DNA of 45,884 nt, from NCBI GenBank assembly GCA_944347775.1, contig CALVMT010000024.1:1-45884 (forward strand). The letters run 5' to 3'. A program made the translations under genes and the position numbers. The notes under the pieces are model-generated. The model was not told where the DNA came from. It saw nothing but the letters and a program-made list of their open reading frames with translations, and searched no databases. Shown piece by piece: positions 1 through 45,884 of the stretch. How positions within the stretch are numbered: the first letter of the stretch is position 1; every line of letters begins with the position of its first letter. Origin of the DNA: an uncultured Clostridia bacterium (GTDB lineage Bacteria; Bacillota; Clostridia; Christensenellales; Christensenellaceae).

Positions 1-91
1 GATACGCCCAAAGCACACCGGTTAATACGCCAAAAATGACAAAAAAGACAATGTTGACAAAGGAAAATTTCTTCTTAGTTGCGTTTGCCAT
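1..91 (-). CDS. ECF transporter substrate-binding (S) component, N-terminal fragment
   Basis: The first 30 codons of a minus-strand gene running off the left edge are visible. The peptide begins MANATKKKFSFVNIVFF: a short basic start followed by a hydrophobic segment, as in the first membrane helix of an S component. An AGAGGAA ribosome binding site precedes the ATG at 91. It starts 18 bp after the creatininase gene, in the same direction as EcfT and the double ATPase, so it is probably the missing substrate-specificity subunit of that transporter. The helix loosely recalls YkoE-type S components (hydroxymethylpyrimidine/thiamine), but 30 residues cannot decide the substrate. The role is inferred mainly from context. 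Confidence 0.6.
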   Translation of the reverse strand, partial: MANATKKKFSFVNIVFFVIFGVLTGVLWAY

Positions 92-109
92 GTTTATAAT
101 TCCTCTCTT

Positions 110-892
110 TTAATAATTAATTTGCGAGATTTCCCGCAAAATAGCAAGCAATTTTTCGACCGCGTAAGCGAAAAATGCGTGACCTTTTTGTTCTGTCGCA
201 TAAGTCGGCGCGCCAATAACACCGCTTTGCGTAACATCTTTTGTTTTCCAACCGGCATTGACCGGCCCGAAGACAGTGACAAACTTATCCCCGGTAAAAC
301 AGTCCGCCGGATCCTCATCAACGGCCAGCTCCATATGGACAGTCTCGGGGCGAGCAGCCAGCATCAGAGAGGTTTCAAGTTCGCAGGCATGAAAAACGCC
401 ATACTTACCCGACTCCTGGTACTCTTTTAACGCATCTGCCCAAAACGACGTAAACCACCAATCAAACACATAGACTTGCAGACCAAAATCAATGCGCAGA
501 TCGCGCGAAATCAAATTAGCCATATCCGTATTCCCGCCGTGACTGTTAAAAAGCACCAACTTTTTAAACCCATGCCGGGAAATGCAGGCCGCGATATCAT
601 GCAGAAGCGCATAATAAGTTTGCGCGGAAAAAGTAAGCGTCCCACAGAAATCCATATGTTCGTTGCTTTTACCGATTGGAAGCTGCGGAGCGAAAATCAC
701 ATTACCCTCCTCATAACGATCACCAGCCTCAATCATCTGATCAATCAACGTCTGCAAAATGATTGCATCTGTCCCAACGGGCAGATGCGGCCCATGCTGC
801 TCAGTTGCCGACATTGGCAGCAGTACGATTGTCTTGTCCTTATCCAGCATGGAAAGCTGGTCTCTTGAAAGATTTTCCCATCTTGCAATCAT
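110..892 (-). CDS. Creatininase-family amidohydrolase
   Basis: 260 aa, the usual length for the creatininase family (PF02633), which holds metal-dependent cyclic and linear amide hydrolases such as creatininase and archaeal FAPy deformylase (ArfB). Visible metal-site motifs are EQHGPHLPVGTD (about residues 31-42), FNSHGGN (about 115-121) and a later CELETS. The ATG at 892 has AGGAG just upstream. It lies 22 bp after ecfT and 18 bp before the S-component gene, inside a transporter operon headed by a phosphoribosyltransferase. This suggests it opens or deformylates an imported nitrogen heterocycle that is then salvaged. That role is inference; the family call is solid. Confidence 0.85.
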   Translation of the reverse strand: MIARWENLSRDQLSMLDKDKTIVLLPMSATEQHGPHLPVGTDAIILQTLIDQMIEAGDRYEEGNVIFAPQLPIGKSNEHMDFCGTLTFSAQTYYALLHDIAACISRHGFKKLVLFNSHGGNTDMANLISRDLRIDFGLQVYVFDWWFTSFWADALKEYQESGKYGVFHACELETSLMLAARPETVHMELAVDEDPADCFTGDKFVTVFGPVNAGWKTKDVTQSGVIGAPTYATEQKGHAFFAYAVEKLLAILREISQINY

Positions 893-914
893 GTTTTACT
901 CCTTTCAACCCCGC

Positions 915-1724
915 TCAAACGGGAATATAGAAGAATATGCGCAGTACAATCGTCCCTGCGATCGCAAAAGCAGTCGCCAGCAAAAACCATGCGTCGTACG
1001 CCGATGCCTTGATCGTCTTATAGGATGTACGCTTTACGCCAAAATTTAATTTATAAAAGTGCATGGCCAGAGAAATTGCATGCCCTTTTCCGATAACGCG
1101 GAACAACAGAGGAATAGAAAAAATGATATAGTTTTTAATTTTTGTTGCGACTCCGCACTCTTCGATTTCCAGTCCGCGCGAACTTTGCGCTTCCATAATT
1201 GCCTTCAGCTCGGTAATGATAATAGGGATAATCTGAAAGACAAGCCCTACCGCGAAACTCACCGCATAAGGCATGTGCCACTTACACAACCCAAGAATAA
1301 TCTCGCTAAAGTTGGTCGTAATCAGCACCATAAAAAACGAGGCAATCATCAGATAAATACGCAAAGCATAGACAAGCCCTTTGTAGAAATCATACCAGTC
1401 GAAACACAGCTTCATGTTGAGTACGGTTCCCTCGTAGAAGATCGGTCCGCCTTCAACGGGAGGCTGTTCAAACAAACCAAGCACAAACCACAATAAAAAG
1501 ATAAAAATCAGCAATACCTTGAGCTGACGAAAAAGCTTGCCCATTTCGGGCATAATTCCGCATCCAATCCAGATTGCAAGAAAAAATGCAAACAGAAATA
1601 CCAGTGCAACACCCGATTTAATCACCGACGTCAACACAGCCATCGCCAAAAAAAAGAAAAACTTTGTTCTCGGGTCAAGGCGGTGCAAAAAGGAATCCTT
1701 ATCCACATATTGCAAATAGTCCAT
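915..1724 (-). CDS. ecfT: ECF transporter transmembrane (T) component
   Basis: 269 aa integral membrane protein of the CbiQ/EcfT family. It starts MDYLQYVDKDSFLHRLDPRTK, the typical cytoplasmic N-terminus before the first helix, and has several hydrophobic segments. The coupling region contains QSSRGLE (about residues 180-186), matching the conserved Ala/Ser-Arg-Gly box that touches the ATPases. Its ATG is one base after the stop of the double ATPase gene, so the two are translationally coupled; the ribosome binding site GGGAGGAA lies inside the end of the ATPase gene. It transmits ATP hydrolysis to the S component encoded at the left edge. Confidence 0.9.
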   Translation of the reverse strand: MDYLQYVDKDSFLHRLDPRTKFFFFLAMAVLTSVIKSGVALVFLFAFFLAIWIGCGIMPEMGKLFRQLKVLLIFIFLLWFVLGLFEQPPVEGGPIFYEGTVLNMKLCFDWYDFYKGLVYALRIYLMIASFFMVLITTNFSEIILGLCKWHMPYAVSFAVGLVFQIIPIIITELKAIMEAQSSRGLEIEECGVATKIKNYIIFSIPLLFRVIGKGHAISLAMHFYKLNFGVKRTSYKTIKASAYDAWFLLATAFAIAGTIVLRIFFYIPV

Positions 1725-1725
1725 C

Positions 1726-3387
1726 TTATTCCTCCCTTAACGCCAACAGGCGAGCTGCTTCTTGTGCAAAATCCGCCACATTATAACAGATTTTGGAAAA
1801 TCCATACCGTTTTGAAAGCTGAACTACCGGAGGCAAGCTAATATTGATCGCGTCAAAAATATCTTCACGCCTCGACAACGCTTCCTTGCTGCCCTCATAT
1901 ACTTTCTTGCCGCCGCTTAAAATAACAGCGCCATCTGCAACTTTAAAGACCAGCGGAATCTCATGGCTGATCATCAGCACGGTTTTACCCTGCTGTTTCA
2001 AATACGCAATGATCTCTTCAAGCTGCGCTTTGATATGTAAGTCCATACCAAGTGTCGGCTCGTCTAGAATCACAACATCGGCATTGGAAAACAACACAGA
2101 GAGTATCGTCAGCAGATGTTTCTTTCCCATCGATAAATTAATAGGAAAAGTCTCCGCATCATCTTTTAGCCCATATTTTTCCAGAACTTCTGCTACCTGT
2201 TCTTCGGTAAACTCTAACTTCTGCATGCGCGCACAGAAAGTAATCTCCTGCGTTACTGTCTGTTCAAAAAGCATATGTTCGGGATGCTGGAAGACGAGAA
2301 TAATATTGCGCGAGATTTGTGCGACCGTCTTTTTCAGTATCGACTGCCCGTTATAACGGACATCTCCACTTGTCGGTTTGTATAGACCGTTTAGATGCTT
2401 AACAAGCGTTGTCTTTCCCGAACCGTTCTGCCCCATAATCGCAATTACTTTTCCCTTGGGAAAAGCCGTATTGATCTCTTTTAGTGCCTGAAAACCATCT
2501 GCAAAAACCTTATTCAGCTGATGTGTAGTCAAAAATGCTTCTCCCACAACTTCCTTTGGCGCTTCTACAGAAAAAGTTTTCTGGGTAAAAATCCTGTCAA
2601 GCGCATCAATCGCGCCCTGCATGGAGTAGAACATCTCTACGCCTGAATTTAGTTTGGCTATCGCCCGGTATATCTCCGCTTCCTGCGGAATCGTGACGCC
2701 GAGTTTTTCTTGCAAATCAAAATCGCGAAAAAATTCCTCCTTTGCTCCATCAAACAGCACACAGCCGTCATACAGCCCCACTACGCGGTCGACGATATCT
2801 GCCGACCATTCCAAATTATTATCGACAATAAGAACGGTTGTCCCATCAGCGCGCAGTTGGTTTAACACATTCTGCACCATTTTCTTGCCATTGGGGTCGA
2901 GAGAACTGACGGGCTCGTCCATAATCAAAATATCTGGGCGCATAGCCAAAACTGAAGCAATACAGACCGCCTGCCGCTGCCCACCGGATAATGCTGCTAC
3001 AGAACGTTTACGCAAATACTGCAAGTTGAGTAAGTCAAGGACATATTCCATGCGCTCCGAAATTTCTTCAGCCGGCAAGCCCATGTTTTCCATACCAAAA
3101 GCAATAGCATCCTCCACACCATAGCCAAACAACTGATTTTCCGGAGACTGGCTGACAACGCTGACCAACGCGTCCTCGCCCAACTCCAATTCACCTTGTA
3201 AGACGCCGTTGCTCTCAAGCTTCGGGATAACACCGCTTAGAATATCGACAAGTGTCGTTTTCCCACAGCCCGATGGACCGACAACAGCCGTAACAGCACT
3301 TTTTTGAATTTCCAGGCTGACATCCCTAAGCACTTCTTTTTGCTCAGGCGCGTATTGATAAGTAATATGTTGTATACGATAATTCAA
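1726..3387 (-). CDS. ECF transporter double ATPase (two fused ABC domains)
   Basis: 553 aa with two ABC ATPase domains in tandem, the YkoD-like fused arrangement instead of separate EcfA1 and EcfA2. Domain 1 has Walker A GPSGCGKTT (about residue 38), signature LSGGQRQ (about 134) and Walker B ILIMDEP (about 154). Domain 2 has Walker A GQNGSGKTT (about 319) and Walker B VVILDEP (about 435), but its signature reads LSMGKKH instead of LSGGQ. The two sites are therefore probably asymmetric, as in many ECF transporters. It lies 20 bp downstream of the phosphoribosyltransferase gene and is coupled to ecfT. It would power uptake of the still unknown substrate. Confidence 0.9.
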   Translation of the reverse strand: MNYRIQHITYQYAPEQKEVLRDVSLEIQKSAVTAVVGPSGCGKTTLVDILSGVIPKLESNGVLQGELELGEDALVSVVSQSPENQLFGYGVEDAIAFGMENMGLPAEEISERMEYVLDLLNLQYLRKRSVAALSGGQRQAVCIASVLAMRPDILIMDEPVSSLDPNGKKMVQNVLNQLRADGTTVLIVDNNLEWSADIVDRVVGLYDGCVLFDGAKEEFFRDFDLQEKLGVTIPQEAEIYRAIAKLNSGVEMFYSMQGAIDALDRIFTQKTFSVEAPKEVVGEAFLTTHQLNKVFADGFQALKEINTAFPKGKVIAIMGQNGSGKTTLVKHLNGLYKPTSGDVRYNGQSILKKTVAQISRNIILVFQHPEHMLFEQTVTQEITFCARMQKLEFTEEQVAEVLEKYGLKDDAETFPINLSMGKKHLLTILSVLFSNADVVILDEPTLGMDLHIKAQLEEIIAYLKQQGKTVLMISHEIPLVFKVADGAVILSGGKKVYEGSKEALSRREDIFDAINISLPPVVQLSKRYGFSKICYNVADFAQEAARLLALREE

Positions 3388-3407
3388 TGTGTTCTCCTTT
3401 GCCGCCT

Positions 3408-3959
3408 TTAAAATTTGAAGACGGGGAAGGACTCAAGAAAAATAATATCCTCCCGCTTTGCTGCATCGCCTTCTGCAAGAATGGCCGCTTTGCCGGCAAC
3501 AATGCCGCCTGCTTTTTTGACCAGTGCTTCCATCGCTTTTAACGACTCCCCAGTGCTGATCACATCATCGACAATCAAAATGCGTTTTCCCTTGATCAGT
3601 TTTGCCTCTGCTTCATCCAGGCAGAGAATCTGTTTTTTTTGCGTTGTAATAGAATATACTTCGGTAACAAACGGATTGACCATATAGGGCTTAATGCTCT
3701 TTCTTGCAACAAAATAACGATCCATCCCAAACAGGCGCGCCAGCTCCTGTACAAGCGGAATCCCTTTTGCCTCTGCTGTAATTAAGTAATCCACTTCAGG
3801 CAGCCTCTGTTTAAGCTCCGCCGCCGCTTTTAAGACCAGCTGGCAATCGCCCAGCAATACAAAACTGGCAATCGCCATATTATCCGTTACCTGCACAATC
3901 GGCAATTCGCGCAGCAACCCTGCGATATTAATTTCATAAGTTTTGCGGTCCGGTTTCAT
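3408..3959 (-). CDS. Phosphoribosyltransferase, adenine-phosphoribosyltransferase-like
   Basis: 183 aa type I phosphoribosyltransferase. The PRPP-binding loop is RILIVDDVISTGES (about residues 126-139). An upstream segment, YLITAEAKGIPLVQELA, has the layout of Apt/Xpt-type enzymes (DYVVGIEARGFI-like). These enzymes join a base to PRPP to give a nucleotide and pyrophosphate. It is the first gene of the operon, with GAGAGGGGG before the ATG at 3959, and is followed by the ECF transporter and a creatininase-like hydrolase. It probably traps the transported base or its breakdown product. Purine specificity is likely from the family but not proven; it is divergent enough not to be called apt. Confidence 0.8.
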   Translation of the reverse strand: MKPDRKTYEINIAGLLRELPIVQVTDNMAIASFVLLGDCQLVLKAAAELKQRLPEVDYLITAEAKGIPLVQELARLFGMDRYFVARKSIKPYMVNPFVTEVYSITTQKKQILCLDEAEAKLIKGKRILIVDDVISTGESLKAMEALVKKAGGIVAGKAAILAEGDAAKREDIIFLESFPVFKF

Positions 3960-4112
3960 GAAAATTCCCCCTCTCGATATTGCGGACAGGCAAGCAAATC
4001 TGCCAATATTTTTTCAGACAAAAAACAAAGCGCGTATTTTTGTTTTTGCGCCCGCTATCGCATATTTCTGTCGGCAACTTCAGCCGCATTCCAGTCGAAA
4101 TACCGCCTATTA
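3960..4112 (-). promoter_or_regulatory. Structured 5' leader of the phosphoribosyltransferase/ECF operon; candidate riboswitch
   Basis: About 150 nt separate the probable transcription start (near 4112) from the ATG at 3959. On the minus strand an outer helix can form between GCGGTATTTC (4097-4106) and GAAATATGC (4060-4068), with one bulged G. It encloses a hairpin CGGC-TGAAGTT-GCCG (4072-4086), leaving an asymmetric internal loop. Further down, AAAAACAAA pairs with TTTGTTTTT around a GCGC-rich loop, followed by T-rich sequence. It does not match the purine, TPP or ykkC consensus as remembered. A ligand-binding role is inference. Confidence 0.4.
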
Positions 4113-4118
4113 TTTAGA

Positions 4119-4147
4119 ATTATATCGAAATTTTACATTCTGTTCAA
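4119..4147 (-). promoter_or_regulatory. Sigma-A promoter of the phosphoribosyltransferase/ECF operon
   Basis: On the minus strand: -35 TTGAAC (4142-4147), a 17-bp spacer and a perfect -10 TATAAT (4119-4124). It points into the leader of the phosphoribosyltransferase gene. Confidence 0.75.
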
Positions 4148-4220
4148 GAGATATTTACCATTCGTTTTAGATTTATCTCATAAAGTTCGCCACATCCGGA
4201 TATCTCTTATTTTTTTTGCA

Positions 4221-4249
4221 TTGGCTGCTTTAACAAAATATGTTATAGT
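4221..4249 (+). promoter_or_regulatory. Sigma-A promoter of the HAD phosphatase gene
   Basis: TTGGCT (4221-4226), 17-bp spacer, TATAGT (4244-4249), about 35 bp before the TTG start at 4283. With the divergent promoter at 4119-4147 it fills much of the 323-bp gap between the two genes. The rest of the gap, apart from the minus-strand leader, shows nothing else. Confidence 0.6.
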
Positions 4250-4282
4250 AATATCGTCATTTTTAAAAAGGAGCATTTGGCA

Positions 4283-4909
4283 TTGAACGTATACGATTTT
4301 GACCAGACGATTTACCGGCATGACAGCACTGCCGATTTTTATTTTTTTTGTCTTAAAAAGCAGCCCTCTTTGCTACGCTATCTGCCTTTTCAAGCATTTT
4401 CTTATTTGCGCTACCTTACGGGCAATCTTTCTAAAACACAGTTTAAGGAACGTTTTTACCGTTTTTTTTGCGGTATTCCGGATATGCAAGCGCGGCTTAA
4501 TGCCTTTTGGGCAACCCATGCGCATAAAATATGCGATTGGTATATGCTAAAACATCGTCCGGACGATGTCGTCATTTCCGCTTCTCCTGAATTTTTATTG
4601 CGCCCGATCTGCGAAAAGTTAGAGATTCATACATTGATCGCTTCCCGCGTCGACCCGAAAAGCGGACATTATACCGGAGAAAATTGTCATGGCCGGCAAA
4701 AAGTATTGCGCTACCGCGAAGTGTTTTCCCATTCGCCGATCTGCGAGTTCTACTCGGATTCCCTTTCAGACACTCCTTTAGCCGAATTGGCGGAAGAGAG
4801 TTTTATTGTCAAAAAAGGCCGCATCTATGATTGGAAGACATATGCTTACACCGATCCGCGCCGGCTGCGCAAGCTGCGTGCCTATGCCGATACATCCCGC
4901 TTTCTTTAA
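4283..4909 (+). CDS. HAD-superfamily phosphatase, subfamily IB-like
   Basis: About 208 aa. Motif I is YDFDQT (residues 4-9, with the nucleophile Asp), motif II is the Ser of VISASPEF, and motif IV is EFYSDSLSDTP with the metal-binding Asp residues. These mark a HAD hydrolase of the SerB/subfamily IB type that removes phosphate from a small molecule; the substrate is unknown. The longest frame begins at TTG 4277, but that is only 3 bp after GGAG. The second TTG at 4283 has 9-bp spacing and gives MNVYDFDQT, the usual family N-terminus, so it is preferred. It is followed by a promoter for the next gene, so it may be monocistronic. Confidence 0.85.
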   Translation: MNVYDFDQTIYRHDSTADFYFFCLKKQPSLLRYLPFQAFSYLRYLTGNLSKTQFKERFYRFFCGIPDMQARLNAFWATHAHKICDWYMLKHRPDDVVISASPEFLLRPICEKLEIHTLIASRVDPKSGHYTGENCHGRQKVLRYREVFSHSPICEFYSDSLSDTPLAELAEESFIVKKGRIYDWKTYAYTDPRRLRKLRAYADTSRFL

Positions 4910-4938
4910 AGCAGGGTTTTTGCCGTCGAAAATCTTTC

Positions 4939-4967
4939 TTGACATACCTCTATTTTTTTCGTATATT
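4939..4967 (+). promoter_or_regulatory. Consensus sigma-A promoter upstream of first YitT gene
   Basis: Perfect -35 TTGACA (4939-4944), 17-bp spacer, -10 TATATT (4962-4967). Predicted transcription start is near 4974, which leaves a leader of about 95 nt before the ATG at 5069. Confidence 0.8.
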
Positions 4968-4995
4968 GAAAGTGTATTCGGCAATGCCGTGATCC

Positions 4996-5031
4996 ACGTT
5001 TGTCAGGGAAAATCCCGGGCAAACGTTTTTT
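4996..5031 (+). terminator. Intrinsic terminator inside the YitT leader (possible attenuator)
   Basis: Stem ACGTTTG (4996-5002) with CAAACGT (5020-5026), extended inward by GGGA/TCCC, then a run of six T (5026-5031). It lies downstream of the promoter at 4939-4967 and upstream of the gene at 5069. Transcripts from that promoter must therefore read through it. Confidence 0.7.
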
Positions 5032-5068
5032 ATGCCGAAATATCAGACAATAAAGGAGATAAACACCG

Positions 5069-5974
5069 ATGCAAAAAAAACTGCTGCAGCAAACCGCTAA
5101 ACTTTCGGCCATTATTTTAGGCAACTGCCTGTATACTTTAGCCGTACAGCTTTTTATCCGCCCGGGCAATTTATTGACCGGCGGAACGACGGGAATTTCT
5201 CTCGCCGTCCAAAGAGCTTTTGGCCTTTCCGCATCGGGTTTTATGTTTTGCTTTAATAGCCTGCTCTTTCTTCTCGCCCTGTTTATTTTAGGTAAAACCT
5301 TTGCTCTCGGTACATTATTAAGCACTTTCCTCTCCCCTGCTTTGCTTGCGCTTTTTGAGAGGCTGTTTTCTCAAACCATCCTCACAAATGATCCCCTTTT
5401 ATGCAGCATTTTTGGTGGACTGAGTGTCGGTGCCGGGCTTGGCCTCGTAGTCCGTGCCGGTGCGTCGACGGGCGGTATGGATATTCCGCCTTTTTTACTG
5501 TATCGTTTTTGGCGTATTCCTATCTCGGTAAGCCTGTATTTTTTTGACGTATGTATTTTGTTGGCGCAAGCGGTGTCCAGCGATGCCGAGCGTATTCTCT
5601 ATAGCCTATTACTTATCCTATGCTATACGGTTACACTTAACAAAGTCATGTTGCTCGGGAAAAATCGCATTGAGGTGAAAATCATCAGCAGTAAATCACA
5701 TGAGATTTGCAAAGCAATTCTTTTTAGTCTTGATCGCGGCGTCACCCTGCTTCACGCTTACGGCGGATATAGCAACGAAAAATCACCGCTTATTTTAAGC
5801 ATTGTCTCCGCCAGGGAGCTAACCAGGTTGGAGACATTGGCCAAAGAAATTGATCCGCAATGCTTTATGGTCATAAGCCAAGTAAGTCAGGTTCAAGGAC
5901 GCGGTTTTTCCCTGGAAAAAAAGCATGAACAACTTAAGGAGATCTCCCAAGATTTAAATCATCCCCATATCTGA
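5069..5974 (+). CDS. YitT-family membrane protein (YitT_membrane plus DUF2179)
   Basis: 301 aa. The N-terminal ~200 residues are a multi-helix membrane domain with the family motif GNLLTGGTTGISL (about 33-45) and a second glycine-rich motif, VRAGASTGGMDI (about 128-139). The C-terminal ~90 residues form the soluble DUF2179 domain, with DRGVTLLHAYGGYSNE and a final QVQGRGFS. AAAGGAG precedes the ATG. The biochemical function of YitT proteins is not established; a transport role is usually assumed. It is one of three paralogues in this window. Expression probably depends on readthrough of the terminator in its leader. Confidence 0.9.
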   Translation: MQKKLLQQTAKLSAIILGNCLYTLAVQLFIRPGNLLTGGTTGISLAVQRAFGLSASGFMFCFNSLLFLLALFILGKTFALGTLLSTFLSPALLALFERLFSQTILTNDPLLCSIFGGLSVGAGLGLVVRAGASTGGMDIPPFLLYRFWRIPISVSLYFFDVCILLAQAVSSDAERILYSLLLILCYTVTLNKVMLLGKNRIEVKIISSKSHEICKAILFSLDRGVTLLHAYGGYSNEKSPLILSIVSARELTRLETLAKEIDPQCFMVISQVSQVQGRGFSLEKKHEQLKEISQDLNHPHI

Positions 5975-6089
5975 ATTGATAACCATTGCCTGCGCCGCTT
6001 TGTTTTCGTTCCCCTAACAAACGGGTTTTCACTGCTTTTATCACGCATTTTTTTATCCTCAAATGCTTTTCCCAAAAAATCGGCATAAA

Positions 6090-6119
6090 AAAAGACGTCC
6101 TTTTTAAAGGACGTCTTTT
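6090..6119. terminator. Bidirectional intrinsic terminator
   Basis: Perfect 14-bp stem AAAAGACGTCCTTT / AAAGGACGTCTTTT with a 2-nt loop. It lies between the end of the plus-strand YitT gene and the end of the minus-strand FakA-like gene and can serve both. Confidence 0.85.
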
Positions 6120-6158
6120 CCAGATTATGCAGTCAGGCACAAATGTTTTTCCATATGT

Positions 6159-6407
6159 TTATCCTTTTAACCCTTTGGATTGTCTTACCATATCTTCTAC
6201 AACAATATCAAAAATTTCGCCCAAAGATGCGCAGTATTGCAGTACCTTCCAAGGTTCGTTTGTATGAAAATGAATTTTGATGAGTGTTTCATCGCCTACA
6301 GCCAACAGGCAGTCTCCGTCAAAATGTGTGGTAAAATACTCGCGTATTGCATCTTCGCTTAAATGATTCCCTTCTATTAATAGCTGTGTATCATAACGGT
6401 AATCCAA
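6159..6407 (-). CDS. Small protein resembling the C-terminal domain of fatty-acid kinase FakA
   Basis: 82 aa. The sequence YDTQLLIEG, then GDCLLAVGDETLIKIHFHT and PWKVLQYCASLGEI, matches the conserved layout of the C-terminal DegV-interacting part of FakA/YloV (a DAK-type kinase). The DhaL kinase domain that should precede it is absent. It starts at TTG 6407 behind a strong AAGGAGG, so it looks like an intact stand-alone gene and not decay. It follows a membrane-protein gene by 51 bp and probably shares its promoter. The function of such stand-alone fragments is unknown; it could regulate or compete with full FakA. Confidence 0.7.
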   Translation of the reverse strand: MDYRYDTQLLIEGNHLSEDAIREYFTTHFDGDCLLAVGDETLIKIHFHTNEPWKVLQYCASLGEIFDIVVEDMVRQSKGLKG

Positions 6408-6458
6408 AATATGTTCCTCCTTTATTATTTATATGGTTTTCGACCGATAACAACAGAC

Positions 6459-7007
6459 TTACATCGACAGATGGATCTGATTGCCGTTTTGCTCAACGCG
6501 TTTTTTCACCTGATACATCGCAACCAACAGCAAAATCGTCATCACAATTCCTGCCAACATGCACAAAAACGCCAAAAACGGAGCAAAAATCAGCGGGTAA
6601 GTGAGTGCGCCGATAATGACTACACACAACCACATTTTATATAAAAATGCGCTGCCAAAATCACACCCTTTGATTCGTTCCATATCCCTTATTCCCGCAA
6701 TGCACAAATAAGTCAAATAGACGGTAAGCGCATAGTTGCACAAGCTGAGCAATATGCTCACCAGACTGCCCCCTATGCTGCCCAAGCCAAAAAGATCCAA
6801 TATATAAAGAAACGCACAATAACCTATGCCAATGCCTGAAATCGGGCGCGCTTTGACAAAATACACGCTTTGCTCTGCAAGTGCACCAACACCATGCCAA
6901 AAAAAGATCATACCCACAAAATCCGGAATCAATCCAATGCTCATCTTGCCCAAATTCAGGTTAAAATCCAAAAAAACAAAAAACATGCCCCAAAATATCT
7001 GCTGCAT
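6459..7007 (-). CDS. Predicted membrane protein of unknown function
   Basis: 182 aa with about five hydrophobic segments (roughly residues 3-15, 25-45, 58-78, 83-105 and 125-165) and few charged residues until the basic tail QVKKRVEQ. No family was recognised. The start MQQIFWGMFF at ATG 7007 has GAAAGG upstream and a good promoter at 7044-7072. It is the first gene of a likely two-gene unit with the FakA-like fragment. Nothing in the sequence suggests a specific substrate. Confidence 0.75.
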   Translation of the reverse strand: MQQIFWGMFFVFLDFNLNLGKMSIGLIPDFVGMIFFWHGVGALAEQSVYFVKARPISGIGIGYCAFLYILDLFGLGSIGGSLVSILLSLCNYALTVYLTYLCIAGIRDMERIKGCDFGSAFLYKMWLCVVIIGALTYPLIFAPFLAFLCMLAGIVMTILLLVAMYQVKKRVEQNGNQIHLSM

Positions 7008-7043
7008 TTGCCAAACCTTTCCTTCTCTGCCGGAATAATTTAA

Positions 7044-7072
7044 AGTATAGCATTCGGTTTATCTATTGTAAA
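7044..7072 (-). promoter_or_regulatory. Sigma-A promoter for the membrane protein/FakA-like pair
   Basis: Minus strand: TTTACA (7067-7072), 17-bp spacer, TATACT (7044-7049), 37 bp before the ATG at 7007. Confidence 0.7.
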
Positions 7073-7098
7073 CACCGGATTTTCAAGTACAAACGGCA

Positions 7099-7127
7099 TT
7101 GCGTGTTTTTTCAAAAAAAGCTATACT
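7099..7127 (+). promoter_or_regulatory. Sigma-A promoter of mgsA
   Basis: TTGCGT (7099-7104), 17-bp spacer, TATACT (7122-7127), 36 bp before the ATG at 7164 and divergent from the promoter at 7044-7072. Confidence 0.6.
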
Positions 7128-7163
7128 GGAACTTGTAAATTGAGATGATTTCGGAGGATACTT

Positions 7164-7637
7164 ATGCAAGACGACGCTTTTATTACCAAAACCATTAATA
7201 AACGCAAAAACATTGCTCTTATTGCACATGATAACAAAAAACAGGAACTGATCATGTGGTGCGCCGCACACAGGGAAATTCTTGCTCGTCATGTTCTTTG
7301 CGGTACGGGGACGACAGCTCAGATGGTTTCTTCGCAAACCGGCCTTTGCGTACATGGCTACAACAGCGGCCCTCTTGGCGGAGACCAGCAGATCGGCGCA
7401 AAAATTGTCGAGGGGCAAATCGATATGGTTATTTTCTTTTCAGACCCTCTCACCGCCCAACCGCACGACCCGGATGTCAAGGCTTTGCTGCGCATTGCCC
7501 AAGTCTATGACATTCCGATTGCCAATAATCGTGCAACAGCCGACTTCCTCATTACTTCATCGCTGATGAACGAAGCATACGCCCATCAAATCATTAATTT
7601 TCACCAGCATATTCATAAGCGTGCCCGTAGCCTTTAA
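7164..7637 (+). CDS. mgsA: Methylglyoxal synthase
   Basis: 157 aa, the normal length. It converts dihydroxyacetone phosphate to methylglyoxal and phosphate, a bypass of lower glycolysis that relieves phosphate starvation or sugar-phosphate stress. Family motifs are IALIAHDNKK near the N-terminus, CGTGTTAQMV (phosphate-binding loop), SGPLGGDQQIGA (with the catalytic Asp) and FFSDPLTAQPHDPDVKALLR, followed by PIANNRATADF. The ATG at 7164 has GGAGG upstream. It appears to be a single gene. Confidence 0.95.
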   Translation: MQDDAFITKTINKRKNIALIAHDNKKQELIMWCAAHREILARHVLCGTGTTAQMVSSQTGLCVHGYNSGPLGGDQQIGAKIVEGQIDMVIFFSDPLTAQPHDPDVKALLRIAQVYDIPIANNRATADFLITSSLMNEAYAHQIINFHQHIHKRARSL

Positions 7638-7661
7638 CTGATAACCTTTTTGATCCGCCTC

Positions 7662-7976
7662 CTACTTATTATCGGCATGCAGCAATTTAGCCGCAGCATA
7701 GGCGCCCTGCTCGAACATACGTTTTGAGATATATTCCGCGATTGCCTCATATTCCCGGCAAATCACTTCTATTTCGGCTTCAAATCCGCTTTTTTCCAGA
7801 ATACTTTTTTTAGCGGCATAAATGGCCTCGTAATGCTCTGCGCACGGTTTCCCCGGCAAAAAAGCATCTTCCGCGCCTTCTGTTCCCGGCACGACGGGGT
7901 GGATGACATAATCTCCCCAGAAAATGCAAAATGCCTCATCGCGAGCTTGCCTCAGTTGTTCTGTTAACTCCTCCAT
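7662..7976 (-). CDS. Conserved-looking small cytoplasmic protein of unknown function
   Basis: 104 aa from ATG 7976 (AAAGGAG upstream, better than the in-frame ATG at 7991). It is acidic and mostly helical, with two likely amphipathic segments (MEELTEQLRQARDEAF and IYAAKKSILEKSGFEAEIEV) and a central IHPVVPGTEGAEDAF. There is no signal peptide or membrane segment. No family was recognised. It lies between mgsA and a glutamine amidotransferase gene with no shared operon. Confidence 0.65.
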   Translation of the reverse strand: MEELTEQLRQARDEAFCIFWGDYVIHPVVPGTEGAEDAFLPGKPCAEHYEAIYAAKKSILEKSGFEAEIEVICREYEAIAEYISKRMFEQGAYAAAKLLHADNK

Positions 7977-8173
7977 GCGATCTCCTTTCAATATACTTCT
8001 TCTCTAGTATAAGAAAAGCGCTGCCAAATTATGCGAGCTTGCCAATCGCGTTTTTTCGATATCAAAGGAGAGAACATCTGCAAAAAGTTCACGGAAATTT
8101 TCTGTTTTTTCGCTCACTATACAATAAACTTATGCTAAAATCTGCTTAGTTTAATTTTAAGGAGGATAAAACG

Positions 8174-8893
8174 ATGAGCACTGTTATCGGCATTGTCCCA
8201 AGTGCACGCCTTTTTTCTACGCCCGACCCGTATGACGACCGTTATACATTTATAAATCTTTATACACAGCGTCTTTGCGCAAACGGCGCCGTACCCATAG
8301 GCATTCTTGCACAGGATGGCCTCCTGCCTCCCGGTACTGCAAATTTATGCGATGGCTTTTTACTTTGCGGCGGCTCAAAGCTTTGGCCCTATCATCTGCA
8401 AGTATTGCATCACGCTTTAAAAACGGGCAAACCAGTCCTTGGCATATGCCTAGGTATGCAAGCAATAAACGCTTATTTTCGCGTCTGCGAACAGGCAGAA
8501 AAACGGCAATTTTCCGGAGACCCTCTTATTTTATTTGAGCAGATGAAGCAAGAAAAATTTTTATTTACTCTTCCCGTCGCCCACCACTGGGATGTGCAGA
8601 TCACGCGCGACAACATCGAGTTAACCAAACACCCCATCTTTGTGCGACCGGGCACCCTCCTTCACCGTCTGACTGGTGTCGACTGCCTACGCGGCTCTTC
8701 CATGCACCACTATCGCATTAACGGCGTCGCACCTTCGCTATGCATTTCCGCACAAACGGCAGACGGTACCATTGAAGCGATAGAATACAGTACGCAAATG
8801 CTCGGCGTACAGTTTCACCCGGAAGTAGATGATACAATGGATGTCTTATTTGAATGGCTTATTCGTGCGGCAAAAGAGGTTGCTTCGACATAA
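8174..8893 (+). CDS. Class I glutamine amidotransferase, gamma-glutamyl-GABA hydrolase (peptidase C26) type
   Basis: 239 aa. The nucleophile elbow is GICLGMQ (Cys near residue 96) and the His/Glu pair of the triad is in GVQFHPEVD near the C-terminus. Between them, GSSMHHYR matches the substrate region of PuuD-like enzymes (usually VNSxHHQ). Members hydrolyse gamma-glutamyl amides such as gamma-glutamyl-GABA from putrescine breakdown. No other putrescine gene is nearby, so the exact substrate is uncertain. The ATG follows AAGGAGG. The conserved Gly-Gly pair DGFLLCGG precedes the elbow as expected. Confidence 0.85.
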   Translation: MSTVIGIVPSARLFSTPDPYDDRYTFINLYTQRLCANGAVPIGILAQDGLLPPGTANLCDGFLLCGGSKLWPYHLQVLHHALKTGKPVLGICLGMQAINAYFRVCEQAEKRQFSGDPLILFEQMKQEKFLFTLPVAHHWDVQITRDNIELTKHPIFVRPGTLLHRLTGVDCLRGSSMHHYRINGVAPSLCISAQTADGTIEAIEYSTQMLGVQFHPEVDDTMDVLFEWLIRAAKEVAST

Positions 8894-8950
8894 CGCCAAT
8901 TTTTTCCGTACGCTTTATCTTTTGATTTTTAATTGTTTTTGTATTTTACC

Positions 8951-8979
8951 TGGACATTTGATATAAAATATGCTATAAT
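8951..8979 (+). promoter_or_regulatory. Sigma-A promoter upstream of second YitT gene
   Basis: TGGACA (8951-8956), 17-bp spacer, perfect TATAAT (8974-8979). Predicted start is near 8986, about 110 nt before the ATG at 9095. Confidence 0.7.
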
Positions 8980-8994
8980 GAAAATGAAAAGAGC

Positions 8995-9037
8995 GAGTCG
9001 TTGCGATTATAGTAGTTTTGCAGCGACTCTTTTTTTA
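8995..9037 (+). terminator. Intrinsic terminator inside the second YitT leader (possible attenuator)
   Basis: A 10-bp stem GAGTCGTTGC (8995-9004) / GCAGCGACTC (9020-9029, one G-T wobble) is followed by eight T. It begins only about 10 nt after the predicted transcription start and lies before the gene at 9095, the same order as at the first YitT gene. A promoter used without readthrough would make an RNA of about 50 nt. Confidence 0.75.
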
Positions 9038-9094
9038 TGAGTTTTTATCTGCCTGTTTTCAGGCCGCAACAACAATTTAAAAGGAAGCGTTTTT

Positions 9095-10018
9095 ATGAAG
9101 AGACATCATATCAGGCAAATCGCGATTGATATTGCTATTGAACTGTTTGCCAGTTTTTTGTGTGCCATTGGCTTATATAATTTTGCCGTCAGTGCCAATT
9201 TCCCGATAAGCGGCGTTTCCGGCATTACCACGATTCTTTATTATCTTTTCGATTTGCCTATCGGTATTATGACCATCGTCGTCAATATTCCTATTGCGGT
9301 GCTTTGCTATCGGCGGCTCGGCAAAAGCTTTTTCTGGCGCTCAGTACGCTGCATTATTTTCGGCTCGGTCATGACTGACTATGTTGCTCCGTTATTTCCT
9401 CTCTATACAGGGGATCGCATGCTCTCGGCGATCTGCACGGCTGCGATTTGTGGTATCGGCTATGCGTTAATCTATATGCGTGGCTCTTCGACTGGTGGCA
9501 CCGATTTTATCACGGTTTCCATTAAATCAGCGCATCCGCATCTGCCGCTCGGCAGAATTTCCTTTACCATAGAATCTCTGATCGTCTTAGCTGGCGGTAT
9601 CATCTACCGCGATGTCGACGGCGTCATTTACGGGTTGATCATTAATTTTATCCAGGGGATCGTCGTAGACAAACTGATGTACGGCATTAATGCCGGAAAA
9701 CTTGCACTGATCATTACAGATCATGGCAGTAGAGTTGCGCGCGTTATCGAAGAATGCTCTAATCGCGGTTCGACGATTATCGATGTTAAGGGGGCTTTCC
9801 AGCACGAAGAAAAACAAATGGTCTTGTGTGCATGCAGCAGCAAGCAAATGTATGAAGTGGAGCAGGCCGTTAAAGCGGCTGCACCCGAATCCTTTATTAT
9901 CATCTTGGAATCCAATGAGGTGCATGGCGAAGGCTTTTCGATTACGCGCGTCGCCCAACGCCCGGCGCGTATTCCGGCCAAGGGCGGTAAACAACTTCAC
10001 CTTCGCAAAAAGAAGTAA
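9095..10018 (+). CDS. YitT-family membrane protein (YitT_membrane plus DUF2179)
   Basis: 307 aa. Membrane domain with NFPISGVSGITTILYY (about 34-49) and YMRGSSTGGTDFI (about 127-139), then a DUF2179 domain with ECSNRGSTIIDVKGAF and a closing EVHGEGFSI. The basic tail PAKGGKQLHLRKKK is unusual. AAAGGAAG precedes the ATG at 9095. Same architecture as the gene at 5069-5974 but clearly divergent, so an old duplication. The function is unknown. Transcription must cross the terminator at 8995-9037. Confidence 0.9.
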   Translation: MKRHHIRQIAIDIAIELFASFLCAIGLYNFAVSANFPISGVSGITTILYYLFDLPIGIMTIVVNIPIAVLCYRRLGKSFFWRSVRCIIFGSVMTDYVAPLFPLYTGDRMLSAICTAAICGIGYALIYMRGSSTGGTDFITVSIKSAHPHLPLGRISFTIESLIVLAGGIIYRDVDGVIYGLIINFIQGIVVDKLMYGINAGKLALIITDHGSRVARVIEECSNRGSTIIDVKGAFQHEEKQMVLCACSSKQMYEVEQAVKAAAPESFIIILESNEVHGEGFSITRVAQRPARIPAKGGKQLHLRKKK

Positions 10019-10031
10019 TGCCGACGCCGGC

Positions 10032-10060
10032 TTGACAGAAATTCTTTTTTTTTGTATAGT
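10032..10060 (+). promoter_or_regulatory. Consensus sigma-A promoter of the lar operon
   Basis: Perfect TTGACA (10032-10037), 17-bp spacer, TATAGT (10055-10060). Predicted start is near 10067, leaving a leader of about 160 nt before larE. Confidence 0.8.
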
Positions 10061-10066
10061 TAAAGT

Positions 10067-10146
10067 AAGTTTTGGCAAGAAGCCAACAATGTTTTTTGCC
10101 CATTATGGGCAATCTGTATGTTTTGATGAAAAGCAGTATGCCAGAA
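10067..10146 (+). promoter_or_regulatory. Structured lar leader with antiterminator; candidate riboswitch
   Basis: Four consecutive hairpins can form: TTGGC-AAGAA-GCCAA (10072-10086), TTGCCCA-TTA-TGGGCAA (10096-10112), CTG..TTTT-GATG-AAAA.CAG (10114-10136) and ATGCC-AGAA-GGCAT (10138-10151). The last uses the same GGCAT that forms the 5' side of the terminator at 10147-10186, so the two are mutually exclusive: an antiterminator/terminator switch. A 24-codon frame (ATG at 10090, beginning MFFAHYGQSV) also runs through this leader but has no convincing ribosome binding site. The ligand is unknown; nickel, a cofactor intermediate or a nicotinate nucleotide would fit the genes. Confidence 0.55.
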
Positions 10147-10186
10147 GGCATGTAGACCAATAAAACGGTCGTGCATGCCTTTTTTT
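10147..10186 (+). terminator. Intrinsic terminator upstream of larE
   Basis: GGCATG (10147-10152) pairs with CATGCC (10174-10179), continued by GACC/GGTC with one bulged G, then seven T (10180-10186). It lies between the promoter and the larE start, so it is a conditional terminator. Confidence 0.8.
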
Positions 10187-10225
10187 ATCGGCTGCACCCG
10201 CTTAGCTGAAAGGGGAAGAAAAACT

Positions 10226-10972
10226 ATGCAGTTATCTGAATTTTTTACTGAAAATCCACGAGTGGCACTGGCCTTCTCAGGCGGTGTCGATTCCGCTTAT
10301 CTGTTGTATGCCGCACTTAAATACGGTGCGCAGGTTCACGCTTACTATGTTAAAACGGTATTTCAACCACAGTTTGAGCTAGATGATGCTCTTCGGTTGG
10401 CAGCGCAGCTGAAAAATCAGCTATGCATCCTTGAAACCGATGTGCTTTCCTGCCCACAAATCGCAGCCAATCCGTCGGATCGTTGCTATCATTGCAAGCG
10501 TATGATCTTTTCGTGCATACAGCGCGCTGCCCTTAAAGACGGCATTTCGTTGCTTATTGACGGAACCAATGCTTCTGATGATGCAGCCGACCGCCCTGGA
10601 ATGCAGGCGCTTAAAGAGCTTAAAGTCCGTTCGCCGCTTAGGGAGTGTGGGCTAACCAAACCGGAAATCCGCCGCCTTTCCAAGGAAGCCGGCCTTTTTA
10701 CCTGGGATAAACCTGCCTACGCCTGCTTGGCTACACGTATTCCGACCGGAAGTGCCATTACACCCAAAATGTTATCTGACACCGAAAAGGCAGAGGCCTA
10801 CTTATATTCGCTTGGTTTTCGGGATTTTCGCGTCCGTTGCATAGGCGGCGCCGCCCGCATCCAGGTTCGGCAGGAGCAGCTTAGCCTTCTGATTTCTTTC
10901 CGCAGAGATATTTTACAGGCACTCGGCCCGCTGTACGACGGTGTCCTTTTGGATTTAGTCGTGCGTGAATAG
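10226..10972 (+). CDS. larE: LarE, ATP-dependent sulfur transferase of nickel-pincer cofactor synthesis
   Basis: 248 aa from ATG 10226, which has AAGGGGAAG at the right distance; the in-frame start at 10175 lies inside the terminator. LarE adenylates a carboxylate of pyridinium biscarboxylate mononucleotide and converts it to a thiocarboxylate. The PP-loop is FSGGVDSAYLL (about 18-28). SDRCYHCKR (about 80-88) carries a CxxC, and YACLATRIPTG (about 156-166) holds the cysteine that serves as the sacrificial sulfur donor in Lactobacillus LarE. Some homologues instead use an iron-sulfur cluster held by three cysteines, and the Cys pattern here leaves that open. First gene of larE-larB-larC. Confidence 0.92.
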   Translation: MQLSEFFTENPRVALAFSGGVDSAYLLYAALKYGAQVHAYYVKTVFQPQFELDDALRLAAQLKNQLCILETDVLSCPQIAANPSDRCYHCKRMIFSCIQRAALKDGISLLIDGTNASDDAADRPGMQALKELKVRSPLRECGLTKPEIRRLSKEAGLFTWDKPAYACLATRIPTGSAITPKMLSDTEKAEAYLYSLGFRDFRVRCIGGAARIQVRQEQLSLLISFRRDILQALGPLYDGVLLDLVVRE

Positions 10973-11004
10973 GCTTATTGGTGTGGAATTTTTCAGAATA
11001 ATTT

Positions 11005-11036
11005 GCTCCAAAGCCCTGTTTTCATGGTTTTGGAGC
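11005..11036 (+). promoter_or_regulatory. Intercistronic hairpin just upstream of the larB ribosome binding site
   Basis: GCTCCAAA (11005-11012) and TTTGGAGC (11029-11036) form a perfect 8-bp stem ending 2 nt before GGAGG (11039-11043) of larB. There is no T-run, so it is not a terminator. It may affect larB translation or stabilise the processed RNA. Confidence 0.5.
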
Positions 11037-11050
11037 TTGGAGGTAAATCC

Positions 11051-11824
11051 ATGAACGAAAGTTATCGTCGCATTTTACAGGCGGTAAAAAACGGAGATCT
11101 TTCCGTTGATCAAGCATTAAATCGACTAAAAGCGCAGCCTTTTACCGACATCGGCTACGCCAAAATCGATATGCACCGCCGACTTCGCCAGGGCGCCGCG
11201 GAAGTTATTTACGGCGCCGGAAAAACGCCAGAACAGATTGCAGGTATTTTAAAAGCCATGCAAAAAGCAGGCCAGACACGCGCTCTTGTCACTCGACTCA
11301 GCGCACAGGCCGAAGAAGAAGTACGTAAATATTGTCCTCTTCACTACTATGCCGAAGCTCACCTTGGGATTATGGGCGATATGCCCGTGCCTGACGGCCT
11401 TGGACGCATCATCGTCGCAACCGGAGGAACAAGCGATATTCCCGTCGCCGAAGAAGCCGCTTTAACGGCAGAATTTTTAGGCAATCGCGTCACCCGGCTT
11501 TTTGATGTCGGCGTTGCCGGCTTACACCGTCTACTTGCCCATCTTGATGATCTTCTCGGCGCAAGCGTTGTTATTGCCGTTGCGGGAATGGAAGGCGCTC
11601 TTGCAAGCGTTGTCGGTGGCCTTGTCGATTGCCCGGTTATTGCCGTACCGACAAGCGTCGGCTACGGCGCTTCGTTTGGCGGCGTCTCTGCGCTGCTTTC
11701 TATGCTCAATTCCTGTGCCAGCGGTGTTTGCGCTGTCAATATTGACAACGGCTTCGGCGCAGGATTCCTCGCAAACCGCATTAATCATATGAAGGAGAAA
11801 ACAGATGAAAACCCTATACCTTGA
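11051..11824 (+). CDS. larB: LarB, pyridinium-3,5-biscarboxylic acid mononucleotide synthase
   Basis: 257 aa from ATG 11051 behind GGAGG. LarB carboxylates and hydrolyses nicotinate adenine dinucleotide, the first step of nickel-pincer nucleotide synthesis, and its C-terminal half is PurE-like. Seen here: FTDIGYAKIDMHRRLRQGAAEVIYG (about 32-56, residues near the start), GRIIVATGGTSDIPVAEEA (about 118-136) and VAGMEGALASVVGGLVDCPVIAVPTSVGYGASFGG (about 178-212), the strongly conserved PurE-type nucleotide and CO2 region. The end overlaps the larC start by 20 bp, implying coupled translation. Confidence 0.95.
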   Translation: MNESYRRILQAVKNGDLSVDQALNRLKAQPFTDIGYAKIDMHRRLRQGAAEVIYGAGKTPEQIAGILKAMQKAGQTRALVTRLSAQAEEEVRKYCPLHYYAEAHLGIMGDMPVPDGLGRIIVATGGTSDIPVAEEAALTAEFLGNRVTRLFDVGVAGLHRLLAHLDDLLGASVVIAVAGMEGALASVVGGLVDCPVIAVPTSVGYGASFGGVSALLSMLNSCASGVCAVNIDNGFGAGFLANRINHMKEKTDENPIP

Positions 11825-13121
11825 TTGTAGCATGGGCGCAGCCGGCGATATGCTCGCCGCGGCTCTTATCGAATTACTGCCCCCTATACAGGCGGAGCAG
11901 TTTATTGCACAGTTTCACGCACTTCATATTCCAGACGTTGAAATGGTCCGTGAAAGCGCCGTAAAATGTGGCATTACGGGAACACATATTTCAATGCGCA
12001 TCCACGGCAAAGAAGAAGATGCTTTTCTTAACGCTCAACAACACGACCATTCTCATGATCACGACCATTCTCATGATCACGACCACTCTCATGATCACGA
12101 CCATCCTCATGATCACGACCATCCTCATGATCACGACCATCCTCATGGTCACGGACATGTTCACAGCAGTATGTCGGATATCCGACATATCTTAGAACAC
12201 ACTGCTCTTTGTGCAAAAATCAAGCAGGATGTCCTTTCAGTATATTCCCTGATTGCCGAAGCGGAAAGCCATGCACATGGTGTTCCGATAGAGCAAATCC
12301 ATTTTCATGAAGTCGGATCAATGGACGCAATAGCCGATATTACCGCCGTTTGCATGCTGATCGATCTATTAAAACCCGAACAGATTATTGCTTCTCCCGT
12401 ACATGTTGGCAGCGGGCAAGTACGATGTGCTCACGGCATACTGCCTGTTCCGGCTCCCGCAACAGCATATATCCTGCGCGGAATCCCGATATACGGCGGC
12501 GCTGTCTTAGGTGAATTGTGTACGCCTACCGGAGCGGCACTGCTCAAGCATTTTGTCTCGCATTTTGGTCCAATGCCGCAAATGAGTATAGAAAGCATCG
12601 GATATGGCATGGGCAAAAAGGATTTCCCTGCAGCCAACTGCATCCGCGCGTTACTTGGCCAGACAACGGACGCCGCGCACGAAAACACAGCCTATGAACT
12701 TTCCTGCAATGTCGACGATATGACTGCTGAAGCAATTGGCTTTGCCTGCGAGCGGCTTTTTGAATGCGGAGCCGTCGAAGTTTATACTGTCCCCATTGGA
12801 ATGAAAAAATCGCGCCCCGGAACACTGCTTAAAGCGATTTGCTCTGCGGAGCGGCGCGAAGCGGTTGTGCAGGCATTTTTTGCACATACGACAACCATTG
12901 GCGTCCGCGAGATCAAGACAAAACGTTATGTACTTGACCGACGCATAACAGAGCAGCAAACGCCCTACGGGCCAGTGCATTCTAAAGTATCATCGGGCTA
13001 TGGCGTGGAGCGTACGAAAATAGAATATGAAGACTTACGGCGTATCGCCCTCGAACAAGGGATAAGTCTTTTTAAAGCTGCTCGCTTAATTGAGCAATCC
13101 ACGCAAAGCAAAGAAGAGTAA
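11805..13121 (+). CDS. larC: LarC, CTP-dependent nickel insertase, with a long His-Asp tract
   Basis: 438 aa. LarC inserts nickel into pyridinium bisthiocarboxylate mononucleotide to complete the cofactor used by lactate racemase and related enzymes. It starts LYLDCSMGAAGDM (about 3-15), as LarC proteins do; FHEVGSMDAIADI and NVDDMTAEAIG are also typical. Here larC is one continuous frame, unlike Lactobacillus plantarum, where larC1 and larC2 are joined by frameshifting. Residues about 79-117 are a His-Asp-rich tract built by an 18-bp DNA repeat, a likely nickel store. No larA-like racemase is in the window, so the enzyme served by the cofactor is elsewhere. Confidence 0.95.
   Translation: MKTLYLDCSMGAAGDMLAAALIELLPPIQAEQFIAQFHALHIPDVEMVRESAVKCGITGTHISMRIHGKEEDAFLNAQQHDHSHDHDHSHDHDHSHDHDHPHDHDHPHDHDHPHGHGHVHSSMSDIRHILEHTALCAKIKQDVLSVYSLIAEAESHAHGVPIEQIHFHEVGSMDAIADITAVCMLIDLLKPEQIIASPVHVGSGQVRCAHGILPVPAPATAYILRGIPIYGGAVLGELCTPTGAALLKHFVSHFGPMPQMSIESIGYGMGKKDFPAANCIRALLGQTTDAAHENTAYELSCNVDDMTAEAIGFACERLFECGAVEVYTVPIGMKKSRPGTLLKAICSAERREAVVQAFFAHTTTIGVREIKTKRYVLDRRITEQQTPYGPVHSKVSSGYGVERTKIEYEDLRRIALEQGISLFKAARLIEQSTQSKEE
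12042..12149 (+). repeat. Six tandem 18-bp repeats coding the LarC His-Asp tract
   Basis: Six units starting with CACGACCA, in frame, encode HDHSHD three times, HDHPHD twice and HDHPHG once. Units differ by one or two bases, so the array arose by recent tandem duplication. Copy number can be expected to vary between strains without breaking the frame. Confidence 0.95.
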
Positions 13122-13128
13122 ACCGCTT

Positions 13129-13159
13129 ACGCGGCAGGAAAAGTACCTGCCGCGTTTTT
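13129..13159 (+). terminator. Terminator of the lar operon
   Basis: ACGCGGCAGG / CCTGCCGCGT stem (with a 7-nt loop), then five T, 8 bp after the larC stop. Confidence 0.9.
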
Positions 13160-13269
13160 CTATGTACCGCAGCGTGGAAAAATTTTTTGTCAGGCAAAGA
13201 CGCAAAGTCCCAACAGAAAAATCATCCGCTTTTTTACTCCCTTTACGCACTGATTTACACAGAAATAAC

Positions 13270-13315
13270 GCAAAAACACCTTCCTGCTCCAAGATACACT
13301 AAGCGGAAAGGTGTT
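13270..13315 (-). terminator. Probable terminator of the E2-like membrane gene
   Basis: On the minus strand a stem of GGAAAGGTGTT-complement and GGAAGGTGTT, with one bulge and a ~20-nt loop, runs into TTTT. It follows the minus-strand gene ending at 13351. Confidence 0.5.
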
Positions 13316-13350
13316 TATTTAAAAGCTCTGTTATCGCCAAACTACCGCGA

Positions 13351-14796
13351 TCAGTCAATATCACTGACGATTTTCTTCGGCGGTTCGTCAAGTTTCGCCG
13401 GATGCGCAAGCAGGCGGCGGATATTTTTAAGCGCCGCAGCAAAATAAAAGCCATCGCAAATGCGTTCATCTGTTACAAATGTATAATCCATATATTTACG
13501 TACTGCAGGTTCGCCACCCACGGACTCATATTTCGTATATTTCGCACCAAATGAACAAAAAATGGGGACATTGCCAAAATCATAGAGATGATGATAAATG
13601 GGCGGTATCCCAAGAGAACCCATCGAAGTAATAAAAAACGAACCATGAAACGGGCTCAATTTCGTCAAAATGCGGGGCAAGAGACCAAAATAGTCCAACG
13701 TTTTTAAAAGCCAAACGACAAACTTCAAAAAGATACCAGGAATCACATTGATTATCTGAGCAAGGCGGTCAAAGTTGCTGTCAAGTGGCGTATTTTTCAC
13801 TTCCTCAATTTTTTGACTCATCCTGGCATACACCTGCTCCGGAGTATCCCACGGTGTAAATTCCACTTTAATCACCGTATCCGGCGCTTTGGCAGTCATT
13901 TCTTTTTTAACTGTCAGGTTGACTTCAATATGCCCGTCGCGCGTATAGATCTTCTGTCCGCTTACAAAGCGATTAATACCAGGCATTTGGGCCACGGTGC
14001 GCACGTAAGCTGCAATAAGCACATGCATAAGGCCAAAACCTTTCATCCCGCTTTTACGTTTTTCACGAATATATTTTTCAATTTCGGTAATCTCCACCGT
14101 ATCTGCAATAAAATTTGATGAGCCGTTTCGGTGCACCATAATATAAGGCGAAACATAGGCCATCGGCGTCATTGTACGCACTAACCTGCCGTCGTTCCTA
14201 TCTCCCCAGCGGCGCCGTCGCAAACCGCTCGTATCGATTTTCATTGCGACTGCCGTCAAGAATAAAGCGCATAGCATGCCTAACGCCGATAATTCCCCCG
14301 CACAGGTTTCCCATTTTTTAAATCCCTGCCAATGCAAAAACAAAAGCGTCGCCAGATAAGCCATAGGCAACGCATATAGCGGCAGAAGAAGGAGCTTCGT
14401 ATGGATTCGGCCCTGCAAAGTCTGCGTATAAATCATAACCAGCAAAACACAATATAAACAACACATCCACGAAAACGCGCCCCTCATGCCAAGCCCTTGA
14501 ACAAAAAAGCCAAATGCTCCAAGGGTAAGCGGCGTAATCGTCTTGTAGAGTGCTTCCTTTCCGCAAAAAATCAACAAAAGTGCAAATAACAGCGCGCCAA
14601 AAGCAGGCAATACCGCCTGGAATGCCCATACCCATCCGCCAACATCATCTTTTAGCACAAAATAGACCAAACGCAAAGCGCCGGATATGCTCATCAACAA
14701 TGCGGCAATCCAAATAAGCGGATTAGCCCTGTTGACCCAATAAGAGGATAGTTCCTTTTTCATCATGTATTTAGCATACCATGTTTTTGCGCGCAA
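13351..14796 (-). CDS. Membrane protein fused to a 2-oxoacid dehydrogenase E2-like acyltransferase domain
   Basis: 481 aa. Residues 1 to about 190 hold six or so hydrophobic segments. From about 200 on is a soluble domain of the CoA-dependent acyltransferase (E2 catalytic/chloramphenicol acetyltransferase) fold: MTPMAYVSPYIMVHRNGSSN, then FGLMHVLIAAYVRTVAQMPG and, near the C-terminus, FITSMGSLGIPPIYHHLYDFG. The catalytic HxxxDG is replaced by TDERICDG (His lost, DG kept), and there is no lipoyl domain. A normal E2 role is therefore unlikely. Start TTG 14796 has AAGGA 5 bp upstream; the ATG pair at about 14763 has none. It is divergent from marR and may share its operators. Confidence 0.75.
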   Translation of the reverse strand: MRAKTWYAKYMMKKELSSYWVNRANPLIWIAALLMSISGALRLVYFVLKDDVGGWVWAFQAVLPAFGALLFALLLIFCGKEALYKTITPLTLGAFGFFVQGLGMRGAFSWMCCLYCVLLVMIYTQTLQGRIHTKLLLLPLYALPMAYLATLLFLHWQGFKKWETCAGELSALGMLCALFLTAVAMKIDTSGLRRRRWGDRNDGRLVRTMTPMAYVSPYIMVHRNGSSNFIADTVEITEIEKYIREKRKSGMKGFGLMHVLIAAYVRTVAQMPGINRFVSGQKIYTRDGHIEVNLTVKKEMTAKAPDTVIKVEFTPWDTPEQVYARMSQKIEEVKNTPLDSNFDRLAQIINVIPGIFLKFVVWLLKTLDYFGLLPRILTKLSPFHGSFFITSMGSLGIPPIYHHLYDFGNVPIFCSFGAKYTKYESVGGEPAVRKYMDYTFVTDERICDGFYFAAALKNIRRLLAHPAKLDEPPKKIVSDID

Positions 14797-14831
14797 TTCA
14801 ATCCTTGATTATCTCAGCTGATCACCTCTTC

Positions 14832-14860
14832 TTGACAATAGTACGAATTCGTATTATAAT
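14832..14860 (+). promoter_or_regulatory. Consensus promoter of the marR-yitT operon
   Basis: Perfect TTGACA (14832-14837), 17-bp spacer and perfect TATAAT (14855-14860). The spacer is almost wholly occupied by the first copy of the palindromic operator. Confidence 0.9.
14840..14855. promoter_or_regulatory. MarR operator 1 (palindrome over the promoter spacer)
   Basis: AGTACGAATTCGTATT lies between the -35 and -10 hexamers. It is a near-perfect palindrome around GAATTC and is repeated 30 bp downstream. Occupancy would block RNA polymerase, so the encoded MarR protein probably represses itself. Confidence 0.85.
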
Positions 14861-14869
14861 ATATACTAT

Positions 14870-14885
14870 AGTACGAATTCGTACT
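14870..14885. promoter_or_regulatory. MarR operator 2 (perfect palindrome)
   Basis: AGTACGAATTCGTACT is a perfect 16-bp palindrome just downstream of the -10. Its spacing from operator 1 is exactly 30 bp start to start, close to three helical turns, so two dimers would bind on the same face. Confidence 0.85.
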
Positions 14886-14915
14886 AAATATGCCGTTTTT
14901 TGGGAGGGGTTTGCC

Positions 14916-15398
14916 ATGGATCATGCCCGCGCGCAGATTCGCGCCATTTCCCTTGCCATCAATATCATCGATGGCGACTATACCCGTGCCGCAAAAAAGA
15001 TCGGCCTGCGGGAAAATGAACTTTCGCTTTTGTATGCGCTTGACGATGGCTTACCGCATTCACAAGCAGAGGTAAGCAAGCATTGGCTTATTCCCAAGAC
15101 AACGCTCAATTCTATTGTGCGTTCCTGTATTAAGAAAGGCTACATTACTTTGCTTTCCAAAGAACCTCACGGCAAGCAAAAGCAAATTTGCCTGACCAAA
15201 GCCGGGCAGGATTACGCAAGGCGTGCGCTGGATATTATCTATACTATTGAAAATGCTGCTTATGAGCAAACGCTTAAGCGCTTTTCCGCAGAGTTTGGCG
15301 ACGCATTATCCTATTTTGCGCAACAGCTTCATGCCCAAACCGAGCGCCTTATACAAGAGTCCGGAAAAACCCCTCCTCTCCACGGTAAATCTAATTAA
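14916..15398 (+). CDS. MarR-family transcriptional regulator
   Basis: 160 aa from ATG 14916 behind GGGAGGGG; the longer frame from 14781 would start upstream of the promoter. The winged helix-turn-helix covers about residues 30-95: ENELSLLYALDDGLPHSQAEVSKHWLIPKTTLNSIVRSCIKKGYI in pieces, then the wing LLSKEPHGKQKQICLTKAG. The C-terminal helices would form the dimer. Operators at 14840-14855 and 14870-14885 indicate autorepression. It is followed by a YitT gene at 16 bp and is divergent from the E2-like membrane gene, both likely targets. Confidence 0.9.
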   Translation: MDHARAQIRAISLAINIIDGDYTRAAKKIGLRENELSLLYALDDGLPHSQAEVSKHWLIPKTTLNSIVRSCIKKGYITLLSKEPHGKQKQICLTKAGQDYARRALDIIYTIENAAYEQTLKRFSAEFGDALSYFAQQLHAQTERLIQESGKTPPLHGKSN

Positions 15399-15413
15399 AA
15401 GGAGTTGTTACCC

Positions 15414-16112
15414 TTGTTACGCGATTTGCGCAGATTCTTGCGCGATCTCATGTCGTCCGTTCGTTTTTCGCACTGTTTGTTATCTTTTCTTTCAAGCGCG
15501 TTTATCGCGTTTGGTTTTTATCATGTCCACGCCGTCTCAAAAGTAACGGAAGGTGGTATCCTCGGCCTGACGTTATTGCTCGAGCATTGGTTTGGCATAT
15601 CCCCTGCCGTTTCCGGCTTAATCATGAATTTATTTTGTTATGCCCTTGGCTTTAAGCTGATTGGGCGGAAATTTCTTTTCTTTTCGTTGATCTCTTCTGC
15701 GAGTTTTGCTCTTTTTTATCGGATTAATGAGCTGTTTTTTTCTCCCTTCTGGCCGCAGCTTGCGGATATGCCGCTTTTTTCGGCGTTGCTTGGCGCGATT
15801 TTTGTTGGCGTCGGCGCAGGCATCTGCGTGCGTATCGGTGGCGCACCGAGTGGAGACGATGCTCTGGCCATGAGCCTTTCACACCTCACCCACTTGCCTA
15901 TCCAATGGGTATATTTTATTTGTGACCTCATTGTGCTTGGCCTTTCGGCAACATATCTGCCGCTTGATCGCCTGGTTTACTCATTGCTTACCGTACTTTT
16001 ATCCGGACAAATCATTGGGTTGATCCAACGTGTTTCCTTTTTTATGCATAAAAAGACTTCACAGAAGAAAAAAAATCCGCAGGAAGCAAAATTTCTTACG
16101 GATAGCCTTTAG
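15414..16112 (+). CDS. YitT-family membrane protein, short form without DUF2179
   Basis: About 232 aa from TTG 15414, which lies 9 bp after GGAG; the in-frame TTG at 15405 directly abuts it. The membrane domain has SKVTEGGILGLTLLLEHW (about 38-55) and a second motif VRIGGAPSGDDALAMSL (about 140-156), where paralogues have GASTGGMD. It ends after QRVSFFMHKKTSQ and lacks the C-terminal DUF2179 domain of the paralogues at 5069 and 9095. It is cotranscribed with marR and so probably induced by the ligand of that regulator. Confidence 0.85.
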   Translation: MLRDLRRFLRDLMSSVRFSHCLLSFLSSAFIAFGFYHVHAVSKVTEGGILGLTLLLEHWFGISPAVSGLIMNLFCYALGFKLIGRKFLFFSLISSASFALFYRINELFFSPFWPQLADMPLFSALLGAIFVGVGAGICVRIGGAPSGDDALAMSLSHLTHLPIQWVYFICDLIVLGLSATYLPLDRLVYSLLTVLLSGQIIGLIQRVSFFMHKKTSQKKKNPQEAKFLTDSL

Positions 16113-16139
16113 AAATAAAGATTAATCGCCAAAAAACTT

Positions 16140-16168
16140 AATCGGGGCAGTTCATGCCCCGATTTTTT
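16140..16168. terminator. Terminator of the marR-yitT operon
   Basis: AATCGGGGCA / TGCCCCGATT, 5-nt loop, then four further T. It overlaps the end of the convergent minus-strand gene and can act in both directions. Confidence 0.85.
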
Positions 16169-16640
16169 ATTCATGCCGCTTCGCGCAAAAATCACTTGAA
16201 GTCACTTTAAATACAGCAACACACTTTGTCATTTCTTCGCTGAAGGAAAAACTACGCCCGGTCTGATGCTGCATAATCGTATTGAGCGCCTGAGCCTTTT
16301 TTTCGTGATCTAAAATAAATTCGACCATACCGTTGCCAATTATGCTTAAAAACCGACAGGAATACGTGCAGGGATTGTGCTCGTCTTTGGCATAAACCGC
16401 GGCGTCGCAATCCATTTCAAAACAAACCCGCGGTGTTTTTTTTAGGGCATCTATTTTCCTGCCTTCTGCGGCGCTATGAAAATACAACTGGAGCATCCCC
16501 TGCTCATAAGTATACCCGAAATTCATTGGTACAAGATAAAGCCCCTGTTCATCCATCATGGCAAGTCGACAGATTTTACACTGTTTAGCGACGTTTAATA
16601 TATCAGAAATCTCAGTCAGCTGTCTGTCTTTTCTGCGCAT
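16167..16640 (-). CDS. Pyridoxamine 5'-phosphate oxidase-family flavoprotein
   Basis: 157 aa from ATG 16640, with GGAAGG upstream; the longer frame to 16715 runs into the preceding gene. The split-barrel flavin-binding fold is suggested by CRLAMMDEQGLYLVPMNFGY (about 20-39), LYFHSAAEGRKIDALKK (about 48-64), then VCFEMDC and CRFLSIIGNGMVEFI. The set matches the NimA-like/PNPOx-related group of flavin enzymes. These bind FMN and often reduce nitro compounds or act as antioxidants; the substrate is unknown. It starts 5 bp after the M24 peptidase stop, so the two form an operon. Confidence 0.85.
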   Translation of the reverse strand: MRRKDRQLTEISDILNVAKQCKICRLAMMDEQGLYLVPMNFGYTYEQGMLQLYFHSAAEGRKIDALKKTPRVCFEMDCDAAVYAKDEHNPCTYSCRFLSIIGNGMVEFILDHEKKAQALNTIMQHQTGRSFSFSEEMTKCVAVFKVTSSDFCAKRHE

Positions 16641-16645
16641 ATCTT

Positions 16646-17740
16646 TTAACCTTCCCTTCCTTTTTCCTCGCCCACGATCAGGATATCGCGGGAATAGCGG
16701 TTGAGCGTTTCGCATCCATCTGCCGTGACCAGCACTAAATCTTCAATGCGCACGCCAAATCTTCCCGAAAGGTATATCCCGGGTTCAATGCTAAAGACCA
16801 TTCCCTCTCGCACAATATCGCCATTTGCAGCACAAACTGAAGGTTCTTCATGCACGCTCAGCCCAATGCTGTGCCCAAGTCGATGGGTAAAATTATCGCC
16901 GTAGCCGCAGGAGGCAATATATTCCCTTGCCGCCGCATCGATATCGCAAAACCGTACACCCGGCTTTACGGCCTTCCGACCAAGGCGATTGGCCTCGCGG
17001 ACAATCTCATAGATTTTTTTCTGCTCATCGGTTATACCGCCAAAAAAGAAAGTGCGCGTCATATCTGCATTATAGCCGCCGGTAGCCTGCCCCGCATCGA
17101 TCAGGACAACGTCGCCTTTCTTAAGCGGCGTATCGCCGTTAACATGGTGCGGTTCAGCCGCACCCGGCCCAAACGCCACAAGCGGAGCCCATGCCTCCCC
17201 TACTTTTTTATATTCGCTAAGCAGCATATCCGCAAGTTCAAGCTCGCTCATCCCCTCGCGCAACATACTCGGAACCTTAGCAATCACCTCATCGTTAAGG
17301 CGAGAAGCAAGGCGCATCGCCTCCTGTTCAGCATCATCTTTTATCATGCGGGCCTGCTCAACGGCAAATGAACCGATTTTCGGCATAATATCCTTTCTTT
17401 GCTCCAACAATTCAATCAAAAACTGCGCATACAAAAACCGATCTATGCCAACCGGTCCGGCAGGAAGAAACGCCGCAAGACCTGCCGTCGCGATATCCGT
17501 ATCATCATGATAGACAACGCGGAACCCCTCTCCCGGGCAGATCGGAAAAAGCCGGTTGACAAACAACACCGCTTCCCCCTCTGCCGGAACAGCAAGCGCA
17601 ATCAGCCGTTCACCCACATGCGCCACATGGCGGTTAATAAGATACCCTATAGAGACAGGATCCGAAACGATGGTTACTCTCAGATTTGCCCGTCGAAGAG
17701 CTTCACGAACTTTTTTCATCCGTGCACAGTATATATCCAT
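16646..17740 (-). CDS. M24-family aminopeptidase (Xaa-Pro type)
   Basis: 364 aa from ATG 17740 behind GGAGG. It has an N-terminal creatinase-like domain of about 120 residues and a C-terminal pita-bread peptidase domain. All five metal ligands are visible: Asp in VLIDAGQATGGYN, Asp in ADMTRTFFFG, His in HRLGHSIGLSVHEEP, Glu in FSIEPGIYL and Glu in VRIEDLVLV. Such enzymes remove N-terminal residues before proline using manganese or cobalt. It heads a two-gene unit with the flavoprotein downstream. Length and motifs are normal. Confidence 0.92.
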   Translation of the reverse strand: MDIYCARMKKVREALRRANLRVTIVSDPVSIGYLINRHVAHVGERLIALAVPAEGEAVLFVNRLFPICPGEGFRVVYHDDTDIATAGLAAFLPAGPVGIDRFLYAQFLIELLEQRKDIMPKIGSFAVEQARMIKDDAEQEAMRLASRLNDEVIAKVPSMLREGMSELELADMLLSEYKKVGEAWAPLVAFGPGAAEPHHVNGDTPLKKGDVVLIDAGQATGGYNADMTRTFFFGGITDEQKKIYEIVREANRLGRKAVKPGVRFCDIDAAAREYIASCGYGDNFTHRLGHSIGLSVHEEPSVCAANGDIVREGMVFSIEPGIYLSGRFGVRIEDLVLVTADGCETLNRYSRDILIVGEEKGREG

Positions 17741-17805
17741 GACTTTTCCTCCGTTTTTTTCTCCACTATAACACACTTTTGCCTGTTTTGCCTACCCCGG
17801 CCAGC

Positions 17806-17844
17806 AAAAAAAGCGGCGCTCGCAAAAACCGAGCTGCCGCTTTT
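17806..17844 (-). terminator. Terminator of the copper operon
   Basis: AAGCGGC-GCTCG pairs with CGAGC-T-GCCGCTT (one bulged T, 7-nt loop). On the minus strand it ends in seven T, 8 bp after the copA stop. Confidence 0.85.
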
Positions 17845-17852
17845 GGACTCTC

Positions 17853-18056
17853 TCAACCGACATAGGTATAGCCGGCTTCTTCAATTGCTTTTTTGATGAT
17901 TTCGTCTGAAATTTCCTCCTGCGAGGTTACTACTGCTTTTTTCTCTTCCAGGCTCACCTCTACATGAGCTACGCCATTCAGCGCTTCCAGCGCTTTTTTG
18001 ACGTGAGCAACGCAGTTTTGACACATCATCCCTTCTACTTTGATTACTTTAACCAT
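17853..18056 (-). CDS. copZ: Possible separately translated copper chaperone CopZ, inside copA
   Basis: The last 67 codons of the copA frame begin at an ATG (18056) with an excellent ribosome binding site, AAGGAGGA, about 6 bp upstream. The peptide starts MVKVIKVEGMMCQNCVAHV and is a complete heavy-metal-associated domain of normal CopZ length, carrying the MxCxxC metal site. The simplest reading is that a separate copZ gene became joined in frame to copA by loss of the copA stop, while its own start site was kept. Free CopZ and a CopA-CopZ fusion could both be made. Not proven from sequence. Confidence 0.5.
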   Translation of the reverse strand: MVKVIKVEGMMCQNCVAHVKKALEALNGVAHVEVSLEEKKAVVTSQEEISDEIIKKAIEEAGYTYVG

Positions 18057-20459
18057 ATATTCTCCTCCTTGCTTATGCTGAACAGAACAACAATCCTGCT
18101 CCATCGCATTTCCACCATCTGTTTCCTGCTCTTTCCGAATGCAGGCGCAACTTATTTTTTCCTCATCTGCCTGTTTTACTTTGTTTTTACCACGTTCTTT
18201 TATGCGCAGGCGAAGCGCATTGGAAACAACAAACACCGAACTAAAGCTCATTGCCGCTGAACCAAGCATCGGTGAAAGCTTAATCCCAAAAGCAGGATAA
18301 AGCGCACCTGCCGCAATGGGAATACCGATTATATTATAGAAAAACGCCCAAAACAGATTCTGCCTGATGATCCGCATCGTTTTTCTTCCCAGTGCAATAG
18401 CCGAAACAGCATCGCGGATATCGTTTTTAATTAATACAACCTGCGCACTGTCGATTGCGATATCCGTCCCCGCACCTACTGCAAGCCCAACATCCGCTTC
18501 CGTAAGCGCCGGCGCATCATTGATCCCGTCACCGATCATTGCAACAACATGCCCTTCCTGCCGCAGTTTTTCAATAACGGCATGTTTTTGCCCAGGCAAG
18601 ACATCAGATATTACTTTTTCAATACCCAGTTGTCGCCTTACCGCTTCCGCTGTTCTCGCATTATCACCTGTCAGCATAATGGCGTGCACACCCATTTTTT
18701 TGAGTGCGGAAATTGCCTGCTTACTCGTTGGCTTAACTAAATCCGCCGCACTGATCAGCCCTGCCGCCTTCCCGTCAACTGCAAAATAAAGGGGGGTTTT
18801 CCCTTCACTTGCAAGCTGTTCCGCTATTTCACGCAAATCGCCGATCTCTACACCGTTCTCTTCAAGAAATGCCGCGTTGCCGCCAAGACAATGCTTTTTC
18901 TTCACATTTCCGCTGATTCCGCGCCCCGGAACAACACGGAAATCTTCGGCTTCTTCATAATCTGTACCCTGCGCCTTAGCATAACGCAAAACGGCATCGG
19001 CAAGTGGGTGTGCGGAAGGCTTTTCAAGAGCCGAAGCAATTTGTAACAGTTCTTCTTTTGACATATCCCCCGCTGCAATCACATCAGTTACTTCAGGTCT
19101 ACCTTGCGTAAGCGTCCCCGTCTTATCCAGAACAACAGTGTCTACCTTTGCCAAATGCTCAATGGCTTCTGCCGACTTAATCAGAATACCCCGGCTTGCG
19201 CCTGCACCCGTTGCTGCCATAATCGCTACCGGCGTCGCCAGCCCAAGTGCGCATGGGCAGGAGATGACCAGCACCGCAATTGCACAGTTAAATGCAAATT
19301 CGAACCCGCTTCCAAATATAAGCCATAAAAAAAGCGTCAAAACGGATATTCCCATCACCACCGGGACAAATATCCCCGCGATGCGGTCGGCCAGACGGGA
19401 AATTGGCGCCTTTGACGCTGCCGCCTGTTCGACAAGCGCGATGATACCGGAAATTGCCGTATCCTCGCCTACTTTATCCGCTCGCATTTTAAAATAACCT
19501 GCCTGATTAATACATGCCGCGGCAACACTGTCGCCCTTTATCTTCTCTTCGGGGACAGATTCTCCCGTCAATGCGGATGCATCAACCGCGCCGTGGCCTT
19601 CGATAATTGTCCCGTCGGCAGGAATACTTTCCCCCGCACGTACAACAAGGATATCTCCGACCGCAATCTGTTCGGCTGGTATTTCAATTTCCTGCCCGTC
19701 GCGCAATAAGTGAGCCGTTTTGGGGGCCAGGTTCATCAGTTTACTGATCGCCTCGGTAGTTTTTCCGCGCGAACGCGCTTCAAGATACTTACCGAGCGAA
19801 ATCAGAGTAAGGATCATGCCGGATGCTTCAAAATATAGATCATGCATATAAGTCTGTACAACCGCCGTCTGCCCATGCCCCAAAGCCCAGGCCATACGAA
19901 AAATAGCAAAAACACCATACACAAAGGCTGAACCCGACCCAACAGCAATAAGCGTATCCATATTGGGAGCGCCATGAAAAAGTTTGTTAAACCCGCTCGA
20001 AAAATACTGCCGATTTAAATACAAAATAGGCAGCAGCAACAAAAACTGCGTAAAGGCAAAGACAACACTGTTTTCCACGCCGCCAAACAACTTATGCATA
20101 AACGATGGCGCGCCCAACATATGATACATCGCCACATACATTAAAATCACAAGCAACACGCAGGAAATCACAAGGCGTTTTTTTGCTTTCTCGCTTGCCT
20201 CATTTGCCAGATCTTCGGCATTTTTCTGATGCTTATCCGTCGCATTTTTGCTCTGTGCACCGTATCCTGCTTTTCTTACCGCCGCGACAATCTGGTCTGC
20301 AGAGACTTTACTTTCATCGAATTCCACGTCCATCGAATTGGTCAGCAGACTGACGTTTGCCTGTACCACACCGTCAAGCTTCTGCGTCGCTTTTTGTACA
20401 TGTGCGACGCATGCCGCGCATGTCATCCCCGTAATATCAAAACTTTGCTTTTTCATCAT
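17853..20459 (-). CDS. copA: Copper-exporting P1B-type ATPase CopA, fused at its C-terminus to a CopZ-like domain
   Basis: 868 aa from ATG 20459 (AAGGAG upstream). An N-terminal metal-binding domain has GMTCAACVAH (about 11-20). The P-type core has the Cu(I) transmembrane motif SCPCALG (about 410), phosphorylation site DKTGTLT, and GDGINDAPA in the hinge. After the last helices comes a Cys-containing linker (SCACIRKEQE, EQDCCSVQH) and then a second metal-binding domain, VEGMMCQNCVAHVKKAL, as the C-terminus. A C-terminal domain of this kind is not the usual CopA layout; see the internal CopZ entry. It exports Cu(I) and is controlled by the upstream CsoR. Confidence 0.93.
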   Translation of the reverse strand: MMKKQSFDITGMTCAACVAHVQKATQKLDGVVQANVSLLTNSMDVEFDESKVSADQIVAAVRKAGYGAQSKNATDKHQKNAEDLANEASEKAKKRLVISCVLLVILMYVAMYHMLGAPSFMHKLFGGVENSVVFAFTQFLLLLPILYLNRQYFSSGFNKLFHGAPNMDTLIAVGSGSAFVYGVFAIFRMAWALGHGQTAVVQTYMHDLYFEASGMILTLISLGKYLEARSRGKTTEAISKLMNLAPKTAHLLRDGQEIEIPAEQIAVGDILVVRAGESIPADGTIIEGHGAVDASALTGESVPEEKIKGDSVAAACINQAGYFKMRADKVGEDTAISGIIALVEQAAASKAPISRLADRIAGIFVPVVMGISVLTLFLWLIFGSGFEFAFNCAIAVLVISCPCALGLATPVAIMAATGAGASRGILIKSAEAIEHLAKVDTVVLDKTGTLTQGRPEVTDVIAAGDMSKEELLQIASALEKPSAHPLADAVLRYAKAQGTDYEEAEDFRVVPGRGISGNVKKKHCLGGNAAFLEENGVEIGDLREIAEQLASEGKTPLYFAVDGKAAGLISAADLVKPTSKQAISALKKMGVHAIMLTGDNARTAEAVRRQLGIEKVISDVLPGQKHAVIEKLRQEGHVVAMIGDGINDAPALTEADVGLAVGAGTDIAIDSAQVVLIKNDIRDAVSAIALGRKTMRIIRQNLFWAFFYNIIGIPIAAGALYPAFGIKLSPMLGSAAMSFSSVFVVSNALRLRIKERGKNKVKQADEEKISCACIRKEQETDGGNAMEQDCCSVQHKQGGEYMVKVIKVEGMMCQNCVAHVKKALEALNGVAHVEVSLEEKKAVVTSQEEISDEIIKKAIEEAGYTYVG

Positions 20460-20477
20460 GCCAAACTCCTTAAATCT

Positions 20478-20741
20478 TCATTTACACCTTGAAAAAAATC
20501 TCTTTTTTTCTGGAGCCGGCCGCTCATGAACGAAATCCACGCGATAACCCAGTTTCTCGATAGTCTGTTTTATCTCTTGCTCCGGAATCTGCCTCTCGCT
20601 TAAAATCACCGTCTGACCTTTTTGATGAGAAGAAGAGACTTTCTTTACCGCAAATGCGTTTCGTATCACATCATTTACATGACTCTCGCACATGCTGCAC
20701 ATCATTCCCTCTACCTCAACCGTAATTTCATACATTGCCAT
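20478..20741 (-). CDS. Heavy-metal-associated domain protein (CopZ-like)
   Basis: 87 aa from ATG 20741 behind AAGGAG. One ferredoxin-like metal-binding domain with VEGMMCSMCESHVNDVIR (MxCxxC at about residues 12-17) and a divergent second half, SERQIPEQEIKQTIEKLGYRV. The short basic tail ends KKRFFSRCK, with one further Cys. It lies 18 bp upstream of copA in the csoR operon. It probably carries Cu(I) to CopA, so the operon encodes two chaperone-type domains besides the N-terminal domain of CopA. Confidence 0.88.
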   Translation of the reverse strand: MAMYEITVEVEGMMCSMCESHVNDVIRNAFAVKKVSSSHQKGQTVILSERQIPEQEIKQTIEKLGYRVDFVHERPAPEKKRFFSRCK

Positions 20742-20841
20742 TTTACTCCTTCTTGCCATGCTGACGAATTGTATTTCACACTACCCATACCGCACAGATG
20801 ATGGATAGTCTGTACGTTTTGGCGCAATTCGATTCAATCCC

Positions 20842-21105
20842 TTATTTCATAATCTTATCCAAAAGCGCCATCAATTCGGTCATTTTTTCATGGCTATCTC
20901 CCGCCTGCACCGCATGCTCTACACATTTTTCCATATGCGCTTTTAAAATTTCCTTATTCGCCCGTGTAAGCACCGCCTGCGCCGCCAGAATTTGATTGGA
21001 AATATCAACACAGTAGCGGTCCTGCTCAATCATGCGTAAAATACCGTCGAGCTGTCCGCGCGCCGTTTTTACCAATTTTTCTACTTTCTTTTTATCTGCT
21101 TGCAT
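20842..21105 (-). CDS. csoR: Copper-sensing transcriptional repressor CsoR
   Basis: 87 aa all-helical repressor of the CsoR/RcnR family. The expected Cu(I) ligands are in order: Cys in DRYCVDISNQI (about 32), His in KAHMEKC (about 57) and Cys in the same motif (about 61). Cu(I) binding releases it from DNA. A GC-rich palindrome of the expected type lies just upstream of its own start. It heads the operon csoR - metal-binding protein - copA, although 100 bp without obvious features separate it from the next gene. Confidence 0.93.
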   Translation of the reverse strand: MQADKKKVEKLVKTARGQLDGILRMIEQDRYCVDISNQILAAQAVLTRANKEILKAHMEKCVEHAVQAGDSHEKMTELMALLDKIMK

Positions 21106-21117
21106 ATACTCTCCATA

Positions 21118-21134
21118 ATACCCCCAGGGGGTGT
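21118..21134. promoter_or_regulatory. CsoR operator
   Basis: The palindrome ACCCCC-A-GGGGGT (21120-21132) lies between the -10 box and the csoR start and has the G-tract form typical of CsoR sites. Confidence 0.85.
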
Positions 21135-21146
21135 GGGTGTATATAT

Positions 21147-21175
21147 AATATAATGCAGTAATTGATTTCTGTCAA
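21147..21175 (-). promoter_or_regulatory. Promoter of the csoR copper operon
   Basis: Minus strand: perfect TTGACA (21170-21175), 17-bp spacer, TATATT (21147-21152), followed at once by the CsoR operator. Confidence 0.85.
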
Positions 21176-21207
21176 GCGAATTTCAGGGTAAAAACATACA
21201 AAGTGCC

Positions 21208-21516
21208 TCAACCTAAAATGACAATACCATGTTCTGTTTCCTCACGATGCGTGCGATCCGAAGCATCCGGCGCCGCCTCAAGACCATATAAACCGCGCAC
21301 CACAAAGGTCATTTCTTTAAGTACCGAAGCCATCTCCTTAATCGCCTTGATATCCGCTTTATGTAAAACGGCTTCCTGGGGGCTCTCTGCGGATTTTGCA
21401 CTGTATACATACCGATAAAACTGCTGTTCATCCTGCAAAACGGTTTGTAGCATTTCCGTAAAGCGTACAGCTGCCTGTTGTAGTCCCTCTAATTTTTGTT
21501 TATCGCCTTTTTTCAT
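21208..21516 (-). CDS. Small protein of the phage-derived cluster, unknown function
   Basis: 102 aa, mostly charged helices (QKLEGLQQAAVRFTEMLQT, KAIKEMASVLKEMTFVVRGL) and a polar tail, HREETEHGIVILG. No family was recognised. It is the last of four closely spaced minus-strand genes whose upstream members look like phage replication genes. The helical, acidic character resembles small early phage proteins, but no function can be assigned. Confidence 0.65.
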   Translation of the reverse strand: MKKGDKQKLEGLQQAAVRFTEMLQTVLQDEQQFYRYVYSAKSAESPQEAVLHKADIKAIKEMASVLKEMTFVVRGLYGLEAAPDASDRTHREETEHGIVILG

Positions 21517-21546
21517 GATATATTCCTCTGATTTTGGAGCATAAGC

Positions 21547-21765
21547 TTACCCTTCATATTTAAGTTCCGCCGAGCTAGCCAAAGGGCAGCGGCGAAAATG
21601 ATAATGCGCACAAATTTCTTCCTGCCAGAGCTCTTTATCCGAAGGGCAGCGGAAACGAATTGTTGTCATACTGCCTTCCATACAACCCTCGCAGGTAAGC
21701 GAAAGGACGTTTTCCCGGATATAAAAAGGGCAAACGGTGTTTGCGCCACCTTTATAATTGCTCAT
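21547..21765 (-). CDS. Cys-rich small phage-type protein
   Basis: 72 aa. It opens NYKGGANTVCPFYIRE and carries Cys at CEGCMEG, RFRCPSD, EICAHYHFRRCPL: six to seven Cys plus His in zinc-finger-like spacing. Similar small proteins with an N-terminal KGG-x-NTxCPFY signature occur in early regions of Firmicutes prophages. Its start overlaps the end of the replication-protein gene by 4 bp, so the two are translationally coupled. The role is unknown; zinc binding is inferred from the Cys/His pattern. Confidence 0.7.
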   Translation of the reverse strand: MSNYKGGANTVCPFYIRENVLSLTCEGCMEGSMTTIRFRCPSDKELWQEEICAHYHFRRCPLASSAELKYEG

Positions 21766-22655
21766 CCTATCGCCTCCTTTACATATTTTGCCGCAGGATC
21801 CCCGATCAGCCGTAAAATCTGTTCATCGGTATATTTTCTCTCTGCTGTATCGGTATGGCAGCTCTCGCTGCCTGCATAAGCGGTTTCCTCCCATCGGCCG
21901 TCGGCTAACCAGTTTGCCGCTTTCGGGATATATCTTCCCCCTTCCTTTTTCCAGTTTTCACCCTGTTTTTGCCGTTTAAGCGCAGATAACAGTGTATCCA
22001 AAAATAAATATCCCCTTGCCTGTAAAAACGCTTCTCTAGCGCCGTTTTTATCTGCCTTTTTAGGATATTCTTTCCAAAACAGGGAAAACATCTCTTCTCT
22101 CTGTTGCGTTGCGACAGTTTCGGCTTCTCGCGTCGGATTGAGATTCGGATTGAGATTCATCTTCATATTCGGATTCATCTTCGGATTTGGATTGGATTCG
22201 GATTGGATTGGATTCAGGCCGCAATCTGCAACAGTTGACGACAATTGCGGGCAATTATTTTGATCCCGATTTTGCTCCTCCTGTTTATCATAGGCATGGC
22301 TTACCGCTTTCTTTGCCTCCTCCGGATCGGGCGGCGCGGGATATTTACTTCTCTGGTTGCGAATGCGTTGATGCTTCCCCCAACCCTGCATCTGAATATA
22401 CGGTTTTCCCTCCGCCTCGTAACATAAAATAAGCCCTTCCTGCGCCAGATGCTCTACTGCCGACTTGACGGCATTTTCACTGACGCTTCTGCGCGTAACA
22501 AACAAGCGCGAACATAAGACAGCAATCCGCCCATCCATACGGCCAAAATCATCGCAGTTTACAATCATCCGGACAAACACCGTTTCTTCAAACGGGCTTA
22601 ACCGGTCAAGCGTTTCGCTGGAACACCAGCTTTCCCGTATCAGACGATCAGGCAT
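21762..22655 (-). CDS. Phage replication initiation (replisome organizer/DnaD-like) protein
   Basis: 297 aa. The N-terminal ~110 residues resemble the winged-helix domain of phage replisome organizers: RLIRESWCSSETLDRLSP, FVRMIVNCDDFGRMDG, then LILCYEAEGKPYIQMQGW and HQRIRNQRSKYPAPP. The C-terminal part, FSLFWKEYPKKADKNGAREAF to RYIPKAANWLADGRWEE in pieces, is the familiar end of phage DnaD/helicase-loader proteins. A low-complexity linker rich in Asn, Pro, Lys and Met (about 150-180) joins them. ATG 22655 follows AGGAGG and overlaps a 37-codon ORF. No terminase, capsid or lysis genes adjoin, so this is a remnant or domesticated fragment. Confidence 0.8.
   Translation of the reverse strand: MPDRLIRESWCSSETLDRLSPFEETVFVRMIVNCDDFGRMDGRIAVLCSRLFVTRRSVSENAVKSAVEHLAQEGLILCYEAEGKPYIQMQGWGKHQRIRNQRSKYPAPPDPEEAKKAVSHAYDKQEEQNRDQNNCPQLSSTVADCGLNPIQSESNPNPKMNPNMKMNLNPNLNPTREAETVATQQREEMFSLFWKEYPKKADKNGAREAFLQARGYLFLDTLLSALKRQKQGENWKKEGGRYIPKAANWLADGRWEETAYAGSESCHTDTAERKYTDEQILRLIGDPAAKYVKEAIG
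22140..22210. repeat. Low-complexity hexamer-type repeat in the phage replication gene
   Basis: Imperfect copies of ATTCGGATT / GATTGGATT and related ATTCATCTTC units encode an Asn-Pro-Met-Lys-rich linker. It looks like slippage-prone sequence and may vary in length. Confidence 0.7.
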
Positions 22656-22761
22656 GTTTTTGTTCCTCCAAGTTCAAAAGTTTGTTTTGCCTCGAATTAA
22701 ACACGCGGTTACTAACAGCGTCGTTTCTTTTTTTATGTGTTTTACCATAAGCTGCTGCCAT
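22648..22761 (-). CDS. 37-aa leader ORF of the phage-derived operon
   Basis: ATG at 22761 with CAGGAGA upstream opens a frame of 37 codons beginning MAAAYGKTHKKRNDAVSNR and ending EEQKHA. Its TGA overlaps the ATG of the replication gene in the string ATGCCTGA, an arrangement that favours coupled translation. The peptide is basic and unlike a membrane or toxin peptide. Because of the good start site and overlap it is probably real, though very short. No function can be assigned. Confidence 0.5.
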   Translation of the reverse strand: MAAAYGKTHKKRNDAVSNRVFNSRQNKLLNLEEQKHA

Positions 22762-22795
22762 TGAAATTTTCTCCTGACCTTTCTCTTTTTTTTCT

Positions 22796-22825
22796 ATTGT
22801 AGCAAAGCGATGTTGCGCAAAACAA
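22796..22825 (-). promoter_or_regulatory. Probable promoter of the phage-derived operon
   Basis: Minus strand: TTGTTT (22820-22825), 18-bp spacer, TACAAT (22796-22801), 35 bp before the 37-aa ORF. Divergent from the promoter at 22876. Confidence 0.5.
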
Positions 22826-22875
22826 TAAACTTTACTATGTTCTTTTGCCTGAAAAAACGTACATCAACGTATTTT

Positions 22876-22904
22876 TTGCAAAATGCACATAAAGGCGGTA
22901 TAAT
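22876..22904 (+). promoter_or_regulatory. Promoter of the lipoprotein gene
   Basis: TTGCAA (22876-22881), 17-bp spacer, perfect TATAAT (22899-22904), 85 bp before the ATG at 22990. Confidence 0.7.
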
Positions 22905-22989
22905 AAGGTATATTTTTTTGGCATATCTGCAAAAAGCAGACTGTTGCCGCTGTAATTTATCATTAATCATCAGACCAAAGGAGTTTTTT

Positions 22990-24843
22990 ATGTCGAGCAG
23001 ACGTCCTTTATTCCGTATGTTATTGCGATTTTGTGCGTTTTTCATTGCATTTGCTTTTTGCCTTACCGCCTGCGGCACGATCGGCGGGCAATCGGAGCTG
23101 CCCTCTTCCGTCGTTGGCGAAAATGTCCACAGTCGGCCTTACTATACCTCTATTGAGGGAAGCGGAAAAGACCGTTGGCTGATCATGATTTATCTCAATG
23201 CGGAGCAGGCAGAAGAGTTTGGCTTGGCTTCGCAGGCAATCTATGAACTTGTCAGTGCATCGCTTGGTGGAGAACTTAGTGTTGTCGTTCAGACGTACGG
23301 CACCGAAGAATGGCAAGGGGAATTTATGTCGCAGCTTGCTGATCGTATTCTCATCACTGCAGATGGTGTAAAGACCTCTTCCTCTTTAAGCGAAGGCGAA
23401 GCGGGCAGTGCGGAAATGTTAGCTGATTTTACGCAGGACTGTCTTTTGGAATTTCCCAATGCCAACCGCAAAGCGCTCTTTTTCTGGGGAGAAAATCAGC
23501 TTTCCGGGCGCGACATTGCTCGTGCGCTAGATGGTGCCGAACTGGATTTCATTGCTTTTAATACTCAGCCCCAAACCTCGTTTGAAGATGCATTTTTTCT
23601 GCGCAACACTGCCGATTACCTTATTGCTTCTGCCGGTACCTATGCCGTTAGTTGGAATTATTCCCGGCTTTTTTCCGATCTTTCCAAAAATACTTCTTTT
23701 CTCAGCAAGGATATCGCCCGCCTTCTCGCCGAAGGTGTATTGGGCGACGATATTTTTTCCTATACCGGTACAACCCCTTCCCTATACTGTGTCGATCTGA
23801 CACAGATGGAACGAGTGTATACGCATCTTGATGCTCTGCTTGACGAGGCAACCGGGGCAATAGAAGCAGGAAATTTTTCTGGGATCGCCTTTGCGCGCGC
23901 CGCTTCCGCACAGGATGATACGCATGTCCTGGCGCTGGACTTCGCACTGAACCTCGGTTTTTCCAGTTCTGCCGGACTTATAGAGGCGTTAGACGAATGC
24001 ATGGTCTATTCATCCGCAGAGGATATCTCTCTCAGCCTGTATTTGCCAATCAACGCCTCCGCTGATGAAAATTTTACAGACACCCTGGCTTACTATGCCG
24101 CGGGCGACCTTGACTATACTTCTTTTCTGCCCGCCTATCTGACCGCAGCAACCTGTGCCGATGGAACGGGGAGCGATGCTAAGTGGTTTAATTCTTCTCT
24201 GGCTGTACAGTATTTGCAAGACAGTTCGGACTTTTCTTTCCCCGAGCAAAATGTTGTCCTTACCTTGCGAGATGGCCAATTCCTCTTTTTGACCAATACC
24301 GTAGAGTCTGCCAAAATTGATTCATTGCGCCTGCTCACGTTGGCGGACACCGGCCAATATCATTTATTACTTGGCAACGATCCCATCTTTTTACAGGATG
24401 AAGACGGTAATTATATCGCAGCGGAAGGGCGCGACGAATGGCTATGCATCAACGATCAACCCGTCTGCAGTTACGGCTATACCGGCGCCGATAACAGTGA
24501 ACATTATCTGGTACCCTGTCTGCTTGGGCAAACACCGGTCACTCTCCTGCTTTCGGGCGGCGAAGTCACCACTGCCATTCTCTCCATGGGCGTCTTTTCG
24601 CGTACACAACAAATTACCACCGGCAGCATTTTGAGCTTTTCTTATCCCATGTATTCTTATGAAGGTGAATATCTTGGAGAAAGCAGTTACGGCTATAAAA
24701 TTGCTGTAGCCGACGGTCTTCGCGTCTCTTACGAATCGGTAGACATCGGAGATCTTCTCATTTGTTGCTCACTCAAAGATATTTCCGGGCATACTTATCA
24801 AAGCCCTCTTGTTAACCTGCGCACAGCACTTATGGACTCATGA
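22990..24843 (+). CDS. Lipoprotein related to clostripain (peptidase C11) but lacking the catalytic residues
   Basis: 617 aa from ATG 22990 (AAAGGAG upstream); the longer frame to 22810 would start before the promoter. A signal peptide ends in the lipobox LTAC (Cys near residue 27). The next ~230 residues follow the C11 peptidase order: RWLIMIYLNAEQ, a strand LSVVVQTYG, ALFFWGENQ where active enzymes have a WDHGxG-type His motif, LDFIAFNTQPQTS where they have FDACLM with the nucleophile Cys, and ADYLIASAGTYAVSWNYS where they have the ASEE-GWPY region. Both catalytic residues appear replaced, so it is probably a pseudo-enzyme with a binding role. The C-terminal ~250 residues are beta-rich. Confidence 0.75.
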   Translation: MSSRRPLFRMLLRFCAFFIAFAFCLTACGTIGGQSELPSSVVGENVHSRPYYTSIEGSGKDRWLIMIYLNAEQAEEFGLASQAIYELVSASLGGELSVVVQTYGTEEWQGEFMSQLADRILITADGVKTSSSLSEGEAGSAEMLADFTQDCLLEFPNANRKALFFWGENQLSGRDIARALDGAELDFIAFNTQPQTSFEDAFFLRNTADYLIASAGTYAVSWNYSRLFSDLSKNTSFLSKDIARLLAEGVLGDDIFSYTGTTPSLYCVDLTQMERVYTHLDALLDEATGAIEAGNFSGIAFARAASAQDDTHVLALDFALNLGFSSSAGLIEALDECMVYSSAEDISLSLYLPINASADENFTDTLAYYAAGDLDYTSFLPAYLTAATCADGTGSDAKWFNSSLAVQYLQDSSDFSFPEQNVVLTLRDGQFLFLTNTVESAKIDSLRLLTLADTGQYHLLLGNDPIFLQDEDGNYIAAEGRDEWLCINDQPVCSYGYTGADNSEHYLVPCLLGQTPVTLLLSGGEVTTAILSMGVFSRTQQITTGSILSFSYPMYSYEGEYLGESSYGYKIAVADGLRVSYESVDIGDLLICCSLKDISGHTYQSPLVNLRTALMDS

Positions 24844-24871
24844 GAAAATTTGCTAAAAAAGGAGAATTTTT

Positions 24872-25333
24872 ATGAATATTGACGAGAAATTGAAAGAACT
24901 CGGCCTTTCTCTTCCCTCTTCTCGCCCGACAGAGGAAGGATATCCGAAAATATCCAAATGTGAAAATAACCTGCTTTACTGCTCGGCATGCGGCAGCATA
25001 ACCGATTCGCTTCGCATCACCGGAAAAGTCGGCTTGGATCTGACACTCGAACAGGCGCAGCAGGCTGCCCGTTTATGCCTCTTAAACCTCCTTAGCAATT
25101 TAAAGGAAAGCCTTGGGGACCTCAACCGCATTAAACGCATTATAAAAATGCAGCTGTTTATTAACTGTTCCCCGCAGTTTGCTTACCATACTTCTGTTGC
25201 TGGCGCAGCTTTAGATTTGTTAAGCGCTTTATTCCCTTGGCAAAAGGCGGCCACGGCGTGTACTGCCATTGGCGTATATGCGTTAGCGGAGGGAGCGGCT
25301 TGCGAAATGGATTTGGTTGTTCAAATCGCATAA
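24872..25333 (+). CDS. RidA/YjgF-family protein, divergent at the active site
   Basis: 153 aa, matching the longer ~150-residue YjgF group. The signature stretch is GKVGLDLTLEQAQQAARLCL, followed by LLSNLKESLGDLNRIKRIIK and GAALDLLSALFPWQKAA. Canonical RidA deaminates reactive enamine/imine intermediates and needs an Arg in RSAVGV; here the matching place reads TACTAIGVYAL, so the Arg seems to be missing. The N-terminal strand also has Cys in YCSACGS. It may bind a ligand without the classical activity. AAAGGAG precedes the ATG, 28 bp after the lipoprotein gene, so the two are probably cotranscribed. Confidence 0.8.
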   Translation: MNIDEKLKELGLSLPSSRPTEEGYPKISKCENNLLYCSACGSITDSLRITGKVGLDLTLEQAQQAARLCLLNLLSNLKESLGDLNRIKRIIKMQLFINCSPQFAYHTSVAGAALDLLSALFPWQKAATACTAIGVYALAEGAACEMDLVVQIA

Positions 25334-25377
25334 TCTGCTTTTTACGTCCTTAGTTTCTTTTTATCCATCAAAAAGCA

Positions 25378-25412
25378 AAAACAGCGGCAAAAAAGTTTTG
25401 CCGCTGTTTTTT
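25378..25412 (+). terminator. Terminator after the RidA-like gene
   Basis: Perfect 15-bp stem AAAACAGCGGCAAAA / TTTTGCCGCTGTTTT with a 3-nt loop, ending in T. Confidence 0.9.
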
Positions 25413-25473
25413 GTTTACATAAAATTAAATACAGTTTGTTATCTTGATAAACAATAAAACCACCTGCGCCGAT

Positions 25474-26961
25474 TTAACACGTTTTTCCCCGTTCGCTCAT
25501 TCCTTCGCGAATAGCTTCGCATGTTAAATCACAGCCCAGCTTTTTAAAGGTATTTTGATCAGCCTGCGAGAGAATAACGCTGGAGTGTACCTGACAGCCG
25601 CGCAATTTAGGCAGCTGGTGAAGTGCAAGCTCGGCGACGCGATTGCCTGCTGCCGTTGCCGAAAGCGCAATCAGCACCTCATCGGTATGCAAGCGTGGAT
25701 TTTTGCTGCCCAAAAAATGCGTCTTCAACTCCTGAATAGGTTCAATGGCCGAAGGGGAGAGAATTTTTTCCTCATGCGGGATATTGGCAAGTTCCTTTAG
25801 CGCATTCATCAGTGCGGCCGCACTGGCGCCGAGAAGTTCAGTCGTCTTGCCGGTAATGACGCGCCCATCTCCAAGTTCTATGGCCACTGCGGGCTTACCC
25901 GTCGTTTCAGCGCGCTGCATTGCCGCGCCAACCGTTGCACGATCAGACGTCGTAAGCCCTTCCTGGCTCATCAGCATGAGAATTTTCTGCACTTCACCTG
26001 CATCGCGCAACCCTTCCGCAACGCCAACGACCGCCTGATAATACCGCCGGATAATCTCCTGACGCGAAGCCTGTCTGCAGACTTCATCGTCAAAAATACA
26101 GTTCCCCGCCATATTGACGCCCATATCCGTTGGCGAAGCATACGGGCTTTTCCCGTAAATTCGCACAAAAATTGCATTCAACACAGGAAATATTTCGACA
26201 TCGCGGTTATAGTTGACCGCCGTTTGCCCATAAGCTTTCAGATGATACGGATCAATCATATTGATATCGTTAAGATCAGCAGTCGCCGCTTCATAGGCGA
26301 GATTAACCGGATGGTCAAGCGGCAGATTCCAGATCGGAAAAGTCTCATATTTTGCATATCCGGCGCGGACTCCCCGCTTTGACTCATGATATAGCTGAGA
26401 CAGACATGTTGCCATTTTACCGCTGCCCGGCCCTGGCGCCGTCACCACAACCAGCTGGCGAGAGGTTTCGATATAGTCATTTTTCCCATATCCTTCTTCA
26501 CTCACAATAAGAGAAATATTCGCCGGATATTCGGGAATGGAATAGTGATGATAGACGGAAATTCCCATTTTTTTTAGACGCGTCTCAAAAAGAAGCGCAC
26601 TGTGCTGCGCCGTATAGCGCGTCAATACGACACTTCCTACATAAAGCCCGCGGCCGCGGAACGCCCTGATCAGCCGAATCACTTCGTTATCATAGCTGAT
26701 GCCAAGATCGGCCCGTATCTTGTTGTGCTCGATATCATCGGCATTGACTGCAATCACAATTTCTGCTTCATCGGCAAGCTGTGCCAGCATTTGCAGTTTA
26801 CTGTCTGCAGCAAATCCGGGTAGCACACGCGAAGCATGATAATCGTCAAACAACTTTCCTCCGAATTCTAGATATAATTTATGGTCAAACTGCGCAATCC
26901 TCTCCCGAATATGGGCGGATTGCATTGCCAGGTATTTTTCGTTATCAAATCCGATTTTCAT
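25474..26961 (-). CDS. DUF1846 (UPF0371) family protein
   Basis: 495 aa from ATG 26961 (AGAGGAAAAG upstream), the full length for the family. It opens KIGFDNEKYLAMQSAHIRER, the conserved family start, and contains LYLEFGGKLFDDYHASRVLPG in pieces, VVVTAPGPGSGKMATCLSQLYHE (a P-loop-like GPGSGK near residue 180) and DPYHLKAYG. The biochemical role of DUF1846 is not established; the P-loop-like motif suggests nucleotide binding. A weak promoter, TTGCGC-17-TAAACT, lies just upstream. It stands alone on the minus strand. Confidence 0.92.
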   Translation of the reverse strand: MKIGFDNEKYLAMQSAHIRERIAQFDHKLYLEFGGKLFDDYHASRVLPGFAADSKLQMLAQLADEAEIVIAVNADDIEHNKIRADLGISYDNEVIRLIRAFRGRGLYVGSVVLTRYTAQHSALLFETRLKKMGISVYHHYSIPEYPANISLIVSEEGYGKNDYIETSRQLVVVTAPGPGSGKMATCLSQLYHESKRGVRAGYAKYETFPIWNLPLDHPVNLAYEAATADLNDINMIDPYHLKAYGQTAVNYNRDVEIFPVLNAIFVRIYGKSPYASPTDMGVNMAGNCIFDDEVCRQASRQEIIRRYYQAVVGVAEGLRDAGEVQKILMLMSQEGLTTSDRATVGAAMQRAETTGKPAVAIELGDGRVITGKTTELLGASAAALMNALKELANIPHEEKILSPSAIEPIQELKTHFLGSKNPRLHTDEVLIALSATAAGNRVAELALHQLPKLRGCQVHSSVILSQADQNTFKKLGCDLTCEAIREGMSERGKTC

Positions 26962-27164
26962 TTTCTTTTCCTCTTTTTGCCTTTTTTTCAGTTTAACATT
27001 TCGCCGAAAAACGCGCAATTTCTTTATTGGCTGATCACAGCCCGCACTTCTGCTGCATAAAATATTACGGCGTGCTTTTTCTTTCTTCCAAAGGCTGGAA
27101 ATTTTTTACCGGGCATGCTACGATAATATCATAACATCTCCAAACTGAAAGGAAGGTCTTTTTA

Positions 27165-28097
27165 TTGATCTGCAATAATATTTTGGAAGCAATCGGGCAC
27201 ACGCCCATGATCAGATTAAACCATATGGCCGACCCTGACGGCGCACAGATTCTTGTCAAATACGAAGGGCTGGGAGTAGGCGGTTCGATCAAAACGCGCA
27301 CCGCTTACAATATGCTGCTTGATGCAAAGCAGCGCGGCCTTATCGACGAGAAGACGATCATTGTTGAACCGACAAGCGGAAACCAGGGTATTGGCTTGGC
27401 GCTTGTGGGTGCAGTGTACGGCTACCGTACCATCATTATTATGCCTGATTCGGTCAGCCAAGAGCGCCGCATGCTTGTCCGCCACTACGGCGCTGAAGTT
27501 ATTCTCATTCACGACGACGGCGATATTGGCAAATGCATCGATACTTGCCTGCAAACAGCGCTTGACATGCAGGCAAAAAACCCGCATGTATTTGTTCCTC
27601 AGCAATTTTCCAATCCCGCCAATCCAATGGTGCATCGTCACCATACCGGCCTTGAAATCCTGGAACAGGTTGCCGGCCCAATCGACGGTTTCTGCTCCGG
27701 AATCGGCACCGGCGGGACGCTCAGCGGCATCGGCGAAGTGCTCCGCGCACTAAACCCGCAAATCGAAATCTGGGCTGTCGAACCCGAACATGCTGCCATT
27801 CTCTCCGGCGGAAGCACCGGCACACATTTACAAATGGGTATCGGCGACGGCCTTATCCCCGATAATCTCAACCGTAATATTTATGACGACATCTACATTG
27901 TCTCGGACGAGGAAGCCATTCGCACTGCACGAGAACTTGCCCGCAAGGAAGGGCTGATGTGCGGCATCTCAAGCGGCACGAATGTCGCCGCCGCAATACA
28001 TCTCGCCCGCAAACTAGGCCCGGGCAAAACCGTTGTGACCGTTCTTCCCGACACGGCGGAACGCTACTTCTCTACCGCTCTGTTTTTTGGAGAATGA
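27165..28097 (+). CDS. PLP-dependent cysteine synthase-family protein
   Basis: 310 aa from TTG 27165, which has AAAGGAAGG upstream. It opens NILEAIGHTPMIRLN, typical of O-acetylserine sulfhydrylase. The PLP lysine is in GGSIKTRTA (about residue 45), where classical CysK has SIKDR; PTSGNQGIGLALV (about 67-79) matches the substrate loop, usually TSGNTG, and GIGTGGTLSGIG binds the PLP phosphate. LMCGISSGTN near the end is also conserved. It probably makes cysteine from O-acetylserine and sulfide, but the D to T and T to Q changes suggest a paralogous specificity. No cysE is adjacent. Confidence 0.85.
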   Translation: MICNNILEAIGHTPMIRLNHMADPDGAQILVKYEGLGVGGSIKTRTAYNMLLDAKQRGLIDEKTIIVEPTSGNQGIGLALVGAVYGYRTIIIMPDSVSQERRMLVRHYGAEVILIHDDGDIGKCIDTCLQTALDMQAKNPHVFVPQQFSNPANPMVHRHHTGLEILEQVAGPIDGFCSGIGTGGTLSGIGEVLRALNPQIEIWAVEPEHAAILSGGSTGTHLQMGIGDGLIPDNLNRNIYDDIYIVSDEEAIRTARELARKEGLMCGISSGTNVAAAIHLARKLGPGKTVVTVLPDTAERYFSTALFFGE

Positions 28098-28127
28098 TCA
28101 TTTCTCCGGCTAAAATTAAATATCACT

Positions 28128-28154
28128 GCCTGCGCTTGCAAGCGCAGGCTTTTA
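28128..28154. terminator. Bidirectional terminator between the cysteine synthase gene and folC
   Basis: GCCTGCGCTT / AAGCGCAGGC with a 2-nt loop, followed by TTTTA on the plus strand. Confidence 0.85.
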
Positions 28155-29279
28155 TATGTCATCAGTTTTGTGCCGGTAAAGGATATCGAGCGCTTCGCCC
28201 GCCTGATAAATCGATCCAGCAAAAACAATCATCGCGCCAACTTTTTGCGCATAATCATGCGCCTTTTGATAGGCATCTGCCGTATTTTTACAAAGTTCCA
28301 CCGGAATCTCTGCCGGAAAAAGCGCCGCCATCTGCTGCGCTGTCATACTGCGCTCGTAGTCCAGCTGAGAAGCATATACCCGCTCAAACTGATCTTTTGC
28401 CATAACGGAAAAATAGCTGACATCCTTATCTTTCATCGCCGCAGCAACAAGCACTTTGCGCCGAGACGCATAGCGTGTGCGCAAAGTATCGTGTAAAAAC
28501 TGCAGCGAATCAATATTATGCGCACCGTCAACCAGAACATCTGCCCCAAAAAGATACTGCTGGCGCGCAGGCAATACGGTATGTTCAAGGCCTGCATAAA
28601 TTGCTTCTCTTCCTGCAAAAATACCGTTTTTTCTCAACTCCTGCGCTGCACGCACCGCCACTGCCGCATTTACATACTGCATTCTACCCGGCTGTTTTAA
28701 ACGCAATTTTTCAAGACCGGCGAAATCAAAACTGCCGTCTGTATGCACGATGATCTCCGTTTCCCGCACACATGACTGCCGTGCGTGCCGCAAATAACAG
28801 GTTGCATCAAAAATACGCTGCACCCGCTTATCCTGCGGCGCAGAAATAACACTGCCATGTGGGCGGATTGCCGCAGCCTTCTCCAGCGCAATCTTCTGAA
28901 TGGTATCGCCGAGAATATCCATATGATCCATACCGATGCGCGTCAGGATAAGCTGACAAACTTTCAGCTTCGTTGCGGGGTCGTATCTGCCGCCGAGGCC
29001 CGTCTCCATCACAGCGATTTCCGCGCCCTGCTCTGAAAACCAGGCCATTGCCACTTCGTAAAATTTGCGGAAATAACCGGTTTGGGTTGTCTGCGTCCAT
29101 AGCCGACGCAAATCCTCATCGCCGATAAGCTGCCCATTTATGCTAATCCGTTCGTTTTCCCTTTGAACATGCGGAGAGACAAACAACCCGCACCGGTATC
29201 CCGCTGCCGTCAATATATTTGCCAGATAAGTAGAAGTCGATCCTTTTCCCTTAGTTCCGGCGACCTGAATAAACTTCAT
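28152..29279 (-). CDS. folC: Folylpolyglutamate/dihydrofolate synthase, N-terminally short
   Basis: 375 aa. It ligates glutamate to folates (and possibly dihydropteroate) with ATP. The P-loop VAGTKGKGSTS is at residues 6-16, the omega/Mg region ETGLGGRYDPA and IGMDHMDILGDT follow, and VDGAHNID marks the C-terminal domain. Usual FolC proteins have about 40 residues before the P-loop; here it begins almost at the start codon. The ATG overlaps the valS stop in the string ATGA, and no start further upstream than 29294 exists in this frame, so the short N-terminus is real unless there is a sequence error. Confidence 0.88.
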   Translation of the reverse strand: MKFIQVAGTKGKGSTSTYLANILTAAGYRCGLFVSPHVQRENERISINGQLIGDEDLRRLWTQTTQTGYFRKFYEVAMAWFSEQGAEIAVMETGLGGRYDPATKLKVCQLILTRIGMDHMDILGDTIQKIALEKAAAIRPHGSVISAPQDKRVQRIFDATCYLRHARQSCVRETEIIVHTDGSFDFAGLEKLRLKQPGRMQYVNAAVAVRAAQELRKNGIFAGREAIYAGLEHTVLPARQQYLFGADVLVDGAHNIDSLQFLHDTLRTRYASRRKVLVAAAMKDKDVSYFSVMAKDQFERVYASQLDYERSMTAQQMAALFPAEIPVELCKNTADAYQKAHDYAQKVGAMIVFAGSIYQAGEALDILYRHKTDDI

Positions 29280-31948
29280 GCCTGTTCTTTCCATTCCTCC
29301 ATCGATGAAATGCGCTGTGCGGTTGCTTTTTGCATTTCTCTGTATTTTTCCAGTTTGGCGCGTTCCTCATCAATCACATTTTTTGGCGCCTTTTCCAAAA
29401 ACCGTTCGTTTTCGAGTTTACCCTGCGCACGTTTTACTTCATTTTCCAGATTCTGCGCTTCTTTTTTGAGGCGTGCCAATTCCTTATCAAAATCGATGAG
29501 CTCGCCCAACGGCAGGTATACTTTGCCCGCCGCCGTAATGGCTGCGGCACATCCCGCCGGTTCTGCAAAGTCCGCCGGATAAAATTCGACCTCACTTGCA
29601 AAAGCCAGGCGACAGATATAACTTCCCGCCTTCTTGAGTATCTCTTCCTTATCCGTTGCAATCAGAACTCTTGCCTTTTTGGAAGGCGGGACGTTCATCT
29701 GTGCACGAAGATTTCTCACATTGCGGATAATCTCCATTGCCTGCTCCATCACCGCCGCTTCCGCCGGATATTCCTGCTTTTGCTCATAAACAGGCCAATC
29801 GGAAATCATAATGCTCTCTCCCGCATGCAGGAGTTCAACGTAAATTTCTTCGGTAATAAACGGCATAAACGGATGAAGCAGCTTTAATGCCTGTGTAAGC
29901 GTATAGCTAAGCATTAACCCGGCCGTTTCTTTCTGTTCCTGCGTTCCTTCATAAAGCCGCGCTTTGCACATCTCGATGTACCAGTCGCAGTATTCGCTCC
30001 AGATAAAATCATATATTTTTGCACAGGCCAGACCAAGCTCAAATTTCTCCATATTTTCGGTTACTTCCGAAATTACCTGGTTTAAGCGTGTTAAAATCCA
30101 TTTATCCGCAATGTCGAGTTGAAGCTCATCAATGCCGCTATCGGCCTGCCGATCTGTCAAATTCATTGCAACAAAACGCGCTGCATTCCATATTTTATTT
30201 GCAAAATTACTAGCCGCACGCACTTTGGAATCGTAAAAACGCATGTCGTTACCCGGGCTGGTTCCCGACGCCAGAGAAAAGCGCAATGCGTCAGCCCCGT
30301 ACTCTTCAATCACTTTAAGCGGATCAATTCCGTTGCCGAGCGATTTGCTCATCTTCCTCCCCTGCTCATCGCGCACAATACCATGGATATTCACATAGGA
30401 AAATGGTACTTTTCCCATGACTTCAATACCAAAAACAATCATCCTGGCCACCCAGAAAAAGATGATATCATAAGCTGTTACTAACACGCTTGTGGGGTAA
30501 AAATAATCCAGCTCCGGTGTCTTTTCCGGCCATCCCATCGTGGAAAAAGGCCATAGCCCGGAGGAAAACCAGGTATCCAGCACATCTTCGTCCTGACGCA
30601 TCGGCGCACCGCATTTAGGGCATGTACCAGGATTTTCTTCCGCAACAACCATTTCCCCACAGGCGTCGCAATAATAAGCAGGTATCCTGTGCCCCCACCA
30701 TAATTGCCGCGATATACACCAGTCACGGATGTTTTCCATCCAGTTAAAATAAATTTTTGCATAGCGTTCCGGGACAAACTTGATCTTACCCTCTTTCACT
30801 GCGGCAATGGCCGGCTCAGCCAACGGCTTCATCGAAACAAACCACTGAGCGGAAATCATCGGCTCTATTGTCGTAGAGCAACGGTAGCATTTGCCAACAT
30901 GATGGCTATATTCCTCAATACTCACGAGATTGCCGAGTCGGGAAAGTTCCTCGACAATTGCTTCACGCGCCGCATAGCGGTCCATACCGCAGTATTTCCC
31001 GCCGTTCTCGTTTATTCTGCCTTCATCATCCAGCACACGGATAATCTCCAAATTATGCCTGCCCGCCACTTCAAAGTCATTCGGATCGTGCGCAGGCGTC
31101 ATCTTCACCGCGCCCGTACCAAATGCCGGATCAACATACTCATCCGCCACAACGGGAATAGCACGGTTCATGATTGGCAAAATAACCTCTTTGCCCACGA
31201 TATCCCGATAGCGCTCATCTGCAGGGTTCACCGCCACACCCGTATCGCCAAGCATGGTCTCCGGGCGGGTTGTTGCTACGGTGACACTGCCGCTACCATC
31301 GGCCAGATCGTATCGGATATTCCATAAATGCGAAGGTTGATCCTCATACTCTACTTCCACATCCGAAAGTGTTGTACGGCATTTAGGGCACCAGTTAATG
31401 ATGCGGCTTCCCTTATAAATCAACCCTTTTTCATATAATTTGACAAACAATGTCTTGACTGCCTTATTACAACCCTCATCCATAGTAAAGCGTTCACGGG
31501 CCCAATCGCAGGAGGTACCGAGTTTTTTCAACTGTTCGACAATGCGCCCGCCATATTGCGCCTTCCATTTCCAGGCGCGCTCCATAAAGCCATCGCGGCC
31601 AATCTGCTCTTTGCTGAGGCCTTCCTGTTTTTTTATCTGCTCAACAATTTTTACTTCGGTCGCAATTGAAGCATGGTCGGTTCCCGGCATCCAGAGTGTC
31701 TCATATCCCTGCATGCGCTTAAAGCGGATAATCGCATCCTGAATGGTATTATCCAGCCCATGCCCCATATGCAGTTGCCCGGTAATATTGGGCGGCGGCA
31801 TAACAATACTGTACGGTTTTTTATCGGGGTTGGGCTTTGCATGGAAGTACCCCTTCTCCATCCATCTGCGATAAATTTTCTCTTCTACTTCTGCTGGAGA
31901 ATAAGCTTTTTTTATCTCCTGCGAAGGCATTTGTTGTGTTTTGTTCAT
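29276..31948 (-). CDS. valS: Valyl-tRNA synthetase
   Basis: 890 aa from ATG 31948 (GGAGAA upstream). The longer open frame continues through the T-box leader and is not coding. Class I signatures are present: PPPNITGQLHMGHG (HIGH-type, about 48-61) and KMSKSLGNG (KMSKS, about 530). The C-terminus has the Val-specific coiled coil, LIDFDKELARLKKEAQNLENEV in pieces. The editing domain with TTRPETMLGDTGVAV is intact. It charges tRNA-Val. Expression is controlled by the upstream T-box. folC follows with a 4-bp overlap. Confidence 0.97.
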   Translation of the reverse strand: MNKTQQMPSQEIKKAYSPAEVEEKIYRRWMEKGYFHAKPNPDKKPYSIVMPPPNITGQLHMGHGLDNTIQDAIIRFKRMQGYETLWMPGTDHASIATEVKIVEQIKKQEGLSKEQIGRDGFMERAWKWKAQYGGRIVEQLKKLGTSCDWARERFTMDEGCNKAVKTLFVKLYEKGLIYKGSRIINWCPKCRTTLSDVEVEYEDQPSHLWNIRYDLADGSGSVTVATTRPETMLGDTGVAVNPADERYRDIVGKEVILPIMNRAIPVVADEYVDPAFGTGAVKMTPAHDPNDFEVAGRHNLEIIRVLDDEGRINENGGKYCGMDRYAAREAIVEELSRLGNLVSIEEYSHHVGKCYRCSTTIEPMISAQWFVSMKPLAEPAIAAVKEGKIKFVPERYAKIYFNWMENIRDWCISRQLWWGHRIPAYYCDACGEMVVAEENPGTCPKCGAPMRQDEDVLDTWFSSGLWPFSTMGWPEKTPELDYFYPTSVLVTAYDIIFFWVARMIVFGIEVMGKVPFSYVNIHGIVRDEQGRKMSKSLGNGIDPLKVIEEYGADALRFSLASGTSPGNDMRFYDSKVRAASNFANKIWNAARFVAMNLTDRQADSGIDELQLDIADKWILTRLNQVISEVTENMEKFELGLACAKIYDFIWSEYCDWYIEMCKARLYEGTQEQKETAGLMLSYTLTQALKLLHPFMPFITEEIYVELLHAGESIMISDWPVYEQKQEYPAEAAVMEQAMEIIRNVRNLRAQMNVPPSKKARVLIATDKEEILKKAGSYICRLAFASEVEFYPADFAEPAGCAAAITAAGKVYLPLGELIDFDKELARLKKEAQNLENEVKRAQGKLENERFLEKAPKNVIDEERAKLEKYREMQKATAQRISSMEEWKEQA

Positions 31949-32027
31949 GACTGTTCTCCTTTTTGCGTGCGGCAAACCTGCATCGCAGCCATCCGCGTTG
32001 TTTGTTTTTTGTGTTTTTATCCTGTCA

Positions 32028-32312
32028 ATAAAAAAGGCTTCCGCCCAAAAGGGCGAAAGTCTCGCGTTACCACCTTTAATTTCCCTGTGCATCACTGCCC
32101 CGGGGCTTGACTCCTTATCAACAGACAAGGCCGCGCAATAACGGCCGCTACCGTTGCGCACTTTACGCACGCACAACTCCAAAGCGACTTCGCCGGCTGC
32201 CTTGCCGCCGCCCTTTCACCAAATGGGCAGCTCTCTTTTGCCGCAGTAACGGCTACTCCTCTTTTTCAACGTCTTTCATTTTTCATCATGTTGGGAAAGC
32301 TACACCTTCCCT
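32028..32312 (-). promoter_or_regulatory. T-box riboswitch of valS
   Basis: A leader of about 280 nt on the minus strand. The T-box core AAAGGTGGTAACGCGAGA is at 32060-32077. It is followed by the terminator stem CTTTCGCCC / GGGCGGAAG and six T (32030-32059). Upstream, Stem I features are seen: GAGTAG, AGAGAG, then the specifier region GAA-GTC-GCTTTGGAG. The specifier is GTC (32186-32188), a valine codon, which matches the gene. Uncharged tRNA-Val should prevent termination and raise valS and folC expression. Confidence 0.95.
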
Positions 32313-32317
32313 TTTTA

Positions 32318-32346
32318 ATCTTAACAGATCCTCGCAGTTTTGTAAA
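32318..32346 (-). promoter_or_regulatory. Promoter of the valS T-box leader
   Basis: Minus strand: TTTACA (32341-32346), 17-bp spacer, TAAGAT (32318-32323). The -35 abuts the pgsA stop codon. Confidence 0.75.
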
Positions 32347-32349
32347 GCC

Positions 32350-32898
32350 CTACTCTTGCTTTTGCGGAAAAAGCTTATCCCAGCTGCGCCATGCATACTG
32401 CACCATACTGGCAACACTACCTGCAAGCGCAATATAGATAAAATAGCGGTAAAACGGATCAAGGTATTCATGTAAAAAACAAGTACCAATTGCCGTATTG
32501 AATACAAACGCGGCAATTTTTCCAAACAAATTGGAAGGCAGAACAACGCGATTATTTTTCGCCGTCAGAATCCCTCCGATCAGCATAAGCAATTCCTTTA
32601 AAAAAATCACTACCGTCACCACCAGCGGCAGAACACCCTTAATCGTAAAAGCAATGACGACAAATACCGCCATCACCTTATCTGCCATTGGGTCAAGTAC
32701 CGTCCCAAGCCGGGTAATCAGCTTGTAATGCCTGGCAATATAGCCATCAAGCAAATCGGTCAGGCAAGCTGATAAAAAAACAATCAGCGCCGCGATCATA
32801 CATTCTTTAAAAATCAGCCAGACAACAACAGGCACAAGCAACAGGCGAATCAAAGCGAGGATGTTGGGCAAGTTAATAATTTTTTCTTTTCTCACCAA
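32350..32898 (-). CDS. pgsA: CDP-diacylglycerol-glycerol-3-phosphate 3-phosphatidyltransferase
   Basis: 182 aa. It makes phosphatidylglycerophosphate from CDP-diacylglycerol and glycerol-3-phosphate in the membrane. The full CDP-alcohol phosphotransferase motif is visible as DGYIARHYKLITRLGTVLDP in pieces, with DG, AR, G, D and the last D in DPMADK at correct spacing. NLPNILALIRLLLVP at the N-terminus is typical of PgsA. The start is taken as TTG 32898, 6 bp after CGGAGG; upstream ATGs lack a binding site. Four or five hydrophobic segments are present. Directly upstream of the valS T-box on the same strand. Confidence 0.88.
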   Translation of the reverse strand: MVRKEKIINLPNILALIRLLLVPVVVWLIFKECMIAALIVFLSACLTDLLDGYIARHYKLITRLGTVLDPMADKVMAVFVVIAFTIKGVLPLVVTVVIFLKELLMLIGGILTAKNNRVVLPSNLFGKIAAFVFNTAIGTCFLHEYLDPFYRYFIYIALAGSVASMVQYAWRSWDKLFPQKQE

Positions 32899-32941
32899 AC
32901 GATACCTCCGCAACCTCATTTTTGCATATACATATACGCAT

Positions 32942-32970
32942 ATTATACTGCCTGTTTTTTTGTATTTCAA
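32942..32970 (-). promoter_or_regulatory. Promoter of pgsA
   Basis: Minus strand: TTGAAA (32965-32970), 17-bp spacer, perfect TATAAT (32942-32947). Confidence 0.75.
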
Positions 32971-32992
32971 GTGATTTCTTTTGTGTTTGACA

Positions 32993-33021
32993 TTGGTTAT
33001 CCGGTATTTTTATTGTATAAT
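32993..33021 (+). promoter_or_regulatory. Promoter of the ROK kinase gene
   Basis: TTGGTT (32993-32998), 17-bp spacer, perfect TATAAT (33016-33021). An overlapping alternative is perfect TTGACA (32987-32992) with an 18-bp spacer and TATTGT (33011-33016). Confidence 0.65.
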
Positions 33022-33052
33022 AAAAATATTAACTTTGAAGGAGGCCATATAC

Positions 33053-34018
33053 ATGGATGGCTATATTCTCGGAATTGATATCGGCGGCACAAAAATTGCC
33101 CTTGGCATAATGGACGCATCTCTGCACCTTGTTGACCGCCGCGAATTTCCCTTTGACCCCGCTCTGCCTGCCGGAGAAATCTTTACCATGTTGCGCGAGC
33201 AGATTGATTCCTGCCTTAAAACATGTTCGCTCTGCCCTGCGCAAATCACCCGCATCGGCATCGGCGTTCCCGGCATAATCAATAAAGACGGCCGCTCGCT
33301 CAAATTTGCGGCCAATGCGCAATTACTCAACAATTTCCCGCTTTACGGCGCATTGCAAACGCTCTTCCCAAAAGCACTTATTATCATGGAAAATGACGCT
33401 AATGCCGCCGCTGTTGCCGAAAGTACACTGGGCGCCGGCCGCGGATTTGCCCATATGCTTTACTGCACAATTTCTACCGGTGTTGGCTGCGGAATTATTC
33501 TAAACGGCAAATTGTTTCGCGGCAGCCACATGGCCGCCGGAGAAATCGGCCATATGATTGTCTATCCAGGCGGCGAACCCTGCGGTTGCGGCGGGCGTGG
33601 CTGCGCAGAAGCCTATGCCGGTGGCGCCAATTATCCGCGTCAAATCCGCCGACGCATTGAAGCCGGCGAACCTACCGTGATGGCGGAACTTGCCAAGAAG
33701 CACGGCCGAATCGACGGACGTGTCTTAGGAGAAGCGCTCACATTAAACGATCCCATGGCCGAAGAGATCTTTGACGGCATCTGCGCTTGCCTTGGATTAC
33801 TTTTTTACAACATCTATAAACTACTCAATATCGATTGTTATGTATTGGGAGGAGGCCTTACCAATTTGGGCGCACCACTATTTGAGCGCATTCATTCGCA
33901 TTTTCAAGCACTGCGTACCGGTGTCGACACAATGGATGAAGTGCATTTCCTTCCCGCCTTTTTTTCTTCCGCAGAAATTGGCGTTTACGGCGCGGCGCTT
34001 GTTGCACATACTCTTTAA
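33053..34018 (+). CDS. ROK-family sugar kinase (glucokinase-like)
   Basis: 321 aa from ATG 33053 behind AAGGAGG. The N-terminal phosphate loop is LGIDIGGTKIALGIMD (about 5-20). ENDANAAAVAE holds the catalytic Asp region and STGVGCGIILNG the second ATP-binding loop. The zinc-binding ROK signature is CGCGGRGCAEAYAGG, preceded by GEIGHMIV with the zinc His. These mark a bacterial glucokinase or a closely related hexose/N-acetylhexosamine kinase; substrate choice cannot be read. It stands alone between divergent pgsA and convergent spore gene, with its own terminator. Confidence 0.9.
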   Translation: MDGYILGIDIGGTKIALGIMDASLHLVDRREFPFDPALPAGEIFTMLREQIDSCLKTCSLCPAQITRIGIGVPGIINKDGRSLKFAANAQLLNNFPLYGALQTLFPKALIIMENDANAAAVAESTLGAGRGFAHMLYCTISTGVGCGIILNGKLFRGSHMAAGEIGHMIVYPGGEPCGCGGRGCAEAYAGGANYPRQIRRRIEAGEPTVMAELAKKHGRIDGRVLGEALTLNDPMAEEIFDGICACLGLLFYNIYKLLNIDCYVLGGGLTNLGAPLFERIHSHFQALRTGVDTMDEVHFLPAFFSSAEIGVYGAALVAHTL

Positions 34019-34046
34019 CGCGCCTTATATCGTATACGGAAATGTA

Positions 34047-34086
34047 AAAAAACCTTGCCAGAAACATATTTCCCGCAAGGTTTTTT
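34047..34086. terminator. Terminator between the ROK kinase and the spore germination gene
   Basis: AAAAAACCTTGC / GCAAGGTTTTTT, 12-bp stem with a 16-nt loop; symmetric, so it can serve both convergent genes. Confidence 0.85.
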
Positions 34087-34116
34087 ATTGTGTACTGTTT
34101 ATCCTATCGCCAGCGC

Positions 34117-35529
34117 TTAACTGTTAAAATTGTTCATTGTTCGGCGAATCAGTACGCCTTTAAGTGCCCGCCAGTTAAACGGGATAAGCGGATAGATATA
34201 GCTTGTGCCGGAGACACTATGATTAAATGCAATAAGCAGCAACATAATCGCCTGCCCCGCAATAAAGCCCCAAAGATTGAATATTGCCGTAAGCGTTAAA
34301 ATCATGAGCCGCATAAGTTTAAACGCATAGGATAATTCATAACTGGGTTGTGTGAAATTGCCAATAGCAACAAGGCCCATATACATGATCACCTCCGGGA
34401 CAAACCAATGCGCCTGAACCGCAAAATCACCCAAAATTAATGCACCTATTACGCTAAACGAATTGGATAGCGAAGAAGGGGTATTTAGCGAAGCCAGACG
34501 CAGCGCATCAATAGCAATTTCAAAAACAATGAGCTGCACAAAAACCGGCACTTCGTTTGGCTCTTCAATGGCAATAAACCGAAGCCAATCGGGAATATAG
34601 GTGGGATTTTGCGTAAATAGGAACCAAATTGGCGTCAGATAAATCGTCAGTCCAAAGACAATCAGCCTCACCAACCGCAGATACCCGCCCACAAGCGGCG
34701 GAAAACAAAAATCATTGTTCTCTTGTAAGAAGTCGAATATACTGACAGGCAAAATCATGGCTGAGGCAGAATTATCAACAAAGACAATCACTCTGCCTTC
34801 GGCAATTGCCGCCGCTGCGTTATCAGGGCGCTCCGTATAGCGCACTTTGGGAAAAGGATTATACCAGCCCTTGGTCACCAGCGCTTCTGTCAGACTTTCC
34901 TGACCCATCGTCAGCGAATTTACATCCAGTGTTTTCAGGCGTGTGCGCAACTTATCCAGGAACTTTTTATCTGCCTTACCATCTAGATACGCAATCGCCA
35001 CATCCGTCTTAGAACGCCTCCCCACACTAACCACCTCAATCGTAAAGCGTGTATCACGTATACGGCGCCGCAACATAGCCGTGTTGAAAATTAACGTTTC
35101 AACAAACCCGTCATGCGAGCCGCGCAACACGCGTTCGTCTTCCGGTTCATCTACACTACGCACCGGATATGTCCGTGCATCAACCACAAACGCTTCCCGA
35201 TACGGTTCTACAAATAACAGTGCCGCGCCGGAAAGCAGGTTTCTGCTCATCTCTTCCGGTTGCCGGCAGATCTGTGTTTCGGTATAAGCCAAAAACTTTT
35301 CCGAAAATTGTTCGGGCGAAGTAATTTGCTGCATCTGTTCGGGTGTTGCGCTCATCCAGAACTGCATTAATTTTTGCATCAAATCATCTTTAATAAGGCC
35401 GTCAATGCTGTACAAACGTGCCCTATGGCCGCCAATATCCATCTTTTGACATAGGATATCAAAATTTTCCTTTACGCGGAGATATGCCTCCAGTTCATTT
35501 ATCTCATCATACCAAGTTCTATTATTCAT
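34117..35529 (-). CDS. GerA-family spore germination protein, SpoVAF-like
   Basis: 470 aa. The soluble N-terminal half has a GerA-type domain: GAALLFVEPYREAFVVDAR, SVDEPEDERVLRGSHDGFVE in pieces, and VAIAYLDGKAD. The C-terminal half has about five membrane segments, starting after PFPKVRYTERPD, and ends with YIYPLIPFNWRALKGVLIRR. That ending, together with the single-gene setting, is more like SpoVAF than a GerAA of a gerA-B-C operon; spoVAF-type proteins take part in nutrient-triggered germination and dipicolinate release. No other germinant receptor gene is next to it. The ribosome binding site is weak. It shows that the host can sporulate, or that its ancestors could. Confidence 0.85.
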   Translation of the reverse strand: MNNRTWYDEINELEAYLRVKENFDILCQKMDIGGHRARLYSIDGLIKDDLMQKLMQFWMSATPEQMQQITSPEQFSEKFLAYTETQICRQPEEMSRNLLSGAALLFVEPYREAFVVDARTYPVRSVDEPEDERVLRGSHDGFVETLIFNTAMLRRRIRDTRFTIEVVSVGRRSKTDVAIAYLDGKADKKFLDKLRTRLKTLDVNSLTMGQESLTEALVTKGWYNPFPKVRYTERPDNAAAAIAEGRVIVFVDNSASAMILPVSIFDFLQENNDFCFPPLVGGYLRLVRLIVFGLTIYLTPIWFLFTQNPTYIPDWLRFIAIEEPNEVPVFVQLIVFEIAIDALRLASLNTPSSLSNSFSVIGALILGDFAVQAHWFVPEVIMYMGLVAIGNFTQPSYELSYAFKLMRLMILTLTAIFNLWGFIAGQAIMLLLIAFNHSVSGTSYIYPLIPFNWRALKGVLIRRTMNNFNS

Positions 35530-35698
35530 ATTTTCATTTTTCCCGCATCACCGTAAAATATTCCTGTTTTTTACTTTTTTTCATTTTCATGCGACTATTC
35601 AAACCGGAATGCAAAAAACTGCCAAAAACACGCGCCCAAAAAATGCCGTCTGAGCGTTACTGAAAAATATTTTATTTTCCGCTGCTTACTTCCCTCTC

Positions 35699-35727
35699 TT
35701 TACACGCTTTTATGCCCTTGTTATAAT
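35699..35727 (+). promoter_or_regulatory. Promoter of the feo operon
   Basis: TTTACA (35699-35704), 17-bp spacer, perfect TATAAT (35722-35727). No clear Fur box was recognised around it. Confidence 0.75.
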
Positions 35728-35781
35728 AATAGCGAACAAAAATAGAGATATTTCCATCCCGGAAAAATGGGAGGTTTTGAT

Positions 35782-36009
35782 ATGATTACAACATTAGATA
35801 AACTTGGCCTTAACCAAAGCGGTGTAATCACCGAAGTCGGAGGTGAGGGTGCTCTGCGCCGCCATTTACTGGATATGGGGCTTACACCGGGCATTAAAGT
35901 CAGCGTCATTAAACTTGCACCACTCGGCGACCCGATCAGCCTTACCCTTCGTGGCTATGAACTTACACTGCGCAAAGATGATGCGCAGTCTATTCGGGTC
36001 GAGATATAA
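35782..36009 (+). CDS. feoA: Ferrous iron transport protein A
   Basis: 75 aa from ATG 35782 behind GGGAGG. It is a small SH3-like protein: LDKLGLNQSGVITEVGGEG, RRHLLDMGLTPG (the conserved motif), VIKLAPLGDPISLTLRGYELTL in pieces, and the end DAQSIRVEI. FeoA supports FeoB-mediated Fe(II) uptake in the cytoplasm, probably by regulating its activity. It is 12 bp upstream of feoB in the same operon. Confidence 0.95.
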   Translation: MITTLDKLGLNQSGVITEVGGEGALRRHLLDMGLTPGIKVSVIKLAPLGDPISLTLRGYELTLRKDDAQSIRVEI

Positions 36010-36021
36010 GGAGGTGGGTTT

Positions 36022-38034
36022 ATGATTTTTGCATTGGCAGGCAATCAGAACTGCGGCAAAACAACCCTGTTTAACCAGCTTACCGGCAGCAACCAGCATG
36101 TCGGAAATTTTCCCGGCGTTACCGTCGAGCGCAAAGAGGGTATTATCCGCAATCATCCGGAGCTGAGTGTTGTCGACCTTCCGGGAATTTATTCTCTTTC
36201 TCCCTATACACCAGAAGAAATTGTCTCGCGCGATTTTTTGCTTCGGGAAAAACCCGATGGCATTATTAATATCGTCGATGCCACCAATATCGAGCGTAAT
36301 TTGTATCTTACTCTGCAGCTGCTTGAATTAAATATCCCCATGGTGCTGGCACTCAATATGATGGATGAAGTGCGCGCCAACCGAGGTTCTATCGACATCC
36401 AAAAATTATCTCAAGGTCTTGGAATTACCTGTATTCCCATCTCGGCCGTTAAAAACGAGGGGACGGAAGACGTCGTCTCTGCCATCGAAAAGGCTGCCAA
36501 AGCTAAGCAGACGCCAAAACGCCTCGACTTCTGCACCGGCCCTGTTCACCAGGCTATTCATGCCCTCGCCCATCTGATCGAAGATCATGCTGCAGCCGCA
36601 GGGATGTCAGCCCGTTTTGCCGCCTCCAAGCTTGTTGAAGGCGATGAGCCGACACTGAAGGCATTAGAGATCAATGAAAACGAGCAGGACATCGTCGGCC
36701 ATATTGTTCACGAAATGGAACAGGCCTGCGGAATGGACCGCGAAGCAGCGATGGCCGATATGCGCTATACTTTTATTGAAAACCTCTGCCATGACAGTGT
36801 TGTCAAACCGCAAATTTCAAAAGAGCAGCTTCTCTCCCGTAAGGCAGACGCCATACTTCTCGGCCGCTATACGGCATTCCCTATTTTTCTCGGCATGATG
36901 GCGCTTGTGTTTTACTTAACTTTTGGTCCGGTTGGCTCGTTTTTCTCGCAATTGATGGGCAATGCCATCGACGGTCTTGCCGGACTATGCGAAAATGCGT
37001 TGATCTACGGTGAAGTTAATCCGATTCTGCGCTCGCTTGTTATCGACGGAATTTTTGGTGGGGTCGGTACTGTCCTTTCTTTTTTACCTACCATTGTCAT
37101 TTTGTTTTTCCTGCTTTCGGTTTTGGAAGATAGCGGCTATATGGCTCGCATTGCCTTTATCATGGATAAACCTCTTCGCCGGCTCGGGCTATCCGGGCGT
37201 AGCTTTGTGCCTATGCTGATGGGCTTTGGCTGCTCTGTCCCCGGCATTCTCTCTACGAGAACTCTGGCAAGCGAACGTGATCGGCGTATGACGGCCATCC
37301 TTGTCCCGTTTATGTCGTGCAATGCAAAGCTGCCGATTTATGCGGTATTCGTTTCCGCTTTTTTCCCCCGCTATAAAGCATTGGTGATGATCAGCCTGTA
37401 TGCGCTCGGCATTCTACTTGCCGTCCTTTTTTCCTGGCTGTTTAATAAAACGCTCTTTCGAGGGAATCCGGTTCCTTTTGTTATGGAGCTGCCTGCCTAC
37501 CGCTTGCCTTCCGGCAAAAGCGTTTGCATTCACATGTGGGAAAAAGCAAAGGAATTTATTGCTCGTGCATTCAGCCTGATTCTTGTCGCTTCTGTTATCG
37601 TTTGGCTCTTGCAGACGTTTAATTTCCGTTTTTATCCGGTTGAGGATGCATCAACAAGTATGCTTGCCTATATCGGCGAACTGCTCGTACCCATCTTTTC
37701 TCCGCTTGGTTTTGGCAATTGGCAAGCTGTTTCCGCGCTGCTACCCGGCCTTACGGCAAAAGAAACCGTAGTAAGTACGCTCACAATTTTGACTGGTTCA
37801 GCTAATGACGCTGCATTAAGCGCAAGCCTCGGCGCACTATTCAGCCCACTTTCTGCCGTTTCCTATCTGGTTTTTGCGCTGTTATATACACCATGTATTG
37901 CAGCAGTCTCCGCACTGCATCAGGAGCTTAAGAGTCACAAGGCAACATTGTTTACCATTTTTTTTCAGCTGGTTGTCGCCTGGCTTGTCTCTTTTCTTGT
38001 TTATCAAATCGGGTTGTTGCTCGGCCTTGGTTAA
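36022..38034 (+). CDS. feoB: Ferrous iron transporter B (GTPase-membrane protein)
   Basis: 670 aa. The N-terminal G domain has G1 GNQNCGKTT (7-15), switch region GNFPGVTVERKEG, G3 DLPGIYSLSPYTPEE and G4 NMMDE. A helical middle region follows to about 270, then about ten membrane helices with two Gate regions; the first contains LSFLPTIVILFFLLSVLEDSGYMAR in pieces and the second GLTAKETVVSTL. The conserved GCSVPG (Cys) lies in the first Gate. It imports Fe(II). A very strong AAGGAGG precedes the ATG. Somewhat shorter than E. coli FeoB but normal for Firmicutes. Confidence 0.97.
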   Translation: MIFALAGNQNCGKTTLFNQLTGSNQHVGNFPGVTVERKEGIIRNHPELSVVDLPGIYSLSPYTPEEIVSRDFLLREKPDGIINIVDATNIERNLYLTLQLLELNIPMVLALNMMDEVRANRGSIDIQKLSQGLGITCIPISAVKNEGTEDVVSAIEKAAKAKQTPKRLDFCTGPVHQAIHALAHLIEDHAAAAGMSARFAASKLVEGDEPTLKALEINENEQDIVGHIVHEMEQACGMDREAAMADMRYTFIENLCHDSVVKPQISKEQLLSRKADAILLGRYTAFPIFLGMMALVFYLTFGPVGSFFSQLMGNAIDGLAGLCENALIYGEVNPILRSLVIDGIFGGVGTVLSFLPTIVILFFLLSVLEDSGYMARIAFIMDKPLRRLGLSGRSFVPMLMGFGCSVPGILSTRTLASERDRRMTAILVPFMSCNAKLPIYAVFVSAFFPRYKALVMISLYALGILLAVLFSWLFNKTLFRGNPVPFVMELPAYRLPSGKSVCIHMWEKAKEFIARAFSLILVASVIVWLLQTFNFRFYPVEDASTSMLAYIGELLVPIFSPLGFGNWQAVSALLPGLTAKETVVSTLTILTGSANDAALSASLGALFSPLSAVSYLVFALLYTPCIAAVSALHQELKSHKATLFTIFFQLVVAWLVSFLVYQIGLLLGLG

Positions 38035-38085
38035 TTGTGCGAGAACAGCCGACCCGGTTTACAATCGGTTTTAGAGGAGGAGAAT

Positions 38086-38271
38086 ATGCACTTTATTGAT
38101 ATCGTCATTGCCATCATTTTAGCGGTATTGCTGTTTTTTGCTCTTCGCCGAAGTAGAAAAGAATTAGAAAACGGTTGCGGAGGTTGCCACGGTGCGAATT
38201 GCGCCCACTGTCCTTTGGGCCGCACGCAAAATACACCATCCTGCCCACCTTCCAAAAACAAAAAGCCTTGA
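38086..38271 (+). CDS. FeoB-associated Cys-rich membrane protein
   Basis: 61 aa from ATG 38086 behind GGAGGAG. One N-terminal membrane helix (about 4-20) followed by a basic stretch RRSRKELE and a Cys-rich cytoplasmic tail, NGCGGCHGANCAHCPLG and a last Cys in SCPP. This is the usual layout of the small protein family found directly after feoB in Firmicutes (PF12669 type), thought to assist FeoB, perhaps in place of FeoC. It is the third gene of the feo operon, 51 bp after feoB. Confidence 0.9.
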   Translation: MHFIDIVIAIILAVLLFFALRRSRKELENGCGGCHGANCAHCPLGRTQNTPSCPPSKNKKP

Positions 38272-38294
38272 TTTAAGTAAAAATCAAGGCTTTT
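38261..38294. terminator. Bidirectional terminator between feo and the EFR1 gene
   Basis: AAAAGCCTTGATTT / AAATCAAGGCTTTT, a perfect 14-bp stem with a 6-nt loop, overlapping the ends of both convergent genes. Confidence 0.9.
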
Positions 38295-39081
38295 CGCTTT
38301 CAATCAGATGATTTGCGCAAATTCTTTTTTTCGCATAGGGCTTGCATCGATAGCGCCGTTTGTCCCGGGAAATTTTTCCATATTCAATTGTCTTCTTTGG
38401 ACAGATGCTGATGCAAGCCATACAATGCGTACAGTTCCCGCCCCAGACCGGCCGGCTTTCGCCATCCAAAGAAATGTTGTTTAGCGGACAACTTTTTACG
38501 CATGCTCCGCAGCCATTGCATTCTGCGCCTGCATAAAACTTCGCATCACTTATCCAAAAGCGGTAAAACAGCGGGTTAACAAACCTGCTTTCCATGCGAC
38601 CAAGCATCGACGGCCGGCATGAAGGAAAGTTTTTTTCGTCTCGTATCTGCTTGGCCAGTATTTGCAAACGCGCATCGGCAGCGTCCATCAATTGCTTCTC
38701 ACGCTGAACAGACGGGACATCAAACATTGCAATATAATTTTCCGGCATGACAACCTTTGCCGCTCCTTTAAAATTAAGCTCCTTTTCGCGGCATAGTTTT
38801 TCGCACCAATGGCCGGCATTACCCATGCTGTCACCACAGGTTCCAATGAAATATGCCGATGCATTGCCTTTAAATTCATTTGCGCGGATATATTTTTCCA
38901 CAACGCGCGGCATACGCCAGGCATATATCGGAAAAACAAAAAGATATGGGGTTTGCGAAAGCCATTGTTCGTTGTTCTTTCCCATATGTTCATTTAAGCA
39001 GACGACTTCTTCCTCTAACAAATCCGCAAGTGTTTCCGCGGCATAACGGCTGTTTCCCGTTCCCGTAAAATAAAAAATCAT
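38284..39081 (-). CDS. EFR1-family ferredoxin (flavodoxin-like plus two [4Fe-4S] clusters)
   Basis: 265 aa. The N-terminus MIFYFTGTGNSRYAAE is the flavodoxin-like phosphate loop for FMN, followed by FVFPIYAWRMPRVVEKYI. The C-terminal third holds two ferredoxin motifs: CNGCGACVKSCPL (about 190-202) and CTHCMACISICPK (about 218-230). A basic tail with two further Cys follows. EFR1-type proteins are common in Clostridia and are presumed electron carriers or reductases of unknown partner. It stands alone, convergent with the feo operon; an iron-linked role is possible from position only. Confidence 0.88.
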   Translation of the reverse strand: MIFYFTGTGNSRYAAETLADLLEEEVVCLNEHMGKNNEQWLSQTPYLFVFPIYAWRMPRVVEKYIRANEFKGNASAYFIGTCGDSMGNAGHWCEKLCREKELNFKGAAKVVMPENYIAMFDVPSVQREKQLMDAADARLQILAKQIRDEKNFPSCRPSMLGRMESRFVNPLFYRFWISDAKFYAGAECNGCGACVKSCPLNNISLDGESRPVWGGNCTHCMACISICPKKTIEYGKISRDKRRYRCKPYAKKRICANHLIESEKP

Positions 39082-39248
39082 AACTCGATCCCTTTTTTTC
39101 TCAGCATAACATATCTTTGATTAGAGTAAAACAGATTTTTCTCCCGTCAATTAAAAATTTACGGTTTATGCACGAATTTTTGTTTCACTGCATGCTTTAG
39201 TGTGGTATGTTAAAAGAAATTCAGTTTGATATGAAAGGAGCTTTTTTC

Positions 39249-39797
39249 ATGAACAATATCTGGCACGATCTCGATCCCAAGCGCGTTACTCCCGATGATT
39301 TTATCTGTGTCATCGAAATTCGCAAAGGCAGCAAAAAGAAATACGAACTGGACAAAGAAACCGGCTATATCATTTTAGACCGCGTCTTATATACATCAAC
39401 GCATTATCCTGCTAATTACGGCTTTATTCCAAAGACGCTCGGATCCGATCACGATCCGCTTGATGTGCTTGTGCTGTGCTCCGAACCCCTTGACCCCTTA
39501 ACGCTTGTACGCTGCTATCCGATCGGCATTATTCCCATGGTCGACGGCGGACTCGAAGATGAAAAAATTATCGCCGTCCCGTTTTCCGATCCCACATACA
39601 ATTCTTACCACAGCATCGGCGAATTGCCTGCGCATTTAATTGAAGAGATGCGTCACTTTTTTAAAGTCTACGGTGCACTGCAAAATAAAGAAGTAAAAGT
39701 GAATAAAGCAACAGATCCACAGGCCGCAAAACAAATTATTGCCGAAGCAATTGCACGATATGACCAGAAATTTGGCAGCGTTAATAATCCAAAATAA
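39249..39797 (+). CDS. ppa: Inorganic pyrophosphatase, family I
   Basis: 182 aa from ATG 39249 with AAAGGAG upstream. It hydrolyses pyrophosphate to phosphate in the cytoplasm. Family I features: IEIRKGSKKKYELDKETGYI in pieces, YPANYGFIPKT, and the catalytic metal loop DHDPLDVLVL with its Asp residues, then DGGLEDEKIIAV and a Lys-rich KVYGALQNKEVKV. The family is uncommon in some Firmicutes that use family II, but all key residues are here. Probable promoter TTTCAC-17-TATGTT just upstream. Confidence 0.95.
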   Translation: MNNIWHDLDPKRVTPDDFICVIEIRKGSKKKYELDKETGYIILDRVLYTSTHYPANYGFIPKTLGSDHDPLDVLVLCSEPLDPLTLVRCYPIGIIPMVDGGLEDEKIIAVPFSDPTYNSYHSIGELPAHLIEEMRHFFKVYGALQNKEVKVNKATDPQAAKQIIAEAIARYDQKFGSVNNPK

Positions 39798-39807
39798 CAC
39801 AAAAATG

Positions 39808-39839
39808 AAAAAAGGCAGTCACACATGTCTGCTTTTTTT
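39808..39839 (+). terminator. Terminator after ppa
   Basis: AAAAGGCAG / CTGC-TTTTTTT hairpin immediately after the ppa stop. Confidence 0.65.
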
Positions 39840-39909
39840 ATTTTTTGAAGCCACAATAAAAATCGAAATATTTTTTTGCCGCCATCCAAGAAAGCAACTC
39901 CCAATGCGT

Positions 39910-39945
39910 AAAAAAAGCGCCCTGCGAATTTCCTCCGCAAAGCGC
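39910..39945 (-). terminator. Terminator of the wall-anchored beta-helix gene
   Basis: On the minus strand GCGC-TTT-GCG pairs with CGC-AGG-GCGC around an AT-rich loop and runs into seven T, 12 bp after the stop. Confidence 0.65.
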
Positions 39946-39957
39946 CGATAAGTCAGT

Positions 39958-41829
39958 TTAGTTGTTATATTTTTTCTTCCCGTAAACCGCCATACTGCCT
40001 AAAGCAATCCCTGCTGCCAACATGAAGAAAATCCAAAGCGCAACATTGCTCTTGTCACCTGTCTGCGGGACATTGTCGTCTTTATCACTGTTGTCTGTAT
40101 CGGGAATAGTCTCGCCATCTTGCCCGCTCTGGCCAGAATCCTCCGGCGCATCACTGGCCTGTGTTTCACCGCATACACTGCACTTGCCATCCTGGTATTG
40201 ATGGGCAAGTTTGGGAATCACTTCTCCTTTTTCCAAAATCTCGCCGCAACCCGCGCAGACAATATCTCCGCTGTAACCCTGCTGCGTGCAGGTTGCCTCT
40301 TTCACATTCTGCCGTTGCTGCGCAGCTTCATGCACATGGGGCAGATAAGTTCCGTCTTCTTTCTGATCAAACTTAATCTCATCGGAGTTGCTCGTTATTG
40401 TGGGCGGCGGGACGCTGCCATCTGCGTTGGTATCCTGTGCATAGATCAAAGGCAGATCACTTCCGCTCTTATCTTCAAAGTTTAACAATGATCCCTGTTC
40501 AAAAGTAAGTGAAGCTTCACCGTTCTTATTGTCGACATAAATTCCATATTGAGTATTTTCACCGCTGATCACCGTAAAATCGCCCAAAATGCGCATTGTT
40601 GAACCGTCTATACTCAAAGGAGCTCCTTCAATGCCCGCTGCTTCGTGATCGAGCGTAATATCTTCAAGAATAATTCCGATAGATGCATGGGCATTCAATG
40701 TATTTTTGTTATTCTCGGTTGCTTTTAATTTTCCGTTGACAATTCTTATCCTGCTGGAATTCAATACCTGAACCAGGTTTTTTTCATTCTCATCACTGCC
40801 GGAAAACAACTCAGATGCCGTAATGGTTTTTCCGCCAAGATCCAGCGTAATATCCTGCTTAGCACTGACTTTCAGCATTTTTTCCAGCTCAATATGGTTG
40901 AGAAGTTTAATTGTCTGCTTTGCCTCTACCGCATACAGCGCTTCTTCAATACTGGTAAACAAAAGCCCTGTCGTCGTATTCTGCACAACAGCAGAGGAAG
41001 AGGTTGTTGTCGCCACCCATTTGCCCGTACTCATATCCGGCGTCATCGTTATGCCGTTACTCGACAGGTCATATAGCTCGTCTGGTCCGCCATTTGCCGA
41101 TGCGGGGCGCTCGGAATAAATATTCGTACTGCTGCCAAAACGATTGCCCGCACCAACGTTCAATCGGGAAGCAACTTCATATGCCGCACTTTGTTTATAC
41201 ATCATGCCAATATCTGCCCAAGCCGCATTTTCAATCGTGCTATTTGCTATGCTGACCTTTGGCGCGCTTGCCATACTGATCCCGCATTTTCCCGCGCCTG
41301 TTATATTAAGGCCCTGTATATCCATCTCGGTTACGCCATGAATATTAAGCGCATGCCCGTTTGTGCTCGAAAGCGTAACGTTGCTTATTTTTCCGTTTGT
41401 CACCATCGGAAGCTCTGTTTCCGTCCCAATTTTTGAAAATTTAAGCGCGCTGACATTACCGCTGGCTGCCGTGCTCAAAATCGTAAGATTTTTAATGGTT
41501 ACTCCATCTGCTGCAACCAGAACGCCCGCCTGAGCGGAAACGCTGTAGCTGCCTGCATTGATTACGGTTGCCGCCCCTGCACCTTGAATTGTCAGGCCGT
41601 TTGTCGTGATTCTGAACTGTTCATTTGCCGTAGCATTTACCACGCCTTCGCTTATGGAAATTGTATCGTTCGGCTGCGCCTGCGCAAGAGCATCCTGCAA
41701 TGTCGAAAATGTCCGTTCACCAATGGAAATGACTGCTTCTTCGCCTTCACCCGCCTGTGCAGCAAAAGGCAAAGCTATCGCCATAATCATAACTGCAATA
41801 AAAATCAAAAACCATGTCTTTTTCTGCAA
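39958..41829 (-). CDS. Cell-wall-anchored right-handed beta-helix surface protein
   Basis: About 623 aa. The start is TTG 41829, 7 bp after AAGGAGG; the in-frame ATG at 41847 would put that binding site inside the gene. Signal peptide MQKKTWFLIFIAVMIMAIAL to PFAAQA, then RTFSTLQDALAQAQPNDTI, the opening of pectate-lyase-like beta-helix repeats. A second repeat block begins FTSIEEALYAVEAKQTIKL. Near the C-terminus are two CxxC pairs, CAGCGE and CSVCGE, an acidic linker, then the sorting signal VPQTGD, a hydrophobic segment and YGKKKYNN. A sortase should anchor it to the wall. Probable role in adhesion or glycan binding; no catalytic residues identified. Confidence 0.85.
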   Translation of the reverse strand: MQKKTWFLIFIAVMIMAIALPFAAQAGEGEEAVISIGERTFSTLQDALAQAQPNDTISISEGVVNATANEQFRITTNGLTIQGAGAATVINAGSYSVSAQAGVLVAADGVTIKNLTILSTAASGNVSALKFSKIGTETELPMVTNGKISNVTLSSTNGHALNIHGVTEMDIQGLNITGAGKCGISMASAPKVSIANSTIENAAWADIGMMYKQSAAYEVASRLNVGAGNRFGSSTNIYSERPASANGGPDELYDLSSNGITMTPDMSTGKWVATTTSSSAVVQNTTTGLLFTSIEEALYAVEAKQTIKLLNHIELEKMLKVSAKQDITLDLGGKTITASELFSGSDENEKNLVQVLNSSRIRIVNGKLKATENNKNTLNAHASIGIILEDITLDHEAAGIEGAPLSIDGSTMRILGDFTVISGENTQYGIYVDNKNGEASLTFEQGSLLNFEDKSGSDLPLIYAQDTNADGSVPPPTITSNSDEIKFDQKEDGTYLPHVHEAAQQRQNVKEATCTQQGYSGDIVCAGCGEILEKGEVIPKLAHQYQDGKCSVCGETQASDAPEDSGQSGQDGETIPDTDNSDKDDNVPQTGDKSNVALWIFFMLAAGIALGSMAVYGKKKYNN

Positions 41830-41914
41830 AAAAATATCCTCCTTCATTTCTCTGAAAAACAGCCAAGACAATTGAAATGTTCGGCAACTTTTCATACGTA
41901 TCTTATCATGTATC

Positions 41915-41943
41915 ACAATAAGAAAACAATAATTTTTTGTCAA
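41915..41943 (-). promoter_or_regulatory. Promoter of the surface protein gene
   Basis: Minus strand: perfect TTGACA (41938-41943), 17-bp spacer, TATTGT (41915-41920), about 85 bp before the TTG start. Confidence 0.7.
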
Positions 41944-42017
41944 ATGGAAATAATTTTCAGAAATGGAATTCTTTGTTTATAAAAAAAAATTGTATTTGCA
42001 AGCATATCTATCTTAAT

Positions 42018-42046
42018 TTGACAAACGCTTTTTGCCGCATTAGAAT
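42018..42046 (+). promoter_or_regulatory. Promoter of the merR-type gene
   Basis: Perfect TTGACA (42018-42023), 17-bp spacer, TAGAAT (42041-42046). The spacer has ordinary length, unlike the 19-bp spacers of typical MerR-activated promoters. Confidence 0.75.
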
Positions 42047-42099
42047 AGAATTAAGTTTGTTTTAACCACAGTTTAAAAATCTGTAATCGGAGGATCATC

Positions 42100-42531
42100 A
42101 TGCTTTTTATCGGGGATATTGCCAAACAGACAGGATTATCCGTTTCGACATTGCGATATTATGAAAAAATGGGGCTGTTATCACCTGTTTGCCGTACGAA
42201 AGGAAACGTCCGCCAATACGATGATAAAGCATTGGAACGGCTCAATATGCTGGAGTGTCTGAAAAATACCGGCATGCTACTAAAAGATATCCGCCGCTTT
42301 TTTGCCTGGTGCGACGAGGGAGATTCAACGCTTTGTAAGCGCTATCAAATGCTTTTGGAGCGTAAAGCCCAAACGCAGCGACAAATTAGTCTCCTGCAAA
42401 AAGAACTTGCCAACATTGATTTTAAATGCGAATACTACCGCTTGGCCATGCAGTATGGTTCTGTCGATGCACCGCAGGTACGTAAACTGCAAAAAAAACG
42501 AGCGTGCGATGAGCAGTGTGCAGCGCAATGA
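42100..42531 (+). CDS. MerR-family transcriptional regulator
   Basis: 143 aa. The DNA-binding domain is complete: FIGDIAKQTGLSVSTLRYYEKMGLL, split here as helix-turn-helix (about 4-20) and RYYEKMGLL, then a wing with KGNVRQYDDKALERLNMLE. A dimerisation coiled coil follows (ERKAQTQRQISLLQKELANI). It ends with a Cys-containing tail, RACDEQCAAQ, but has no clear metal-ligand loop, so its signal is more likely a small molecule or stress. It is followed at once by a terminator and has no neighbour on its strand; the target is unknown. Confidence 0.9.
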   Translation: MLFIGDIAKQTGLSVSTLRYYEKMGLLSPVCRTKGNVRQYDDKALERLNMLECLKNTGMLLKDIRRFFAWCDEGDSTLCKRYQMLLERKAQTQRQISLLQKELANIDFKCEYYRLAMQYGSVDAPQVRKLQKKRACDEQCAAQ

Positions 42532-42542
42532 CAACGATGAAA

Positions 42543-42579
42543 AAATAAGGCGCATTTTACCTATGCGCCTTATTTTTTT
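42543..42579 (+). terminator. Terminator after merR-type gene
   Basis: AAATAAGGCGCAT / ATGCGCCTTATTT, a perfect 13-bp stem with a 7-nt loop, then T. Confidence 0.9.
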
Positions 42580-42608
42580 CTGTTTTACAAGCTTTGGCAA
42601 ATTTTGTT

Positions 42609-43226
42609 TTAATTTTTGCTACCTTCCAACCCAAAGCGCCTACATGCAATTTCATAGAGCAGATCTGCCGTCCCCTGCAGTCCAAAGAGGCTGCTGTCGA
42701 TCATCAGATGCTTGCCATGCCGGTCACCCCGGTTGCTGCCGGTTACATATTTATAATAATCATGCCGCTGACGGTCGATGCGTTTAACCGAACGCTCCGC
42801 CTGTTTTGCAGAAAAACCGTACAAATCCATAATTCGTTTAAGGCGGACTTCATAAGGTGCATAAATAAAAATATGTAGACCGCTTTCTTGGTCGCGTAAC
42901 ACATAGTCGGCACAGCGCCCGATGATAACACATGGCCCTTTTTCTGCCAACTGCCGAATTACGCGGCTTTGTACGGCAATCGTCGCATCCGCCTGTGCGG
43001 GTAATCCAAGCGAAATGCCTCCGCCGGCAAATCTTTTGCTTACTCCGGAATAGGCAATCTCGTCTGCCAGCGCAAGCTCTCCCGCAGGAACGCCCTCGTT
43101 TTCCGCAGTTTCTTCTATAATATTGCGGTCATAGCATTCTATCCCAAGCTTCCACGCCAATTCCCTGCCGATCTCTTTGCCTGAGCTTCCAAATTCGCGG
43201 CCGATTGTTATGACATAGTTTTTCAT
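42609..43226 (-). CDS. Cytidylate kinase-like protein
   Basis: 205 aa. The P-loop is ITIGREFGSSGKEIGRELA (about 6-24), and DRNIIEETAENEG follows where the nucleotide-monophosphate site lies. GPCVIIGRCADYVL and FIYAPYEVRLKRI are typical of the cytidylate-kinase-like family (distinct from true Cmk), often a stand-alone protein in Clostridia. It should phosphorylate a nucleoside monophosphate or similar small molecule; the substrate is not known. Start ATG 43226 has AAGGAAG and GGGAAA upstream. Monocistronic. Confidence 0.88.
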   Translation of the reverse strand: MKNYVITIGREFGSSGKEIGRELAWKLGIECYDRNIIEETAENEGVPAGELALADEIAYSGVSKRFAGGGISLGLPAQADATIAVQSRVIRQLAEKGPCVIIGRCADYVLRDQESGLHIFIYAPYEVRLKRIMDLYGFSAKQAERSVKRIDRQRHDYYKYVTGSNRGDRHGKHLMIDSSLFGLQGTADLLYEIACRRFGLEGSKN

Positions 43227-43392
43227 TTTCCCACTTCCTTACTGGTATTCTTTTTCCTTATATTTATTCTGCGTTTCTGTAAAAAAACCTTTTTTGTCGA
43301 TGCATCAAAAAGAATATATGTACAAACAATGCGATGAATATTTTTGTAATCATTGTCTCATTTTTGCATAATTTATTTTTTAATTTTTCATT

Positions 43393-43477
43393 TTTTTGCA
43401 ATATAATTTATTTATAATTCTTATTTTTTGCAATTAATTCTAAAATATATTGCAAAAATCTCTTGATTTTTTGCAAT
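43393..43477. repeat. Four copies of TTTTTGCAAT in an AT-rich intergenic region
   Basis: Copies at 43393-43402, 43425-43434 and 43468-43477 are direct; the copy at 43449-43458 is inverted (ATTGCAAAAA). A weaker form, TTTTTGCATA, lies near 43364. Direct copies are 32 and 43 bp apart, near whole helical turns. The last copy falls in the spacer of the promoter at 43463-43491, so the repeats may be operator sites. Confidence 0.65.
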
Positions 43478-43491
43478 TTTATGATTATATT
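43463..43491 (+). promoter_or_regulatory. Promoter of the candidate small RNA
   Basis: TTGATT (43463-43468), 17-bp spacer, TATATT (43486-43491). Its spacer contains one TTTTTGCAAT repeat. AT-rich context lowers certainty. Confidence 0.45.
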
Positions 43492-43497
43492 TATTTC

Positions 43498-43603
43498 ATC
43501 AGGAACAGCAATCCGCTGTTTTTATGGTCATGAAAATGACACACGATCCTCAATCACCAAAATACCCTTCGGCAATTTTTTCCGAAGGGTATTTTGGTTT
43601 TTT
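43498..43603 (+). ncRNA. Candidate small RNA of about 105 nt with three hairpins
   Basis: Between the promoter at 43463 and a very strong terminator, the region folds simply: AACAGC-AATCC-GCTGTT (43504-43520), GTCAT-GAAA-ATGAC (43527-43540), then the 16-bp terminator stem (43557-43597). It has no ribosome binding site plus start codon in good order. A separate promoter for the next gene lies downstream, so it is not simply a leader of that gene. This fills the middle of the 622-bp gap between 43227 and 43848; 43227-43360 shows only AT-rich sequence. Confidence 0.45.
43557..43603 (+). terminator. Very strong intrinsic terminator
   Basis: CCAAAATACCCTTCGG / CCGAAGGGTATTTTGG, a perfect 16-bp stem with a 9-nt loop, then six T (43598-43603). 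No recognised protein-coding gene lies upstream on this strand within 1 kb, so it implies an unannotated transcript. Confidence 0.9.
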
Positions 43604-43624
43604 CCCTTTTATGCGAGAAAAAAA

Positions 43625-43653
43625 TTGATTTTATGGGTAAAAAATTATATGAT
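43625..43653 (+). promoter_or_regulatory. Probable promoter of the lactonase-like gene
   Basis: TTGATT (43625-43630), 17-bp spacer, TATGAT (43648-43653). It leaves a leader of about 190 nt before the ATG at 43849, in which no clear structure was found. Confidence 0.5.
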
Positions 43654-43848
43654 ATCAATAGGATGGATGCTCCCGGGTGCGGTAAAATATCGCAATCAGG
43701 GAATATTCTTTACTTTAAAACAAAGCGATCCGTCTGGAAAAAAACACTTTTTGCTCGGGAAGAAAACTTTTCAAAAATCGTCACCTTGCGTTTTTGTCCT
43801 CTAAAATCCAAAACGACGCGCCTAAAACAGTGTCGAAGGAGAATTGCG

Positions 43849-44616
43849 ATGAAATTATTTGTTTTATATACCGGTTATTTAGAAACAGATTCCGGTGGCA
43901 TTATTGCCGGTAGCAGCGGGCAGATTCGTTTGCCCATCCTTTGTTTTCTTATCCAAACCGACCAACACAACGTCTTATTCGATACCGGGTGCCACCCCAA
44001 TGCAATGGCGGGGCGATGGTCGCCTAAAATTACAGGTTCCTTTCGTCTCGTGCAGCAACCGCAGGAACGCCTGGAAAATCAACTTGCATTGTGCGGTGTC
44101 TCCCCCGAACAGATTGATACAGTCGTGCTTTCGCATATGCATTTCGATCATACGGGTGGACTTTATCTGTTTCCCGAAGCAAAAGTCTATGCTCCTAAAG
44201 CCGATTTTACCGCAGCACAGGTGCGTGTGCGCATCAATCCCGATCCATTTACACACGGCGGTTATTGCAAGGCGGATCTCGATCAATCCGGTAATGTTTA
44301 TACTCTTTTGGATACCGACTTTTCCCTGTTGCCTGGCATCGACGTTGTTCAGCTTCCCGGGCATACTCCAGGACTTATGGGGCTTATTGTTCATTTAAAA
44401 AATCAGGTTATTTTGTTGCCGCAAGACTGTGTTTATACTTCTGCCAATTACGGTCCGCCTGTACGCAGAACAGGCAGTGCATTTTGCTGGACATCGTATC
44501 ATGCTTCAATTGAAAAACTGCGCCGTCTGCAACAGCAGACAGGAGGACGCATTATTTTTTCACACGACTTTACTGATTTTCTTTCTCTCAAAAGAGCACC
44601 GGAATTTTATCAATGA
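43849..44616 (+). CDS. Metallo-beta-lactamase-fold hydrolase, AHL-lactonase (AiiA)-like
   Basis: 255 aa from ATG 43849 behind AAGGAG; the longer frame from 43594 starts before the promoter. The zinc motif is SHMHFDHTGG (HxHxDH, about 101-110); further ligands are the His in FTHGGYC-LPGHTPG and the Asp in LLPQDCVYT, and a final His in FSHDF. The N-terminal LFDTGCHPNAMAGRW is shared with AiiA/AttM lactonases. It may open acyl-homoserine lactones or another lactone/ester; Clostridia do not themselves use AHL signals, so the natural substrate is uncertain. Confidence 0.85.
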   Translation: MKLFVLYTGYLETDSGGIIAGSSGQIRLPILCFLIQTDQHNVLFDTGCHPNAMAGRWSPKITGSFRLVQQPQERLENQLALCGVSPEQIDTVVLSHMHFDHTGGLYLFPEAKVYAPKADFTAAQVRVRINPDPFTHGGYCKADLDQSGNVYTLLDTDFSLLPGIDVVQLPGHTPGLMGLIVHLKNQVILLPQDCVYTSANYGPPVRRTGSAFCWTSYHASIEKLRRLQQQTGGRIIFSHDFTDFLSLKRAPEFYQ

Positions 44617-44643
44617 CTCTACCTTTTAACCCAGCACAGTCTC

Positions 44644-44668
44644 TCCGCACCGTTTACGGTGCGGTTTT
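44644..44668 (+). terminator. Terminator of the lactonase-like gene
   Basis: CCGCACCG-TTTA-CGGTGCGG, then five T. Confidence 0.92.
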
Positions 44669-44680
44669 TCCTTTCCCGCG

Positions 44681-44710
44681 CTTGCAATCCGCTGCTCTTT
44701 CATGCATAAT
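44681..44710 (+). promoter_or_regulatory. Probable promoter of metF
   Basis: TTGCAA (44681-44686), 18-bp spacer, CATAAT (44705-44710), 47 bp before the ATG at 44758. No S-box or T-box leader was seen. Confidence 0.5.
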
Positions 44711-44757
44711 AACATCATAAAACAATTTTTAGTTTAACAATTAAGGAGCCTTTCTCT

Positions 44758-45624
44758 ATGAAAATATCCCAACTGTTGGTGCAAAAAAAGCCAATGCTTT
44801 CCTTTGAGGTTTTTCCGCCGAAATCAACTTCACGATATTCTTCTACAATCGAAGCAGCGCAGGAAATTGCACTTTTAAAACCTCCCTTTATGAGCGTTAC
44901 CTACGGAGCTGGCGGAGGTACACGCACTTACAGCGCGTCTCTTGCCGCTGATTTACAGCGTAAAATGGGTGTCACAACGCTGGCACACATCACATGCGTA
45001 GGATCGGATCTCTCGGTGCTGGATACACAACTTTCTTTATTGCAGAAAAGTGGTATTCAGAACATCATGGCTTTGCGCGGTGATATTACGGAAAATTCTC
45101 CTGCACAGGATCAATGGGCGTTTACTCATGCCAATGAACTGATGATGTATATTCGCAGCAAATACGATTTCTGTATTGGTGGCGCCTGCTATCCCGAGAT
45201 GCATCCCGAAAGTCAGACCCAAAAACAGGATATCGAAAGTCTGCGCCGCAAGCAGGATTCTGGTTGCGATTTCCTGACGACACAGATGTTTTTTGACAAT
45301 AATATTCTCTATAATTTTCTTTATAAAATCCGCGAAGCCGGCGTAACTATTCCGATTATTGCAGGGATTATGCCTATTACCAATACCGCCCAAATCAAAC
45401 GGACAGTTAGCCTGTCCGGCACGCAGCTTCCCCGCCGCTTTATCCAGATTGCCGATTACTTTGGTTCTTCGCCAAAGGCTATGCGACAAGCCGGCATTGC
45501 CTATGCAACAGAACAGATTATTGATCTGTTTGCCAATGGCGTTTTCGCGGTACATGTATATTCTATGAACCAGCCTGATGTTGCACGCCGCATCCAGGCA
45601 AATTTATCTGATATTCTTTGCTAA
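44758..45624 (+). CDS. metF: Methylenetetrahydrofolate reductase
   Basis: 288 aa TIM-barrel flavoprotein that reduces 5,10-methylene-THF to 5-methyl-THF for methionine synthesis or one-carbon metabolism. Motifs: LSFEVFPPKS (about 14-23), MSVTYGAGGGTR (about 45-56), HITCVGSD, NIMALRGD (about 104-111), and ACYPEMHPES, then FLTTQMFFDN with the folate-binding residues and AGIMPI. AAGGAG precedes the ATG. Length fits the short bacterial type. No methionine synthase or acetogenesis gene is adjacent in this window. Confidence 0.95.
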   Translation: MKISQLLVQKKPMLSFEVFPPKSTSRYSSTIEAAQEIALLKPPFMSVTYGAGGGTRTYSASLAADLQRKMGVTTLAHITCVGSDLSVLDTQLSLLQKSGIQNIMALRGDITENSPAQDQWAFTHANELMMYIRSKYDFCIGGACYPEMHPESQTQKQDIESLRRKQDSGCDFLTTQMFFDNNILYNFLYKIREAGVTIPIIAGIMPITNTAQIKRTVSLSGTQLPRRFIQIADYFGSSPKAMRQAGIAYATEQIIDLFANGVFAVHVYSMNQPDVARRIQANLSDILC

Positions 45625-45706
45625 ATTAATAATTTAACTATCTAATCCTCAAAAACCACTGATTTTTCAAGGCTTCACGCCTGTTTTCCGTTCAAACCTT
45701 ATCTGT

Positions 45707-45746
45707 TTGCCCTTGTTTTTGCCCTTACGAGCCGAAACAAGGGCAA
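45707..45746. repeat. 12-bp inverted repeat next to the integrase gene
   Basis: TTGCCCTTGTTT (45707-45718) and AAACAAGGGCAA (45735-45746) form a perfect inverted repeat, with a further direct TTGCCCTT at 45719-45726. It lies between metF and the integrase 3' end and has no T-run. It may be the end of the element or arm-type sites for the integrase. Confidence 0.6.
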
Positions 45747-45750
45747 CATT

Positions 45751-45884
45751 TTATTCTCCGCCGACCACCTTATCCAGCAGCCTTGCGGAAGTGCGCTTCG
45801 CTTCCCTTGTAGAGTGAGCGTAGATGTTCATTGTGGTACTGACATCAGAGTGTCCGAGAAGTTCCTGCACATCTTTCGGCTTTG
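45751..45884 (-). CDS. Tyrosine-type site-specific integrase, C-terminal fragment
   Basis: The last 44 codons of a minus-strand gene that begins beyond the right edge. The peptide KPKDVQELLGHSDVSTTMN followed by IYAHSTREAKR holds the conserved LGH box (His of the catalytic set) and the nucleophile Tyr of phage/Tn916-type integrases. It ends DKVVGGE. An integrative element, prophage or conjugative transposon, therefore continues to the right, with its attachment site probably between 45625 and 45750. Confidence 0.9.
   Translation of the reverse strand, partial: KPKDVQELLGHSDVSTTMNIYAHSTREAKRTSARLLDKVVGGE

Follow-up and report, generated by a model that had tools for sequence, protein, structure and literature searches.

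What controls the supply of the nickel-pincer cofactor at a clostridial lar operon that is preceded by a promoter, several small hairpins and a terminator? The question arises at positions 10032–10186 of the window, by which we mean the whole stretch of 45,884 nucleotides analysed here, from contig CALVMT010000024.1 of an uncultured Clostridia bacterium. The literature searched holds no account of leader-RNA control of nickel-pincer cofactor supply, and the accessible portions of PMC11770544 and PMC7583248 contain nothing on lar transport or lar gene control. According to the available part of PMC11796402, about 15% of the genomes in one survey carry larBCE without larA, and unknown users of the cofactor are therefore expected. 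All three genes of the operon were confirmed by NCBIfam, larB and larC by Pfam as well:

10226–10972, forward strand: larE, for sulfur insertion, at the head of the controlled operon (TIGR00268, 2.3e-71)
11048–11824, forward strand: larB (NF033503, 1.3e-84)
11805–13121, forward strand: larC, with a histidine-rich repeat stretch (TIGR00299, 1.5e-63; PF01969, 1.2e-133)

The leader upstream of larE contains the following elements:

10032–10060, forward strand: sigma-70-type promoter, TTGACA-17-TATAGT, 11 of 12 consensus positions by pattern match only
10072–10086, forward strand: h1, a 5-nt-loop hairpin of the shared motif, TTGGC-[AAGAA]-GCCAA; its loop class also precedes other lar and ECF genes
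10096–10112, forward strand: hairpin TTGCCCATTATGGGCAA at the place of h2, without the shared loop; its distance from h1 lies within the 12–18 nt of h1-h2 pairs
10119–10135, forward strand: weak hairpin TGTTTTGATGAAAAGCA, -2.3 kcal/mol
10136–10153, forward strand: h3, putative antiterminator, GTATGCC-[AGAA]-GGCATGT; its 3' arm doubles as the 5' arm of the terminator, an overlap design seen in other leaders
10145–10185, forward strand: intrinsic terminator with inner stem GACC/GGTC and T7 (stem 10145–10181, T7 10179–10185)

The promoter boxes, TTGACA at 10032–10037 and TATAGT at 10055–10060, are separated by a 17-nt spacer, and transcription would start near 10067. A sequence-only reading of this DNA had described a perfect promoter, three clear hairpins and two mutually exclusive stems. 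The promoter is indeed present, near-consensus rather than perfect; the four hairpins, h3 included, can be read from the sequence and also form when the truncated leader is folded (z = -2.45), those at 10096–10112 and 10119–10135 without the conserved loop; and the exclusivity of h3 and the terminator stands, because both use GGCAT at 10147–10151. Folded alone, the terminator reaches -20.3 kcal/mol, a value equalled by 0 of 200 shuffles, and h3 reaches -6.9 kcal/mol; a terminator stronger by 13 kcal/mol implies that h3 needs help. The terminator is also preferred in the fold of the whole leader (z = -4.96), so termination would be the default unless h3 is held by something. With a promoter, two exclusive stems, a terminator with a T-run and genes downstream, the leader is best explained as a transcription attenuator of a class absent from Rfam.

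An Rfam scan of the leader, at the gathering thresholds and at E 10, found no relevant family. The NiCo riboswitch resembles it in lying ahead of nickel-related genes; its Rfam model gave no match at either setting, in agreement with the sequence-only reading, and its architecture differs from that of the lar leader. In a DNA similarity search with the leader (61 genomes), the sole convincing score was the leader itself, and plasmids returned none. The only Rfam match within the window is a T-box leader at 32046–32278 on the reverse strand (RF00230, 100.2 bits).

The loop class of h1 and h3, C-[(A)NGAA]-G or more broadly C-[N(1-2)GAA]-G, recurs upstream of other lar operons. The motif was defined on lar leaders by searching for larE relatives and reading their upstream DNA, taken as 300 nt ahead of 110 larE loci, two of which duplicate one another. 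Among the rows analysed in this work, L001 (identical to L031), L066 (identical to L032) and L278 (too short) were dropped. Counting stems of at least 4 pairs, this upstream DNA holds 79 hairpins in 33 kb (2.4 per kb), compared with 80 in 338 kb (0.24 per kb) downstream. The terminator/antiterminator design that the earlier reading had placed upstream of lar is thus correct and conserved at other lar loci. Neither outcome that this reading had named as counting against it was observed: conserved structure is present ahead of homologous lar operons, and a known Rfam class does not explain the leader.

For the architecture census, the motif was sought as C-N(1-2)-GAA-G, giving 178 hairpins from 94 leaders picked for carrying it. 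The 4-nt loops were mostly AGAA (60), CGAA (14) and TGAA (14), and the 5-nt loops ATGAA (34), AGGAA (27), ACGAA (15) and AAGAA (7). Neighbouring hairpins formed 43 pairs, with a 5-nt loop followed by a 4-nt loop in 32 and a spacing of 12–18 nt in 41. Fuller leaders present an h1-h2 pair, then an h3 whose 3' arm opens the terminator, and often a fourth hairpin capping the terminator stem (e.g., L061, L083, L085, L094 and L185, judged by eye and uncounted). Among hairpins 22–50 nt before the T-run, the 3' arm matches the far arm of the terminator at 6 or 7 of 7 positions in 22 of 33, compared with 9 of 41 hairpins at 80–130 nt and a permuted mean of 30%. Compensatory changes on both sides were seen at 10 of the 12 h1-h2 stem pairs in 13 lar leaders, and 95.5% of alignment cells were paired versus 24–47% when slid; since the hairpins were picked for pairing, this compensation reflects stem variety and is not proof of pairing. 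Conservation is limited to the loop and its closing pair, the stems being short and free.

Against this background the window is a reduced example: the shared loop is kept at two of four hairpin positions (h1 and h3), and the loops of h2 and h4 are missing. The hairpin at 10096–10112 may be a decayed h2, and the inner stem of the terminator, a fourth shared-loop hairpin in many relatives, lacks the loop here. A genome of the same genus (L034) has an equally reduced form, judged by eye. Because the h2 and h4 loops are not kept, the h1-h2 covariance model misses the window, with no match in its genome at E 0.5 and h1 alone at E 7.6.

Two such models, R1 and R2, were built from h1-h2 and searched in relatives. 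R1 matched in 15 of 297 genomes (L142, L145 and L146 judged real; L141, L143, L144 and L147–L149 false; L150–L155 outside the inspection), and R2 in 7 of 391 (L145 and L156–L159 accepted, L160 and L161 not). The h1-h2 model also found further lar leaders, some with two small membrane ORFs ahead of larE. These two ORFs, of about 125 and 103 aa and judged by eye to resemble membrane proteins, lie between leader and larE at L114:2250-2932, with relatives in L083, L085, L089, L094 and L123; neither has an NCBIfam or Pfam match, and relatives of the first occur in 13 larE loci. A CbiM-like metal transporter gene was seen 3' of larC at L127:5667-6725, with matches below the NCBIfam cut-offs.

The model search further placed four leaders (L142, L145, L158 and L159) upstream of genes for ECF transporter S components, all of a single family. 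PF12822 was found in all three S components scanned; the ThiT and FolT models matched below cut-off only. A model-free test, in which this S component was searched in 297 genomes of the order and the 300 nt upstream were read, gave 82 hairpins upstream of 82 ECF genes versus 2.8 in shuffles. A loop-free census confined to 4-5 nt loops ranked CATGAAG, CAGAAG, CAGGAAG, CCGAAG and CACGAAG first upstream of the ECF genes of genomes with DUF3842, so that the five commonest loops all belong to the shared class. Leaders also precede an operon that joins a family-5 solute-binding transporter to larEBC (L185) and a FecCD-type ABC operon (L186), and these two transporter operons mean that metal uptake may be involved.

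DUF3842 (PF12953), an uncharacterised family of about 135 residues, accompanies the hairpins at both targets. All 14 motif genomes tested have it, and none of 14 named control genomes does; it was also found in 74 of the 297 order genomes and in 45 of another 68, which are mostly lar-bearing. The window's genome (90% complete) has one DUF3842 gene, on G000:C46. For ECF genes, the set was enlarged to 103 by adding 21 genes at E ≤ 1e-20, all in DUF3842-negative genomes, with one gene near a contig end omitted. Hairpins precede 43 of 56 ECF genes with DUF3842 in the genome versus 3 of 47 without (p = 7.5e-14), and they occur at 46 of 72 lar loci with DUF3842 versus 5 of 31 without (p = 1e-5), both p-values being inflated by the shared ancestry of the genomes; L079, L116, L121, L136, L138 and L140, whose genomes lay outside the DUF3842 search, were left out of the lar table. 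Within the four families showing both DUF3842 states, the counts in the 82-gene ECF set were 20 of 25 with and 1 of 16 without.

The exceptions run both ways. The DUF3842-negative genomes with hairpins before ECF genes are G002, G246 and G180, of which G246 and G180 have one 4-pair hairpin each and G002 is an 80% complete genome whose genus mates mostly carry DUF3842. The DUF3842-negative lar loci with hairpins are L043, L084, L094 (a good leader), L103 and L107. Conversely, 26 of 72 DUF3842-positive lar loci have no counted hairpins, in some cases because larE is an internal gene of a longer operon or only distantly paralogous.

In 25 of the 53 order genomes that have both genes, at most 500 bp separate DUF3842 from the ECF gene; DUF3842 also falls inside the flanking DNA fetched for 18 of 110 lar loci, and in G186 a leader precedes a DUF3842-ECF operon. 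The DUF3842 gene itself was considered as the usual target of the switch and discarded, with upstream hairpins in 2 of 15 cases only. Among the 74 order genomes with DUF3842, larE is present in 26 (7 of which also have the ECF gene) and absent from 48; the ECF gene occurs in 46 of these 48, and in 44 of the 213 genomes with neither DUF3842 nor larE. These counts lead us to propose that the S component takes up the nickel-pincer cofactor or one of its precursors, in a system to which DUF3842 would also belong. The literature searched contains no paper naming DUF3842 and no nickel-pincer cofactor uptake system. Three ECF-leader genomes (G020, G563 and G462) have Lar_N matches and no LarC match, the pattern expected if they import the cofactor; a fourth, G117, has a LarC match as well. 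In the window's genome neither an ECF gene of the hairpin-preceded family nor a Lar_N match was found. LarA, the obvious cofactor user, was not decisive as a marker, since Lar_N occurs in 31 of 80 chosen genomes both with and without DUF3842; its absence from the other 49 implies that the cofactor user often goes unidentified, as the introduction of PMC11796402 remarks in its available part.

Starting from what the sequences establish, namely the hairpins, their overlap with the terminator, their recurrence at lar and ECF genes and their link to DUF3842, we propose a dual-hairpin antiterminator bound by a protein, probably DUF3842, that would tune cofactor synthesis or uptake to need; we regard the chances of this proposal as evenly balanced. 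RNA polymerase would halt by default on reaching the strong terminator. C-G-closed hairpins with 4-nt NGAA or 5-nt ANGAA loops would be read by a trans-acting protein, most likely DUF3842; the fuller leaders would offer such hairpins as the h1-h2 pair, again as h3 and often a fourth time at the terminator tip. Bound h3 would withhold the strand needed by the terminator and allow read-through into the genes; with plentiful cofactor, the protein would release the RNA and the terminator would form. In this scheme DUF3842 presumably binds the leader RNA, binding presumably switches the operon on, and NPN or a precursor would be the signal. Co-occurrence of DUF3842 with the hairpins is not binding, and the association was computed for DUF3842 as the sole protein family.

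Several known systems help to place the proposal. Dual-hairpin antiterminators read by ANTAR proteins (EutV, NasR, AmiR) are alike in having two small hairpins with a conserved loop and closing pair, a short linker and a hairpin that excludes the terminator, as far as the available text of PMC3369931 describes them. ANTAR targets carry hexanucleotide loops with A at position 1 and G at position 4. Here, in contrast, the loops are 4-nt NGAA or 5-nt ANGAA closed by C-G: those of the window are AAGAA and AGAA, and CAGAAG taken as a hexaloop would begin with C and have A as its fourth base, in a census restricted to 4-5 nt loops. The terminator-exclusive hairpin is shared with ANTAR targets (10136–10153 against 10145–10181, and the 22 of 33 cases in relatives). 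Dual hairpins with a short linker are seen in the fuller leaders; in the window the second hairpin lacks the loop. A second hairpin set (h3-h4) is frequent here, unlike in the ANTAR case, and the co-occurring protein is DUF3842. The guanidine-II (mini-ykkC) riboswitch also has two tandem similar stem-loops with short C-G-closed loops, as far as its accessible description goes. Its loops are ACGR, without GAA; the present leaders differ further in controlling lar and ECF genes and in following DUF3842, and Rfam gave no match to it. CsrA-type recognition was set aside on loop sequences alone. PyrR and HutP are small metabolite-sensing attenuation proteins that read leader hairpins without a classical RNA-binding domain; DUF3842 is likened to them by its proposed role rather than by sequence.

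The strongest competitor, which we consider possible but distinctly the less probable course, is a riboswitch in which the tandem hairpins bind NPN, a pathway intermediate or nickel, much like the paired loops of guanidine-II, with DUF3842 simply co-occurring as a carrier or enzyme that serves this cofactor. Riboswitches usually place the genes for making and for taking up a cofactor under one leader type, and such sharing is seen here; moreover, 19 of 27 genomes reached via lar loci have a model match at E ≤ 0.01, one each and on the lar contig, and the genome of L094, whose leader is a good one, gave no DUF3842 match. Against direct ligand binding, just the loop and closing pair are conserved, and DUF3842-negative lar loci, which would make NPN too, mostly lack hairpins. 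Short hairpins with a common loop, free stems and a presence that follows DUF3842 at lar and ECF genes fit a protein-bound antiterminator better than an aptamer. The sequence-only reading was right about a terminator/antiterminator attenuator, and the riboswitch that it suggested is one candidate mechanism. Of the signals it listed, plain nickel is disfavoured because the other regulated gene encodes an ECF S component of the vitamin type (PF12822); this component takes the place of larE in genomes with DUF3842, which suggests the cofactor or an intermediate as the signal.

The antiterminator might instead be held by a protein other than DUF3842, which we judge improbable. The resemblance of the hairpin architecture to ANTAR targets, within the available text of PMC3369931, would suit such a binder, as would the absence of any RNA-binding signature in DUF3842, for which a profile search of solved structures gave uL1 alone (E = 0.092). 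DUF3842 alone, however, already explains most of the presence and absence of hairpins, and its gene adjoins the ECF and lar genes as counted above. A plain terminator with chance hairpins would fit the two loop-bearing hairpins that the window retains, but it is very improbable, since the 300 nt upstream of larE hold two shared-loop hairpins (stem of at least 5 pairs), a number reached by 0 of 5000 dinucleotide shuffles, and the hairpins recur in lar and ECF leaders. Translation-coupled attenuation through the 24-codon leader peptide raised by the earlier reading is scarcely credible: the ORF exists, starting at 10089 rather than 10090, and spans h3, but its peptide has no single-codon run, and short ORFs that overlap the last hairpin and have a ribosome-binding site occur in 8 of 94 leaders versus 14.5% in shuffles.

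A wider reading, which we rate well below an even chance, would make DUF3842 a new family of RNA-binding antiterminators that sense the cofactor and read pairs of C-[(A)NGAA]-G hairpins; the ECF S component would be the first importer found for the nickel-pincer nucleotide or a precursor, with making or importing placed under one control. The leader points to a candidate new family of RNA-binding regulators, and it provides a sequence handle on cofactor users by joining lar, the ECF importer candidate and DUF3842 in one testable unit.

Other features of the locus deserve mention. A long HDHDH-type histidine repeat in larC, at about 12040–12160, is likely a nickel store, and a weak Pfam Zip match falls there as well. 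Three genes for YitT-family membrane proteins flank the operon on the forward strand (5069–5974, 9095–10018 and 15405–16112), and the window's genome carries a second, distant larE-like gene with 35% identity at G000:C58:677-1366.
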